Made by a program: the position numbers and the translations under genes. A stretch of DNA of 42,103 nt, from NCBI GenBank assembly GCA_944324695.1, contig CALUXH010000076.1, forward strand, positions 1 through 42,103, written 5' to 3'. Under the pieces are notes generated by a model. It was not told the DNA's origin. It saw nothing but the letters and a program-made list of their open reading frames with translations, and did no database searches. Shown here in pieces: positions 1 through 42,103 of this stretch (position 1 is its first letter; every line of letters starts with the position of its first letter). Source of the DNA: an uncultured Elusimicrobiales bacterium. Its GTDB lineage: Bacteria > Elusimicrobiota > Elusimicrobia > Elusimicrobiales > Elusimicrobiaceae.

Positions 1-4
1 GACG

Positions 5-1390
5 GTGGTGGATATAGGATTGATGGTGGCAGGCGTGGCCGGATTGGGGCGTTTGGCGGTGAAAGGAGGGGTGCAGGCGGTGAAAGGGCTGAGCCGTGCG
101 GTGAGAGAAGCGCGTGCGGGCAAAGCGGTGTTGAGTGTTAAAGGGATAAGAGGAGTAAGAGTAGGGGAAGTAAGCAAGCAGTTGCGGATGAGATTTACGG
201 AGCGGTTGGGGCGGCAGATTGAGGTAAAGCGTATAGAAGCGCCCGCGCCGGCGGTGACGGTCAAAGGGGCTGCCGCCAACGCACCGGGAATGCCGGATTT
301 TACCCTTACTCCTCCTCCCCTGGTGCCGGTAAAAGACCTTATAGACGCCTCACTGGCGCAGGAAATGTTTGGCGGCGTTTCTGCTCCCCGACAGGCCCCC
401 AAGCGAATGCCGACATCCAAAAAGGCCCGTCGTGCCCTTCAGCGTGAGCAGGCCGCCGAGAAAAAATTGCAGCGTCAAAGCAATATGCCGGCCAAGCCCC
501 AGCCGTATATCTTGCCGCGCGCGCATCATGCGTTTTTTAATCAGACGAGGTCTTTGCTGTTGCGTTATCTGCGCAATACGTATAATTTAACTCCGGATGC
601 TTTGAAAGATATAAATATTATTTTATCCCGGGCCGAATCCTTGCCGGACGGGTTGGCGTTAAAACAGGCCCTTTTCCAACGTTTGGAGAATTTGTTGAAA
701 GGGAAGGAAAACCTGATCAGGCGTTATGCTTCTTCCGTAAAACGCAGCAGTGCCAAGCCTGGCGTGCGCGTGTATTATTTGGGGGACAAACGGAATATTA
801 CGCTTTCGTCTTTTGAACCCCAATTGGTGGTTTTGGCGTTGGAGGAGCCCTTACAGATGGGGACTCTGCCGGATTTGCCTTCCATTATCCGACAGGTAAA
901 CCGCGCCAAAATTTCCTGGCGCATGAATGAGAAAGGGCCGATTAGTATTCGTTGGCTGGGCCGCCGGGAGAAAGGTATTACTGCGAAAGATTTTTCCCAG
1001 CTGTACGGCCAGCTGTTGGACTGTTCCACCCGAAGCCTGTGTTTTTATGAATGGCAGGGAGACGGAACACTGATGCTCTACCGTTCCGACCGCAGGTTAT
1101 GGCTGCGTATCGGTGAGCATGAAGTGACCAGCAAAATCCATTTACACCTGCATGCGGAAAAGTGGCTTTCGGTAAGCGGAGGACTGAAACGGGGAGGGGA
1201 GCAGGTGATTTTAAACTACAGGGTGCATTTGGAAGATGTGGCACAGGCTTTGCGTCCCGCTAAAAGATTAAAAGGCCGCGCCGCATATGAAGTCAAGCAC
1301 GCTCCCGTAAAGGAAACAAACGGATACCGTATACTGGTCCAGGACGCGCTGGCAGAGATGGTGCGGGAAGGAGTGGTGGTGCGTTTGTAG
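5..1390 (+). CDS. Hypothetical protein, probably the C-terminal part of a longer gene
   Basis: I do not recognise this protein. The frame is open to the first base of the window and the GTG-GTG at its start has no visible ribosome binding site, so the gene probably begins upstream. The first ~70 residues are rich in Gly, Ala, Val and basic residues. Residues ~130-160 form a Lys/Arg/Gln-rich charged stretch (likely helical or disordered). The remainder looks globular, with an aromatic-rich segment around residues 340-380. No signal peptide, Walker motif or metal-binding cluster is visible. It ends 43 bp before era, which has its own promoter, so the two need not be one operon. Coding is supported by length and by the absence of a competing frame. 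Confidence 0.6.
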   Translation: MVDIGLMVAGVAGLGRLAVKGGVQAVKGLSRAVREARAGKAVLSVKGIRGVRVGEVSKQLRMRFTERLGRQIEVKRIEAPAPAVTVKGAAANAPGMPDFTLTPPPLVPVKDLIDASLAQEMFGGVSAPRQAPKRMPTSKKARRALQREQAAEKKLQRQSNMPAKPQPYILPRAHHAFFNQTRSLLLRYLRNTYNLTPDALKDINIILSRAESLPDGLALKQALFQRLENLLKGKENLIRRYASSVKRSSAKPGVRVYYLGDKRNITLSSFEPQLVVLALEEPLQMGTLPDLPSIIRQVNRAKISWRMNEKGPISIRWLGRREKGITAKDFSQLYGQLLDCSTRSLCFYEWQGDGTLMLYRSDRRLWLRIGEHEVTSKIHLHLHAEKWLSVSGGLKRGGEQVILNYRVHLEDVAQALRPAKRLKGRAAYEVKHAPVKETNGYRILVQDALAEMVREGVVVRL

Positions 1391-1421
1391 AAAACGCATA
1401 AAACAGACTTAAAAAATCAGG

Positions 1422-1427
1422 TACAAT
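1422..1427 (+). promoter_or_regulatory. -10 box (TACAAT) of era, 6 nt before the ATG
   Basis: TACAAT ends six bases before the era start codon and no Shine-Dalgarno sequence lies between, so the predicted transcript starts on or next to the A of ATG. No good -35 box is visible 16-18 bp upstream. Confidence 0.5.
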
Positions 1428-1433
1428 ATACAT

Positions 1434-2348
1434 ATGGATGCGCAGACAAAAAATTTTCAAAGCGGATTTGCGGTGCTGGCGGGGCTGCCCAATGCGGGTA
1501 AATCCACCCTGCTGAATGCTTTGGCGGGGGGCTTGCTTTCCCCGGTGACGGACAAACCCCAAACCACGCGCCAAAATATTTTGGCTATTATTGAAGGGGA
1601 AAAATACCAGGTGGTGTTTGTGGACACCCCGGGTTTTTTGCATCCGCATTATAAACTGCAGCAAACCATGGCCGCCTGCGTGGACCGGGCCGTGGGGGAA
1701 GACGCCGACTTGGTTCTGCTGCTGGTGGACGCTTCCGCGCCGGATTTGCCTGCGCATAAAGATTTGTTTGAAAAAATTTCCCAAGTATTTTGTCCCGTTT
1801 ATTTGGTGCTGACCAAAACGGATTTGGCAAGCGACTCCTCTGCCGTATCTGCCGCGGAGGCAGAAATTAAAAAAGCGTTGCCGTGTATTTCCAAAGTTTT
1901 TAAAGTCTGCGCCCCGCGTGCCGAAGGCGTGGAAGCGTTAAAACAGGCCGTTGTGGCCCTCATGCCGCAGGGCCCGGCTTATTTCCCGCCGGGGCAGTGG
2001 ACAGACCGCTGGGAGCGTTTTTACGCGGCGGAGTTTATCCGGGAACAGATTTTTAAACTGTACCAGAAAGAAATCCCGTACAGCACCCAGGTGGAAGTGG
2101 AAAAATTCACCGAAGACCTGGGCGATAAAAATTATATCCGCGCCGTGATTCACGTGGAGCGAGAAAGCCAAAAACCCATTCTTATCGGAAAAGGCGGCGC
2201 GGCCATCGCTCAGTTGCGTCAGCGCGCTCAGGCGCGTATTGAGCAGTTTTTGGGCCGCCCGTACCGTTTGGAACTGCAGGTAACGGTCAGCCCAGGCTGG
2301 CGCAATAACACGGACTTGTTGGAAAAATTCGGCTATTTAGAACGCTGA
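1434..2348 (+). CDS. era: GTPase Era
   Basis: Essential GTPase that binds 16S rRNA and helps mature the 30S subunit; cytoplasmic, partly membrane-associated in studied species. At 304 residues it has the usual family length. The GTPase domain shows G1 at residues 17-24 (GLPNAGKS), a switch I threonine pair in KPQTTRQ, G3 DTPG and G4 TKTD (TKxD in place of the commoner NKxD). The C-terminal KH domain has the family segment ILIGKGG followed by a basic helix and ends in the WRNN region. The ATG at 1434 is preceded by a -10 box and not by a ribosome binding site, so the message may be leaderless. smpB follows after 64 bp with its own promoter. Confidence 0.96.
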   Translation: MDAQTKNFQSGFAVLAGLPNAGKSTLLNALAGGLLSPVTDKPQTTRQNILAIIEGEKYQVVFVDTPGFLHPHYKLQQTMAACVDRAVGEDADLVLLLVDASAPDLPAHKDLFEKISQVFCPVYLVLTKTDLASDSSAVSAAEAEIKKALPCISKVFKVCAPRAEGVEALKQAVVALMPQGPAYFPPGQWTDRWERFYAAEFIREQIFKLYQKEIPYSTQVEVEKFTEDLGDKNYIRAVIHVERESQKPILIGKGGAAIAQLRQRAQARIEQFLGRPYRLELQVTVSPGWRNNTDLLEKFGYLER

Positions 2349-2378
2349 GTTTATTCCGCCGCATGACGGGGGTCGCCA

Positions 2379-2406
2379 TTGTGCCCCGCCGTAAATTTGC
2401 TATCAT
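2379..2406 (+). promoter_or_regulatory. Promoter of smpB (TTGTGC-16-TATCAT, extended -10)
   Basis: TTGTGC, 16 bp, then TATCAT preceded by TGC (extended -10). The -10 box ends six bases before the smpB ATG, leaving no room for a leader or ribosome binding site. Confidence 0.5.
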
Positions 2407-2412
2407 ATAGCC

Positions 2413-2883
2413 ATGACGAAGAAAGAAGGCGTTTTGGTCGTGTGCACCAACCGCAAAGCATATCACGATTATTTTATTTTGGAAACTTTTGAGGCCGGTC
2501 TTTCCCTGCTGGGGCCGGAAGTAAAATCTGTGCGCCAAAAAGAAGTGAGCCTGGAGGGAGCTTTTGTGCGGGCGGAAAACGGCGCGGCCGAAATTTTAAA
2601 TATGTACGTCAAGCCGTACAAATTCAATTCCCTGTCAGAGCCGGACCCGACGCGCCCGCGCACGCTGCTTTTAAATAAACGCGAAATACGCAAACTGCAC
2701 GCCGGAGCGCAAATCAAGGGGCAGACGTTGGTGCCGCTGGAGATTTATTTTAAACGGGGCTGGGCCAAAGTTAAAATTGCCTTGGCCAAAGGCAAACATT
2801 TGTACGACAAACGCGAAAGTTTGAAGAAAAAAGACTTAAACCGCGAGATGGAAAAAGGCTTTAAAAATTCCATCCGTTTTTAG
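2413..2883 (+). CDS. smpB: SsrA-binding protein SmpB
   Basis: Partner of tmRNA in trans-translation, rescuing stalled ribosomes. The 156 residues cover the full family: N-terminal beta barrel beginning VCTNRKAYHDYF, the LLGPEVKSVR segment, the LYVKPYKF-like MYVKPYKFN strand, the LLLNKREI helix, and the C-terminal GKHLYDKRESLKKKD segment that folds into the ribosomal path. A basic tail completes the protein. The start is fixed by alignment of the N-terminus and by the promoter six bases upstream. pyrR follows after 16 bp with a GGAG ribosome binding site, so the two are probably co-transcribed. The tmRNA gene itself is not in this window. Confidence 0.96.
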   Translation: MTKKEGVLVVCTNRKAYHDYFILETFEAGLSLLGPEVKSVRQKEVSLEGAFVRAENGAAEILNMYVKPYKFNSLSEPDPTRPRTLLLNKREIRKLHAGAQIKGQTLVPLEIYFKRGWAKVKIALAKGKHLYDKRESLKKKDLNREMEKGFKNSIRF

Positions 2884-2899
2884 TGTTTCCGGAGAAAAT

Positions 2900-3463
2900 A
2901 TGGAAAAAAAGATTGCTGATGAAAAAGCCGTGTCGGACATGCTGGACAGGCTGGCGCGCGAAATCGTGCAGAAGCATCCCGCCGCGTCATATTGCCTGGT
3001 GGGCATTAAAACGCGCGGGGCGCATATTGCCAAACGGCTGCAGGCCCGTATTGCCGCCCTGACGGGGGATACCCCGTTGCTGGGAGAGCTGGACATTTCT
3101 TTTTACCGGGATGATTTGACGTTGGTGGCCCGTGAGCCGCGTTTGAACAGCGCCTCCGTGGGCGTGGACTTTAACGGCAAAACCGTCATTTTGGCCGATG
3201 ACGTGCTTTATTCCGGCCGCACGGTGCTGTGCGCGTTAAACGCGCTGGCCGCCGCGGGCCGCGCGGCGAAGGTGGAATTTTTGACACTGGTGGACCGCGG
3301 ACACCACTGCCTGCCCGTCTGCGCCGATTTTACCGGCCGCACCGTACCGACGGCCAAAGACGATATCATCCATGTACATTTAAAAGAAAAAGACGGCGAC
3401 GACTGCATTATGCATCATATCGGCGGCCAGCTTGAGCGCAAAGGCTCTGGGAGCGCAAAATAA
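2900..3463 (+). CDS. pyrR: Bifunctional pyrimidine operon regulator / uracil phosphoribosyltransferase PyrR
   Basis: Type I phosphoribosyltransferase fold. In studied bacteria PyrR converts uracil and PRPP to UMP and binds pyr mRNA to control attenuation. The PRPP-binding motif is clear at about residues 95-107 (VILADDVLYSGRT), with the hood segment GELDISFYRDDLT and the CLVGIKTRG loop upstream. Length is 187 residues, near the usual ~180. The ribosome binding site GGAG lies 7 bp before ATG. No pyr biosynthesis genes are nearby, so its role here (regulator, enzyme or both) is open. It ends 84 bp before a tRNA gene that has its own promoter. Confidence 0.92.
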   Translation: MEKKIADEKAVSDMLDRLAREIVQKHPAASYCLVGIKTRGAHIAKRLQARIAALTGDTPLLGELDISFYRDDLTLVAREPRLNSASVGVDFNGKTVILADDVLYSGRTVLCALNALAAAGRAAKVEFLTLVDRGHHCLPVCADFTGRTVPTAKDDIIHVHLKEKDGDDCIMHHIGGQLERKGSGSAK

Positions 3464-3506
3464 TTTTGCCGAAAAGGCAAGTTTTTCCGACGGAGAAACG
3501 AAATTC

Positions 3507-3535
3507 TTGCAAAACGCGGCGCAATTTTCTACAAT
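3507..3535 (+). promoter_or_regulatory. Promoter of tRNA-Leu (TTGCAA-17-TACAAT)
   Basis: TTGCAA at 3507-3512 and TACAAT at 3530-3535 with optimal 17 bp spacing. The predicted start is around 3542, six bases before the mature tRNA 5' end. Confidence 0.7.
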
Positions 3536-3547
3536 ATATCATGTGAT

Positions 3548-3630
3548 GGGCGGGTGGCGGAATGGCAGACGCGCACGGCTCAGGACCGTGTGGACGAAAG
3601 TCCTTAAGGGTTCAACTCCCTTTCCGCCCA
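3548..3630 (+). tRNA. tRNA-Leu (anticodon CAG)
   Basis: Class II tRNA, 83 nt. The acceptor GGGCGGG pairs with TCCGCCC (one G-U) and the discriminator is A. The anticodon stem CACGG/CCGTG closes loop CTCAGGA, anticodon CAG. A long variable arm (GGAC-GAAA-GTCC) and T stem AAGGG/CCCTT with loop TTCAACT follow. No CCA is encoded. ftsQ starts 21 bp later. Confidence 0.96.
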
Positions 3631-3651
3631 TTCTTTTCTTAGGTCTGCGGT

Positions 3652-4473
3652 ATGAAAAAGTATGACTACTATCGCCCTTCCGCCTCTTCCTTGGGCCGGA
3701 AGAAAAAGTACCGCCGAGCCTCCGCCGTTTCCTTTTTTAAACCTTTTATTTTCTTCTTAGTATTTGTAGCTTTGTTTTTTGCCGCATATTTTGGTGCTTC
3801 TAAGGCTTATAAAGCCTTTTCGGCTTCGCGTATGGGGCATTGGCGGGCTGAAGAGGCCGTCGTTTCCGGTGTGGACGGCGTATTGGCCAAAGAGTTGCAG
3901 GCCGCCGCGGATGCACGGCTTAACAAAGATTTTTCCGTTTCCGATACGGTGGCGTTTCAAGCGCAGCTGACTAAAAAATATCCGCAGCTGCGGGAAGTCT
4001 CCGTTAAAAGAGGCCTGTTATCGGGCAAATTGAAAGTGTCCGTAAAACGCCGGGAACCGGTGGCAAAATTTATTTTGCCGTCCGGCGCCGTGCGTTTTGT
4101 GGATAAAGACAGTACCGTTTATTCAGACCCCAGTCCTGACCCGTTGTTAACCATCCCGTTTGTGGAGCTGGAAGGAGCCGTGCCTGATAAGCTGGGGGCG
4201 GAATTTGTGGACTTGGTGCAAAGCGCACTAAAGCTGAAAAAGCAATTGGATTTCGCCTTCTTGCGGTTTAATACGGATAAAAATACCGTGCGGCTGTATT
4301 TGCCGGATGATACCGTAATCAATTTCGGCCAGGCTCAAAATCTGCGCGCCAAAGCCGCTGTAGCCGCCCGGATAGAGGCTGAGGCGCAGCGACGCGGACT
4401 GCCGGCGCCCCATGAATTGAATTTCGCCTATTTTGATGAAGGGAAAGTTTTTTTAAGACAGACGGGACATTAA
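3652..4473 (+). CDS. ftsQ: Cell division protein FtsQ/DivIB
   Basis: Bitopic inner-membrane protein that links early and late divisome components. The sequence has a basic cytoplasmic N-terminus (residues 1-30, many Lys/Arg), one membrane segment at ~31-49 (FIFFLVFVALFFAAYFG), a POTRA-like domain at ~65-135 (ending LREVSVKRGLLSGKLKVSVKRREPVA, typical of this family) and a periplasmic beta domain to the end. Its identity rests on this layout plus position directly before ftsA and ftsZ. At 273 residues the length is normal. The start ATG is the first in frame after tRNA-Leu; upstream GGTCTGCGG is only a weak ribosome binding site. The murC/murB/ddl genes that often precede it are absent. Confidence 0.88.
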   Translation: MKKYDYYRPSASSLGRKKKYRRASAVSFFKPFIFFLVFVALFFAAYFGASKAYKAFSASRMGHWRAEEAVVSGVDGVLAKELQAAADARLNKDFSVSDTVAFQAQLTKKYPQLREVSVKRGLLSGKLKVSVKRREPVAKFILPSGAVRFVDKDSTVYSDPSPDPLLTIPFVELEGAVPDKLGAEFVDLVQSALKLKKQLDFAFLRFNTDKNTVRLYLPDDTVINFGQAQNLRAKAAVAARIEAEAQRRGLPAPHELNFAYFDEGKVFLRQTGH

Positions 4474-4477
4474 TTTT

Positions 4478-4483
4478 TATAAT
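4478..4483 (+). promoter_or_regulatory. Candidate -10 box (TATAAT) before ftsA
   Basis: A perfect TATAAT sits 4 bp after the ftsQ stop in an AT-rich 43-bp gap and could give ftsA-ftsZ-pilT its own start. The -35 region lies in the end of ftsQ and is weak. Confidence 0.4.
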
Positions 4484-4516
4484 ATACATAATAAGCTTTT
4501 TACCAGCAGGTGACTT

Positions 4517-5767
4517 ATGGCTAAAACAAATATTATCGCGGGACTGGACGTGGGCAGCGGAAAGCTGACGGCTGTCGCCGCGGCGCACGATTTTGAAACG
4601 AATACTTTACAAATCCTGGCCGGCCGCAGCGTGCCCTGCAAAGGGGTGCGTGGAGGGGTTGTGTCGGATATTCGCGAAACTTCCGCCGCCGTGACGCATC
4701 TTTTGGGCGGCATAGAGCGGGAGCTGGGCAAAGACATCGGCAGTCTGTTTGTCGGGGTGCGGGGCGCACATTTGGAATCGTTCTGCAATCACGGTACGTA
4801 TAATATTTCCCGCATGGATAAAGAAATCACCCAGGCGGATATGGAGCTGGCCGTGGAAAACGCCAAGGCTATGCCGATTAAGAATGACAATGAAATCGTT
4901 AATGTCATTACACAGGGGTTTTCCATCGACAAGCTGCGCGGCATTAACAACCCCGAAGGGATGGAAGGTTCTTTGTTGGAAGTGGACGTGCATATTACGA
5001 CGGGTTCTTCCACCCATTTAAACAATTTGGCCAAGGCCATCCAGCGCCCGGGATATAAAATCGACGGCACATTTTACGGTTTGGTGCCGCTGGGGGAGTG
5101 CGTACTCACCCAGGAAGAGAAAGAAATCGGCGCTATGATTATTGATCTGGGCGGAGAAACGATGTCCGTGGGTATTTACATAGAAGGAATTTTGAAATTT
5201 TCCCGCGATATTCCTTACGGCTGCGATTTAATAACCAGCGACCTTTCGCGCGTACTGCATACCAGCCGCCAAAACGCGCGTGAAATCAAGGAGAAATACG
5301 GCGTAGCATTTCCTACTTTTTTAGACGAAGAAGGGGAAGTTCCGGTGCCCTCTTTGGACGGGCGCAGCAGCCATGATATTAAAAAAAGTTATATTTTGGA
5401 CATTATCCAGCCGCGCGTGGAAGAATTGTTTGAGCAAATACAGCATTGTGTGGCCACTTCCGGTTATAAAAATTGCCCCGTCGTGGGCGTGCTGACCGGC
5501 GGCGGCAGCCAGATGCCCGGGATGACTGAACAGGCGGTTAATATCCTGGGGCTAAAAGAGGTGCGCCGCGGTGTGGTGCAGCGTGATTTAATCACGGCCG
5601 GGGAAGAATTTTTAGACCCTGTTTACAGTACGGCTATGGCGCTGACCGTTTACGCTTCCGAAGGGGGCGGGTATGAGGATTATGGCCGTGACTCTTATAA
5701 CAAAGGCGGTTCCGTGTTGGGCAAGCTGGGACGCATGATTAAAGGTTTGGATATCTTTGGCGGCTGA
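4517..5767 (+). CDS. ftsA: Cell division protein FtsA
   Basis: Actin-like ATPase that tethers FtsZ filaments to the inner membrane. The 416 residues show the phosphate-1 motif near the N-terminus (IAGLDVGSGKLTAVAA), the FtsA-specific 1C subdomain following, the phosphate-2 region IIDLGGETMSVGIY, the adenosine motif VLTGGGSQMPG, and a short C-terminal amphipathic helix (GKLGRMIKGLDIFG) as membrane anchor. The ribosome binding site CAGGTGA lies 7 bp before the ATG. ftsZ begins 15 bp after the stop, the classic order. Confidence 0.96.
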   Translation: MAKTNIIAGLDVGSGKLTAVAAAHDFETNTLQILAGRSVPCKGVRGGVVSDIRETSAAVTHLLGGIERELGKDIGSLFVGVRGAHLESFCNHGTYNISRMDKEITQADMELAVENAKAMPIKNDNEIVNVITQGFSIDKLRGINNPEGMEGSLLEVDVHITTGSSTHLNNLAKAIQRPGYKIDGTFYGLVPLGECVLTQEEKEIGAMIIDLGGETMSVGIYIEGILKFSRDIPYGCDLITSDLSRVLHTSRQNAREIKEKYGVAFPTFLDEEGEVPVPSLDGRSSHDIKKSYILDIIQPRVEELFEQIQHCVATSGYKNCPVVGVLTGGGSQMPGMTEQAVNILGLKEVRRGVVQRDLITAGEEFLDPVYSTAMALTVYASEGGGYEDYGRDSYNKGGSVLGKLGRMIKGLDIFGG

Positions 5768-5782
5768 GAATGCGGAGAATAT

Positions 5783-6934
5783 ATGAGCGACCTATTTGTA
5801 CCTGCAGATTCTTTTGAAACCAAAAAGGCAAAGATTAAAGTTATCGGCGTGGGCGGCGGCGGCGGCAACGCTATCAACCACATGGTCAGTTCCGGCCTCA
5901 AAGATATTGATTTCATTGCCGTAAATACGGACGCTCAGGATTTGCGCCGCAATAAGGCCCCGTATTTGGTGCAGGTGGGAGAAAAAGTTACCAAAGGCTT
6001 AGGTGTGGGGGGAGACCCGGAAAGAGGCCGTCTGGCGGCGGAAGAATCTGAGGAAAAATTAAAACTCATTATCGGACAGACCGATTTGTTGTTTATTACC
6101 GCCGGTATGGGCGGCGGCACAGGCACGGGCGTGGCGCCCTATCTGGCCAAGCTGGCCAAAGATTTATACGGGGACGATTTGCTGGTTATCGGCGTGGTTA
6201 CCCGCCCGTTTAATTTTGAAGGATATGTGCGTGAAAAGAGGGCGGGGGAAGGCATAGAGGAAATGCAGAAATACGTGGATTCCATGATTATCGTCCCCAA
6301 TGAAAAACTGTTTTCCATCATAGACCCCAAGACCTCTTCCCGTGACGCGTTTAAAATGGTGGACGAAGTGTTGCTGCAGGCCGTAAAAGGCATTGCCGAG
6401 GTTATTACCAAGCCCGGGGAAGTCAATATTGATTTTAACGATATCCGTAAAGTGTTGTGCCATTCGCGCAAATCCCTTATCGGCATTGGGGAAGCCAGCG
6501 GTCCCGGACGGCATTTGGCGGCCATGAAAAAGGCCATCTCTTCCCCTCTTTTGGAAAATGCCGATATACGCGGCGCAAAAGGCTTTATCGTTCATTTCCT
6601 GGCCGATGAGAATTTAACCCTGATGGAACAGGGGGAAGTGATGAACCTGATTCGCCAGTATGCCAGCAACGATTCCACCGTTATTTTCGGTTATTCGTAT
6701 GATTCCACGTTAAACGGGACGTTTAAAGTCACGGTGATTGCCGCCGGTTTCAGCCCGGAAAAGGCCAATATGTTTGACGCGCGCCGCTCTCTGCAGCCGC
6801 CGGAACGTGAAACGTATGATCTGAAAAAAAATGTATTTTCCACGTTTGATGAACCCAAATCCCGGCAGGAGACGGAAGATGATATGCTCATCCCCGCTTT
6901 TCTGCGCCGCAAGAAAAATTCCAATGCCCGTTAA
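5783..6934 (+). CDS. ftsZ: Cell division protein FtsZ
   Basis: Tubulin-like GTPase that forms the division ring. N-terminal GVGGGGGNAINHM, the tubulin signature GGGTGTG at about residues 110-117, and the T7 loop region NIDFNDIRKVL (synergy Asp for GTP hydrolysis) are all present. A short variable linker leads to a C-terminal conserved peptide recognisable as DDMLIPAFLRRKK, the FtsA-binding tail. At 383 residues the length is normal. The ribosome binding site GGAG lies about 7 bp upstream of the ATG. pilT follows after 15 bp and is likely in the same transcript. Confidence 0.98.
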   Translation: MSDLFVPADSFETKKAKIKVIGVGGGGGNAINHMVSSGLKDIDFIAVNTDAQDLRRNKAPYLVQVGEKVTKGLGVGGDPERGRLAAEESEEKLKLIIGQTDLLFITAGMGGGTGTGVAPYLAKLAKDLYGDDLLVIGVVTRPFNFEGYVREKRAGEGIEEMQKYVDSMIIVPNEKLFSIIDPKTSSRDAFKMVDEVLLQAVKGIAEVITKPGEVNIDFNDIRKVLCHSRKSLIGIGEASGPGRHLAAMKKAISSPLLENADIRGAKGFIVHFLADENLTLMEQGEVMNLIRQYASNDSTVIFGYSYDSTLNGTFKVTVIAAGFSPEKANMFDARRSLQPPERETYDLKKNVFSTFDEPKSRQETEDDMLIPAFLRRKKNSNAR

Positions 6935-6949
6935 TCAAGGAGGCTTATT

Positions 6950-8035
6950 ATGGCGGTAGGACTGCAAAGTTTGCTCAGAACGGTAGTAGACAATAAGGCC
7001 AGCGGTTTGCATATCCGCGGCAACTCCAATGCGTTTGTGCGTTTGAACGGAAAAATTAAGCCCATTGACGATTCTTTCGTTTCCAACGAAGAAGCTAAAA
7101 AAATGGCGTATGCCTGCATGGGAGAACGCGAACGTAAAATTTTTGAGCAATACAGCACGGTGGATTTTTCGTTGGATGCCAAATCTTATGGCCGTTTCCG
7201 TTTCAACGTATTCCGCCAGTCTGGCAAAATTGCCATGGCCATACGCCATATCCCTTTAAAAATCCCTTCTTTCAAGGAACTTAGCCTGCCGGAGGAAACA
7301 TTAAAGAAAATTGCGGATAACCGCCGCGGTTTAATTATTGTAACAGGGATGACCGGCTCTGGCAAGACCTCCACGCTGGCCGCGATGATTGACTATATTA
7401 ACCGCTCCCGAAACGGGCATATTTTGACCATTGAAGATCCTATCGAATTTGTTCATACGGAAAGCCAGTGTATTATCAGCCAACTGGAATTGGGGGTGGA
7501 CACCCCTTCTTACACGGGTGCGCTGCGTGCGGCCATGCGCCAGGACCCGGATGTAATCATGATTGGCGAACTGCGCGATGCGGAAGTGATGAAAGCCGCC
7601 ATTTCCGCGGCGGAAACGGGGCAGTTGGTCCTGTCTACCATGCATACCGTTAACGTTACGCAGACGCTGGCGCGCTTGACGGAAGCGTTCCCTATTGAAC
7701 AGCACCAGCAGGTGCGTTTGCAGCTTTCCGAGCTGACGCGCGGCATTATCTGCCAGCGTTTGCTGCCCACCATTCAGCCGGGCATGACTCCTGCCTTGGA
7801 AATCATGGTCAGCACGCCGCAGGTGCGCAAACTCATTTTGGAAAACCGGGCCAGCGATTTGGTCAAAGCTTTGCAGACCGGGGAATATTACGGCATGAAC
7901 ACATTTGACCAATCCCTGGCTGCTCTGTATAAGAGCCAGAAGGTGGATATGGAGCAGGTGTTGGCCGCGGCAACCAGCCCCGACGCTCTAATGATGGCCA
8001 TCCGGGGCGTAACGGACAATTTGGAGGCCGCGTGA
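6950..8035 (+). CDS. pilT: Type IV pilus retraction ATPase PilT
   Basis: Hexameric secretion-superfamily ATPase that disassembles type IV pili, powering twitching. The N-terminal PAS-like domain includes ASGLHIRGNSNAFVRLNG. Walker A is GMTGSGKT at residues ~133-140, the Asp box ILTIEDPIEFVH follows, Walker B is DPDVIMIGELRD, and the His box contains LVLSTMHTVN. The AIRA-like C-terminal retraction motif appears as EIMVSTPQVRKLI and later helices. Length is 361 residues. The strong ribosome binding site AAGGAGG precedes the ATG. The stop codon overlaps the cmk start (GTGA). The prepilins at 11.9-13.4 and 19.9-21.1 kb are plausible substrates of this machinery. Placement behind ftsZ is unusual. 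Confidence 0.94.
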   Translation: MAVGLQSLLRTVVDNKASGLHIRGNSNAFVRLNGKIKPIDDSFVSNEEAKKMAYACMGERERKIFEQYSTVDFSLDAKSYGRFRFNVFRQSGKIAMAIRHIPLKIPSFKELSLPEETLKKIADNRRGLIIVTGMTGSGKTSTLAAMIDYINRSRNGHILTIEDPIEFVHTESQCIISQLELGVDTPSYTGALRAAMRQDPDVIMIGELRDAEVMKAAISAAETGQLVLSTMHTVNVTQTLARLTEAFPIEQHQQVRLQLSELTRGIICQRLLPTIQPGMTPALEIMVSTPQVRKLILENRASDLVKALQTGEYYGMNTFDQSLAALYKSQKVDMEQVLAAATSPDALMMAIRGVTDNLEAA

Positions 8036-8715
8036 GCCATATAAACGGACCCGTCGTGGCCATAGACGGCACCGCCGGCACGGGTAAGTCCACCGTCGGC
8101 CGGGCTGCTGCCCAACGGCTGGGTTACGGCTTTTTAAGCACGGGCGGTTTATATCGCGCGTTGGCTTATAAGGTTTTCCGGGAACATATTAATCCCGCTG
8201 ATGACGCGGCCGTGCTGGAAGCGGCCAAAAGCCTGGTTTTTGTTTTTGAACGTCAAGCGGATGCCACGCTGAAGATGTTTGTCAATGGGCAATATTTGGG
8301 AGATAAATTGAATTTGGACGAAGTCGGCCAGACCGCCAGCAAAGTGTCCACGCACGCCGCCGCACGCGCCGTGCTGACGGAGAAAATGCGTCAGGCGGGC
8401 AAAGACGGGGGCATTATCTTGGAAGGGAGAGACATCGGTACTGTGGTTTTTCCGGACGCGGAAGTAAAAATTTACTTGACCGCCGCGCCGGAAGTGCGCG
8501 CCGACCGCCGCGTCAAACAACTATTGGCCCAGGGGACGCAAGCTGATTACGAACATATTTTAGCCTCCATTAAAGAGCGTGATCTGCGTGACAGCACCCG
8601 CGCGGCTTCCCCGTTAAAACCCGCTCCGGATGCCGTGCAGATAGATACGTCCCGCATGAACCGCGATGAGGTGGTGGAGGCCGTCGTAAAGGAAATCAAC
8701 AAGTATGCTGCTTAA
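8032..8715 (+). CDS. cmk: Cytidylate kinase
   Basis: Phosphorylates CMP and dCMP with ATP. The P-loop reads DGTAGTGKST, followed by the family segment FLSTGGLYRALAYK (LDTGAMYR equivalent), LEGRDIGTVVFPDAEVKIYLTAA and the lid region RDLRDSTRAASPLKPAPDAVQIDTS. Length is 227 residues, as expected. It starts with GTG overlapping the pilT stop by 4 bp, and its own 3' end overlaps plsC by 11 bp, so translation of pilT-cmk-plsC is probably coupled. The cmk-plsC-rpsA order is known from other phyla. Confidence 0.95.
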   Translation: MSHINGPVVAIDGTAGTGKSTVGRAAAQRLGYGFLSTGGLYRALAYKVFREHINPADDAAVLEAAKSLVFVFERQADATLKMFVNGQYLGDKLNLDEVGQTASKVSTHAAARAVLTEKMRQAGKDGGIILEGRDIGTVVFPDAEVKIYLTAAPEVRADRRVKQLLAQGTQADYEHILASIKERDLRDSTRAASPLKPAPDAVQIDTSRMNRDEVVEAVVKEINKYAA

Positions 8716-9298
8716 TTTGGTAAAATTTAGTGCAAGGGTGTTCTTTAAAACGTTTTATGATTTTAAGGCGGACGGTTTGGAAAATATTCCTAAAACCGGC
8801 GCCTTAATTATTGCGGGCAACCACCTCTCCAACGCCGATCCCCCGGCCATAGGCGCTTTTGCCGGGCTGGTGCGTGACTCGCGTTTTATGGCTAAAAAAG
8901 AGCTTTTTTCCGTGCCGGTTCTGGGCTGGTTTTTCCGTCGGTGCGGCTATATTTCCGTAGACCGCAAGCGTACTATAGGAGACTACGGCGCGCTGGAAGG
9001 GGCCATTGAAGCGTTGAACCGAGGGGAAAGCATTGTGATGTTCCCTGAAGGGACGCGCTCCAAAACCGGCAAGCCGCAGAAACCCAAAAGCGGCGTGGGG
9101 CTGCTGGTGTATAAAACGGGTGCACCCGTTTTGCCCGTCAAAGTGGAAGGGACCTTCGGCTGGCCGTGGGTGCGTAAAATCCGCGTGAGATTTGGCAAAC
9201 CGTTTACCCTTCAAAGAGACCCCGCTTTGGAACCCAAAGCGCAGTATAAACAATTTGCCCATGAAATAATGGAGAAAATAAATTCAATTACTATCTAA
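8705..9298 (+). CDS. plsC: 1-acyl-sn-glycerol-3-phosphate acyltransferase
   Basis: Makes phosphatidic acid by acylating lysophosphatidate at the inner membrane. The catalytic HX4D motif is in NHLSNADP, followed by FMAKKELF, the substrate motif FPEGTRSKTG and the late VLPVKVEGT strand. Length is 197 residues, typical for compact bacterial PlsC. The ATG overlaps the end of cmk by 11 bp. No separate promoter is visible. Confidence 0.93.
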   Translation: MLLNLVKFSARVFFKTFYDFKADGLENIPKTGALIIAGNHLSNADPPAIGAFAGLVRDSRFMAKKELFSVPVLGWFFRRCGYISVDRKRTIGDYGALEGAIEALNRGESIVMFPEGTRSKTGKPQKPKSGVGLLVYKTGAPVLPVKVEGTFGWPWVRKIRVRFGKPFTLQRDPALEPKAQYKQFAHEIMEKINSITI

Positions 9299-9309
9299 AC
9301 GGAGGTAAC

Positions 9310-9342
9310 GTGCCCGGGCCCGAAGGGGCAGGGCGCAAATAA
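9310..9342 (+). CDS. Putative 10-codon leader ORF before rpsA
   Basis: GGAGG at 9301-9305 sits at ideal distance from GTG at 9310, opening a 10-codon frame (MPGPEGAGRK) that stops seven bases before the rpsA ATG. The GC-rich palindromic core CCCGGGCCC lies inside. The ribosome binding site is better than that of rpsA itself (AAGGA overlapping the stop). It may be a coupling or autoregulatory leader, or chance; no homology is possible at this length. Confidence 0.3.
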   Translation: MPGPEGAGRK

Positions 9343-9348
9343 GGACTT

Positions 9349-10545
9349 ATGACGACGACTAACGAAGAATTGAAACAAACCGAAGAAACAACCAATGAGC
9401 CCGAAATGACCATGGACGAGTTGATTGCACAACAAGAGTCTTTATCGGAACATCTCAACAAACGTGAAATTGTGGAAGTAACCGTTGTACAGATTACGGG
9501 GGACTATATTCTGGTGGATACCGGCGCGAAAAAAGAAGGCGCCATCGCCGTCAGCGAATTTGACGGTAAAACCCTGCCCGCCGTGGGCGAAAAAGTGTCT
9601 GCCGTGCTGGTCAAACGCGGCAATGATGAAAGGCATTCCATTTTATCCCATAAAAAAGCGCTGGAAATGCAGGGCTGGGACATCTGCAAACAGGCGTACG
9701 AAAATAAAGAACGCGTCAAAGGCGTTATTTTGCAGACCGTCAAAGGCGGCTATATCGTGGAAGTGTTCGGCGTGAGCGGGTTTATGCCGCTGTCCTTGTC
9801 GGAACTGCACACGGCTTATAAACACTATTTGCCCGTCGGAGCCAAAATCAGAGCAGTCATTGTAGAATTTTCCAAAGAAAAACAGAAGCTCATTATTTCC
9901 CGCAAGCAGGTGCTGGAAGAGGATGAAGCCGTCCGCCGCACCGAAGTGCTGGGCCAGATTAAAGAAGGCGATGTGCTGCGCGTTGTGGTGGCCAAGGTGG
10001 ACAAAGACCGCTTGTTCCTGCGCTTCCACGGCATTGAAGGCGTGGTGAATTTGGAAAACATCGCCTGGAAAGAGCCCGAAGCCGCTTTGGCCAATTATCG
10101 CCGCGGCCAGCGCCTGAAAGCCAAATTGCTGAAATTGGATAAAGAAACGCCGCGTTTGGAATTTGGCCTCAAACAGCTGTTCTTAAACCCGGCCGATGCT
10201 TTGCGCCGCCGCTATCCGTATAAGAGCTCCGTCAAGGCCACGATTACCAAAGTGGACCCCGAAAACGGCGTGGAATGCACCATTGGCAAAAACAATACCA
10301 AAGGTTTTATCAGCCCCTTTGAAATGGGACGTGATTTCAGCGCCCAGGAGGGGGATGTGATTTCCGCTTTGGTGGTGGGTGTGGACCCCGAAACCTTTAC
10401 GGTCAACCTCTCCGTCAAGAAATATGACCAGGTGCAAAACCGCAAAGTCGTTGCGCAGTACCTCAAACAGGCGCCGCGCCCGACCTTGGGTCAGCTTTTG
10501 GAAGATTCTTTCAAAACGGAAGAAGACGAAACGGAAGAGAAATAG
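9349..10545 (+). CDS. rpsA: 30S ribosomal protein S1 (four S1 domains)
   Basis: RNA-binding protein that helps mRNA docking on the 30S subunit. I count four S1 OB-fold repeats: residues ~44-106, ~118-187, ~203-271 and ~288-358, the second carrying the well-conserved GGYIVEVFGVSGFMPLS. At 398 residues it is the short form seen in many Firmicutes and deep-branching phyla, versus six domains in E. coli. Acidic N- and C-terminal tails flank the domains. It follows cmk-plsC and is closed by a strong terminator, so it ends the core operon. Confidence 0.93.
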   Translation: MTTTNEELKQTEETTNEPEMTMDELIAQQESLSEHLNKREIVEVTVVQITGDYILVDTGAKKEGAIAVSEFDGKTLPAVGEKVSAVLVKRGNDERHSILSHKKALEMQGWDICKQAYENKERVKGVILQTVKGGYIVEVFGVSGFMPLSLSELHTAYKHYLPVGAKIRAVIVEFSKEKQKLIISRKQVLEEDEAVRRTEVLGQIKEGDVLRVVVAKVDKDRLFLRFHGIEGVVNLENIAWKEPEAALANYRRGQRLKAKLLKLDKETPRLEFGLKQLFLNPADALRRRYPYKSSVKATITKVDPENGVECTIGKNNTKGFISPFEMGRDFSAQEGDVISALVVGVDPETFTVNLSVKKYDQVQNRKVVAQYLKQAPRPTLGQLLEDSFKTEEDETEEK

Positions 10546-10567
10546 TTTAGAACGTAATTGAAGAAAT

Positions 10568-10599
10568 AAATCCGTCCGGTTTTTGCCGGGCGGATTTTT
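10568..10599 (+). terminator. Intrinsic terminator after rpsA
   Basis: A 12-bp stem AAATCCGTCCGG / CCGGGCGGATTT around a six-base loop with a T run, 23 bp past the rpsA stop. Confidence 0.9.
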
Positions 10600-10818
10600 G
10601 CATGTAAAAGACTTCATACAAATGAATATGCGGGGAAATATTGCGCTAAACCCGACAAAATAAATACTGGCCGCTATCCGCTGTTGGAACATTCTTGCAA
10701 AATAAGCAAAGTCTCTTCTCTGAGAAGAATGTTCTTATCGGTCAGACAATTGGTTTTCTATTTGTTTTTTGATGCTCCAAAATAGCGGAAAAAGGGTTGA
10801 TCTAAGAGAGGAAATAAA
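10600..10818. other. Non-coding interval with inverted repeats
   Basis: No credible gene. It contains a perfect 10-bp inverted repeat, GAACATTCTT at 10687-10696 and AAGAATGTTC at 10725-10734, enclosing a second small palindrome CTTCTC-T-GAGAAG. It could be a small RNA or a protein-binding site; no clear promoter seen. Confidence 0.4.
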
Positions 10819-10857
10819 GGAATTAAAAACCCCGGTTTGGCCGGGGTTTTTAATTCC
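10819..10857 (-). terminator. Strong, probably bidirectional terminator
   Basis: A 17-bp perfect stem (GGAATTAAAAACCCCGG and its complement) with loop TTTGG. It has A/T runs on both sides and terminates the minus-strand TDGY-repeat gene; the same sequence would also work on the plus strand. Confidence 0.85.
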
Positions 10858-10894
10858 TGGGATTGCTTTATCAGAATTATTGCCTGTCATTGCC

Positions 10895-11554
10895 TCACTG
10901 GCAGACTGACTGGAAATATTTTTTAATCATATTCCATAAATCACGGTAACCGTCTGTATAACTGACCCGGCTATATCCTTCGGCCATCTGGCGGTATCCG
11001 TCCGTATAGGTTTTGGCGACGCCTTGGGCCAGTTCACGGTAACCGTCTGTATAACTGACCTGAGTATATCCTTTCGCCATGAGTTGGTATCCGTCCGTAT
11101 AGGTTTTGGCAACGCCTTGGGCCAATTCACGGTAACCGTCAGCATAGCGCAGAGAAGTCAACGCCTCCCCTTGGAGTTGGTATCCTTGAGAAAACCATTC
11201 TAAAAATGTTTTATCGGCCTTTTCTTTGGCTTCTTTGCCCATTTGCGCGGAAGGACATTGTGCCGGCGTTTTTTTCAATACATTTTGGCACTGGGCCAGC
11301 GTGGCCGTCAGGCTGTCTTGCACCGCTGGAACAGCGTCCGAGCGCAAAATGTTTTTGGTTAATTCTGCGCAATACAGGGCCATTTCCTCATCGGAGCGGA
11401 AATAAAACCCGTTCATATATCCGACGGGGCGCTGTGCCAAGAAATTTAGTTCAAATTTTTTTAGCCGTGCGCTGTCCTGCGGGGCCAGCTCCTGTGCCGT
11501 GGCAGGGATTAAGATCCCCAAAAGCAGGGCTAAGATATATGAAAATTTTTTCAT
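10895..11554 (-). CDS. Secreted protein with tandem TDGY repeats
   Basis: Function unknown. The 219-residue protein begins with a clear Sec signal peptide (MKKFSYILALLLGILIPATA, cleavage after residue ~20). The middle is an ordinary helical-looking region with two Cys residues. The C-terminal ~75 residues are repeats: five Y(T/A)DGYR/Q blocks alternating between ELAQGVAKT and (L/Q)MA(K/E)GY(T/S)(Q/R)VS linkers, so the full unit is 31 residues and 93 bp at DNA level. The protein ends SVCQ. The ribosome binding site AAGGAGA sits 7 bp before ATG. No neighbour shares its strand. The high DNA identity between repeats suggests recent expansion. It may be a surface or periplasmic binding protein. 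Confidence 0.85.
   Translation of the reverse strand: MKKFSYILALLLGILIPATAQELAPQDSARLKKFELNFLAQRPVGYMNGFYFRSDEEMALYCAELTKNILRSDAVPAVQDSLTATLAQCQNVLKKTPAQCPSAQMGKEAKEKADKTFLEWFSQGYQLQGEALTSLRYADGYRELAQGVAKTYTDGYQLMAKGYTQVSYTDGYRELAQGVAKTYTDGYRQMAEGYSRVSYTDGYRDLWNMIKKYFQSVCQ
10945..11150 (-). repeat. 93-bp tandem repeats inside the TDGY protein gene
   Basis: Segments such as GGTAACCGTCTGTATAACTG and GGTATCCGTCCGTATAGG recur at 93-bp spacing with few differences, encoding the 31-residue unit a little over two times. Confidence 0.8.
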
Positions 11555-11819
11555 AAAATTCTCCTTTGTATAAAAATGAGTTCCTTGTTATTATTATGCG
11601 TTTGTTTGTCTGTGCCAACAAGGGCATTTGGACCTAATATGGCAGGGACAAAAGGCCCAGGCTCCGGCGCCTCAGGGGCTGTTGGGCACAAACCTGGGGA
11701 ATATGCCCAAATCGCCTTTGGTGTATGAAGTGCAGCGGTTTTTAAAAGGAATTGTTGGCTTTCTTTGCCGTCCACGCGCGACGGTTTGTCCGACGGTTGG
11801 CAGGGGTTTTTAAAAGGGC
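11555..11819. other. Non-coding interval between divergent genes
   Basis: I see no convincing gene. Frames here are short and lack ribosome binding sites. It must carry the upstream signals of the minus-strand TDGY gene. The motif GGTTTTTAAAAGG occurs at about 11738-11750 and, nearly unchanged, at about 11805-11818. Confidence 0.4.
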
Positions 11820-11846
11820 TTGCATTGTTTTTTTTTTTGATAAATT
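11820..11846 (+). promoter_or_regulatory. Promoter of prepilin 1 with T11 tract in the spacer
   Basis: TTGCAT at 11820-11825, a 15-bp spacer made mostly of 11 T plus TGA, then TAAATT at 11841-11846 (extended -10, TGA-TAAATT). The box ends six bases before ATG at 11853. The length of the T run sets the -35/-10 spacing. Confidence 0.55.
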
Positions 11847-11874
11847 TTGCATATGGGCAAAATTTATCAAAAAA
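11833..11874. repeat. 18-bp perfect palindrome over the prepilin 1 start codon
   Basis: Arms 11833-11850 and 11857-11874 (TTTTTTGATAAATTTTGC and complement) flank six bases containing the ATG. It covers the -10 box and the first codons. A near-identical element precedes prepilin 2. Confidence 0.85.
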
Positions 11875-12491
11875 TGTATCTGAAGAAAAAAAGCCCCGCT
11901 AAACGCGTTTTAAGCGGGTTTATCCATCCTGCCGTTTTAAGGAGTTTTTACTCAAAATCCCATCCTTTGGTCTGCAAACAGGCCGGCTTTACGCTGATTG
12001 AGCTTTTGGTGGTGGTATTGATTATCGGCGTATTGGCCGCCATTGCCGTGCCGCAATATGAAAAAGCGGTCAAAAAATCCCGTGCGGCCGGCCTGTTGCC
12101 CATTATAAAAGATATACAGCAGGCGCAGACTGTATATTATTTAAGCAATGGAAAATATGCCTCATGCCTCAATGATTTAGATTTTGATATTTCTTCTTTT
12201 TCGGTAAAGGCCGAATCCGACGGCTGCGTCTCTTCTTATGAAAAGGGCAGCGGGGCGGATAAAATTACTTTGCAGCGGGTCGGCAGCGGGGGTATTGCGG
12301 CTTACTCAGGTGATTATTTAGTTTCCGGCTTTGGCGGATATGGCTTTAACCCCAACGCCAATATCGGGCTTTCCTGTGCGGAATATGCCTGCCATATGGT
12401 GGAAGAAGGCTCCTTTTGCCATGATATTCTGGGGACCAAAAAACAGGCTGACAGCGACACCTGGTGCATGCGGTTGTTTGCGCTTCCCTGA
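11853..12491 (+). CDS. Type IV prepilin-like protein with 45-residue leader (prepilin 1)
   Basis: Class III signal: G45[20 protein letters not shown], the hydrophobic helix with Glu at mature position 5 that prepilin peptidase PilD recognises and methylates. Mature part ~167 residues with a hydrophobic alpha-1 helix, a KAVKKSRAAGLLP segment and a globular domain holding several Cys (likely disulphides). The leader is exceptionally long (usual ~6-15 residues), basic, and begins with KIYQKMYL, shared with prepilin 2, whose leader is also exactly 45 residues. I chose ATG 11853 because a -10 box lies six bases upstream and the N-terminus is conserved between the two copies. No ribosome binding site is present, so a leaderless mRNA is likely. 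A pilin or pseudopilin role is sure from the helix; structural or minor subunit is unknown. Confidence 0.85.
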   Translation: MGKIYQKMYLKKKSPAKRVLSGFIHPAVLRSFYSKSHPLVCKQAGFTLIELLVVVLIIGVLAAIAVPQYEKAVKKSRAAGLLPIIKDIQQAQTVYYLSNGKYASCLNDLDFDISSFSVKAESDGCVSSYEKGSGADKITLQRVGSGGIAAYSGDYLVSGFGGYGFNPNANIGLSCAEYACHMVEEGSFCHDILGTKKQADSDTWCMRLFALP

Positions 12492-12574
12492 AATATATTT
12501 TAGGGGGCCGCCTTTTCATTTATTCACCGCAACCCCGCATCTGGAGTTTCCGGTTAATTGTACAGTGCCCCAAA

Positions 12575-12601
12575 CCCCCGGCATGCTTAGTAAGCCGGGG
12601 G
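12575..12601 (+). terminator. Probable terminator after prepilin 1
   Basis: An 8-bp GC stem CCCCCGGC / GCCGGGGG with an 11-base loop, followed by an AT-rich stretch without a perfect T run. Confidence 0.6.
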
Positions 12602-12658
12602 ATATTTATTTATACCTGTCTATGTAGAGATAAAGAGAAGGCCCTCGCATACAGGGTC

Positions 12659-12686
12659 TTGACTCATTTTTTTTTTTTGATAAATT
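12659..12686 (+). promoter_or_regulatory. Promoter of prepilin 2 with T12 tract in the spacer
   Basis: TTGACT at 12659-12664, a 16-bp spacer with 12 T plus TGA, then TAAATT at 12681-12686, six bases before ATG at 12693. Same design as prepilin 1 but one T longer. Confidence 0.6.
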
Positions 12687-12714
12687 TTGCTTATGAACAA
12701 AATTTATCAAAAAA
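12673..12714. repeat. 17-bp perfect palindrome over the prepilin 2 start codon
   Basis: Arms 12673-12689 and 12698-12714 (core TTGATAAATTTTG and complement) with eight bases between, including the ATG. It is the counterpart of the element at prepilin 1. Confidence 0.85.
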
Positions 12715-13364
12715 TGTATCTGACAAATAAAATCCGTTCTAAAGGCGTTTTAGGCGGTTTTATGAATGGCGTCATTCTGAGGGGTTGTAACTCAGCATCT
12801 CAACCACTCTCTTTTAAACGGGCAGGTTTCACGCTGATTGAACTTTTGGTGGTGGTATTGATTATCGGCGTATTGGCCGCGGTGGCTCTGCCTTCTTACC
12901 AAAAGGCCGTTTGGAGAAGCCGCAATGCCCAGCTGAAAAGCGCCATCCGCCCTGTTATACAGGCGCAAAAATTATATCGTATGGCCAACGGGGAATATGC
13001 CGCTTCTTTTTCCGATTTGGATATAGATTTTGCGATGTCCGCCCCCGCATCAGGGCCCGGTTGGCATTATGACCAATATTGTCAGCTGGAAACCGCCGGC
13101 CCGGATGCTATCAGAAGGGGCGATGATTGGCAAATCGTCCTAAATCAGACGCGCGAAAAAGGAGGTGGTGTTGCGGCCGTATGGATAAGCGGAAAATACA
13201 GATGCAGTGGTTTTGCCTGGTCCCCCTCCAAAGAAGATACATTAATATGTATGGAAGCGCGTAACAACAGTTATTGGGCGGAAGAAGGAGAGTTTTGTGT
13301 AAATGTGGAAGGGGGAAAGGAATCTGCCGTATCGTCAGGCGGCTGGGCGCGGTATACACTGTGA
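12693..13364 (+). CDS. Type IV prepilin-like protein with 45-residue leader (prepilin 2)
   Basis: Paralogue of prepilin 1. G45[20 protein letters not shown] gives the cleavage site and helix; the mature protein is ~178 residues with KAVWRSRNAQLKSA after the helix and a Cys-containing, Trp-rich C-terminal domain unlike that of prepilin 1. The leader starts MNKIYQKMYL and matches copy 1 in length and in several positions (VL-GF-VLR). The DNA around the FTLIELL codons is nearly identical in the two genes, while the 3' parts are unrelated. Start chosen as for copy 1; an internal ATG at leader residue 24 with an AGGCGG sequence upstream is an alternative that would give a more ordinary leader. Confidence 0.85.
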   Translation: MNKIYQKMYLTNKIRSKGVLGGFMNGVILRGCNSASQPLSFKRAGFTLIELLVVVLIIGVLAAVALPSYQKAVWRSRNAQLKSAIRPVIQAQKLYRMANGEYAASFSDLDIDFAMSAPASGPGWHYDQYCQLETAGPDAIRRGDDWQIVLNQTREKGGGVAAVWISGKYRCSGFAWSPSKEDTLICMEARNNSYWAEEGEFCVNVEGGKESAVSSGGWARYTL

Positions 13365-13387
13365 GCGTAAAGTATTTGAAAAACGAC

Positions 13388-13411
13388 CCCCGCCAGTAAG
13401 GCGGGGTTTTT
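13388..13411 (+). terminator. Intrinsic terminator after prepilin 2
   Basis: CCCCGCC / GGCGGGG with loop AGTAA and five T. Confidence 0.85.
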
Positions 13412-13460
13412 GTGTTAAAAAGCGTTTACAAAAGAGCAAGAATTTTCATGTTTTGCTCCA

Positions 13461-13763
13461 AAACTATTTTTCCACTTTTACCGCGGGCGGAAGGGTGGCC
13501 AGCTGTTTGTAGAGGATGTCTCTGCGGGTATAAGAAAACCCCCGGTTCGCTTGCGCTTGCCGGGGGCTTTCAACATCTGTTTACAAACTATTTTTCCACT
13601 TTTACCGCGGGCTGAAGGGCGGCCAGCTGTTTGTAGAGGCTGTCTCTGCGGGTATAAGAAAACCCCCGGTTCGCTTACGCTTGCCGGGGGCTTTCAACGT
13701 CTGTTTACAAACTATTTTTCCACTTTTACCGCGGGTTGAAGGGCGGCCAGCTGTTTGTAGAGG
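13461..13763. repeat. Tandem copies of the nifJ 3' end plus terminator (period 124 bp)
   Basis: Starts at 13461, 13585 and 13709 are spaced exactly 124 bp. The third copy is the real end of nifJ (minus strand, coding for LYKQLAALQPAVKVEK). The other two repeat ~60 bp of that coding end, stop codon included, and the downstream terminator hairpin. In the extra copies the reading is RRDSLYKQLAALQPAVKVEK, compared with AWRRDLYKQ in the gene. Confidence 0.9.
13663..13690 (-). terminator. Terminator of nifJ, with a duplicate at 13539-13566
   Basis: Minus-strand stem CCCCCGG / CCGGGGG with a 14-base loop and TTTTC tail, 22 bp past the nifJ stop. The same hairpin recurs 124 bp further downstream. 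Confidence 0.75.
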
Positions 13764-16700
13764 TCGCGTCTCCAGGCGTATTCGGATTCGGCGCGTTTGA
13801 GCAACTCTTTGGCCAATTCCGGATTGTCGCGCATGAGGCCTTTGAAGCGGTTTTCGCCGCTCATATAGTCGGCCAGCGGCAGCGTGGGTTCCGTCAGCGG
13901 GCTGTCCACGTGCAGCGGGTTTTTGCCTTCATAGCGCGCTTCGGGGTTGAAGCGGTAGAGTATCCAGCGTCCGGCCTGCACGGCGCGTTTGGCCTCACCC
14001 ATGCCTTTGGACATGTCAATACCATGCGCAATGCAGTGCGAGTACGCAATTACCAAAGCCGGGCCGTCGTAAGCGTCGGCTTCCGCCAGGGCCTGAATGG
14101 TCTGGTTCATATTCGCGCCCATGGCCACCTGCGCCACATAGATGTTGCCGTAGGTCATGGCAATCATACCCAGGTCTTTTTTGGGCATGCTCTTGCCGCC
14201 CGCGGCGAACAGGGCTTTGGCGCCCAGCGGGGTGGCTTTGGACATTTGGCCGCCGGTGTTGGAGTAGACTTCGGTGTCCAGCACCAAGATTTTGATGTTC
14301 TTGCCGCTGGCCAGCACGTGGTCCAAGCCGCCGTAGCCGATGTCGTAGGCCCAACCGTCACCGCCCAAAATCCAGACGGATTTGCGCACCAGGTAATCGG
14401 CAAAGCTTAAGAGGCGTTTGCCTTTCTCGCAGTCCGTTTTTTCCAAAACGGCCTTGAGTTCGGCCACGCTCTTGCGCTGCTGTTCCACTTCCGCGTCGGT
14501 TTTCTGCGCATTGTTTAAGAGCGCGTCCACCAAAGCGGCGTGGTCTTTGAGGCAGCCTTCTTTGCATTCTTTCAGCAGGGCTTTTGCGTCGCTGTTTAAC
14601 TGATCGTATGCCACGCGGATACCCATGCCGAATTCGGCATTGTCTTCAAAGAGCGAGTTGGACCAGGCGGGGCCTTTGCCGTCATCGCGTTTGCAATACG
14701 GCGTGGTGGGCAGGTTTCCGCCGTAAATGGACGAGCATCCCGTCGCGTTGGCCACGGCCAGGCGATCGCCGAACAGCTGGGTCAAAAGTTTCACGTACGG
14801 CGTTTCGCCGCAGCCCGCGCACGCGCCGGAGAACTCAAAGAGCGGTTTGCGCAGCTGGGAGCCTTTGACGCTTTCTTTTTTGGTCTTTACATCAGCCTGT
14901 TTAAGCCCCAGGAAGAAAGCGAAGTTGTCAATTTCATTGTCGCGCACTTCCAGCTGGTGCACCATATTGATGGCTTTCTTTTCCGGATTTTCTTTGTTTT
15001 TGGCGGGGCAGTTAAACACGCACGCGCCGCAGCCGGTGCAGTCTTCCACGGCTACTTGTACGGTGAATTTCAAACCGGCCAGGTCGGCTTTGCCGTCGGC
15101 GGATTTAAAGGTTTTGGGAGCGTCTTTTAAGGCCGCACCGTCATAGGCTTTAATGCGTATGGCGGCATGCGGGCAGACCAAAGAACAGAAACCGCACTGA
15201 ATGCAGGTGTTGGGGTCCCACTGCGGCACCATAACGGCGATGTTGCGTTTTTCATACTGCGTGGTGCCGGTCGGATACACGCCGCCTTCAGGCATGGCCG
15301 AGGTCGGCAGTTCGTCGCCGCGTCCGGCAATCATTTCGCCCAGCACGTCTTTGACAAACGCGGGAGCGGAGGCCGGCACGGGGGCCTTGGTGTGCAGTTT
15401 GGAAGTCACTTCGGCCGGGTATTTCACTTCGTGCAGGCCGGCCAGGGCCGCGTCCACGGCTTTGTAGTTTTTCTGCACGATTTCTTCGCCTTTTTTGGAA
15501 TAGGTTTTCTTAATGGCTTCTTTGATGTCGGCGATGGCTTTGTCGGTCGGGATAACGCCCGCAATGCCGAAGAACGCCGTCTGCATAATGGTATTGGTGC
15601 GGCTGCCCATGCCGGTGGCCAATGCAATATCGGACGCGTCAATGACATAGACTTTGAGTTTTTTGTCAATGATTTGTTTTTGCACTTCGGCGGTCAGATG
15701 ATCCCAGACCTTATCGGCGGCATAGGGGGCGTTGATAAGCACGGTCGCGCCGTCTTTGGCTTTGCCCAGCACATCGTATTTATCCAAGAAGTCAAACATG
15801 TGTACGCCGATAAAGTCAGCTGATTGTATCAGGTACGGCGCGCGGATGTAGTTTTTGCCGAAGCGAATGTGGGACGTCGTCATAGAGCCCGATTTTTTGG
15901 AGTCATAGACGAAGTAGCCTTGTGCAAAGAAGCCGTTGGCACTGATGATTTTCATCGTGTTTTTGTTGGCGCCCACGGTGCCGTCGGAGCCCAGACCGTA
16001 GAACATGGCGGCGAAAATATCGTTGCCGGCTTTGTTCTCCAGCTTGGCGGCGGGCAGGGAAGTATGGGTCAAGTCGTCATTAATGCCCACGGTGAAATTC
16101 TTTTTGGGTTCTTTGAGGTCCAGATTGTCAAACACAGCTTTGACGTCGGACGGCGTGAAATCTTTGGAGCCGATGCCGTAGCGTCCGCCGATGATCAGCG
16201 GCGTGACCGGGAATTTGGCCTTGGCTTCGGCGGTCAGGAAGGCCGCGCAGACGTCCTGGAACAGCGGCTCGCCCAGCGCGCCGGGTTCTTTGGTGCGGTC
16301 CAAAACGGCCACTTTTTTGACCGTGTTCGGAATCACGCGGATAAAATCGGCAATGGAGAAAGGGCGGAACAGTTTGACTTTCAGCACGCCCACTTTTTGG
16401 CCTTTCATGGCTTCGGCGGCGATTTGCGCCACGTCCGCTCCCGAACCCATAACCACGACCAGTCTTTCCGCATCGGCGTCGCCGACGTATTGGAACAGGT
16501 CGTACTTGCGGCCGGTCATTTTTTCAAAGGCGGCCATTTCTTCTTTTACGATGCCGGGCACGGCGTTGTAAAATTTGTTTACGGCTTCGCGGGACTGAAA
16601 GTACACGTCCGGGTTGGCCGCGGTGCCGCGCACGGTGGGGTGCTCGGGGTTGAGGCCGCGGGCTTTGTGCGCCGCGATGGCTTTTTCGTCCAGCATGGAG

Positions 16701-17272
16701 GCCATTTGTTCTTTGGTCAGGGGTTCCACCATATTCAGCTCGTGGCTGGTGCGGAAACCGTCAAAGAAATGCACAAAGGGCACGCGGGCTTTTAACGTGG
16801 AGGCCTGCGCGATTAAGGCCATATCCATGGCTTCCTGCGGATTGTCCGAGCACAGCATGGCCCAGCCGGTTTGGCGGACGGACATCACGTCGGAATGATC
16901 GCCGAAAATGGACAGCGCCGTGGTGGCAATGGCGCGGGCGGACACGTGAAATACGGTCGGAGTCAATTCACCCGCTATTTTATACATATTCGGGATCATC
17001 AACAACAACCCTTGAGAAGCGGTAAAAGTGGTGGTCAGCGCACCGGCGGTCAAAGAACCGTGTACCGCGCCGGAGGCGCCGCCTTCGGATTGCATTTCCG
17101 TTACAACGGGTACATTGCCCCAGATATTGGTTTCGCCTTTGGCGCTTTTGGCGTCGCAGATTTCACCCATTGTGGAAGACGGCGTAATGGGGTAAATCGC
17201 GATGACTTCGTTGGTGGCGTGCGCGACGTGGGATACCGCCGCGTTGCCGTCCATAGCGACTAGTTTGGCCAT
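13712..17272 (-). CDS. nifJ: Pyruvate:ferredoxin (flavodoxin) oxidoreductase
   Basis: Oxidises pyruvate to acetyl-CoA and CO2 while reducing ferredoxin, the central step of anaerobic fermentation. The single 1186-residue chain has the full fused order: domain I with YPITPSSTMGE at ~28, domain II-III with the SRTNTIMQTAFFGI-type gamma segment, two 4Fe-4S clusters (CIQCGFCSLVCP from ~690, CTGCGACVFNCP from ~745), and the C-terminal TPP domain with SGACAGCGETPY and GDGWAYDIGYGGLDHV at ~970 plus the DTEVYSNTGGQ loop. The ribosome binding site AAAGGAGA precedes the ATG. It is monocistronic, with its own promoter and terminator. Its 3' end is tandemly duplicated downstream. Confidence 0.98.
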   Translation of the reverse strand: MAKLVAMDGNAAVSHVAHATNEVIAIYPITPSSTMGEICDAKSAKGETNIWGNVPVVTEMQSEGGASGAVHGSLTAGALTTTFTASQGLLLMIPNMYKIAGELTPTVFHVSARAIATTALSIFGDHSDVMSVRQTGWAMLCSDNPQEAMDMALIAQASTLKARVPFVHFFDGFRTSHELNMVEPLTKEQMASMLDEKAIAAHKARGLNPEHPTVRGTAANPDVYFQSREAVNKFYNAVPGIVKEEMAAFEKMTGRKYDLFQYVGDADAERLVVVMGSGADVAQIAAEAMKGQKVGVLKVKLFRPFSIADFIRVIPNTVKKVAVLDRTKEPGALGEPLFQDVCAAFLTAEAKAKFPVTPLIIGGRYGIGSKDFTPSDVKAVFDNLDLKEPKKNFTVGINDDLTHTSLPAAKLENKAGNDIFAAMFYGLGSDGTVGANKNTMKIISANGFFAQGYFVYDSKKSGSMTTSHIRFGKNYIRAPYLIQSADFIGVHMFDFLDKYDVLGKAKDGATVLINAPYAADKVWDHLTAEVQKQIIDKKLKVYVIDASDIALATGMGSRTNTIMQTAFFGIAGVIPTDKAIADIKEAIKKTYSKKGEEIVQKNYKAVDAALAGLHEVKYPAEVTSKLHTKAPVPASAPAFVKDVLGEMIAGRGDELPTSAMPEGGVYPTGTTQYEKRNIAVMVPQWDPNTCIQCGFCSLVCPHAAIRIKAYDGAALKDAPKTFKSADGKADLAGLKFTVQVAVEDCTGCGACVFNCPAKNKENPEKKAINMVHQLEVRDNEIDNFAFFLGLKQADVKTKKESVKGSQLRKPLFEFSGACAGCGETPYVKLLTQLFGDRLAVANATGCSSIYGGNLPTTPYCKRDDGKGPAWSNSLFEDNAEFGMGIRVAYDQLNSDAKALLKECKEGCLKDHAALVDALLNNAQKTDAEVEQQRKSVAELKAVLEKTDCEKGKRLLSFADYLVRKSVWILGGDGWAYDIGYGGLDHVLASGKNIKILVLDTEVYSNTGGQMSKATPLGAKALFAAGGKSMPKKDLGMIAMTYGNIYVAQVAMGANMNQTIQALAEADAYDGPALVIAYSHCIAHGIDMSKGMGEAKRAVQAGRWILYRFNPEARYEGKNPLHVDSPLTEPTLPLADYMSGENRFKGLMRDNPELAKELLKRAESEYAWRRDLYKQLAALQPAVKVEK

Positions 17273-17493
17273 AGAGTAAATCTCCTTTTTGGTAATGTAA
17301 AACGAGTTTTCCGCCCGATTGACGGGCGGCCGGTTAAACAGGGTGCCGTATAAGTAAGCGGGGACGGGTATTTAACTACCTCTATATTGTATAACTTTAA
17401 TTCCGCGCGCGCAAATACGCGCGCGTAGAGGATAAAAGGCCGGGAATTTATGGTATTATCTAAGTGTCAGCTGTCTTCATGCAAGGAGGGAAT
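17273..17493. promoter_or_regulatory. Divergent promoter region with CG-alternating inverted repeat
   Basis: It separates nifJ (minus) from the secreted-protein gene (plus). The plus -10 candidate is TATTAT at 17454-17459. The minus -10 candidate TACAAT lies near 17388. CGCGCGCG at 17404-17411 and again at 17418-17425 form an 8-bp inverted repeat of alternating C and G between the two promoters. Confidence 0.45.
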
Positions 17494-18504
17494 ATGAAAG
17501 TTAACCGGAAATTATTATCCCTGTTTAGTTTGTTCATATTGCTTTGCGCGACGGGGCCGGTTGCCTTTGCTGCGGCAGGGGACACCTCCCAAGAAGCATC
17601 CGCGGTGTACTTTACGAAAGATACATCTGAGAAGGCATTGAAGAAAATTTATAAAAAGGCGCTTGCGTCCCGTCCCGGGAAAACGGCGTTTAAGGAATAC
17701 AGGCCGGATGATTATTACTGGACCGACGAAATGGCCGAAGAAGATATAGCTGCGGAAACGGAACCGGTTTATGCCGCATGGTTGTCCGTGCTGCAGGATA
17801 AAGGGGCCGAACGGTTGTTTTCTTGGCTTCCTTTGCCTGGAAAAGAGCCGGCCGTCTGGCATGATTTTCCTTATTCGGACTGCATGTGCTATGCACCGGA
17901 CCGCTTTTTGTCCAGCAAGGAAACTGAGCGCTGCCAGCGGCTGCCGTGGTATCCCTCCGACCAGTGCCGCCGTATAGTGGGGACGCTGATGGGCTATGCG
18001 GAGCGTATTTTGGAGCCTGACACGCTGGTGTTGCTTTCCTATGTTTCCGCCCGCAAAGACGGGGAAGTCGTGCGCGGCGGTTCCCTGCAAAACATGATGG
18101 CGGACAATAGCCCCTATTCTACTGCGGACGGGGGAAAATTTTCCCCATTGGTGGAGATTTGGGCCGCGCGTTTGACCGCCGTGGATAAAAATACATTGTG
18201 TATCAATATCGTGGCAGAGGAGGACGATAACGGGGAGACTGTGCCGCTGGGGGTGGTGGCCTCTGCAGACTGTACGATGGCCGATCGGGCGGCCTGGGAC
18301 GCGCTCAAACAGGCCGGCATACCGGTGCATATGGGCGCTATGGAGTTTTGGTTGTCCTGGTGGAAGGAAGGGGTGCAGACCAAAATGCCGGAATCCGTTT
18401 GGAATAAATATCCAAATGCCGGTTCTACCAAAAATACAAAGCGGGTAAAAGCCCTTTTGGCGGAACGCGCGGCGGATTCTTACCGTTTGATTCCGTTGGA
18501 TTAA
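17494..18504 (+). CDS. Secreted protein of unknown function
   Basis: I do not recognise the family. From ATG 17494 (ribosome binding site AAGGAGGG, 3 bp upstream) the protein is 336 residues. It starts with a basic n-region and hydrophobic core ending PVAFAAAG, a clear Sec signal peptide with cleavage after residue ~27. The mature part has about eight Cys, with the cluster CMC and several spaced ones, suggesting disulphides in the periplasm, and many Trp residues. An in-frame upstream start at 17464 would spoil the signal peptide and lacks a ribosome binding site. No repeats or membrane segments. Own promoter and terminator, so probably a single-gene transcript. Confidence 0.8.
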   Translation: MKVNRKLLSLFSLFILLCATGPVAFAAAGDTSQEASAVYFTKDTSEKALKKIYKKALASRPGKTAFKEYRPDDYYWTDEMAEEDIAAETEPVYAAWLSVLQDKGAERLFSWLPLPGKEPAVWHDFPYSDCMCYAPDRFLSSKETERCQRLPWYPSDQCRRIVGTLMGYAERILEPDTLVLLSYVSARKDGEVVRGGSLQNMMADNSPYSTADGGKFSPLVEIWAARLTAVDKNTLCINIVAEEDDNGETVPLGVVASADCTMADRAAWDALKQAGIPVHMGAMEFWLSWWKEGVQTKMPESVWNKYPNAGSTKNTKRVKALLAERAADSYRLIPLD

Positions 18505-18510
18505 ACGTAT

Positions 18511-18540
18511 AAAACAGCCGCCCTCCGGGGCGGCTGTTTT
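18511..18540 (+). terminator. Intrinsic terminator after the secreted protein
   Basis: A 13-bp stem AAAACAGCCGCCC and its complement with loop TCCG; the trailing T run is part of the stem. Confidence 0.88.
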
Positions 18541-18568
18541 GTGTGTGCTGCGGGATATTTGATACACT
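18539..18568 (+). promoter_or_regulatory. Promoter of the GT9-like gene (TTGTGT-18-TACACT)
   Basis: TTGTGT overlaps the preceding terminator tail; TACACT carries an extended TGA element. The box ends six bases before ATG 18575. Confidence 0.5.
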
Positions 18569-18574
18569 TAAACC

Positions 18575-19789
18575 ATGAAAGACACCGCTTTTTACCGTTT
18601 TTTATGTGCTCACCGCCTACTGTGCGTCTGTTATGAAACGCTGCGCTGGTTGGGGGGAAAACTTTTCTTTTTTGTCCATACCCGCACGCCGGTGTGGTAC
18701 CGTTTTGACAACAAATATCAAACGGGGAACCCCCCCCGCGAAAGCCTGCCTTTTGACGCACAATGGTACCGCATTGCCCGCCCGCTGCGCCGCCATGAGC
18801 ATGTGTATTATAATTTTGACGCGGCTTTGGCCGCCAATCCCAATGTAAAGGGTCTGGCGCTTATTTTTTTTATGGGTATCGGGGATTATCTGTACACTAC
18901 CCCGATGATAGAAGAACTGAAAAAGAAATATCCGCACCTGCCTTTTTACGGCTATGTCGGCGCGCAGTTTGACCGCAACAATTCCCCGCTGGTGGGCAAG
19001 CTGCTGCAAAGCAACCCCCATATAGAAAAAGTCTTTTATTTTAACGGGTACCGCCACCCGCTGATTTGGAAAAATTACAATTACGCAGACGCCTTCAAAA
19101 ACATTCCCGAAGGTTTCCTGGCCGTGCCCGTATATTACGATTACAGCGTGCGCATGCCGCACCGTGTTAAAAGTTTATTTGAAACATTCGGCCTGCCCGT
19201 GCCGGCGGACGTGCCCGCGCCCGTGATGTATTTTCCCAAAGACCCCGCCCCCGTGGTGGCGGAGCATTTGGCGGATATTTCCCGCCGCGCCGCAGGCAAA
19301 AAAGGCATCGTATTCTTGCAGTTGGACTCGCGCGGGTCCAATTATGTGTATCCGCATATTAAAACGCTGGCCGAAATGTTAATGGCGGAAGGGTATTTTG
19401 TCATGAGCGTAACTAAGGGCGGCCCGACGGACAGCCTCGCTTATTGTGAAATAGATATCAAAAAATTTACCATTAATGAAACCTGGCATTTACTGTCTTT
19501 GCTCAAAGAAAAATTCCCGCTGTATGTGATAGCGGTTAATTCCGTGTTTTGGGCCGCTTCGGCGGGCTTGGGACTGCCGAACCTGGGTCTGCAGCATTGG
19601 ATAGACAAAAAAGTGCACAATCTGTGGTACCCTAATATTGAGGTGGTGACGGATTATATCTATCCGCTTTTACCGCGCGAAAAACAAATCATGGCACCGC
19701 CGCAGAGTTACACCCGCCACAACAAAAAAATCATAGATTACAAGCCCGACTGGATTGTAAAGTGGTTTAAAGAAAAGTTCGGACGGTAA
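18575..19789 (+). CDS. Glycosyltransferase family 9-like (heptosyltransferase-type) protein
   Basis: Residues ~96-115 (LIFFMGIGDYLYTTPMIEEL) match the N-terminal signature of GT9 heptosyltransferases (usually GIGDVLLTTP). The second Rossmann half contains IVFLQLDSRGSNYVYP and the sugar-nucleotide side AVNSVFWAASAGLGLPNLGL, where the family has a conserved DSG/MH-type loop; here that loop is altered (NSVFWAAS). The extra ~95 N-terminal residues are not part of the fold core. Length 404. Likely role: transfer of a sugar to lipid A core or another envelope glycan at the inner membrane, but donor and acceptor cannot be told. The start has no ribosome binding site and lies six bases after a -10 box. 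It is flanked by terminators and so is probably monocistronic. Confidence 0.6.
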   Translation: MKDTAFYRFLCAHRLLCVCYETLRWLGGKLFFFVHTRTPVWYRFDNKYQTGNPPRESLPFDAQWYRIARPLRRHEHVYYNFDAALAANPNVKGLALIFFMGIGDYLYTTPMIEELKKKYPHLPFYGYVGAQFDRNNSPLVGKLLQSNPHIEKVFYFNGYRHPLIWKNYNYADAFKNIPEGFLAVPVYYDYSVRMPHRVKSLFETFGLPVPADVPAPVMYFPKDPAPVVAEHLADISRRAAGKKGIVFLQLDSRGSNYVYPHIKTLAEMLMAEGYFVMSVTKGGPTDSLAYCEIDIKKFTINETWHLLSLLKEKFPLYVIAVNSVFWAASAGLGLPNLGLQHWIDKKVHNLWYPNIEVVTDYIYPLLPREKQIMAPPQSYTRHNKKIIDYKPDWIVKWFKEKFGR

Positions 19790-19805
19790 TTTTTCACTTT
19801 TCATA

Positions 19806-19840
19806 CACCCGCCGCTTTTGTGTTGTGGCGGGTGTTTTTT
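19806..19840 (+). terminator. Intrinsic terminator after the GT9-like gene
   Basis: CACCCGCC / GGCGGGTG stem with a 13-base loop and six T. Confidence 0.88.
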
Positions 19841-19861
19841 GTCATTTTTTATAGAGGGGTC

Positions 19862-19889
19862 TTGCGCCGTTTTTTTTTTTTGATACACT
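19862..19889 (+). promoter_or_regulatory. Promoter of prepilin 3 with T12 tract in the spacer
   Basis: TTGCGC at 19862-19867, a 16-bp spacer containing 12 T and TGA, then TACACT at 19884-19889. A ~25-nt leader with ribosome binding site follows. Confidence 0.6.
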
Positions 19890-19919
19890 TTTTTCACCCG
19901 GGAAGGAAAAGGAGGCTTT

Positions 19920-20408
19920 ATGCAAAAACACGCCGGATTTACGCTAATAGAGCTGTTGGTGGTTGTTTTAATTATCGGTATACTGGCCGCTGTGGCTTTG
20001 CCGCAGTATACCGCCGCTGTAGAAAAAGCCCGTCTGACGGAAGTAATATCCACGATAAGTACAATAGATAAGGCCCGAAAGTTGAACGCCTTATCTGGTT
20101 ATCGTGGAGGTCGCCTGTGGATGTTACAAGAGGCCATGGAGGCCTCCGGTCTGAGCCTTACGGGAGGAGAGTGGACCGGAGACCGTACATGGGTTACGCA
20201 TAATTTCCAATATCATCTGGGTTCAACTGTATATACTGAACCGAGCTATGACGCTATGGGGGTGAGGAAAGCGGATGGGAACTCGGATTATAGTCTTTCT
20301 TTTATTTTTTATGTTGATGGTCCAGTACTCTATTCCTGTACGGCGACTACAAAATTAGGACAATCAGTATGTGCCAGTTTTGAAGGACTTTGGAAGAAAT
20401 ATAAATAA
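19920..20408 (+). CDS. Type IV prepilin-like protein (prepilin 3)
   Basis: A 6-residue leader MQKHAG precedes the mature N-terminus [24 protein letters not shown], the canonical type IVa prepilin signal with Glu5. Total 162 residues. After the helix comes [15 protein letters not shown] and a globular domain with two Cys near the C-terminus ([13 protein letters not shown]), the usual D-region disulphide. The ribosome binding site AAGGAGG is 5 bp before the ATG. The promoter, leader and first ~25 codons are nearly identical to prepilin 4 downstream; the rest is unrelated. It probably assembles through the same machine that PilT retracts. Confidence 0.92.
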
Positions 20409-20421
20409 TCCCAACATAGTC

Positions 20422-20447
20422 AAAGGTCCGGGTTAAACCGGGCCTTT
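20422..20447 (+). terminator. Hairpin after prepilin 3, probable weak terminator
   Basis: AAAGGTCCGG / CCGGGCCTTT stem (one G-U) with a six-base loop and a broken T tail. Confidence 0.6.
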
Positions 20448-20487
20448 AATTTATTGTCGGTTTTTGATCGTTTTTTCCGTAGAAGGC

Positions 20488-20515
20488 TTGCGCCGTTTTT
20501 TTTTTTTGATACACT
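20488..20515 (+). promoter_or_regulatory. Promoter of prepilin 4 with T12 tract in the spacer
   Basis: TTGCGC at 20488-20493, a 16-bp spacer with 12 T and TGA, TACACT at 20510-20515. It repeats the prepilin 3 promoter almost base for base. Confidence 0.6.
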
Positions 20516-20547
20516 TTTTTCACCCGGGAAGGAAAAAAGGAGGGCGT

Positions 20548-21051
20548 ATGCAAAAACACGCCGGATTTACGCTAATAGAGTTGTTGGTGGTTGTTTTAAT
20601 TATCGGTATACTGGCTGCCGTGGCCCTGCCGCAGTATGAACTTGCGGTGGAGAAAGCGCGTTATACGCAGTTAGTCCTGTTGGGCGATTCTATTACAAAG
20701 GCCCAAACGCTGTATTATTTGGCTAACGGTGTGCCTCCCGATTCTTTTTCGGAGTTGGATTTGCAATTTCCCCATGTTACTGAATCAGACACCAGTATTT
20801 TATTGGAAGACGGGGCCCGCTGCGTTTTGGAACACCGGGGGGAAGAAGCAGACTACACGCAGCGTTCTTGTTCCTGTTATACCCGTGCGAGGACGGAATA
20901 CCGGCGTTTTCCGTATTTTCGTGGACAGCGGGAAGAAGCCTGGTGCGGGTTTGCCGAGGGGAATGCATTGGGGGAAAGATTATGCCGCTCATTAGGCACG
21001 GGGGAGTCTTTTGTCAGCGGGTCTGCCGGTTGGAGGTATTACCGTTTATAA
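20548..21051 (+). CDS. Type IV prepilin-like protein (prepilin 4)
   Basis: 167 residues from ATG 20548, chosen over an upstream in-frame start because AAAAAAGGAGGG lies just before it and the leader MQKHAG then equals that of prepilin 3. Mature start [33 protein letters not shown]. The D-like region is Cys-rich (at least four), ending in SLGTGESFVSGSAGWRYYRL, a C-terminus that resembles that of prepilin 2 (SGGWARYTL). The pair 3/4 looks like a tandem duplication in which promoter and N-terminus stayed alike while the exposed domain diverged. Confidence 0.92.
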   Translation: MQKHAGFTLIELLVVVLIIGILAAVALPQYELAVEKARYTQLVLLGDSITKAQTLYYLANGVPPDSFSELDLQFPHVTESDTSILLEDGARCVLEHRGEEADYTQRSCSCYTRARTEYRRFPYFRGQREEAWCGFAEGNALGERLCRSLGTGESFVSGSAGWRYYRL

Positions 21052-21101
21052 GGGGGATATTTTCTCCCTGAGACAGGTTGTACGGAGGGCCCTATAAAAT
21101 C

Positions 21102-21134
21102 CCGAAGCAGAAACCTCCGGAGTTTCTGCTTCGG
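21102..21134 (-). terminator. Terminator between convergent genes, best for the nitroreductase
   Basis: A 13-bp perfect inverted repeat CCGAAGCAGAAAC with a seven-base loop. The T-rich tail (GATTTTAT) is on the minus strand. Confidence 0.7.
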
Positions 21135-21159
21135 CAACATCAGATGGTAAACATAAGGT

Positions 21160-21702
21160 TTATTTATATTCGTTGTAACTGACCATTTCTTCCAAATTTT
21201 TGCGCGGGCGCGGCTGCGGCGTTTCGGCCGGATAGCCCAGCGAAATCAGATGTTCCACTTTTTTGCCTTTGGGCAGTTTTAAAAACTTGGCGGCTTTTTC
21301 TCCGTTAAGCCAGCCTATCCAGCAGGTGCCCAGCCCCAGGTCGTGCGCGCGCAGTACCAGGTGCTCGCAGGCGATGCCCTGGTCCACTAGATAAAATTCT
21401 GTCCGTCGGAAAAAATTGCCTATGCGCGCGGTAAAATTGCCCGCGTCGGACACCACGGCAATAATTACCGGTGCGGCCGCGGCCCATTTGGTCATGGCGT
21501 ATACGCCGCTGAAAGCTTCTTTGCAGAAAGCTTCTTTTATTTTCGGGTCGTCCAGCACCACAAAATGCCACGGCTGGGAATTGCAGGCCGACGGAGCCAA
21601 ACGCGCCGCCTCCAGACAGGCGTTTATTTTTTCCCGCTCCACGGGTTTGTTTTCATATTTGCGCACGCTGCGGCGCTGCCTGATGGCTTGTTCCAATTCC
21701 AT
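21160..21702 (-). CDS. Nitroreductase family protein
   Basis: FMN-dependent NAD(P)H oxidoreductase fold. Residues ~8-20 contain RQRRSVRKYENKP, the phosphate-binding Arg cluster of the family; SACNSQPWHFVVLDD is the FMN-contacting segment; the late GLGTCWIGW segment is also typical. 180 residues from ATG 21702, preceded by AGGAG; an upstream in-frame TTG would place the ribosome binding site inside the gene. Natural substrate (nitro compound, quinone or flavin) cannot be told. Convergent to prepilin 4 with a terminator between. Confidence 0.9.
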   Translation of the reverse strand: MELEQAIRQRRSVRKYENKPVEREKINACLEAARLAPSACNSQPWHFVVLDDPKIKEAFCKEAFSGVYAMTKWAAAAPVIIAVVSDAGNFTARIGNFFRRTEFYLVDQGIACEHLVLRAHDLGLGTCWIGWLNGEKAAKFLKLPKGKKVEHLISLGYPAETPQPRPRKNLEEMVSYNEYK

Positions 21703-21786
21703 ATTTTCTCCTGACGACAAAAGTATTCATTTTTATAGTAGCAAAAAAATATTTTGCCTGCCAGCGATGTTTTAGTGAAAAAAGAC

Positions 21787-21817
21787 TTGTTTTTTGTGCG
21801 GGAAATTAATATATAAT
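21787..21817 (+). promoter_or_regulatory. Possible promoter and AT-rich inverted repeat before the 66-residue ORF
   Basis: TATAAT at 21812-21817 with a weak TTGTTT 19 bp upstream. Just downstream, AAATTAAT (21832-21839) and ATTAATTT (21848-21855) form an 8-bp inverted repeat that could bind a regulator. Confidence 0.35.
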
Positions 21818-21902
21818 GTTTAAAAATCATTAAATTAATGTTTAATAATTAATTTGTTGGTATAAAACCGTTGTTTCCATCTTAATATCCCGGGGGGGAC
21901 GG

Positions 21903-22103
21903 ATGAGAGAGAAAGAACAGAGAAACGCCTGCCGGTGCGACGATAAAGCCGCCGGAGCCATGGCCGCCGCCAGCGTGGCGAAATATTTTAAAGAGAACGG
22001 TTGGAAAATCATTTCCTTTTTCCCCAACGCCGTTTGTCCCAACCGCGTTAAAAAAATGCTGCATTCTGAAGACGGCGGCGAAGGAAAAGAAGCCTCAAAA
22101 TAA
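21903..22103 (+). CDS. Small hypothetical protein
   Basis: 66 residues, charged, with three Cys (CRCDD near the start, one CP later) and the helix-prone middle AAGAMAAASVAKYFKENGWKII. No membrane segment. It has a TATAAT upstream and a G-rich stretch before ATG in place of a normal ribosome binding site. Its last 9 bp overlap tail-to-tail with the YqaA-like gene. No family recognised. Confidence 0.4.
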   Translation: MREKEQRNACRCDDKAAGAMAAASVAKYFKENGWKIISFFPNAVCPNRVKKMLHSEDGGEGKEASK

Positions 22104-22532
22104 ACCCGCGCACACGGCCCATAAAAACCCGTATCTGACCGCGCGGCTGAGCGCGGCCATTAGCACAAATAAACATAAATTGACGCGCAGCATGCCTGCG
22201 CACAGGGTAACCGCATCGCCTATAACAGGCATGCCCGCCAGCAGAAGCGTCAGTTTTCCGTGGCGTTCAAAAATTCGCGCGGCTTTGTCCAAATATTTTT
22301 GTTTGACGGGGAACCATTTTTTCTTTTCCAGTACGCCGATGTATCGGCCCGCATAATAATTAATCACTCCGCCCAGCACGCTGCCCGCCACGGCGGCGGC
22401 CAGCAGCAGCCATGCGCGGTACTGGCCCGCGGCAAACAGCGCCAGCAGCAAAACGTCCGTCTGCGGCGGGACAATGGTGGCCGATTCTACGGCCACAAAA
22501 AACAAAATAATCAATACGTGTATTTCCGCCAT
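22095..22532 (-). CDS. YqaA/DedA-family small membrane protein
   Basis: 145 residues with four to five hydrophobic segments. The family signature is visible: an N-terminal re-entrant-like stretch with PPQTDVLLLAL, GSVLGGVINYYAGRYIG, and the later RHGKLTLLLAGMPVIGDAVTLCAGMLRV, matching the YqaA branch (SNARE-associated/DedA superfamily). Related proteins act in lipid translocation and envelope integrity, but this branch is poorly studied. It lies 61 bp downstream of the FAD-reductase gene on the same strand. No clear ribosome binding site. Confidence 0.78.
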   Translation of the reverse strand: MAEIHVLIILFFVAVESATIVPPQTDVLLLALFAAGQYRAWLLLAAAVAGSVLGGVINYYAGRYIGVLEKKKWFPVKQKYLDKAARIFERHGKLTLLLAGMPVIGDAVTLCAGMLRVNLCLFVLMAALSRAVRYGFLWAVCAGLF

Positions 22533-22593
22533 AATCTATAGGGTAAGTAAAAATACGGCAGCGTGTAAAGCGGAAAAATAATTTACTTCCCGT

Positions 22594-23634
22594 TCAAAGC
22601 GCGCGCAGGCCGCTTTGCATAATCATCCGGCGCAAAAAAGGCCGGTACAGAAAAGGGCATTTAAACAGTTTGCCCTGCAGTTTCAGGCGCAGGGGCAACG
22701 TCAGAAGATTATAGGTTTTTTCGGGCCGGGAGCTTTGCAGGGCGCGGGCCAGCAGGCGGGCTCCCGTCAACGCACTGCTGATGCCTTCCAAAGAGCTGGG
22801 GCTGACCCAGCCCGCCGCTTCTCCGGTTAAAAATACGCCGTTCCGGGCCGGAGCGTCCAGCTGGCCTGTCGCGGGCCGGAGCACCTGGCAGGCTTCGGTT
22901 TTTATCGGGCGGGAAAAATCAAATCCGTATGAGGCCAGTTTCTGTTTTTGGTTTTCAAAGTGTGCGCGGCTGTTTTGCACGGGGTACGCCCCGCCGAAAA
23001 TCCAGTACCCGTCTTTGGACAAATACCAGGAATAACAGTCCGTATTTTGGCTGTCAAACACACAGCCGTAAGAAGGAGAGGGATTGCCGTTTTGAAACCA
23101 CTGTTGCACCGCGGTATAGCGGCGGATGTGCCGCGCGGGGAAAAACGTTTGCCGCACCAGGGAGGAAGCCCCGTCCGCACCGACAATATAGCGGGCGGAA
23201 GCGGACAATGTTTTGTCTGTTCCTCTCCACTGTACGGTAAAACCGTCGTTTTCTTTTCGGTGAATATGCGTGCAGACGGCGTTTTCTTCCGTGCGGACGG
23301 AAGCGGGGATGAAAGAGCGCAGCCAGCGGTCAAATTTATGCCGGTCCATATTGATGTAAAAACGCTGGTATCGGCGGGAGAGACCGCTGTCCAAATCCAA
23401 AACGTTGACGGAGAAAATCTGCGGGTCGGCCAGCACGCCGTTGGGCAGGGTTAAATCAAAACGCGCCAGGGCTTTTTGCGCGTCCGGAGCCAATAATCCG
23501 CCGCAAGGCTTTTGGCCGGAAGTATCCGTTTTACGGTCCAGGGCCAGCACGCGCATATGCGGCGCCAGCAGCCGCGCCAGCGTAGCGCCTGCGGGGCCGA
23601 GCCCTACTATAATCACGTCATAATCTGTGTTCAT
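22594..23634 (-). CDS. FAD-dependent oxidoreductase, geranylgeranyl reductase-like
   Basis: The N-terminal dinucleotide motif VGLGPAG (residues ~10-16) is followed by LALDRKTDTSGQKPCGGLL, the CGG loop seen in the geranylgeranyl reductase branch of flavin monooxygenases. A second FAD motif, GVFLTGEAAGWVSPSSLEGIS, sits at ~270-290. Length 346 from ATG 23634, which overlaps the stop of the upstream glycosylase gene (ATGA), so translation is coupled. Homologues reduce isoprenoid chains or act on unknown lipids; substrate here unknown. An upstream in-frame start would intrude further into the neighbour and lacks support. Confidence 0.82.
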   Translation of the reverse strand: MNTDYDVIIVGLGPAGATLARLLAPHMRVLALDRKTDTSGQKPCGGLLAPDAQKALARFDLTLPNGVLADPQIFSVNVLDLDSGLSRRYQRFYINMDRHKFDRWLRSFIPASVRTEENAVCTHIHRKENDGFTVQWRGTDKTLSASARYIVGADGASSLVRQTFFPARHIRRYTAVQQWFQNGNPSPSYGCVFDSQNTDCYSWYLSKDGYWIFGGAYPVQNSRAHFENQKQKLASYGFDFSRPIKTEACQVLRPATGQLDAPARNGVFLTGEAAGWVSPSSLEGISSALTGARLLARALQSSRPEKTYNLLTLPLRLKLQGKLFKCPFLYRPFLRRMIMQSGLRAL

Positions 23635-24113
23635 TTGTGCTCCAGCGCCGCGCGCCACAGGGCCAGTTTTTCCGCGTAAGAACGCGCCGCATGGGCGGGA
23701 CTGGTGGAAGGCAGGCGGTAAAATTTTTTATCCGGCGTGCCGAACGCGCGCTTGTAAAAGTTAAACGCCGCCGTACCGTTAAACAAAAGCGTGTGTATGG
23801 CGGGGTATCGGGCAAACAGCGCGGGGAAATCATGGGGGATTTGCTGCGTAATGCGGCTGTCCAAACTGCCTTCGCGCCGGCAGGCGGCCAGGCTGTCCCA
23901 CAAGCCCAGGCCGTGTTTTAAAATGACGTTTAATTTGTCCTGGTAATCCGCGGGGGTGCGCCCATTTTCAAACACGTCAAAAATAATGCGCCAAAACTGG
24001 TTGTGTTTGTAAGCGTAATATTCTCCGGCCCGCAGGGAGGCCTGCCCGGGCATGCTGCCTATGATTAAAATATGGGTGCGGCCCGAAACGACGGGAGGGA
24101 AACTTTTCAGCAT
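23631..24113 (-). CDS. Hypoxanthine-DNA glycosylase (uracil-DNA glycosylase superfamily, family 6 type)
   Basis: 160 residues with the superfamily motif 1 as GSMPGQASL (~19-27), then EYYAYKHNQFWRI, the family-6 signature, and LGLWDSLAACRREGSLDS; motif near the C-terminus is LPSTSPAHA, the usual minor-groove loop (LPSTSPAN-like, with His in place of Asn). Known members excise deaminated adenine (hypoxanthine) from DNA. It overlaps the macrodomain gene upstream by 7 bp and the FAD gene downstream by 4 bp, so all three are probably co-translated. Confidence 0.85.
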   Translation of the reverse strand: MLKSFPPVVSGRTHILIIGSMPGQASLRAGEYYAYKHNQFWRIIFDVFENGRTPADYQDKLNVILKHGLGLWDSLAACRREGSLDSRITQQIPHDFPALFARYPAIHTLLFNGTAAFNFYKRAFGTPDKKFYRLPSTSPAHAARSYAEKLALWRAALEHK

Positions 24114-24625
24114 GTTTTGTCCTCCGTCAGTTTTTGGTACAGGGTGAAATCTTCCGGCAGGAAACAGACAAAATAGATGATGTCAAACGCGTTCGGGTGC
24201 GCCCCGACAAAGTGCCGGACGGCGGCAAACGCCGTTTGCGCGGCCTGCGCGCGCGGATAGCCGTATACGCCGGTGGATATGCATGGAAAGGCCACGGTTT
24301 TGGCGCCCTTTTCCCGCGCCAGTTTCAGGGAATTTGTATAACAGGCGGCCAGCAATTTTTCTTCCCCGTGCGTGCCGCCGCGCCACACGGGTCCGGGCGT
24401 ATGGATGACCCATTTGGTGGGCAAATGAAACCCCGGCGTAATTTTGGCTTCTCCCGTTTCGCAGCCGCCCAAGGCGCGGCAGGCTTCCAGCAGGCGCAGC
24501 CCCGCGGCGCGGTGTATCGCTCCGTCTACCCCGCCTCCGCCCAACAATGTGCGGTTGGCTGCGTTGACGATGGCGTCCACTTTCAAAGAGGTGATATCCG
24601 TTTGCAGAGCAATGAGTTTTGTCAT
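24107..24625 (-). CDS. Macrodomain protein (O-acetyl-ADP-ribose deacetylase type)
   Basis: 172 residues, a single macrodomain. The ADP-ribose-binding core is visible: LQTDITSLKVDAIVNAANRTLLGGGGVDGAIHRAAG contains the catalytic-side Asn pair and the GGGVDGAIH loop, and the phosphate loop is ISTGVYGYP. This is the MacroD/YmdB type, which removes ADP-ribose or acetyl-ADP-ribose. Start at ATG 24625 is fixed by the MTKLIALQTDIT N-terminus; longer in-frame starts run into the aldo/keto reductase end. No toxin-like ADP-ribosyltransferase partner is seen nearby. Confidence 0.93.
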   Translation of the reverse strand: MTKLIALQTDITSLKVDAIVNAANRTLLGGGGVDGAIHRAAGLRLLEACRALGGCETGEAKITPGFHLPTKWVIHTPGPVWRGGTHGEEKLLAACYTNSLKLAREKGAKTVAFPCISTGVYGYPRAQAAQTAFAAVRHFVGAHPNAFDIIYFVCFLPEDFTLYQKLTEDKTC

Positions 24626-24644
24626 ACTGCGGTCCGGTCTAATT

Positions 24645-25457
24645 TTAAAAAGCCACGTTATCCGGGTCTGCGCCCAGGTGTTTGCTTTCGTCCAGCGCGG
24701 CGATTTGCGCCATGTCCGCTTCGTCCAGCGTGAAGTCAAAAACGGAAATATTTTCTTTCATGCGCGAAGGATGGGCGGATTTAGGGATGGGAATGACTCC
24801 GCTCTGTATGTCCCAGCGCAGTACGATTTGCGACGGAGTTTTATTGTATTTGTCTGCCAGTTTCTGGATAAGGCCGGGTTTTAAGGCCTCCCCGCGCATG
24901 AGCGGGCTGTACGCCTGCAGTTTAATGCCCAACCGCTCACAGTAAGCCTTCAGCGTTTTTTGCTGGAAAAACGGGTGATATTCCACCTGGTTTACCATGG
25001 GGGTAATGTCCGTCTCCTGCAAAATTGCGTCCAGATGATGTTCTTTGAAGTTGGATACGCCGATGGCCTTGGCGCGGCCTTCTTCGTACAGGGTTTCCAG
25101 CGCCTGCCAAGTTTGTACGTTTTTATCTCCGGGCCAGTGAATGAGGTATAAATCCACATAATCGGTGCCGAGTTTCTGCAAAGATTCGTCAAACGCCTTT
25201 AAGGTTTCGTCATAGCCGTGGCGGTTGTTCCATACTTTGGTGCTGATGAATACGTCTTTGCGCGCCAGTCCTCTTTGGCGCAGCGCCTTGCCCACATATT
25301 CTTCCGTACCGTAATAAGCGGCGGTGTCCAGCAGACGGTAACCGGCGGCCAGGGCGGCTTTGAGGGTATGTACGGCCTCATGCGGGTCGTCCACCTTATA
25401 CGTACCAAACCCGATAAGCGGTATTTCCTTTCCGTTTTTAAGCCGCGTGTATTGCAT
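24645..25457 (-). CDS. Aldo/keto reductase
   Basis: 270-residue TIM-barrel NAD(P)H-dependent carbonyl reductase. N-terminal MQYTRLKNGKEIPLIGFGTY; catalytic tetrad D44, Y49, K74, H107 in LLDTAAYYG, ISTKVW and YLIHWPG; cofactor segment GVIPIPKSAHPSRMKEN near the C-terminus. This is the AKR5/2,5-diketo-gluconate-reductase-like group. The start ATG 25457 has AGGAGGG upstream. First gene of the minus-strand cluster; the macrodomain gene follows after 19 bp. Substrate not predictable. Confidence 0.95.
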   Translation of the reverse strand: MQYTRLKNGKEIPLIGFGTYKVDDPHEAVHTLKAALAAGYRLLDTAAYYGTEEYVGKALRQRGLARKDVFISTKVWNNRHGYDETLKAFDESLQKLGTDYVDLYLIHWPGDKNVQTWQALETLYEEGRAKAIGVSNFKEHHLDAILQETDITPMVNQVEYHPFFQQKTLKAYCERLGIKLQAYSPLMRGEALKPGLIQKLADKYNKTPSQIVLRWDIQSGVIPIPKSAHPSRMKENISVFDFTLDEADMAQIAALDESKHLGADPDNVAF

Positions 25458-25531
25458 AAATCCCTCCTGGTGCCGGCTCCAGCATCGTGCAAATATCTTT
25501 TGTAGATTATATAATAAATGCGGAGGTCCCC

Positions 25532-26641
25532 ATGACAAAACCCAAAGTATATTTTACCACCATGAGAACAAAACTGGGCGAAGGACTGCCCAGCAAACTC
25601 CAACGGCTGATTAAAGCCGCGGGCATTGAAAAAATTGATTTTAAAGACAAGTTCGTCGCCATCAAAATCCACTTCGGCGAACCGGGCAACCTGGCTTTCT
25701 TGCGGCCCAATTACGCCACCGCCGTGGCGGACGTGGTCAAACAGCTGGGCGGAAAACCGTTTTTGACAGACTGCAACACGCTGTATGTGGGCGGACGCAA
25801 GAATGCGCTGGACCACCTGGATTCAGCCGCTTATAACGGCTTTACGCACCAGACCACGGGCTGCCACGTAATTATTGCCGACGGGCTGAAAGGCACGGAC
25901 GAAACGCTGGTGCCCGTCAAAGGCGGCCAGTACGTTAAAGAAGCCAAAATCGGCCACGCGCTGATGGACGCCGATATCGTGATTTCACTCAGTCACTTCA
26001 AAGGCCATGAATGCGCCGGTATGGGCGGAGCCATAAAAAATATCGGTATGGGCGGCGGTTCGCGCGCCGGCAAAATGGAAATGCACAGCGCGGGCAAACC
26101 GTATGTGCATACCGAAAAGTGCATCGGCTGCGGGGCCTGCGTACGCATTTGCGCCCATGACGCGCCGCACGTAAAAGACGGCAAGGCCGGCATTGACCAC
26201 GCCAAATGCGTAGGCTGCGGCCGCTGTATCGGCGTGTGTCCCAAGGACGCCATCACGCCGCCGTTTGACGAATCCAATGACATTTTGAATAAAAAAATGG
26301 CCGAATATACCAAAGCCATTTTGGACGGACGGCCGCATTTCCACATCAGCCTGGCCATAGACATTTCTCCGTATTGCGACTGCCACGCCGAAAATGACGT
26401 GCCCATCGTGCCGGATATCGGTATGTTTGCTTCGTTTGACCCCGTTGCGCTGGACACCGCCTGCGGCGACGCGGTCAACCGTCAAAAAGCGATGCCCGGC
26501 AGTCTGCTGGCCGAGCGCGAACACACGCACGGCGACCATTTCACTGACCTAACTCCCGCCACCAACTGGCGCGTATGCGTGGAGCACGCGCAGGACATCG
26601 GCCTGGGCAGTATGGAATATGAACTGGTGGAAGTAAAATAA
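25532..26641 (+). CDS. DUF362-domain protein with two 4Fe-4S clusters
   Basis: 369 residues from ATG 25532 (ribosome binding site GGAGG). An N-terminal DUF362 region (IKIHFGEPGN, then ISLSHFKGHECAGMGGAIKNIGMG) encloses an inserted ferredoxin domain with CIGCGACVRICAHDAP and CVGCGRCIGVCPKDAI at ~190-245, followed by the DUF362 end (PDIGMFASFDPVALDTACGDAVN). Such proteins are common in anaerobes; electron transfer is expected but the partner is unknown. Divergent from the aldo/keto reductase, with TATAAT at 25510-25515 in the shared gap. Closed by a strong hairpin. Confidence 0.9.
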   Translation: MTKPKVYFTTMRTKLGEGLPSKLQRLIKAAGIEKIDFKDKFVAIKIHFGEPGNLAFLRPNYATAVADVVKQLGGKPFLTDCNTLYVGGRKNALDHLDSAAYNGFTHQTTGCHVIIADGLKGTDETLVPVKGGQYVKEAKIGHALMDADIVISLSHFKGHECAGMGGAIKNIGMGGGSRAGKMEMHSAGKPYVHTEKCIGCGACVRICAHDAPHVKDGKAGIDHAKCVGCGRCIGVCPKDAITPPFDESNDILNKKMAEYTKAILDGRPHFHISLAIDISPYCDCHAENDVPIVPDIGMFASFDPVALDTACGDAVNRQKAMPGSLLAEREHTHGDHFTDLTPATNWRVCVEHAQDIGLGSMEYELVEVK

Positions 26642-26653
26642 TTCTTACATTCG

Positions 26654-26685
26654 GCGGCGGCTCTTTTGCGGGCCGCCGCGTTTTT
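26654..26685 (+). terminator. Intrinsic terminator after the DUF362 gene
   Basis: GCGGCGGC / GCCGCCGC stem with a ten-base loop and five T; the last T directly precedes the ATG of the next gene. Confidence 0.85.
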
Positions 26686-27264
26686 ATGTATATACTGGAA
26701 GATATTTTAGATACGCTGTCTGCGCGCATGCAGGACGCTCCCGTTCCGCTCATTACGGCGGTGGACGGCCGTTGCGCCGCGGGCAAAACCACGCTGGCCG
26801 CCCGCCTGGGCCAAGCGCTGGGCGCGCCGGTGTTTCATATGGATGATTTTTACCTGCCTTTTGCGCGCCGTACACCGCAACGTTTGGCGCAGCCCGGCGG
26901 GCATATGGACGGTGAACGGCTGGAAGCGGAAGTTTTACGTCCCGCCGCAGAGGGGAAAGAAGTAATATACCGCCCGTATGATGCGCATACGGACAACTGG
27001 AGCGCGGAAAAGATTATTGCCCCGCAGAAAATCTATATTGTGGAAGGAACCTACTGCCTGTTGCCTGCGCTGGACGGGTATTACGGATATAAGATTTTTT
27101 TAACATTGGACGAACACGCCCAGCGCACCCGTCTTTTGGCACGGGAGGGAGAAGAAAAACTGCAAATGTTTTTGTCCCGCTGGATTCCCGCTGAAGAAAA
27201 ATATTTCTCCGCCTGTTCCGTGCGCCAGCGCGCCGATGCGGCTTTTGACACGTCGGACAATTAA
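26686..27264 (+). CDS. Uridine kinase-like P-loop kinase
   Basis: 192 residues with Walker A DGRCAAGKTT (~27-36), then FHMDDFYLP, the uridine kinase/phosphoribulokinase Asp motif, YRPYDAHT and IVEGTYCL, all in family order. Shorter than UDK of E. coli (~213) and probably acting on a nucleoside or other small alcohol; substrate not certain. Start uncertain: ATG 26686 abuts the preceding terminator with no ribosome binding site, and TATACT at 26691-26696 would put transcription inside the frame, so ATG 26728 (MQDAPVPL) is an alternative. Ends exactly where the convergent gene ends (no gap). Confidence 0.75.
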   Translation: MYILEDILDTLSARMQDAPVPLITAVDGRCAAGKTTLAARLGQALGAPVFHMDDFYLPFARRTPQRLAQPGGHMDGERLEAEVLRPAAEGKEVIYRPYDAHTDNWSAEKIIAPQKIYIVEGTYCLLPALDGYYGYKIFLTLDEHAQRTRLLAREGEEKLQMFLSRWIPAEEKYFSACSVRQRADAAFDTSDN

Positions 27265-27711
27265 TCAGCCGCGCTTTTTAAGCAGTTCTTCCACAATACC
27301 CGCCGCGCTGGCCACTTTTTCGGGGCAGGGGCGCACTTTGTAATATTGTGCGGTGCGTTTGTCCGGCTCCGGCCCCTGCGGGCCCGTCAGGCCCAGAAGC
27401 TCGCGGCAGATGATGGAGCCGTTTTCTTTTTTAAACTTTTCCGCCAGTTCCTGTATGAGGGCATAATGTGCGGTTTTGGCGGCATGGTCTTTTGGGTCCG
27501 TCGGGCCGTATTTTAAGCCCGCTATCATAAACATCGCGCTGACCGCGCCGCATACTTCGCGCAGGCGGCCCATGCCGCCGCCGAAAGACGAGCCCAGTTT
27601 GGCCAGGGTATCCTCGTCCAAATTCAATTCATCGGCAAACGCCAGCAGCACGGCCTGTGCGCAGCCGTATCCGCTTTTAAACAAAGAGGCGGCTTTTTCT
27701 TCTTTATTCAT
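27265..27711 (-). CDS. C_GCAxxG_C_C family protein
   Basis: 148 residues. The family name motif is visible as GYGCAQAV (residues ~14-21), followed by the GSSFGGGMGRLREVCGAV segment and two later Cys (ICRELLG and RPCPEKV), giving the C-GCAxxG-C-C pattern of a putative redox or metal-binding protein of anaerobes. Function unexplored. The ATG 27711 lies six bases after TATAAT on the minus strand and has no ribosome binding site, so the mRNA is likely leaderless. Divergent from cinA with overlapping promoters. Confidence 0.88.
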   Translation of the reverse strand: MNKEEKAASLFKSGYGCAQAVLLAFADELNLDEDTLAKLGSSFGGGMGRLREVCGAVSAMFMIAGLKYGPTDPKDHAAKTAHYALIQELAEKFKKENGSIICRELLGLTGPQGPEPDKRTAQYYKVRPCPEKVASAAGIVEELLKKRG

Positions 27712-27717
27712 GTATAT

Positions 27718-27758
27718 ATTATATCCTTTGCTCCGCCATGCGGGCAAAGTGTTACAAT
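27718..27758. promoter_or_regulatory. Overlapping divergent promoters of the C_GCAxxG_C_C gene and cinA
   Basis: Minus: TTGCCC at 27747-27742, 18 bp, TATAAT at 27723-27718, six bases, ATG. Plus: extended -10 TGT-TACAAT with TACAAT at 27753-27758, six bases, ATG 27765. Only 53 bp separate the start codons. Confidence 0.6.
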
Positions 27759-27764
27759 AAAAGG

Positions 27765-29030
27765 ATGAAAGCGATTATCGTAACCATAGGCGACGAGATT
27801 TTGCTCGGCCAAATTTTAGACACCAACTCCCGCTATGCCGCGTCAGCTCTGGCTCAGTTGGGCATAGAGACGGTCAAAATGCTGTCCGTTTCCGACAAAC
27901 CTGCCGAAATACGCGCGGCGGCGGATACGGCTTTGAAAGAGGCGGATATGGCCATTTTTACCGGCGGTCTGGGCCCGACCAAAGACGATTTGACCAAAAA
28001 GACATTGGCCGATTATTTCGGCACGCGGCTGGTGTTTCATGAGCAGGCTTATAAATGGGTGGAAGAATTTGTGTCCCATTATCCCAACGGGCATATGAAC
28101 GAGTACAATAAAAACCAGGCCCTGCTGCCCGAAAAATGCACGCTGCTGCGCAACCGCAAGGGGACGGCCTGCGGGATGTGGTTTGAGCGGGACGGCAAGG
28201 TGCTGGTGTCTTTGCCCGGGGTGCCGTTTGAAGCGGAATATTTAATCAAAGAAGAAGTGCTTCCGCGGCTGGAAAAACGCCTGGCGGGGGATTTGCTGAA
28301 ATACAAAATGCTGACGGTATACGACGTGCCGGAATCGGATTTGGCCATGAGCCTGCGCGCGTTTGAGGACAGCCTGCCCAAAGGCGTTGCGCTGGCTTAT
28401 TTGCCTTCGCCCGGGTTTGTGCGCCTGCGGCTGACCGCCAAAGGGGCGGCGGTGCAGCAGCTGGACGCGTGTTGGGCCGCGCTGACGGCGGCGTTGCAGG
28501 GCAAACGCTTTACGCCCGCCGAAAGCGGCGCGCCGGAGGAGGCGTTTGCGCGGGAAATTGCCGCGCTGGGCGTAACGGTGGCGGCGGCGGAAAGCTGCAC
28601 CGGCGGAAATGTGGCGCATTTGATTACGGCGGTACCGGGTTCGTCGCGCTATTTTTTAGGCGGCGTGGTGTCTTATGCCAATAACGTCAAAGTGCGTACG
28701 CTGGGCGTGCGTGCGGAAGATTTGCAGAAATACGGTGCCGTCAGTGAGCCCGTGGCCCTGCAAATGGCGCAGGGCGTGCGAGAACTGACGGGGGCGGACT
28801 TTGCCGTATCCACCACCGGCGTGGCGGGGCCGGACGGCGGCACGCCGCAAAAGCCCGTCGGTACCGTATGGATAGCCGTGGCGGGGCCGAAAGGAGCGCG
28901 GGCGCAGCAGTTTCATTTTTCCGCCACGCGCGAGCGCAATATTGCCAAAGCGTCCGTCAAAGCGTTGGAGCTGTTGTTGGCCGCGGCCAAAGGCTGTTTA
29001 AACGAAACGGATTTTGACAGAATATATTAA
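27765..29030 (+). CDS. cinA: CinA (competence/damage-inducible protein; nicotinamide-nucleotide amidase)
   Basis: 421 residues, both domains present. The N-terminal molybdopterin-binding-like (COG1058) domain shows TIGDEILLGQILDTNS and FTGGLGPTKDDLTK; the C-terminal PncC amidase domain shows AAAESCTGGNVAHLITAVPGSS, YANNVKVRTLGV and STTGVAGPDGGTPQKPVGTVW. Together they hydrolyse ADP-ribose/NMN-type nucleotides in pyridine nucleotide recycling. The start ATG 27765 is fixed by MKAIIVTIGDE and by the promoter six bases upstream; AAAGG overlaps that gap but would not be fully transcribed. Confidence 0.95.
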   Translation: MKAIIVTIGDEILLGQILDTNSRYAASALAQLGIETVKMLSVSDKPAEIRAAADTALKEADMAIFTGGLGPTKDDLTKKTLADYFGTRLVFHEQAYKWVEEFVSHYPNGHMNEYNKNQALLPEKCTLLRNRKGTACGMWFERDGKVLVSLPGVPFEAEYLIKEEVLPRLEKRLAGDLLKYKMLTVYDVPESDLAMSLRAFEDSLPKGVALAYLPSPGFVRLRLTAKGAAVQQLDACWAALTAALQGKRFTPAESGAPEEAFAREIAALGVTVAAAESCTGGNVAHLITAVPGSSRYFLGGVVSYANNVKVRTLGVRAEDLQKYGAVSEPVALQMAQGVRELTGADFAVSTTGVAGPDGGTPQKPVGTVWIAVAGPKGARAQQFHFSATRERNIAKASVKALELLLAAAKGCLNETDFDRIY

Positions 29031-29048
29031 CAGGGAGAATAACGTAAT

Positions 29049-29921
29049 ATGAAAATTCAAAGTTTGTCTGTTGTCGTACCCAATCAAAAATGTATCAATA
29101 ATTGTGCCTTTTGCGTGTCCAAAATGCATACGGAAGACTATACAAACCAGAAAGAGGGCAATGATCGGTTTTATGATTTATATGAGAGGGATTACGTGAA
29201 AAGATTGGAATTTGCCAGGGATAATGGCTGCAATACTGTTGTGCTGACGGGCAACAGCGAGCCACAGCAAAACAGGGGGTTCCTAAAAATTTTTGGCACA
29301 CTGAACAACCACCTTTCTAAACCCTTTCGAAAGATAGACATTCAGACTACGGGGGCATTACTGGACGACGAATATTTGCGCTTTTTGCGCAACCATGTCG
29401 GAGTGAACACAATCGCTTTGTCTATGTCGGATATGTTCAATGATGAGAACAATGCCAAAATTAACGGCACTCCGGAACATTTGATCGTGAACATAGGACA
29501 TTTATGTAGCGAGATCAAACGGTATGATTTCAACCTTCGTTTGTCCCTGAACTTAACAGACGTCTATAACAACAAAACCGCAGAAGAGATTTTCCGTCGT
29601 GCTAAAGAGTTGGGTGCGGACCAACTGACCTTCCGGGAGCTTTATTCTTCCGGTCTGGGTACGCCGCAGGATGAATGGATAGAGCAGCATGCGATTTGCG
29701 CACAGAAGTTGGAAGAAATTAAACAATTCATCCGTCAAAACGGTCGTCCTCTGCGGATTATGGAATACGGGCAGACATTGTATTCCGTGCAGGAAATGTC
29801 CGTGATTGTGGATGATGACTGTATGTCCACCGCTTTAAAAGAGGATATTAAATATTTGATTTTAAGGCCGGATTGCAAACTGTATTGCAATTGGGATGAC
29901 AAAGGGAGTTTGGTGTTTTAG
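29049..29921 (+). CDS. Radical SAM protein of unknown function
   Basis: 290 residues. The CX3CX2C motif that binds the S-adenosylmethionine iron-sulphur cluster is C15-INN-C19-AF-C22. TVVLTGNSEPQQNRG resembles the GGE strand, and IDIQTTG and NLRLSLNLTDVYN fit later barrel strands. C-terminal DDDCMSTALKEDIKYLILRPDCKLYCNWDD has three more Cys, possibly a partial auxiliary site. Base composition is more AT-rich than the cinA gene before it, hinting at separate origin. The ribosome binding site GGGAGA is 10 bp before ATG; 18 bp after cinA. Its own terminator separates it from cas9, so no operon link to CRISPR. Confidence 0.8.
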   Translation: MKIQSLSVVVPNQKCINNCAFCVSKMHTEDYTNQKEGNDRFYDLYERDYVKRLEFARDNGCNTVVLTGNSEPQQNRGFLKIFGTLNNHLSKPFRKIDIQTTGALLDDEYLRFLRNHVGVNTIALSMSDMFNDENNAKINGTPEHLIVNIGHLCSEIKRYDFNLRLSLNLTDVYNNKTAEEIFRRAKELGADQLTFRELYSSGLGTPQDEWIEQHAICAQKLEEIKQFIRQNGRPLRIMEYGQTLYSVQEMSVIVDDDCMSTALKEDIKYLILRPDCKLYCNWDDKGSLVF

Positions 29922-29948
29922 TTAAGGCCCTATTTGTTTTTAAGAGCG

Positions 29949-29975
29949 AAAACCCCCGAGACAGTTCGGGGGTTT
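29949..29975 (+). terminator. Intrinsic terminator after the radical SAM gene
   Basis: CCCCCGA / TCGGGGG with flanking A and T runs and a six-base loop. Confidence 0.85.
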
Positions 29976-30008
29976 ATATTTGGAAAACTTCGGATCAGGC
30001 GGAAAATC

Positions 30009-30248
30009 TTTATTTCCCAAAGAAATAAAACAGCCGGCTCCGATGCAGAGCCGGCCTCCATTCACACAGGAAGAGACACGCATGAGGATCTTCCGTATAT
30101 ATAACACGGTTTTAATGTGCTTTATTGCAAAAATATTTCAAAATCGTTTGTTGCAAATTTGCAGATTTTAATTGTTTGTATAGGCAGATGAAGTTAGGTT
30201 TTAATGTTTTTCTAATTAAAAATAATAAGAATATATGGAAAAATAATA
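30009..30248. other. Non-coding region before cas9 with three further hairpins
   Basis: No gene seen. Inverted repeats in a row: TTTATTTC/GAAATAAA (30009-30029), GCCGGCTC/GAGCCGGC (30033-30055, with a TGTTTTATTT tail on the minus strand, so possibly a minus-strand terminator) and GGAAGA/TCTTCC (30069-30094). The rest to 30248 is very AT-rich. No match to the CRISPR repeat is visible here. Confidence 0.4.
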
Positions 30249-30254
30249 TATAAT
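30249..30254 (+). promoter_or_regulatory. -10 box (TATAAT) of the cas operon
   Basis: A perfect TATAAT 48 bp before the cas9 ATG in AT-rich DNA; the -35 is poorly conserved. Confidence 0.5.
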
Positions 30255-30302
30255 GCTTTTAACTCATTTACAGTTTGCATTTGAAGTTTTTAGGAGAAAA
30301 TT

Positions 30303-33300
30303 ATGGAACAAAAACAGACATTCCCTTACAGACTGGGTATTGATTTGGGCACGTCCTCCATCGGTGTGGCTTTGTATTCTTTGCAGGAAGACGGGAAAAT
30401 CAATAAACTGGAACATTTGGACAGTTATATCTTTGGCGAACCTGTCGCGCCCAAAGAAATGGTTACGTTAAATACGGCGCGTCGCAGCGCACGCCTGATA
30501 CGCAAGCAAATACAGCGCAAAGCGGCCCGTTTGAAAAAAATAGCCTATATTGCGGCTTCGTTGGGCGTTTCGGCGCAGGATTTGCGCGCCAATAAAGATG
30601 ACGTACACGCCCTGCGCGCCCATGCTTTAGAGCAAGAGCTTTCTTTGGTGCAATTGATAAAAGTGTTTTCCCATTTGGTCAAAAACAGAGGTTATAAAGG
30701 TACGTTGGAAGACGGTACTGTCGGTAAAAAATTAACGCAAACTCAGGACTTGCTGCAGGATAACAAAACCCTGGGCCAGTTGCTTTGGGAACGCAAAACC
30801 GCCGCCCAGGGGCAGCCCTGGCGCAAAGTGGAAGAGGACGGCACGTTTATTTATCGCAGTGCCGTAGAAGAAGAATTTGAACGCATTTGGCAGACGCAAA
30901 GCAAATACCATGCGGAGCTGAACCGAAATTATGCGGTCGGTTATGAAAATATGTTTCCGGATTTCCCCGGGAAAAAGGAAATTACGTTAAAAGAAGCGTT
31001 CCATTCCGCCTTGTTTTATCAGCGGCCGATTAAGTGGGAGCTGGAAACCGTGGGGACCTGCAGTATTTATCCGCAGGAGAAGCGGGCGGCGCTGAGCCAG
31101 CCGGCGTATCAGAATTACCGTTTGGCAAAGACAATCGCCAACCTGCGCATTTATAACAGGGAAGGCAAAGAAGAATATCCGCTGACGCTGGCCCAAAAAA
31201 CGCGCTTGTATCATCATGTGCAAACCGCGTATGAAGAATACACCAAAGAATCGGCTAAGTTCAGTTTTGCCAAAATTTACGCTTTGTTGGGATTGGGCGC
31301 GGACGAACGGTTTACCATAGACCGGGGGCGCTCGGCAGATGACGGTCTGAAGGGTAACACAACGGCCGCTGCTTTTTACCAAGCCGGAGTGTTAAATGAC
31401 TGGAGCAATTTGGACGATAAAGCCCAGGAGTTGGTGTGCGAATTTTTGGCTAATATTACCACCTATAGCGATATAGAAGACAATAATACTTCTTATATTG
31501 AAAAGAAATTTACGGAGCTGACGGCCAATATAAAGGCTGAAGCGGCGCAGTCCAAAGCCGCTTTGGAATTTATATTGCGTCTGCGGGAGAAACAGTTCTT
31601 TTCCAAGCATACTGATTTTCAACTGGAACAGGGGCGCGCTTCTTTCAGCGTGCCGGCTTTGCAACAGGTTACGGAAGGGTTGCTGCAAGGGGGAGAAGAA
31701 ACAGAAATTATAACCTCATTATCTGGACAAAACCAGGCGCCTGCTAAAGGGAAACTGCGTTCCGCGGCCAAAATCTTGCATCAGGAAGCGATCAATGATC
31801 CCGTTATCAGCAAGGCTTTAACGCAGTTTCACAAGGTACTGAGTTATGTGGTTAAAAAATACGGCCAGCCTGCGGAAGTGGTGGTGGAACTGTCCCGCGA
31901 GATAAAAAATTCCCTGCGCAGGCGGCAGTTCTTAGAAGGCCAGAACCGGGCGGCCGCCAAAGAACGTCTGGAAGCCGTTAAAGAGCTTCAGGCGCATCAT
32001 ATTCGCGTTACAGGGCGCAATATTGAAAAGTATCTTTTGTGGCAGGAACAGGATAAAACCTGTCCGTACAGCGGCAAAGTGATTTCCATGGCGCAGGCTT
32101 TTGACGAAAAGCAAACCCAGGTGGACCATATTATTCCCCAACGCGGGGAAATCGGCGGACCCAATGTGTTTGAAAACAAAGTTTTGGCTTTTACCCAGGA
32201 AAACAAAGACAAAAGCAACCGTCTGCCGTATGAATGGAAATTTAAAGAGGACATAGACAGCTATCTTTCCTGGCAAAAAGAAAATAAAGCCAAAAAGAAA
32301 AAAGGGAAAGATGTGACGGCTTTTGGCCAACATAGTCCTTTAATCAATTTTGTTTCTCACCTTTGGGGGTTGTATGCCAAGGAAAAACGCGGCTATTATT
32401 CCCAACGTGAACGCAAACAAAAACCAACGCAAAAAGGTGCGCGCATTCTGCGCAAAATCAATAATTTGCTCAGCACCCCTGCCCAAATAAGAAGAGATTT
32501 CTCCAACCGCCAAAATCAACAGACGGCCTGGATAGGCAAAGTGGTGCTGGCGTGGTGTGAAGATGTTTGTCCGAAGGTTAGCCCTTCTTTCGGCGCGTTG
32601 ACGGCCTATTTGCGCAGACAGCTGCATTTTGACCGGATATTGCCTTCCATTCGCCTGCAGGAAGGAAAAACGCTGTTTGATAAAGACGACAAACCAATAG
32701 ACGGGGAAAAATGGAAAGAACTCTTCGCCTCTCCGCGCCTGGGTTGGGAACAGGCACGTGCGCTGAAAGAAGATTTTGAAAAATATTGCGCCGAACAACC
32801 GCAGAAGACCAATACCGCAAGTGACCGGAAGGAATTGTTTGAGTCTTTCTGTGCGGAAATGCGCGCCGGAATGCAGTTTAACAAACGCTGCGACCATCGC
32901 CATCATGCCGTGGACGCGGCCGTTATCGGCCTGTGCAGCCGGTCCGTATTGAAGAAAGCGGCGGACCACCATGCACAATATGGTACGTTGCAGTTGATCC
33001 CGGGCTTGGATAAAGACGGAAACAGAGATTGCGGTAAAGATATTGCCGGCTTTACGCTGGAAGAGATTCCCCAGTATGCCCAAATTAAAAAAGAAGTCCA
33101 AAATAGGCTTTATGAGTATGTTGTATGGCATAAGCCGGATCATTTCCCCAGCGGGAAATTATTTGATGAGACGGCTTACCGTGCCGTTATGAAAGACGGG
33201 ACGGAACGCTTTGTGAAACGGGCTTCTTTGGACAGCTTTTTAAAACCCACACCGGAGAAGACCGTTAAAAATATAGAGCTTTTGGTGTTTGGTGATACGC

Positions 33301-33848
33301 TGAAACGGGAAATTATCCGTCAATTTAAAGAGCGTTTGGCCCAGGGCCTTGGCCAGGAGGAAGCCCTCTGCGGAAGCAAGGATAATCCCGCCGACGGTAT
33401 TATCTACCGCGGACATAAACTGAAAAAAGTGAAATATATGTATTTAACCGGGCGCGGAATACGCAGTTTTGACAATAATGCGGATAAAAAATTATCCTCA
33501 ACGGATAAAATGGGCCGCATACATGAAAAGGCCTATCAGAATTCTGGCTATGCCTGTATGGATTTTGACGCTAAGACAGGCAAACGGAAAGACTTAATTC
33601 CGTTGTGGAAATATGATATCCAACGTCAAATTCCTCTTGGCGTTATACGCATTTTTATAGGAGATATACTGTACAACACACAGGATAAAAAATTTTATAA
33701 GGTGCAAAGATTTAGTGCACAGGTCGGGTTATTCTTGCGTGAAACAACGGAGGTACAGCCTGCGGATGTGGGTGCCTCCAATATCAAAAATTACAAACTG
33801 GTATCCAGCCGCGCTGATATCGGAAAAATAAAAGAGGAAAATGCCTAA
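30303..33848 (+). CDS. cas9: CRISPR-associated endonuclease Cas9, type II-C
   Basis: RNA-guided nuclease that cuts both strands of target DNA with crRNA and tracrRNA. 1181 residues, mid-sized. Order: RuvC-I with YRLGIDLGTSSIGVAL (D14), Arg-rich bridge helix ~57-80 (NTARRSARLIRKQIQRKAAR), REC lobe, RuvC-II VVVELSREI (E529), HNH with QVDHIIPQ (D608, H609) and NKDKSNRLPYEW, RuvC-III DHRHHAVDAAVIGL (H868, D871), then the PAM-interacting C-terminus. All catalytic residues are present, so it should be active. Ribosome binding site TTAGGAG, 7 bp before ATG. The last 8 bp overlap cas1. No csn2 or cas4 is present, hence subtype II-C. Confidence 0.98.
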   Translation: MEQKQTFPYRLGIDLGTSSIGVALYSLQEDGKINKLEHLDSYIFGEPVAPKEMVTLNTARRSARLIRKQIQRKAARLKKIAYIAASLGVSAQDLRANKDDVHALRAHALEQELSLVQLIKVFSHLVKNRGYKGTLEDGTVGKKLTQTQDLLQDNKTLGQLLWERKTAAQGQPWRKVEEDGTFIYRSAVEEEFERIWQTQSKYHAELNRNYAVGYENMFPDFPGKKEITLKEAFHSALFYQRPIKWELETVGTCSIYPQEKRAALSQPAYQNYRLAKTIANLRIYNREGKEEYPLTLAQKTRLYHHVQTAYEEYTKESAKFSFAKIYALLGLGADERFTIDRGRSADDGLKGNTTAAAFYQAGVLNDWSNLDDKAQELVCEFLANITTYSDIEDNNTSYIEKKFTELTANIKAEAAQSKAALEFILRLREKQFFSKHTDFQLEQGRASFSVPALQQVTEGLLQGGEETEIITSLSGQNQAPAKGKLRSAAKILHQEAINDPVISKALTQFHKVLSYVVKKYGQPAEVVVELSREIKNSLRRRQFLEGQNRAAAKERLEAVKELQAHHIRVTGRNIEKYLLWQEQDKTCPYSGKVISMAQAFDEKQTQVDHIIPQRGEIGGPNVFENKVLAFTQENKDKSNRLPYEWKFKEDIDSYLSWQKENKAKKKKGKDVTAFGQHSPLINFVSHLWGLYAKEKRGYYSQRERKQKPTQKGARILRKINNLLSTPAQIRRDFSNRQNQQTAWIGKVVLAWCEDVCPKVSPSFGALTAYLRRQLHFDRILPSIRLQEGKTLFDKDDKPIDGEKWKELFASPRLGWEQARALKEDFEKYCAEQPQKTNTASDRKELFESFCAEMRAGMQFNKRCDHRHHAVDAAVIGLCSRSVLKKAADHHAQYGTLQLIPGLDKDGNRDCGKDIAGFTLEEIPQYAQIKKEVQNRLYEYVVWHKPDHFPSGKLFDETAYRAVMKDGTERFVKRASLDSFLKPTPEKTVKNIELLVFGDTLKREIIRQFKERLAQGLGQEEALCGSKDNPADGIIYRGHKLKKVKYMYLTGRGIRSFDNNADKKLSSTDKMGRIHEKAYQNSGYACMDFDAKTGKRKDLIPLWKYDIQRQIPLGVIRIFIGDILYNTQDKKFYKVQRFSAQVGLFLRETTEVQPADVGASNIKNYKLVSSRADIGKIKEENA

Positions 33849-34821
33849 CCAACATATAATCAGCATAGAGCGGGAAGCCCGTTTGTCCGTAGATACGGGG
33901 CGCCTAAAAATCTTCTTTCCTCCGAAAGAAGAAACGCATTATATCGCGCTGATGGATATAGCGGTGTTGTTGTTGGCGCATGGACAAATCAGCTTGTCTA
34001 TGAGCGTGTTGCGGGAATTGGCGCAGAATGGAGCTGTGGTGCTGACCACTGATGAAAAGTTTATGCCGTGCGCCCTGAGCTTGCCGTTGGCGGCGAATAT
34101 AGACGGAGCTCGGCGCCCGCATCTGCAAAGCAAATACGGCGCGGACCAAAACGGCATATGGTGGGCTCAGTTGGTACAGACCAAAATTGCCGGCCAGGCC
34201 GCCACGGCCCTGCATTTTGATCCGGTGCTGGGAGGAAAGCTCCGACAAATTTCGGAGCATATATCTCCAGGGGATAAAGAATGCAGGGAAGCGCAGGCCG
34301 CTCAACACTACTGGCCTGCATTTTTCAAAAGTTTAGGACTGAGCAGCTGTATTCGTGAGAAACAGGGAGCGTCTGACCCGGTAAATATCTCGTTAAATTA
34401 TGCGTATGCCGTCCTGCGTGCAACGGTGTCCCGGGCTTTGGCCAGCGCCGGCTTGTGTTTGAATTTGGGATTGGGGCATTGCCGTAAAGATAATCCTTTT
34501 AATTTGGCCGATGATTTTATAGAACCCTTCCGCTATATTGCGGATGAAGCGGTATGGGGGGTGTTTTCCCAAACGCAGGCAGACTCTTTTACGCCGGAAA
34601 TTAAAAAACAAATTTTACGTGCCGTTTTACAAAGCCAGGTCGGCATAGCGGGACGTTCATACCGGTTGTTTCACGCCGTCGATTATGCCGTGAATAGTTT
34701 TTGTATTTCTTTAGAAGACCCGCGGAGAAAACTGCAGCTGCCGCATATGCCGCTCATACCGGGGAAGAAAGCCAACCCTTCGCTTTTTCCGCCGGTTCAA
34801 TATGAATATGAAACCGAATAG
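33841..34821 (+). CDS. cas1: CRISPR integrase Cas1
   Basis: Catalytic subunit of the Cas1-Cas2 spacer integrase. 326 residues. Metal ligands in family context: E150 in CREAQAAQHYW, H213 in GLGHCRKDNPFNLADD and E228 in DFIEPFR. The segment VNISLNYAYAVLRATVSRALASAGL is the typical type II form. It starts inside the end of cas9 (8-bp overlap) and ends 20 bp inside cas2, so the three genes are translationally linked. Confidence 0.97.
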   Translation: MPNQHIISIEREARLSVDTGRLKIFFPPKEETHYIALMDIAVLLLAHGQISLSMSVLRELAQNGAVVLTTDEKFMPCALSLPLAANIDGARRPHLQSKYGADQNGIWWAQLVQTKIAGQAATALHFDPVLGGKLRQISEHISPGDKECREAQAAQHYWPAFFKSLGLSSCIREKQGASDPVNISLNYAYAVLRATVSRALASAGLCLNLGLGHCRKDNPFNLADDFIEPFRYIADEAVWGVFSQTQADSFTPEIKKQILRAVLQSQVGIAGRSYRLFHAVDYAVNSFCISLEDPRRKLQLPHMPLIPGKKANPSLFPPVQYEYETE

Positions 34822-35152
34822 CTGGCGCATTATGTGGGTGATGGCCGTGTTTGATTTGCCGACTCAGACCAAAATCCAGCGTAAGCGTTACGCCGGGTTT
34901 CGTAAGTTGCTGTTGCAACATGGTTTTACCATGATGCAGTTTTCCGTCTATCTGCGTAATATGCCCACGATACACGCCGCCCAAGCCTTGGTCAAAAGAA
35001 TCGGTCCGCATACCCCGCCGCAGGGAAAATGTGCTTTTGTACTGATTACCGACAAACAATATGGCATGACCAAAAACTTTTATGGTCCTGCTCCCGCGCA
35101 ACAAAAAATCCCCAAAAAGTATGAGCAACTCATACTTTTTGAGGATTTATAA
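34802..35152 (+). CDS. cas2: CRISPR-associated protein Cas2
   Basis: Structural partner of Cas1. 116 residues; ferredoxin-like fold with first strand MWVMAVFDLP (D18), then KRYAGFRKLLLQHGFTMMQFSVYLRN and the late AFVLITDKQYGM strand. Start ATG 34802 overlaps cas1 by 20 bp; ATG 34808 is possible. The last ~45 bp (YEQLILFEDL and upstream) form a long DNA inverted repeat that probably terminates the tracrRNA transcribed from the other strand. Confidence 0.95.
   Translation: MNMKPNSWRIMWVMAVFDLPTQTKIQRKRYAGFRKLLLQHGFTMMQFSVYLRNMPTIHAAQALVKRIGPHTPPQGKCAFVLITDKQYGMTKNFYGPAPAQQKIPKKYEQLILFEDL
35106..35148 (-). terminator. Long hairpin in the cas2 3' end, tracrRNA terminator
   Basis: A 20-position stem with one mismatch: AAATCC-C-CAAAAAGTATGAG pairs with CTCATACTTTTTG-A-GGATTT, loop CAA. 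On the minus strand the stem runs into six T, the form of an intrinsic terminator. It may also stop plus-strand cas transcripts. Confidence 0.7.
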
Positions 35153-35238
35153 AACGAATAGAAATGGAGATAAACTCCTTTGCGGGTTTTTAAACCCTTG
35201 TTACCTAAGTTGAGGCACAAATAAGAATAAGGTTTTCT
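35106..35238 (-). ncRNA. tracrRNA (type II-C), minus strand
   Basis: Read on the minus strand, 35234-35200 is an anti-repeat. It pairs with the crRNA repeat (GTTCCTATTAGGCACC...) through an 11-bp block ACCTTATTCTT:AAGAATAAGGT, an internal loop (ATTT against CG), GTGCC:GGCAC, then TAGG:CCTA and AAC:GTT with a bulged T. Downstream follow hairpin GGGTTTAAAAACCC (35197-35184) and hairpin GGAG-N5-CTCC (35178-35166), as in known tracrRNA tails. Predicted start ~35238; the 3' end is either in the T-rich stretch near 35150 or at the strong hairpin in cas2 (~35103). Anti-repeat plus promoter plus hairpins make the call firm; ends are inferred. Confidence 0.88.
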
Positions 35239-35244
35239 GTAATT

Positions 35245-35274
35245 ATTCTAGCAAAAATATTTATTTTTTCGCAA
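35245..35274 (-). promoter_or_regulatory. tracrRNA promoter (TTGCGA-18-TAGAAT, extended -10)
   Basis: On the minus strand TTGCGA (35274-35269), 18 bp, TGC-TAGAAT (35250-35245). Start expected 6-7 bases downstream. It sits in the AT-rich leader between the array and the anti-repeat. Confidence 0.7.
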
Positions 35275-35289
35275 CTTTTTTTTGTTTAT

Positions 35290-38200
35290 AATATTTTACC
35301 TTATTCTTCGGTGCCTAATAGGAACAACGAATACGCCGCCCCCGTAAAATACTTTAATATTTTACCTTATTCTTCGGTGCCTAATAGGAACAAGTGGCTG
35401 TTCGCCGATATGAGCGAGCTCAATATTTTACCTTATTCTTCGGTGCCTAATAGGAACCCTGCCAGCAATCAGCTGACCGCTGGACACAATATTTTACCTT
35501 ATTCTTCGGTGCCTAATAGGAACGTAAAGCGCTTGCAAAAAGCGTGGGTTTTTAATATTTTACCTTATTCTTCGGTGCCTAATAGGAACCGGCAACGTTA
35601 CCGCTTCGTCGGCGATGTCAATATTTTACCTTATTCTTCGGTGCCTAATAGGAACCAGTAATGTGTATGGGTATTATTCAAATGAAATATTTTACCTTAT
35701 TCTTCGGTGCCTAATAGGAACGGCGACGGAATTTGACCGTTGAAGAAATTAAATATTTTACCTTATTCTTCGGTGCCTAATAGGAACCGTAACGGACAAA
35801 TCCCCGTTAATGCTAACAATATTTTACCTTATTCTTCGGTGCCTAATAGGAACAAAAAATTACGGACGCGCCGCGGCCCAGACAATATTTTACCTTATTC
35901 TTCGGTGCCTAATAGGAACTGATTAACAGCACGTATAAGGATAATCCGTTAATATTTTACCTTATTCTTCGGTGCCTAATAGGAACTTCAAGGTATGAAG
36001 GAATTGTCATACAATCAATATTTTACCTTATTCTTCGGTGCCTAATAGGAACATAAACGGATTTAACTATGGCAAACGAAAAAATATTTTACCTTATTCT
36101 TCGGTGCCTAATAGGAACTGGAGCAATGGAACTCCGACCACTCCAATAAATATTTTACCTTATTCTTCGGTGCCTAATAGGAACAAGCGACGGGAGTTAT
36201 CGGGCGGCGACGGAAATATTTTACCTTATTCTTCGGTGCCTAATAGGAACGATTTGTGCCACGGCTGCTTTCACAAACAAAATATTTTACCTTATTCTTC
36301 GGTGCCTAATAGGAACTATCTATTCGGAACTGCCCAACATTATAACAATATTTTACCTTATTCTTCGGTGCCTAATAGGAACAAAACCCACATAGCACGC
36401 CGTTCTATTTGCAATATTTTACCTTATTCTTCGGTGCCTAATAGGAACGTCGTGGGTGCGATAGTTCAGCGCGTCAAAAATATTTTACCTTATTCTTCGG
36501 TGCCTAATAGGAACCTTGCTTTGCGGGTAAATCAGGCGGCTGTTAATATTTTACCTTATTCTTCGGTGCCTAATAGGAACCTTCAGACCGGTGCATTGCA
36601 TCGTCTTATAAATATTTTACCTTATTCTTCGGTGCCTAATAGGAACATTGACTCTGAAGGCGAAATCATTGCCGGAAATATTTTACCTTATTCTTCGGTG
36701 CCTAATAGGAACTGCAATTTAATTATCGCCATTTAGAAAACCAATATTTTACCTTATTCTTCGGTGCCTAATAGGAACTGCCCCGTTGCCGGATTTTTAA
36801 ATTTTTCAAATATTTTACCTTATTCTTCGGTGCCTAATAGGAACCGCCCCCGTGGGTTGCCGCCCGTAGTGTGGAATATTTTACCTTATTCTTCGGTGCC
36901 TAATAGGAACCACGAAAAACGACGCGTCAGGCTGGTACGTAATATTTTACCTTATTCTTCGGTGCCTAATAGGAACAAGTGCTATAATGAGTTCTTCAGA
37001 GACCAGAATATTTTACCTTATTCTTCGGTGCCTAATAGGAACGATGGCGCGCCTGTTCTCCGACGCTTTCAAAATATTTTACCTTATTCTTCGGTGCCTA
37101 ATAGGAACTGCGAATTTGCCGCAAGTGTTGGCTTTTTGAATATTTTACCTTATTCTTCGGTGCCTAATAGGAACAACAAAAACAATCTGGCGTGGAACTC
37201 AATCAATATTTTACCTTATTCTTCGGTGCCTAATAGGAACTGGCACTTACCTGCGCTTCTTCAAATTTTTAATATTTTACCTTATTCTTCGGTGCCTAAT
37301 AGGAACGTAGGAAGCGACAGCGCACCTGTTGGTATTAATATTTTACCTTATTCTTCGGTGCCTAATAGGAACTTTCCAATAACAGGTGCGCTGTCGCTCC
37401 CCAATATTTTACCTTATTCTTCGGTGCCTAATAGGAACTGCATCGCACAAGGGGCATTTGCTTTCGGGAATATTTTACCTTATTCTTCGGTGCCTAATAG
37501 GAACCTCTGTTTTCTTTCTCTCTCCACTTCTTCCAATATTTTACCTTATTCTTCGGTGCCTAATAGGAACTATTCCTTGTGTGCCGCTTACACTTTCTCC
37601 AATATTTTACCTTATTCTTCGGTGCCTAATAGGAACTCCTAAATTTGGGGGGCGGTGAGGTTGTCCAATATTTTACCTTATTCTTCGGTGCCTAATAGGA
37701 ACATTAGCCAGTTGTTGCTCTTTGAACTGTGCAATATTTTACCTTATTCTTCGGTGCCTAATAGGAACTTTAAAGACCCCGAACAATGCACCGGGCTGAA
37801 TATTTTACCTTATTCTTCGGTGCCTAATAGGAACTGCTGTCCGGTCCGTGTCGTCGGTGTATTCAATATTTTACCTTATTCTTCGGTGCCTAATAGGAAC
37901 TTTCGCACCGTTGCGGCCCTTGTACATACAAATATTTTACCTTATTCTTCGGTGCCTAATAGGAACCAAATTATGCTTATATTTTAAGCAAAATATAATA
38001 TTTTACCTTATTCTTCGGTGCCTAATAGGAACACGAACGCGAAGTGCCTGTATCCCGTCGCTAATATTTTACCTTATTCTTCGGTGCCTAATAGGAACTA
38101 TACCTACAAGTTGCTGGACTGGGCCAAAAATATTTTACCTTATTCTTCGGTGCCTAATAGGAACTTGGGGTACATAGCAGGCAGCCACTTGCAAAATATT

Positions 38201-38692
38201 TTACCTTATTCTTCGGTGCCTAATAGGAACATTATTGTGGGGGTTATGTTTTTCCTTATGAATATTTTACCTTATTCTTCGGTGCCTAATAGGAACTGGC
38301 GGTCAGCTTGACCACCGTAGACACCAAATATTTTACCTTATTCTTCGGTGCCTAATAGGAACTAATACGAAGAAGGATGCGTCAGGTTGGTAAATATTTT
38401 ACCTTATTCTTCGGTGCCTAATAGGAACAGGGCGTCTGCCCCGAGCTCTGCTGAACAGAATATTTTACCTTATTCTTCGGTGCCTAATAGGAACGTAAAA
38501 GTTCATGGATATTTCATTATGAATAATATTTTACCTTATTCTTCGGTGCCTAATAGGAACTTCCAAACAAAAGTAAAAATATTTCGTTTAAATATTTTAC
38601 CTTATTCTTCGGTGCCTAATAGGAACAAGATTGTTAATGACTGGTATACGCCGGAAAATATTTTACCTTATTCTTCGGTACCTAATAGGAAC
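35290..38692 (-). CRISPR. CRISPR array, 52 repeats of 36 nt
   Basis: Repeats start at 35290 and recur every 66 bp (one interval of 67 at 35884-35951), giving 52 copies and 51 spacers of 30 nt (spacer 10 has 31). On the plus strand the repeat starts AATATTTTACC and ends CCTAATAGGAAC; only the last copy at 38657 differs (GGTACC for GGTGCC). The crRNA strand is the minus strand, GTTCCTATTAGG...GGTAAAATATT: it pairs with the tracrRNA, and its 3' end carries a TAAAAT -10 box like the repeat-borne promoters of Neisseria and Campylobacter II-C arrays. The leader-like AT-rich DNA is on the cas2 side; degenerate repeats lie at the far end. Confidence 0.99.
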
Positions 38693-38722
38693 AAAACTAT
38701 GACGCGGACAATATAACCTGCG

Positions 38723-38796
38723 AATATTTTTACCTTATTTCTCGCTATCTCCTCTGAATTCAATATTCTATTTTATTCTTGGTCGCTAACAACAGT
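38723..38796 (-). repeat. Two degenerate CRISPR repeats at the array's distal end
   Basis: After a normal 30-nt spacer (38693-38722), 38723 begins AATATTTTTACCTTATTTCT, a decayed repeat losing its second half. 38762-38796 (AATATTCTATTTTATTCTTG, then GTCGCTAAC) is a second decayed copy, 39 bp further. Confidence 0.7.
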
Positions 38797-38800
38797 TTTA

Positions 38801-38829
38801 ATTGTAGAAAAGAAATGGAAAAATTACAA
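38801..38829 (-). promoter_or_regulatory. External promoter reading into the array (TTGTAA-17-TACAAT)
   Basis: On the minus strand TTGTAA (38829-38824), exactly 17 bp, TACAAT (38806-38801). The predicted transcript starts near 38794, at the edge of the outer degenerate repeat, and runs through the array toward cas2 in the crRNA sense. Confidence 0.6.
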
Positions 38830-39067
38830 ATTCCAGGGGGACTTGCATCGGTGATTTTGAATAGGGAGTGAATTGTGGAAATCATAAATAAATTTTTAGT
38901 AAAGCGAATAGAGACCCTTAATTAAACCTATGAAAAAAGCTTTTGTTTTTTTGTCGGCAGGCCTTTTCCCGGCCTTTGTCATATGCCATTTAAAAAGTGT
39001 CTTTAGAAATAATAGATGAGAAGATAGAAAAATTTGGAAAATTTATAGCCTGTGATTTTTCTCTCAC
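38830..39067. other. Non-coding interval
   Basis: No gene seen. AT-rich; a weak hairpin AGGCC / GGCCT lies near 38960-38980 after a T-rich run. No convincing promoter toward the tRNA. Confidence 0.4.
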
Positions 39068-39092
39068 AAAAAAGCCTCGCTTTTAGCGAGGC
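39068..39092 (-). terminator. Terminator of tRNA-Val
   Basis: Minus-strand stem GCCTCGCT / AGCGAGGC, three-base loop, six T; nine bases past the tRNA 3' end. Confidence 0.9.
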
Positions 39093-39100
39093 CTTAAATA

Positions 39101-39173
39101 TGGACCGGACAGGACTCGAACCTGTGACCTCCTGCGTGTAAAGCAGGCGCTCTACCAACTAAGCTACCGATCC
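39101..39173 (-). tRNA. tRNA-Val (anticodon TAC)
   Basis: 73 nt. Acceptor GGATCGG pairs with CCGGTCC (one T-G), discriminator A. Anticodon stem CCTGC/GCAGG, loop TTTACAC, anticodon TAC. T loop TTCGAGT. CCA not encoded. Confidence 0.96.
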
Positions 39174-39186
39174 TAAATCTATTATT

Positions 39187-39216
39187 ATTTTAGCAAATAA
39201 ACACCCTGTACTCCAA
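39187..39216 (-). promoter_or_regulatory. Promoter of tRNA-Val (TTGGAG-18-TAAAAT, extended -10)
   Basis: Minus strand: TTGGAG (39216-39211), 18 bp, TGC-TAAAAT (39192-39187); the start falls a few bases before the tRNA. Confidence 0.6.
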
Positions 39217-39220
39217 ATGC

Positions 39221-39706
39221 TTATTCTTCTACTTTAGGCGTAGTGCGGGCCCATTCCTCAGCTTCCGCCCCCCAGTTGTCTTTTACTTCTTGAGGCATTT
39301 TGTATAAAAGTGAAACGCATTTGGCGGTCACGGTGCCGTCTGGAAGTAAAATTTCACCTTCCACCTGAGCCCGCCCCGCGCCGTTTTTCAGTACTCGGCC
39401 CACGGCTTTGAGCGGGGTATGGGTTGGGGTGACCTTTTTATAAACGACTTCCATTTTCAGTGTAACCATCAGGCGGTTAAAATCATTGGACAACAGTACG
39501 GCGCGGCCGGAGGTTTCGTCCAGAATGGTGGCCACAATGCCTCCGTGCACCACGCCCGGATAAGAGCAATAATCGTCTCCCAGCGTAAAAGAAGCTTCCA
39601 CCTGGTTTTCCTCATAGTTGTTGTACCATTCCATATGCAGGCCCAGCGGGTTTTCCCGTCCGCAGGCAAAACATTTCAGCGACGTCGGCTGGCGTAATTT
39701 TTTCAT
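39221..39706 (-). CDS. PaaI-type hotdog-fold thioesterase
   Basis: 161 residues. The hotdog core is shown by SYPGVVHGGIVATILDETSGRAVL, with the HGG motif and catalytic-side Asp of the PaaI/4HBT group, followed by strands VTLKMEVVYKKVTP and AQVEGEILLPDG. The N-terminal CFACGRENPLGLHM (two Cys) is typical of a PaaI subgroup. Probably hydrolyses acyl-CoA; substrate unknown. Ribosome binding site AAAGGAG, 5 bp before ATG. The gene ends 48 bp before tRNA-Val on the same strand. Confidence 0.88.
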   Translation of the reverse strand: MKKLRQPTSLKCFACGRENPLGLHMEWYNNYEENQVEASFTLGDDYCSYPGVVHGGIVATILDETSGRAVLLSNDFNRLMVTLKMEVVYKKVTPTHTPLKAVGRVLKNGAGRAQVEGEILLPDGTVTAKCVSLLYKMPQEVKDNWGAEAEEWARTTPKVEE

Positions 39707-39764
39707 AAATGCTCCTTTTTTTCATTATACTTTTTCTCCAACGCGTCGTCTTTTGAGTTTTTGC

Positions 39765-39770
39765 TACACT
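39765..39770 (+). promoter_or_regulatory. Extended -10 box (TGC-TACACT) of the CYTH gene
   Basis: TACACT preceded by TGC, ending six bases before ATG 39777; no ribosome binding site in between and only a poor -35. Confidence 0.5.
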
Positions 39771-39776
39771 GTATAT

Positions 39777-40388
39777 ATGCCACAGGAAAAAGAATTTAAG
39801 TGGGACGCCTCCGCGCGCGGTGCTTTTGCCTGTTTTGTGCGTGTTTTGCGGGAAACGGTTTCGGAAATTTCCGCTTCGCAGGATTTATCCATAACAGACA
39901 GGTATTTGGATAATGCGCGGGGGGATTTGTCCTCCCAAAAAATTGCCCTGCGCATTCGTCGCCAAGGATGTCGCTATGAGGCCACATTCAAAACGCGCAC
40001 GGCCTTAAAAAACGGTTTGGCCTGCCGGAAAGAAGTAACCAAGCCATTGCCGAACGTGCGTAGTTTTGCAGCGGCTTTGCGCGCCTTGGAAAATCTACAG
40101 TCTTGGGAGGGCATGGCTTTAAATGGGTTGCGTGTGCGTTTTACGCTGCGCAATCGTCGGCGTATCTACAGGGTGCGTTACGGCGCTGTGCAATGCGAGG
40201 CCGCTTTAGACCGGTATGTAATTGAGGCGGCAGGCAAACGTTTGGCCCGCCGGGAAATAGAACTGGAGCTGAAAAGCGGCCCCGAAAAAGATTTTATGTG
40301 TTTACTTCGGACGTTAAATGAAAAATCCACTCTGTCTCCTGTACGGATTTCCAAGGTGGCCTGCGCAGAAAACTTGTTGCGCTTATAA
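39777..40388 (+). CDS. CYTH-domain protein (triphosphate tunnel metalloenzyme type)
   Basis: 203 residues. N-terminal KEFKWDAS corresponds to the ExExK start motif of CYTH domains (here KEFKW), followed by DRYLDNARGDLSSQKIALRIRRQG (the YYDT...LRIR segment), EATFKTR (KxT), CRKEVT and REIELELKSG, the late metal-binding ELE strand. The fold acts on triphosphates (inorganic triphosphatase, thiamine triphosphatase); substrate open. Unusually rich in Arg. An upstream in-frame ATG would overlap the divergent thioesterase gene and is not preferred; ATG 39777 lies six bases after a -10 box. Confidence 0.82.
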   Translation: MPQEKEFKWDASARGAFACFVRVLRETVSEISASQDLSITDRYLDNARGDLSSQKIALRIRRQGCRYEATFKTRTALKNGLACRKEVTKPLPNVRSFAAALRALENLQSWEGMALNGLRVRFTLRNRRRIYRVRYGAVQCEAALDRYVIEAAGKRLARREIELELKSGPEKDFMCLLRTLNEKSTLSPVRISKVACAENLLRL

Positions 40389-40412
40389 AATTAGCTCTGA
40401 CTAACTTTTTGT

Positions 40413-40438
40413 ATGCGCGTTTAAAACGCGCATTTTTT
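40413..40438 (+). terminator. Intrinsic terminator after the CYTH gene
   Basis: Palindrome ATGCGCGTTT / AAACGCGCAT with a short loop and six T. Confidence 0.9.
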
Positions 40439-40514
40439 ATGCATAATTAAAAAATTGTCAATAATTTTTTTGAAAAAATATAAAAAATTTATTTTTATTT
40501 CCGGAAGGTATATT

Positions 40515-40577
40515 TTGAAAGGAATTAAAAATTCTCTCCGACGGTACAAACGCCCGCGTACGGGGCTGAAGAAATAA
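40515..40577 (+). CDS. Possible 20-residue basic peptide
   Basis: TTG start preceded at 6 bp by GGAAGG (40503-40508); encodes MKGIKNSLRRYKRPRTGLKK, 9 Lys/Arg of 20. It is the only GC-richer stretch in an otherwise AT-rich interval (40439-40693), which supports selection on it. It could be a tiny ribosomal or nucleoid protein, but length forbids homology claims. Confidence 0.3.
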   Translation: MKGIKNSLRRYKRPRTGLKK

Positions 40578-40626
40578 AAAATGGGGCTTGATTTTTTCAA
40601 AAAAATTATTTTTAGACGGAGAAATG

Positions 40627-40655
40627 TTGATTTTTAAAAAATTTTGTGGTATTAT
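40627..40655 (+). promoter_or_regulatory. Promoter of the histone-like gene (TTGATT-17-TATTAT)
   Basis: TTGATT at 40627-40632, 17 bp, TATTAT at 40650-40655, in an AT-rich region typical of a strong promoter. Confidence 0.6.
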
Positions 40656-40693
40656 TTTTATGAGGTTAAAACTAATTATCCTAGGAGAACCAA

Positions 40694-40942
40694 ATGCCTG
40701 TTAAGAAAACCGTGAAAAAAACCGCCGCTAAAAAACCGGCGAAAAAAGTGGCCGTAAAAAAGGCCGCCGTAAAGAAACCGGCGAAAAAGGCCTGCGCCAA
40801 AAAAGCGTGTGCCAAAAAAGCCTGCGCCAAAAAAACGACGAAAAAAGTGGCCGTGAAAAAAGCTGCCGCTAAAAAACCGGCCAAGAAAGTCACCAAAAAA
40901 GTCGCTAAAAAACCGGCGAAAAAAGTGGCGAAAAAGAAATAA
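40694..40942 (+). CDS. Histone H1-like lysine/alanine-rich DNA-binding protein
   Basis: 82 residues made almost only of Lys, Ala, Val, Pro, Thr and Cys: KKPAKKVAVKKAA and CAKKACAKKACAKK repeats. It has no other domain. It resembles eukaryote-like H1 tails of chlamydial Hc1/Hc2 and other bacterial nucleoid proteins, so non-specific DNA compaction is likely. The run of three ACAKK units (four Cys in all) is unusual and may respond to redox state. Ribosome binding site AGGAGA, 6 bp before ATG; strong promoter; monocistronic. Confidence 0.85.
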   Translation: MPVKKTVKKTAAKKPAKKVAVKKAAVKKPAKKACAKKACAKKACAKKTTKKVAVKKAAAKKPAKKVTKKVAKKPAKKVAKKK

Positions 40943-40970
40943 ATAATTTAGTACCCAACACCCGCTTTTC

Positions 40971-41000
40971 TTCGGAAGAGCGGGTTTTTTGCGTGTTTTT
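40971..41000 (+). terminator. Intrinsic terminator with UUCG tetraloop
   Basis: CCCGCTTTTC / GAAGAGCGGG stem closed by C(TTCG)G, followed by six T. Confidence 0.9.
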
Positions 41001-41081
41001 ACGGACAGTTTTTATGAAAGCGGACAGTGAAATGCCTTTTTTATGAGCTTTTGAAAACAAGAAGAAATTAAACGGCGCAAT

Positions 41082-42005
41082 TTACAGCGGCTGTTTGAAA
41101 TCCTCTCCGATGATAATGCGCACGTCGCAAATGGCCGTGCCCTGTTTTTCCGATTCAATTTCATTGTTGACTCCGATGGCGCGCGTCAGCTGTTTAATTT
41201 GCGCCAGACGGCCGGTATAGTCCACAATGCGCGTTTTCTTTTGGTGCGGGCCCGGGTAATTGTCATATTGCAACACGTCCACGGGCAGCAAGCTCTTTTG
41301 GCTTTGGTCGCGCAGGTACTGCGTCAGGGCCAGCGCGGCGCCTTTTTGGCCGGCTCCGTTTAAAATTTCCACAATCAGCGGTCTGTCTTCCACGGCCAGC
41401 GGGGCCCGGTCTTCCACCGGATCGGGGATATGATCTTTTGGCGCGGCGGAAGAAGCCGGCTTTTTGGCGCGCGGCTTTTCGCCGGCGGTGCGCACGGTAA
41501 AATCGGACGTTTCCAGACGGCTTATTTCCATGGCCAGCAGCAAAAATTCCGCCGGGTTTACATTGGTGCGTCTGTCATGAAGCGCCGTAACATATTCCCA
41601 TACGGCCCGGGCCGCTAAAAACGGGTTGTAACGCCAGGTTTGAAGGGCGTGCTTGAATTCCTCCCAATATTCAGCGCGTTTTAATGTGCGCGGCGCATAA
41701 TAGCGCAGTTGGTCGGGCTCTATGGCGGCGGAAGCAAAAAGATTTGCCGCGTTTTCGGTCAAGTCTTTTGGCGTTTTGCGCCTTTTGACGGTGGTCAGCA
41801 CGCTTTTGTGCGTGGCGGGATTGTAGGAAAAAGTCATGGCGGGCTGGGTCAGAACGGCTATATAAACGGTTTTATCCCGTCGTTGGGCCAGCGTGCGGGC
41901 GATGACGGAATGAAACTGGGCATAAGCGGCCCAGCCCGTCAGCGCGAGCAAGAACACCAGCAACAGCCGGCCTATCAGGCGGCGCATTTTACCAGGTGAT
42001 TCCAT
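41082..42005 (-). CDS. Membrane-anchored LytR_C-domain protein
   Basis: 307 residues. N-terminal basic stretch and one membrane segment (LIGRLLLVFLLALTGWAAYA, ~10-29), an uncharacterised middle with a Lys/Pro/Ala linker at ~180-215, and a C-terminal LytR_C domain (RPLIVEILNGAGQKGAALALTQYL, then VDVLQYDNYPGPHQKKTRIVDYTG). The catalytic LytR-CpsA-Psr domain is not recognisable, so it is an accessory envelope protein, not a ligase. Start ATG 42005 overlaps the preceding gene by 31 bp; ATG 41987 (MRRLIG) directly before the membrane segment is equally possible. Confidence 0.75.
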   Translation of the reverse strand: MESPGKMRRLIGRLLLVFLLALTGWAAYAQFHSVIARTLAQRRDKTVYIAVLTQPAMTFSYNPATHKSVLTTVKRRKTPKDLTENAANLFASAAIEPDQLRYYAPRTLKRAEYWEEFKHALQTWRYNPFLAARAVWEYVTALHDRRTNVNPAEFLLLAMEISRLETSDFTVRTAGEKPRAKKPASSAAPKDHIPDPVEDRAPLAVEDRPLIVEILNGAGQKGAALALTQYLRDQSQKSLLPVDVLQYDNYPGPHQKKTRIVDYTGRLAQIKQLTRAIGVNNEIESEKQGTAICDVRIIIGEDFKQPL

Positions 42006-42103
42006 AATTCAATCCCCACGGGGCAAAGCCATTTCTGGCTGTCTATGGTAAACCAAAGTTTGCGGTTGGCGGCGTAAAGCAGGGCCTTTTCCAAATCCTG
42101 CAT
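41975..42103 (-). CDS. C-terminal end of an unidentified gene (cut by window edge)
   Basis: An open frame enters from the right edge and stops at 41975, giving at least 42 residues (LEKALLYAANRKLWFTID, then QKWLCPVGIELWNHLVKCAA). An ATG lies exactly at the edge but the gene probably extends further. It overlaps the start of the LytR_C gene, suggesting coupling. Not recognised. Confidence 0.5.
   Translation of the reverse strand: MQDLEKALLYAANRKLWFTIDSQKWLCPVGIELWNHLVKCAA

Follow-up and report, generated by a model that had tools for sequence, protein, structure and literature searches.

The minus strand at positions 35238-35103 of the stretch analyzed here almost certainly carries the tracrRNA gene of a type II-C locus with cas9, cas1, and cas2. 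This stretch (the window; 42,103 nt) is a contig from a metagenome-derived Elusimicrobiales genome (Elusimicrobiota, uncultured gut bacterium), one near relative of which is Candidatus Avelusimicrobium; its assembly comprises 1.41 Mb and is 83% complete. Between cas2 and the CRISPR array, we found an anti-repeat that is complementary to, and covaries with, its cognate repeat, together with a promoter, downstream hairpins, and, inside the end of cas2, a terminator (Table 1). The pairing, its covariation, its conservation, the strand, and selection on the terminator can all be read from the sequence. The tracrRNA gene itself is ordinary and clearly identified, and the new detail is the overlap of its terminator with cas2.

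Table 1. Coordinates of the type II-C locus and its RNA features within the window.
Feature	Position	Strand	Details
cas9	30303..33848	+	1181 aa; RuvC and HNH motifs present
cas1 (type II)	33841..34821	+
cas2	34802..35152	+
tracrRNA gene (predicted transcript, about 136 nt)	35103..35238	-	covariance model match 35103-35237; MFE z -6.4 (6.4 sd below shuffles)
rho-independent tracrRNA terminator	35106..35148	-	20-bp stem and U tail; entirely within the last cas2 codons
second short hairpin GGAG..CUCC	35166..35178	-	length varies; both-sided change in relatives
first (nexus-like) hairpin GGGUU..AACCC	35184..35197	-
anti-repeat	35200..35233	-	11+6+4+3 bp with nt 1-28 of the crRNA repeat
tracrRNA promoter	35245..35274	-	-35 TTGCGA, 18-nt spacer ending TGC, -10 TAGAAT
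CRISPR array	35290..38692	-	52 repeats of 36 nt (51 identical), 30-nt spacers; crRNA strand minus
final spacer and decayed repeat remnants	38693..38800	-	leader-distal (old) array end

The system is an ordinary type II-C CRISPR-Cas9. Its Cas9 carries the RuvC and HNH domains and matched TIGR01865 at 395.7 bits (cut-off, 100) as well as HNH_4, RuvC_III, and Cas9_a, and its Cas1 belongs to the type II family (TIGR03639 cas1_NMENI, 199.1 bits; cut-off, 120). The gene set consists of cas9, cas1, and cas2 alone, as in type II-C: csn2 (II-A) and cas4 (II-B) are absent, no other cas gene occurs in the cas2-array gap or beside cas9 on its upstream side, and the assembly holds no second cas9. A Cas1 search found no relatives in viral contigs. 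The upstream neighbor of cas9 (29049-29921, plus strand) encodes a radical SAM protein, which is not a cas family, and a small Lys/Ala-rich repeat protein that resembles histone H1-like proteins is encoded at 40694-40942 (plus strand).

The sequence-only reading had placed a tracrRNA gene here, with a repeat:anti-repeat duplex of 11 + 5 + 4 + 3 bp. The placement holds, as does the interrupted duplex with its bulge, but the second helix has 6 bp and is flanked by internal loops on both sides, and the bulged base is a single U. With -29.0 kcal/mol (RNAduplex), the anti-repeat outranks every other 40-mer outside the array on either strand of the window, where the runner-up reaches -25.7 kcal/mol (mean, -11.1; sd, 3.3), and none of 400 shuffles of the cas2-array gap pairs as strongly (lowest, -23.5 kcal/mol). 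A search of the same genome with the anti-repeat pattern returned one match with 0 mismatches, namely the tracrRNA site; all other matches have 3 mismatches and equal the control in number. A better anti-repeat elsewhere in the genome, for which the earlier reading had advised looking, was not found. It is thus extremely improbable that the true tracrRNA lies elsewhere, e.g., on the upstream side of cas9, its place in other II-C loci: loci of another Cas9 clade in the phylum do carry it there, 80-180 nt from cas9, and the assembly is incomplete, but the 1.41 Mb at hand show no second anti-repeat, nothing as good occurs upstream of the window's cas9, and the anti-repeat beside cas2 is conserved.

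The promoter claimed for the tracrRNA was located with its elements as described. Its score alone is weak and near chance (3 promoter-like sites vs 1.8 expected), and its place, -10 box, and flanks are kept in relatives. The two short hairpins reported downstream are present, but a third, the terminator inside cas2, had been missed. Similarly, the gene had been called antisense to the cas genes, which is correct for its direction, whereas the overlap covers only about 47 nt at the end of cas2. For this RNA, Rfam gave no gathering-level match, and its low-threshold matches were those expected by chance.

The stem at the end of cas2 is the strongest terminator of the region. Synonymous recoding of the last cas2 codons produced an equally stable hairpin in 0 of 3000 cases, and across the window's clade the z score of the stem ranges from -3.0 to -7.9, except in locus L024, whose cas2 tail has z +0.8 and which carries an alternative hairpin with a U tail directly behind cas2. 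For nine cas2 genes from other clades, the values lie between -1.8 and +1.5. Changes in the cas2 tail are often matched by pair-keeping changes on the opposite side. Judged from these sequences, the terminator-cas2 overlap is under selection. It is a clear if small example of dual coding, which survives amino-acid changes and is gone where another terminator took over.

The tracrRNA occupies the same place and strand in 11 further loci of the same family (L029-L037, L026 of genome G137, and L024 of G101). Elsewhere in the phylum, three loci whose Cas9 is 47, 41, and 36% identical to the window's by tblastn (L077, L078, and L079 of G291, G320, and G314, respectively) again have their best anti-repeat, matching their own repeats, in the cas2-array gap, although these repeats differ widely. 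In an alignment of nine loci, 95.2% of cells are paired, dropping to 41-50% in slid-strand controls. The covariation in relatives proposed as a check was strongly positive, with 13 base pairs changed on both sides compared to 3.5 in shuffles (0/500). An alignment with L078 and L079 misplaced their anti-repeats; both were left out of this pair count and assessed by the duplex scan. In addition, a covariance model (R1), whose training set is nine of the loci it recovers, gave full-length matches (E <= 3e-17) in 13 of 336 phylum genomes, with one strong match per genome, all 13 beside cas2 and none elsewhere. Two loci more distant than these 13 keep the layout even though their repeat is entirely different, and the anti-repeat fits that repeat. 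R1 also gave weak matches in G254 and G264, which are hairpins resembling terminators and have no cas9 close by. L088/L064 (G101) has an interrupted cas9 frame (open frame of 1001 aa, with stops beyond) and keeps cas1, cas2, and the tracrRNA, and G050 holds two different type II loci, on contigs C31 and C8 (L031 and L080), from distinct Cas9 clades.

Protospacers helped to assign the strand. For eleven distinct window spacers, matches were found in congeneric genomes, and many of these fall in a single prophage-like region of G102 (G102:C3:250000-269000, L121), where at least 8 protospacers correspond to window spacers and one to a spacer of G043. Against phage records, the array gave a single 26-nt match only. 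Read in the minus (crRNA) orientation, 9 of the 11 distinct protospacers have a 3' flank of NNCA (about 1e-9); position 3 is C in 9 of the 11 and position 4 is A in 10, and the 5' flanks show no motif. A PAM near NNCA is therefore likely from these flanks. Given that Cas9 PAMs are located 3' of the protospacer (PMC3936727), crRNAs would come from the minus strand, and the tracrRNA likewise. In several congeneric genomes, spacer 19 matches an endolysin-like gene (M15 peptidase-like, a name given by eye from the sequence), with CACA as the PAM; its match to the same gene in its own genome (G000:C62, about 10392-10420; L120) has two mismatches and CATA for CACA, as expected for a tolerated target. 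In G043 (L030), whose Cas9 is 85% identical to the window's, three protospacers, too few to judge, have the 3' flanks CCCG, TG(T/C)(A/G), and GGCG, and PAM preference may thus differ between close relatives.

The side of the PAM is the ground on which we reject a plus-strand tracrRNA, i.e., transcription of both array and tracrRNA in the cas direction. The opposite strands would also form the duplex, as would any repeat with an inverted copy, and the terminator hairpin is nearly symmetric, such that R1 gave partial plus-strand matches at 35104-35148; the orientation of the promoter and U tail and the -10-like box at the end of the minus-strand repeat nevertheless argue against this reading too, and we regard it as very improbable.

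The minus-strand direction agrees with the repeats themselves. On the crRNA strand, the window repeat reads GTTCCTATTAGGCACCGAAGAATAAGGTAAAATATT, with a -10-like TAAAAT close to its 3' end, and the repeats of the window and its relatives end with the boxes TAAAAT, TAGAAT, or TATAAT; these promoter-like boxes and the PAM side both suggest an array running opposite to the cas operon. The repeats of L077 (G291) end in AAACGGTTT, without such a box, and repeat-borne promoters may therefore be lost there. In the L037 array, two repeats (units at 2524 and 2559 downstream of cas2) are joined directly with no spacer between them. All 11 protospacer-matched spacers fall within the 28 nearest cas2, of 52 (P about 4e-4), and spacer 46 has one further match with four mismatches. 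Since the matched spacers cluster near cas2 and decayed repeats occupy the far end, the young end of the array adjoins the tracrRNA gene, which may also act as a leader. That the site is merely a leader with a decayed inverted repeat, giving rise to no RNA, fits this location; yet changes in the anti-repeat track the repeat, conservation extends to the hairpins and the terminator, and in L024 another terminator, outside cas2, has taken over, all of which make this explanation highly unlikely.

We therefore retain the minus-strand tracrRNA, and by analogy with the known type II mechanism, the following steps can be proposed. Transcription of both crRNAs and tracrRNA would run on the minus strand, against the direction of cas9, cas1, and cas2, and the tracrRNA would stop at the terminator stem encoded in the last cas2 codons. 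Each crRNA repeat would pair through its 5' 28 nt with the anti-repeat, RNase III would trim the duplex, and Cas9 would bind the dual RNA via the duplex and the hairpins behind it, and then cut DNA beside a PAM near NNCA. Each repeat probably starts its own crRNA, given its -10-like end and the experimental precedent in C. jejuni. We found no terminator between the array and the tracrRNA gene; because the array is read toward the latter, read-through from a repeat promoter would yield one joined RNA (newest spacer, repeat, linker, anti-repeat, and tail), whose predicted fold brings its own repeat and anti-repeat together as a duplex. That this RNA serves as a natural single-guide RNA is unlikely; if true, it would favor the newest spacer. 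Collectively, these analyses give one Cas9 clade of uncultured Elusimicrobiota from the gut a likely PAM and a guide RNA that is complete and assigned to a strand, such that the system can be tested directly.

Within Elusimicrobiota, the position of the tracrRNA follows the Cas9 clade. Other II-C loci of the phylum (L081-L085 and L041) share the cas9-cas1-cas2-array order and a minus-strand anti-repeat, but their Cas9 is only about 25% identical to the window's, the anti-repeat lies 80-180 nt upstream of cas9, and cas2 lacks the terminator stem. In a maximum-likelihood Cas9 tree, which carries a long-branch warning, one change of tracrRNA position suffices in 98% of bootstrap trees. The position labels of L080 and L086 are tentative (weak anti-repeat candidates), and L028 was labeled "between" though its contig ends inside cas1; it should carry no label, and the change count stays the same.

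The sequence-only reading had hinted that the location is unusual for II-C, and this is true relative to part of the published systems. CcCas9 (Clostridium cellulolyticum), FpCas9 (Flavobacterium), Riemerella (R. anatipestifer), and EHCas9 have the same gene set and a dual-RNA guide (PMC7038990, PMC10309648, PMC5006608, PMC10281378), and the C. cellulolyticum array runs opposite to the cas genes, as is probable for the window, but in these loci the tracrRNA is upstream of cas9. Campylobacter jejuni, C. coli, and Helicobacter, in contrast, share the window's arrangement: they are type II-C, with 36-nt repeats ending in a -10-like box (GGTAAAAT in C. jejuni, GGTAAAATATT in the window), and their tracrRNA has its own -10, lies downstream of the array, and changes in step with the repeat (PMC3656092, PMC4607530). 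The terminator-cas2 overlap is not described in that literature. Since the published position is downstream of the array and the array has the opposite direction, the C. jejuni tracrRNA would lie between array and cas2. This likeness is one of repeats, tracrRNA, and placement rather than of Cas9 comparison, and repeat and tracrRNA form a perfect duplex of 24 nt in C. jejuni but an interrupted one in the window. Fonfara et al. reported that II-B and II-C arrays run opposite to cas and that tracrRNA position and direction vary within II-C (PMC3936727). The position is therefore not new, and both positions are present among published II-C loci.
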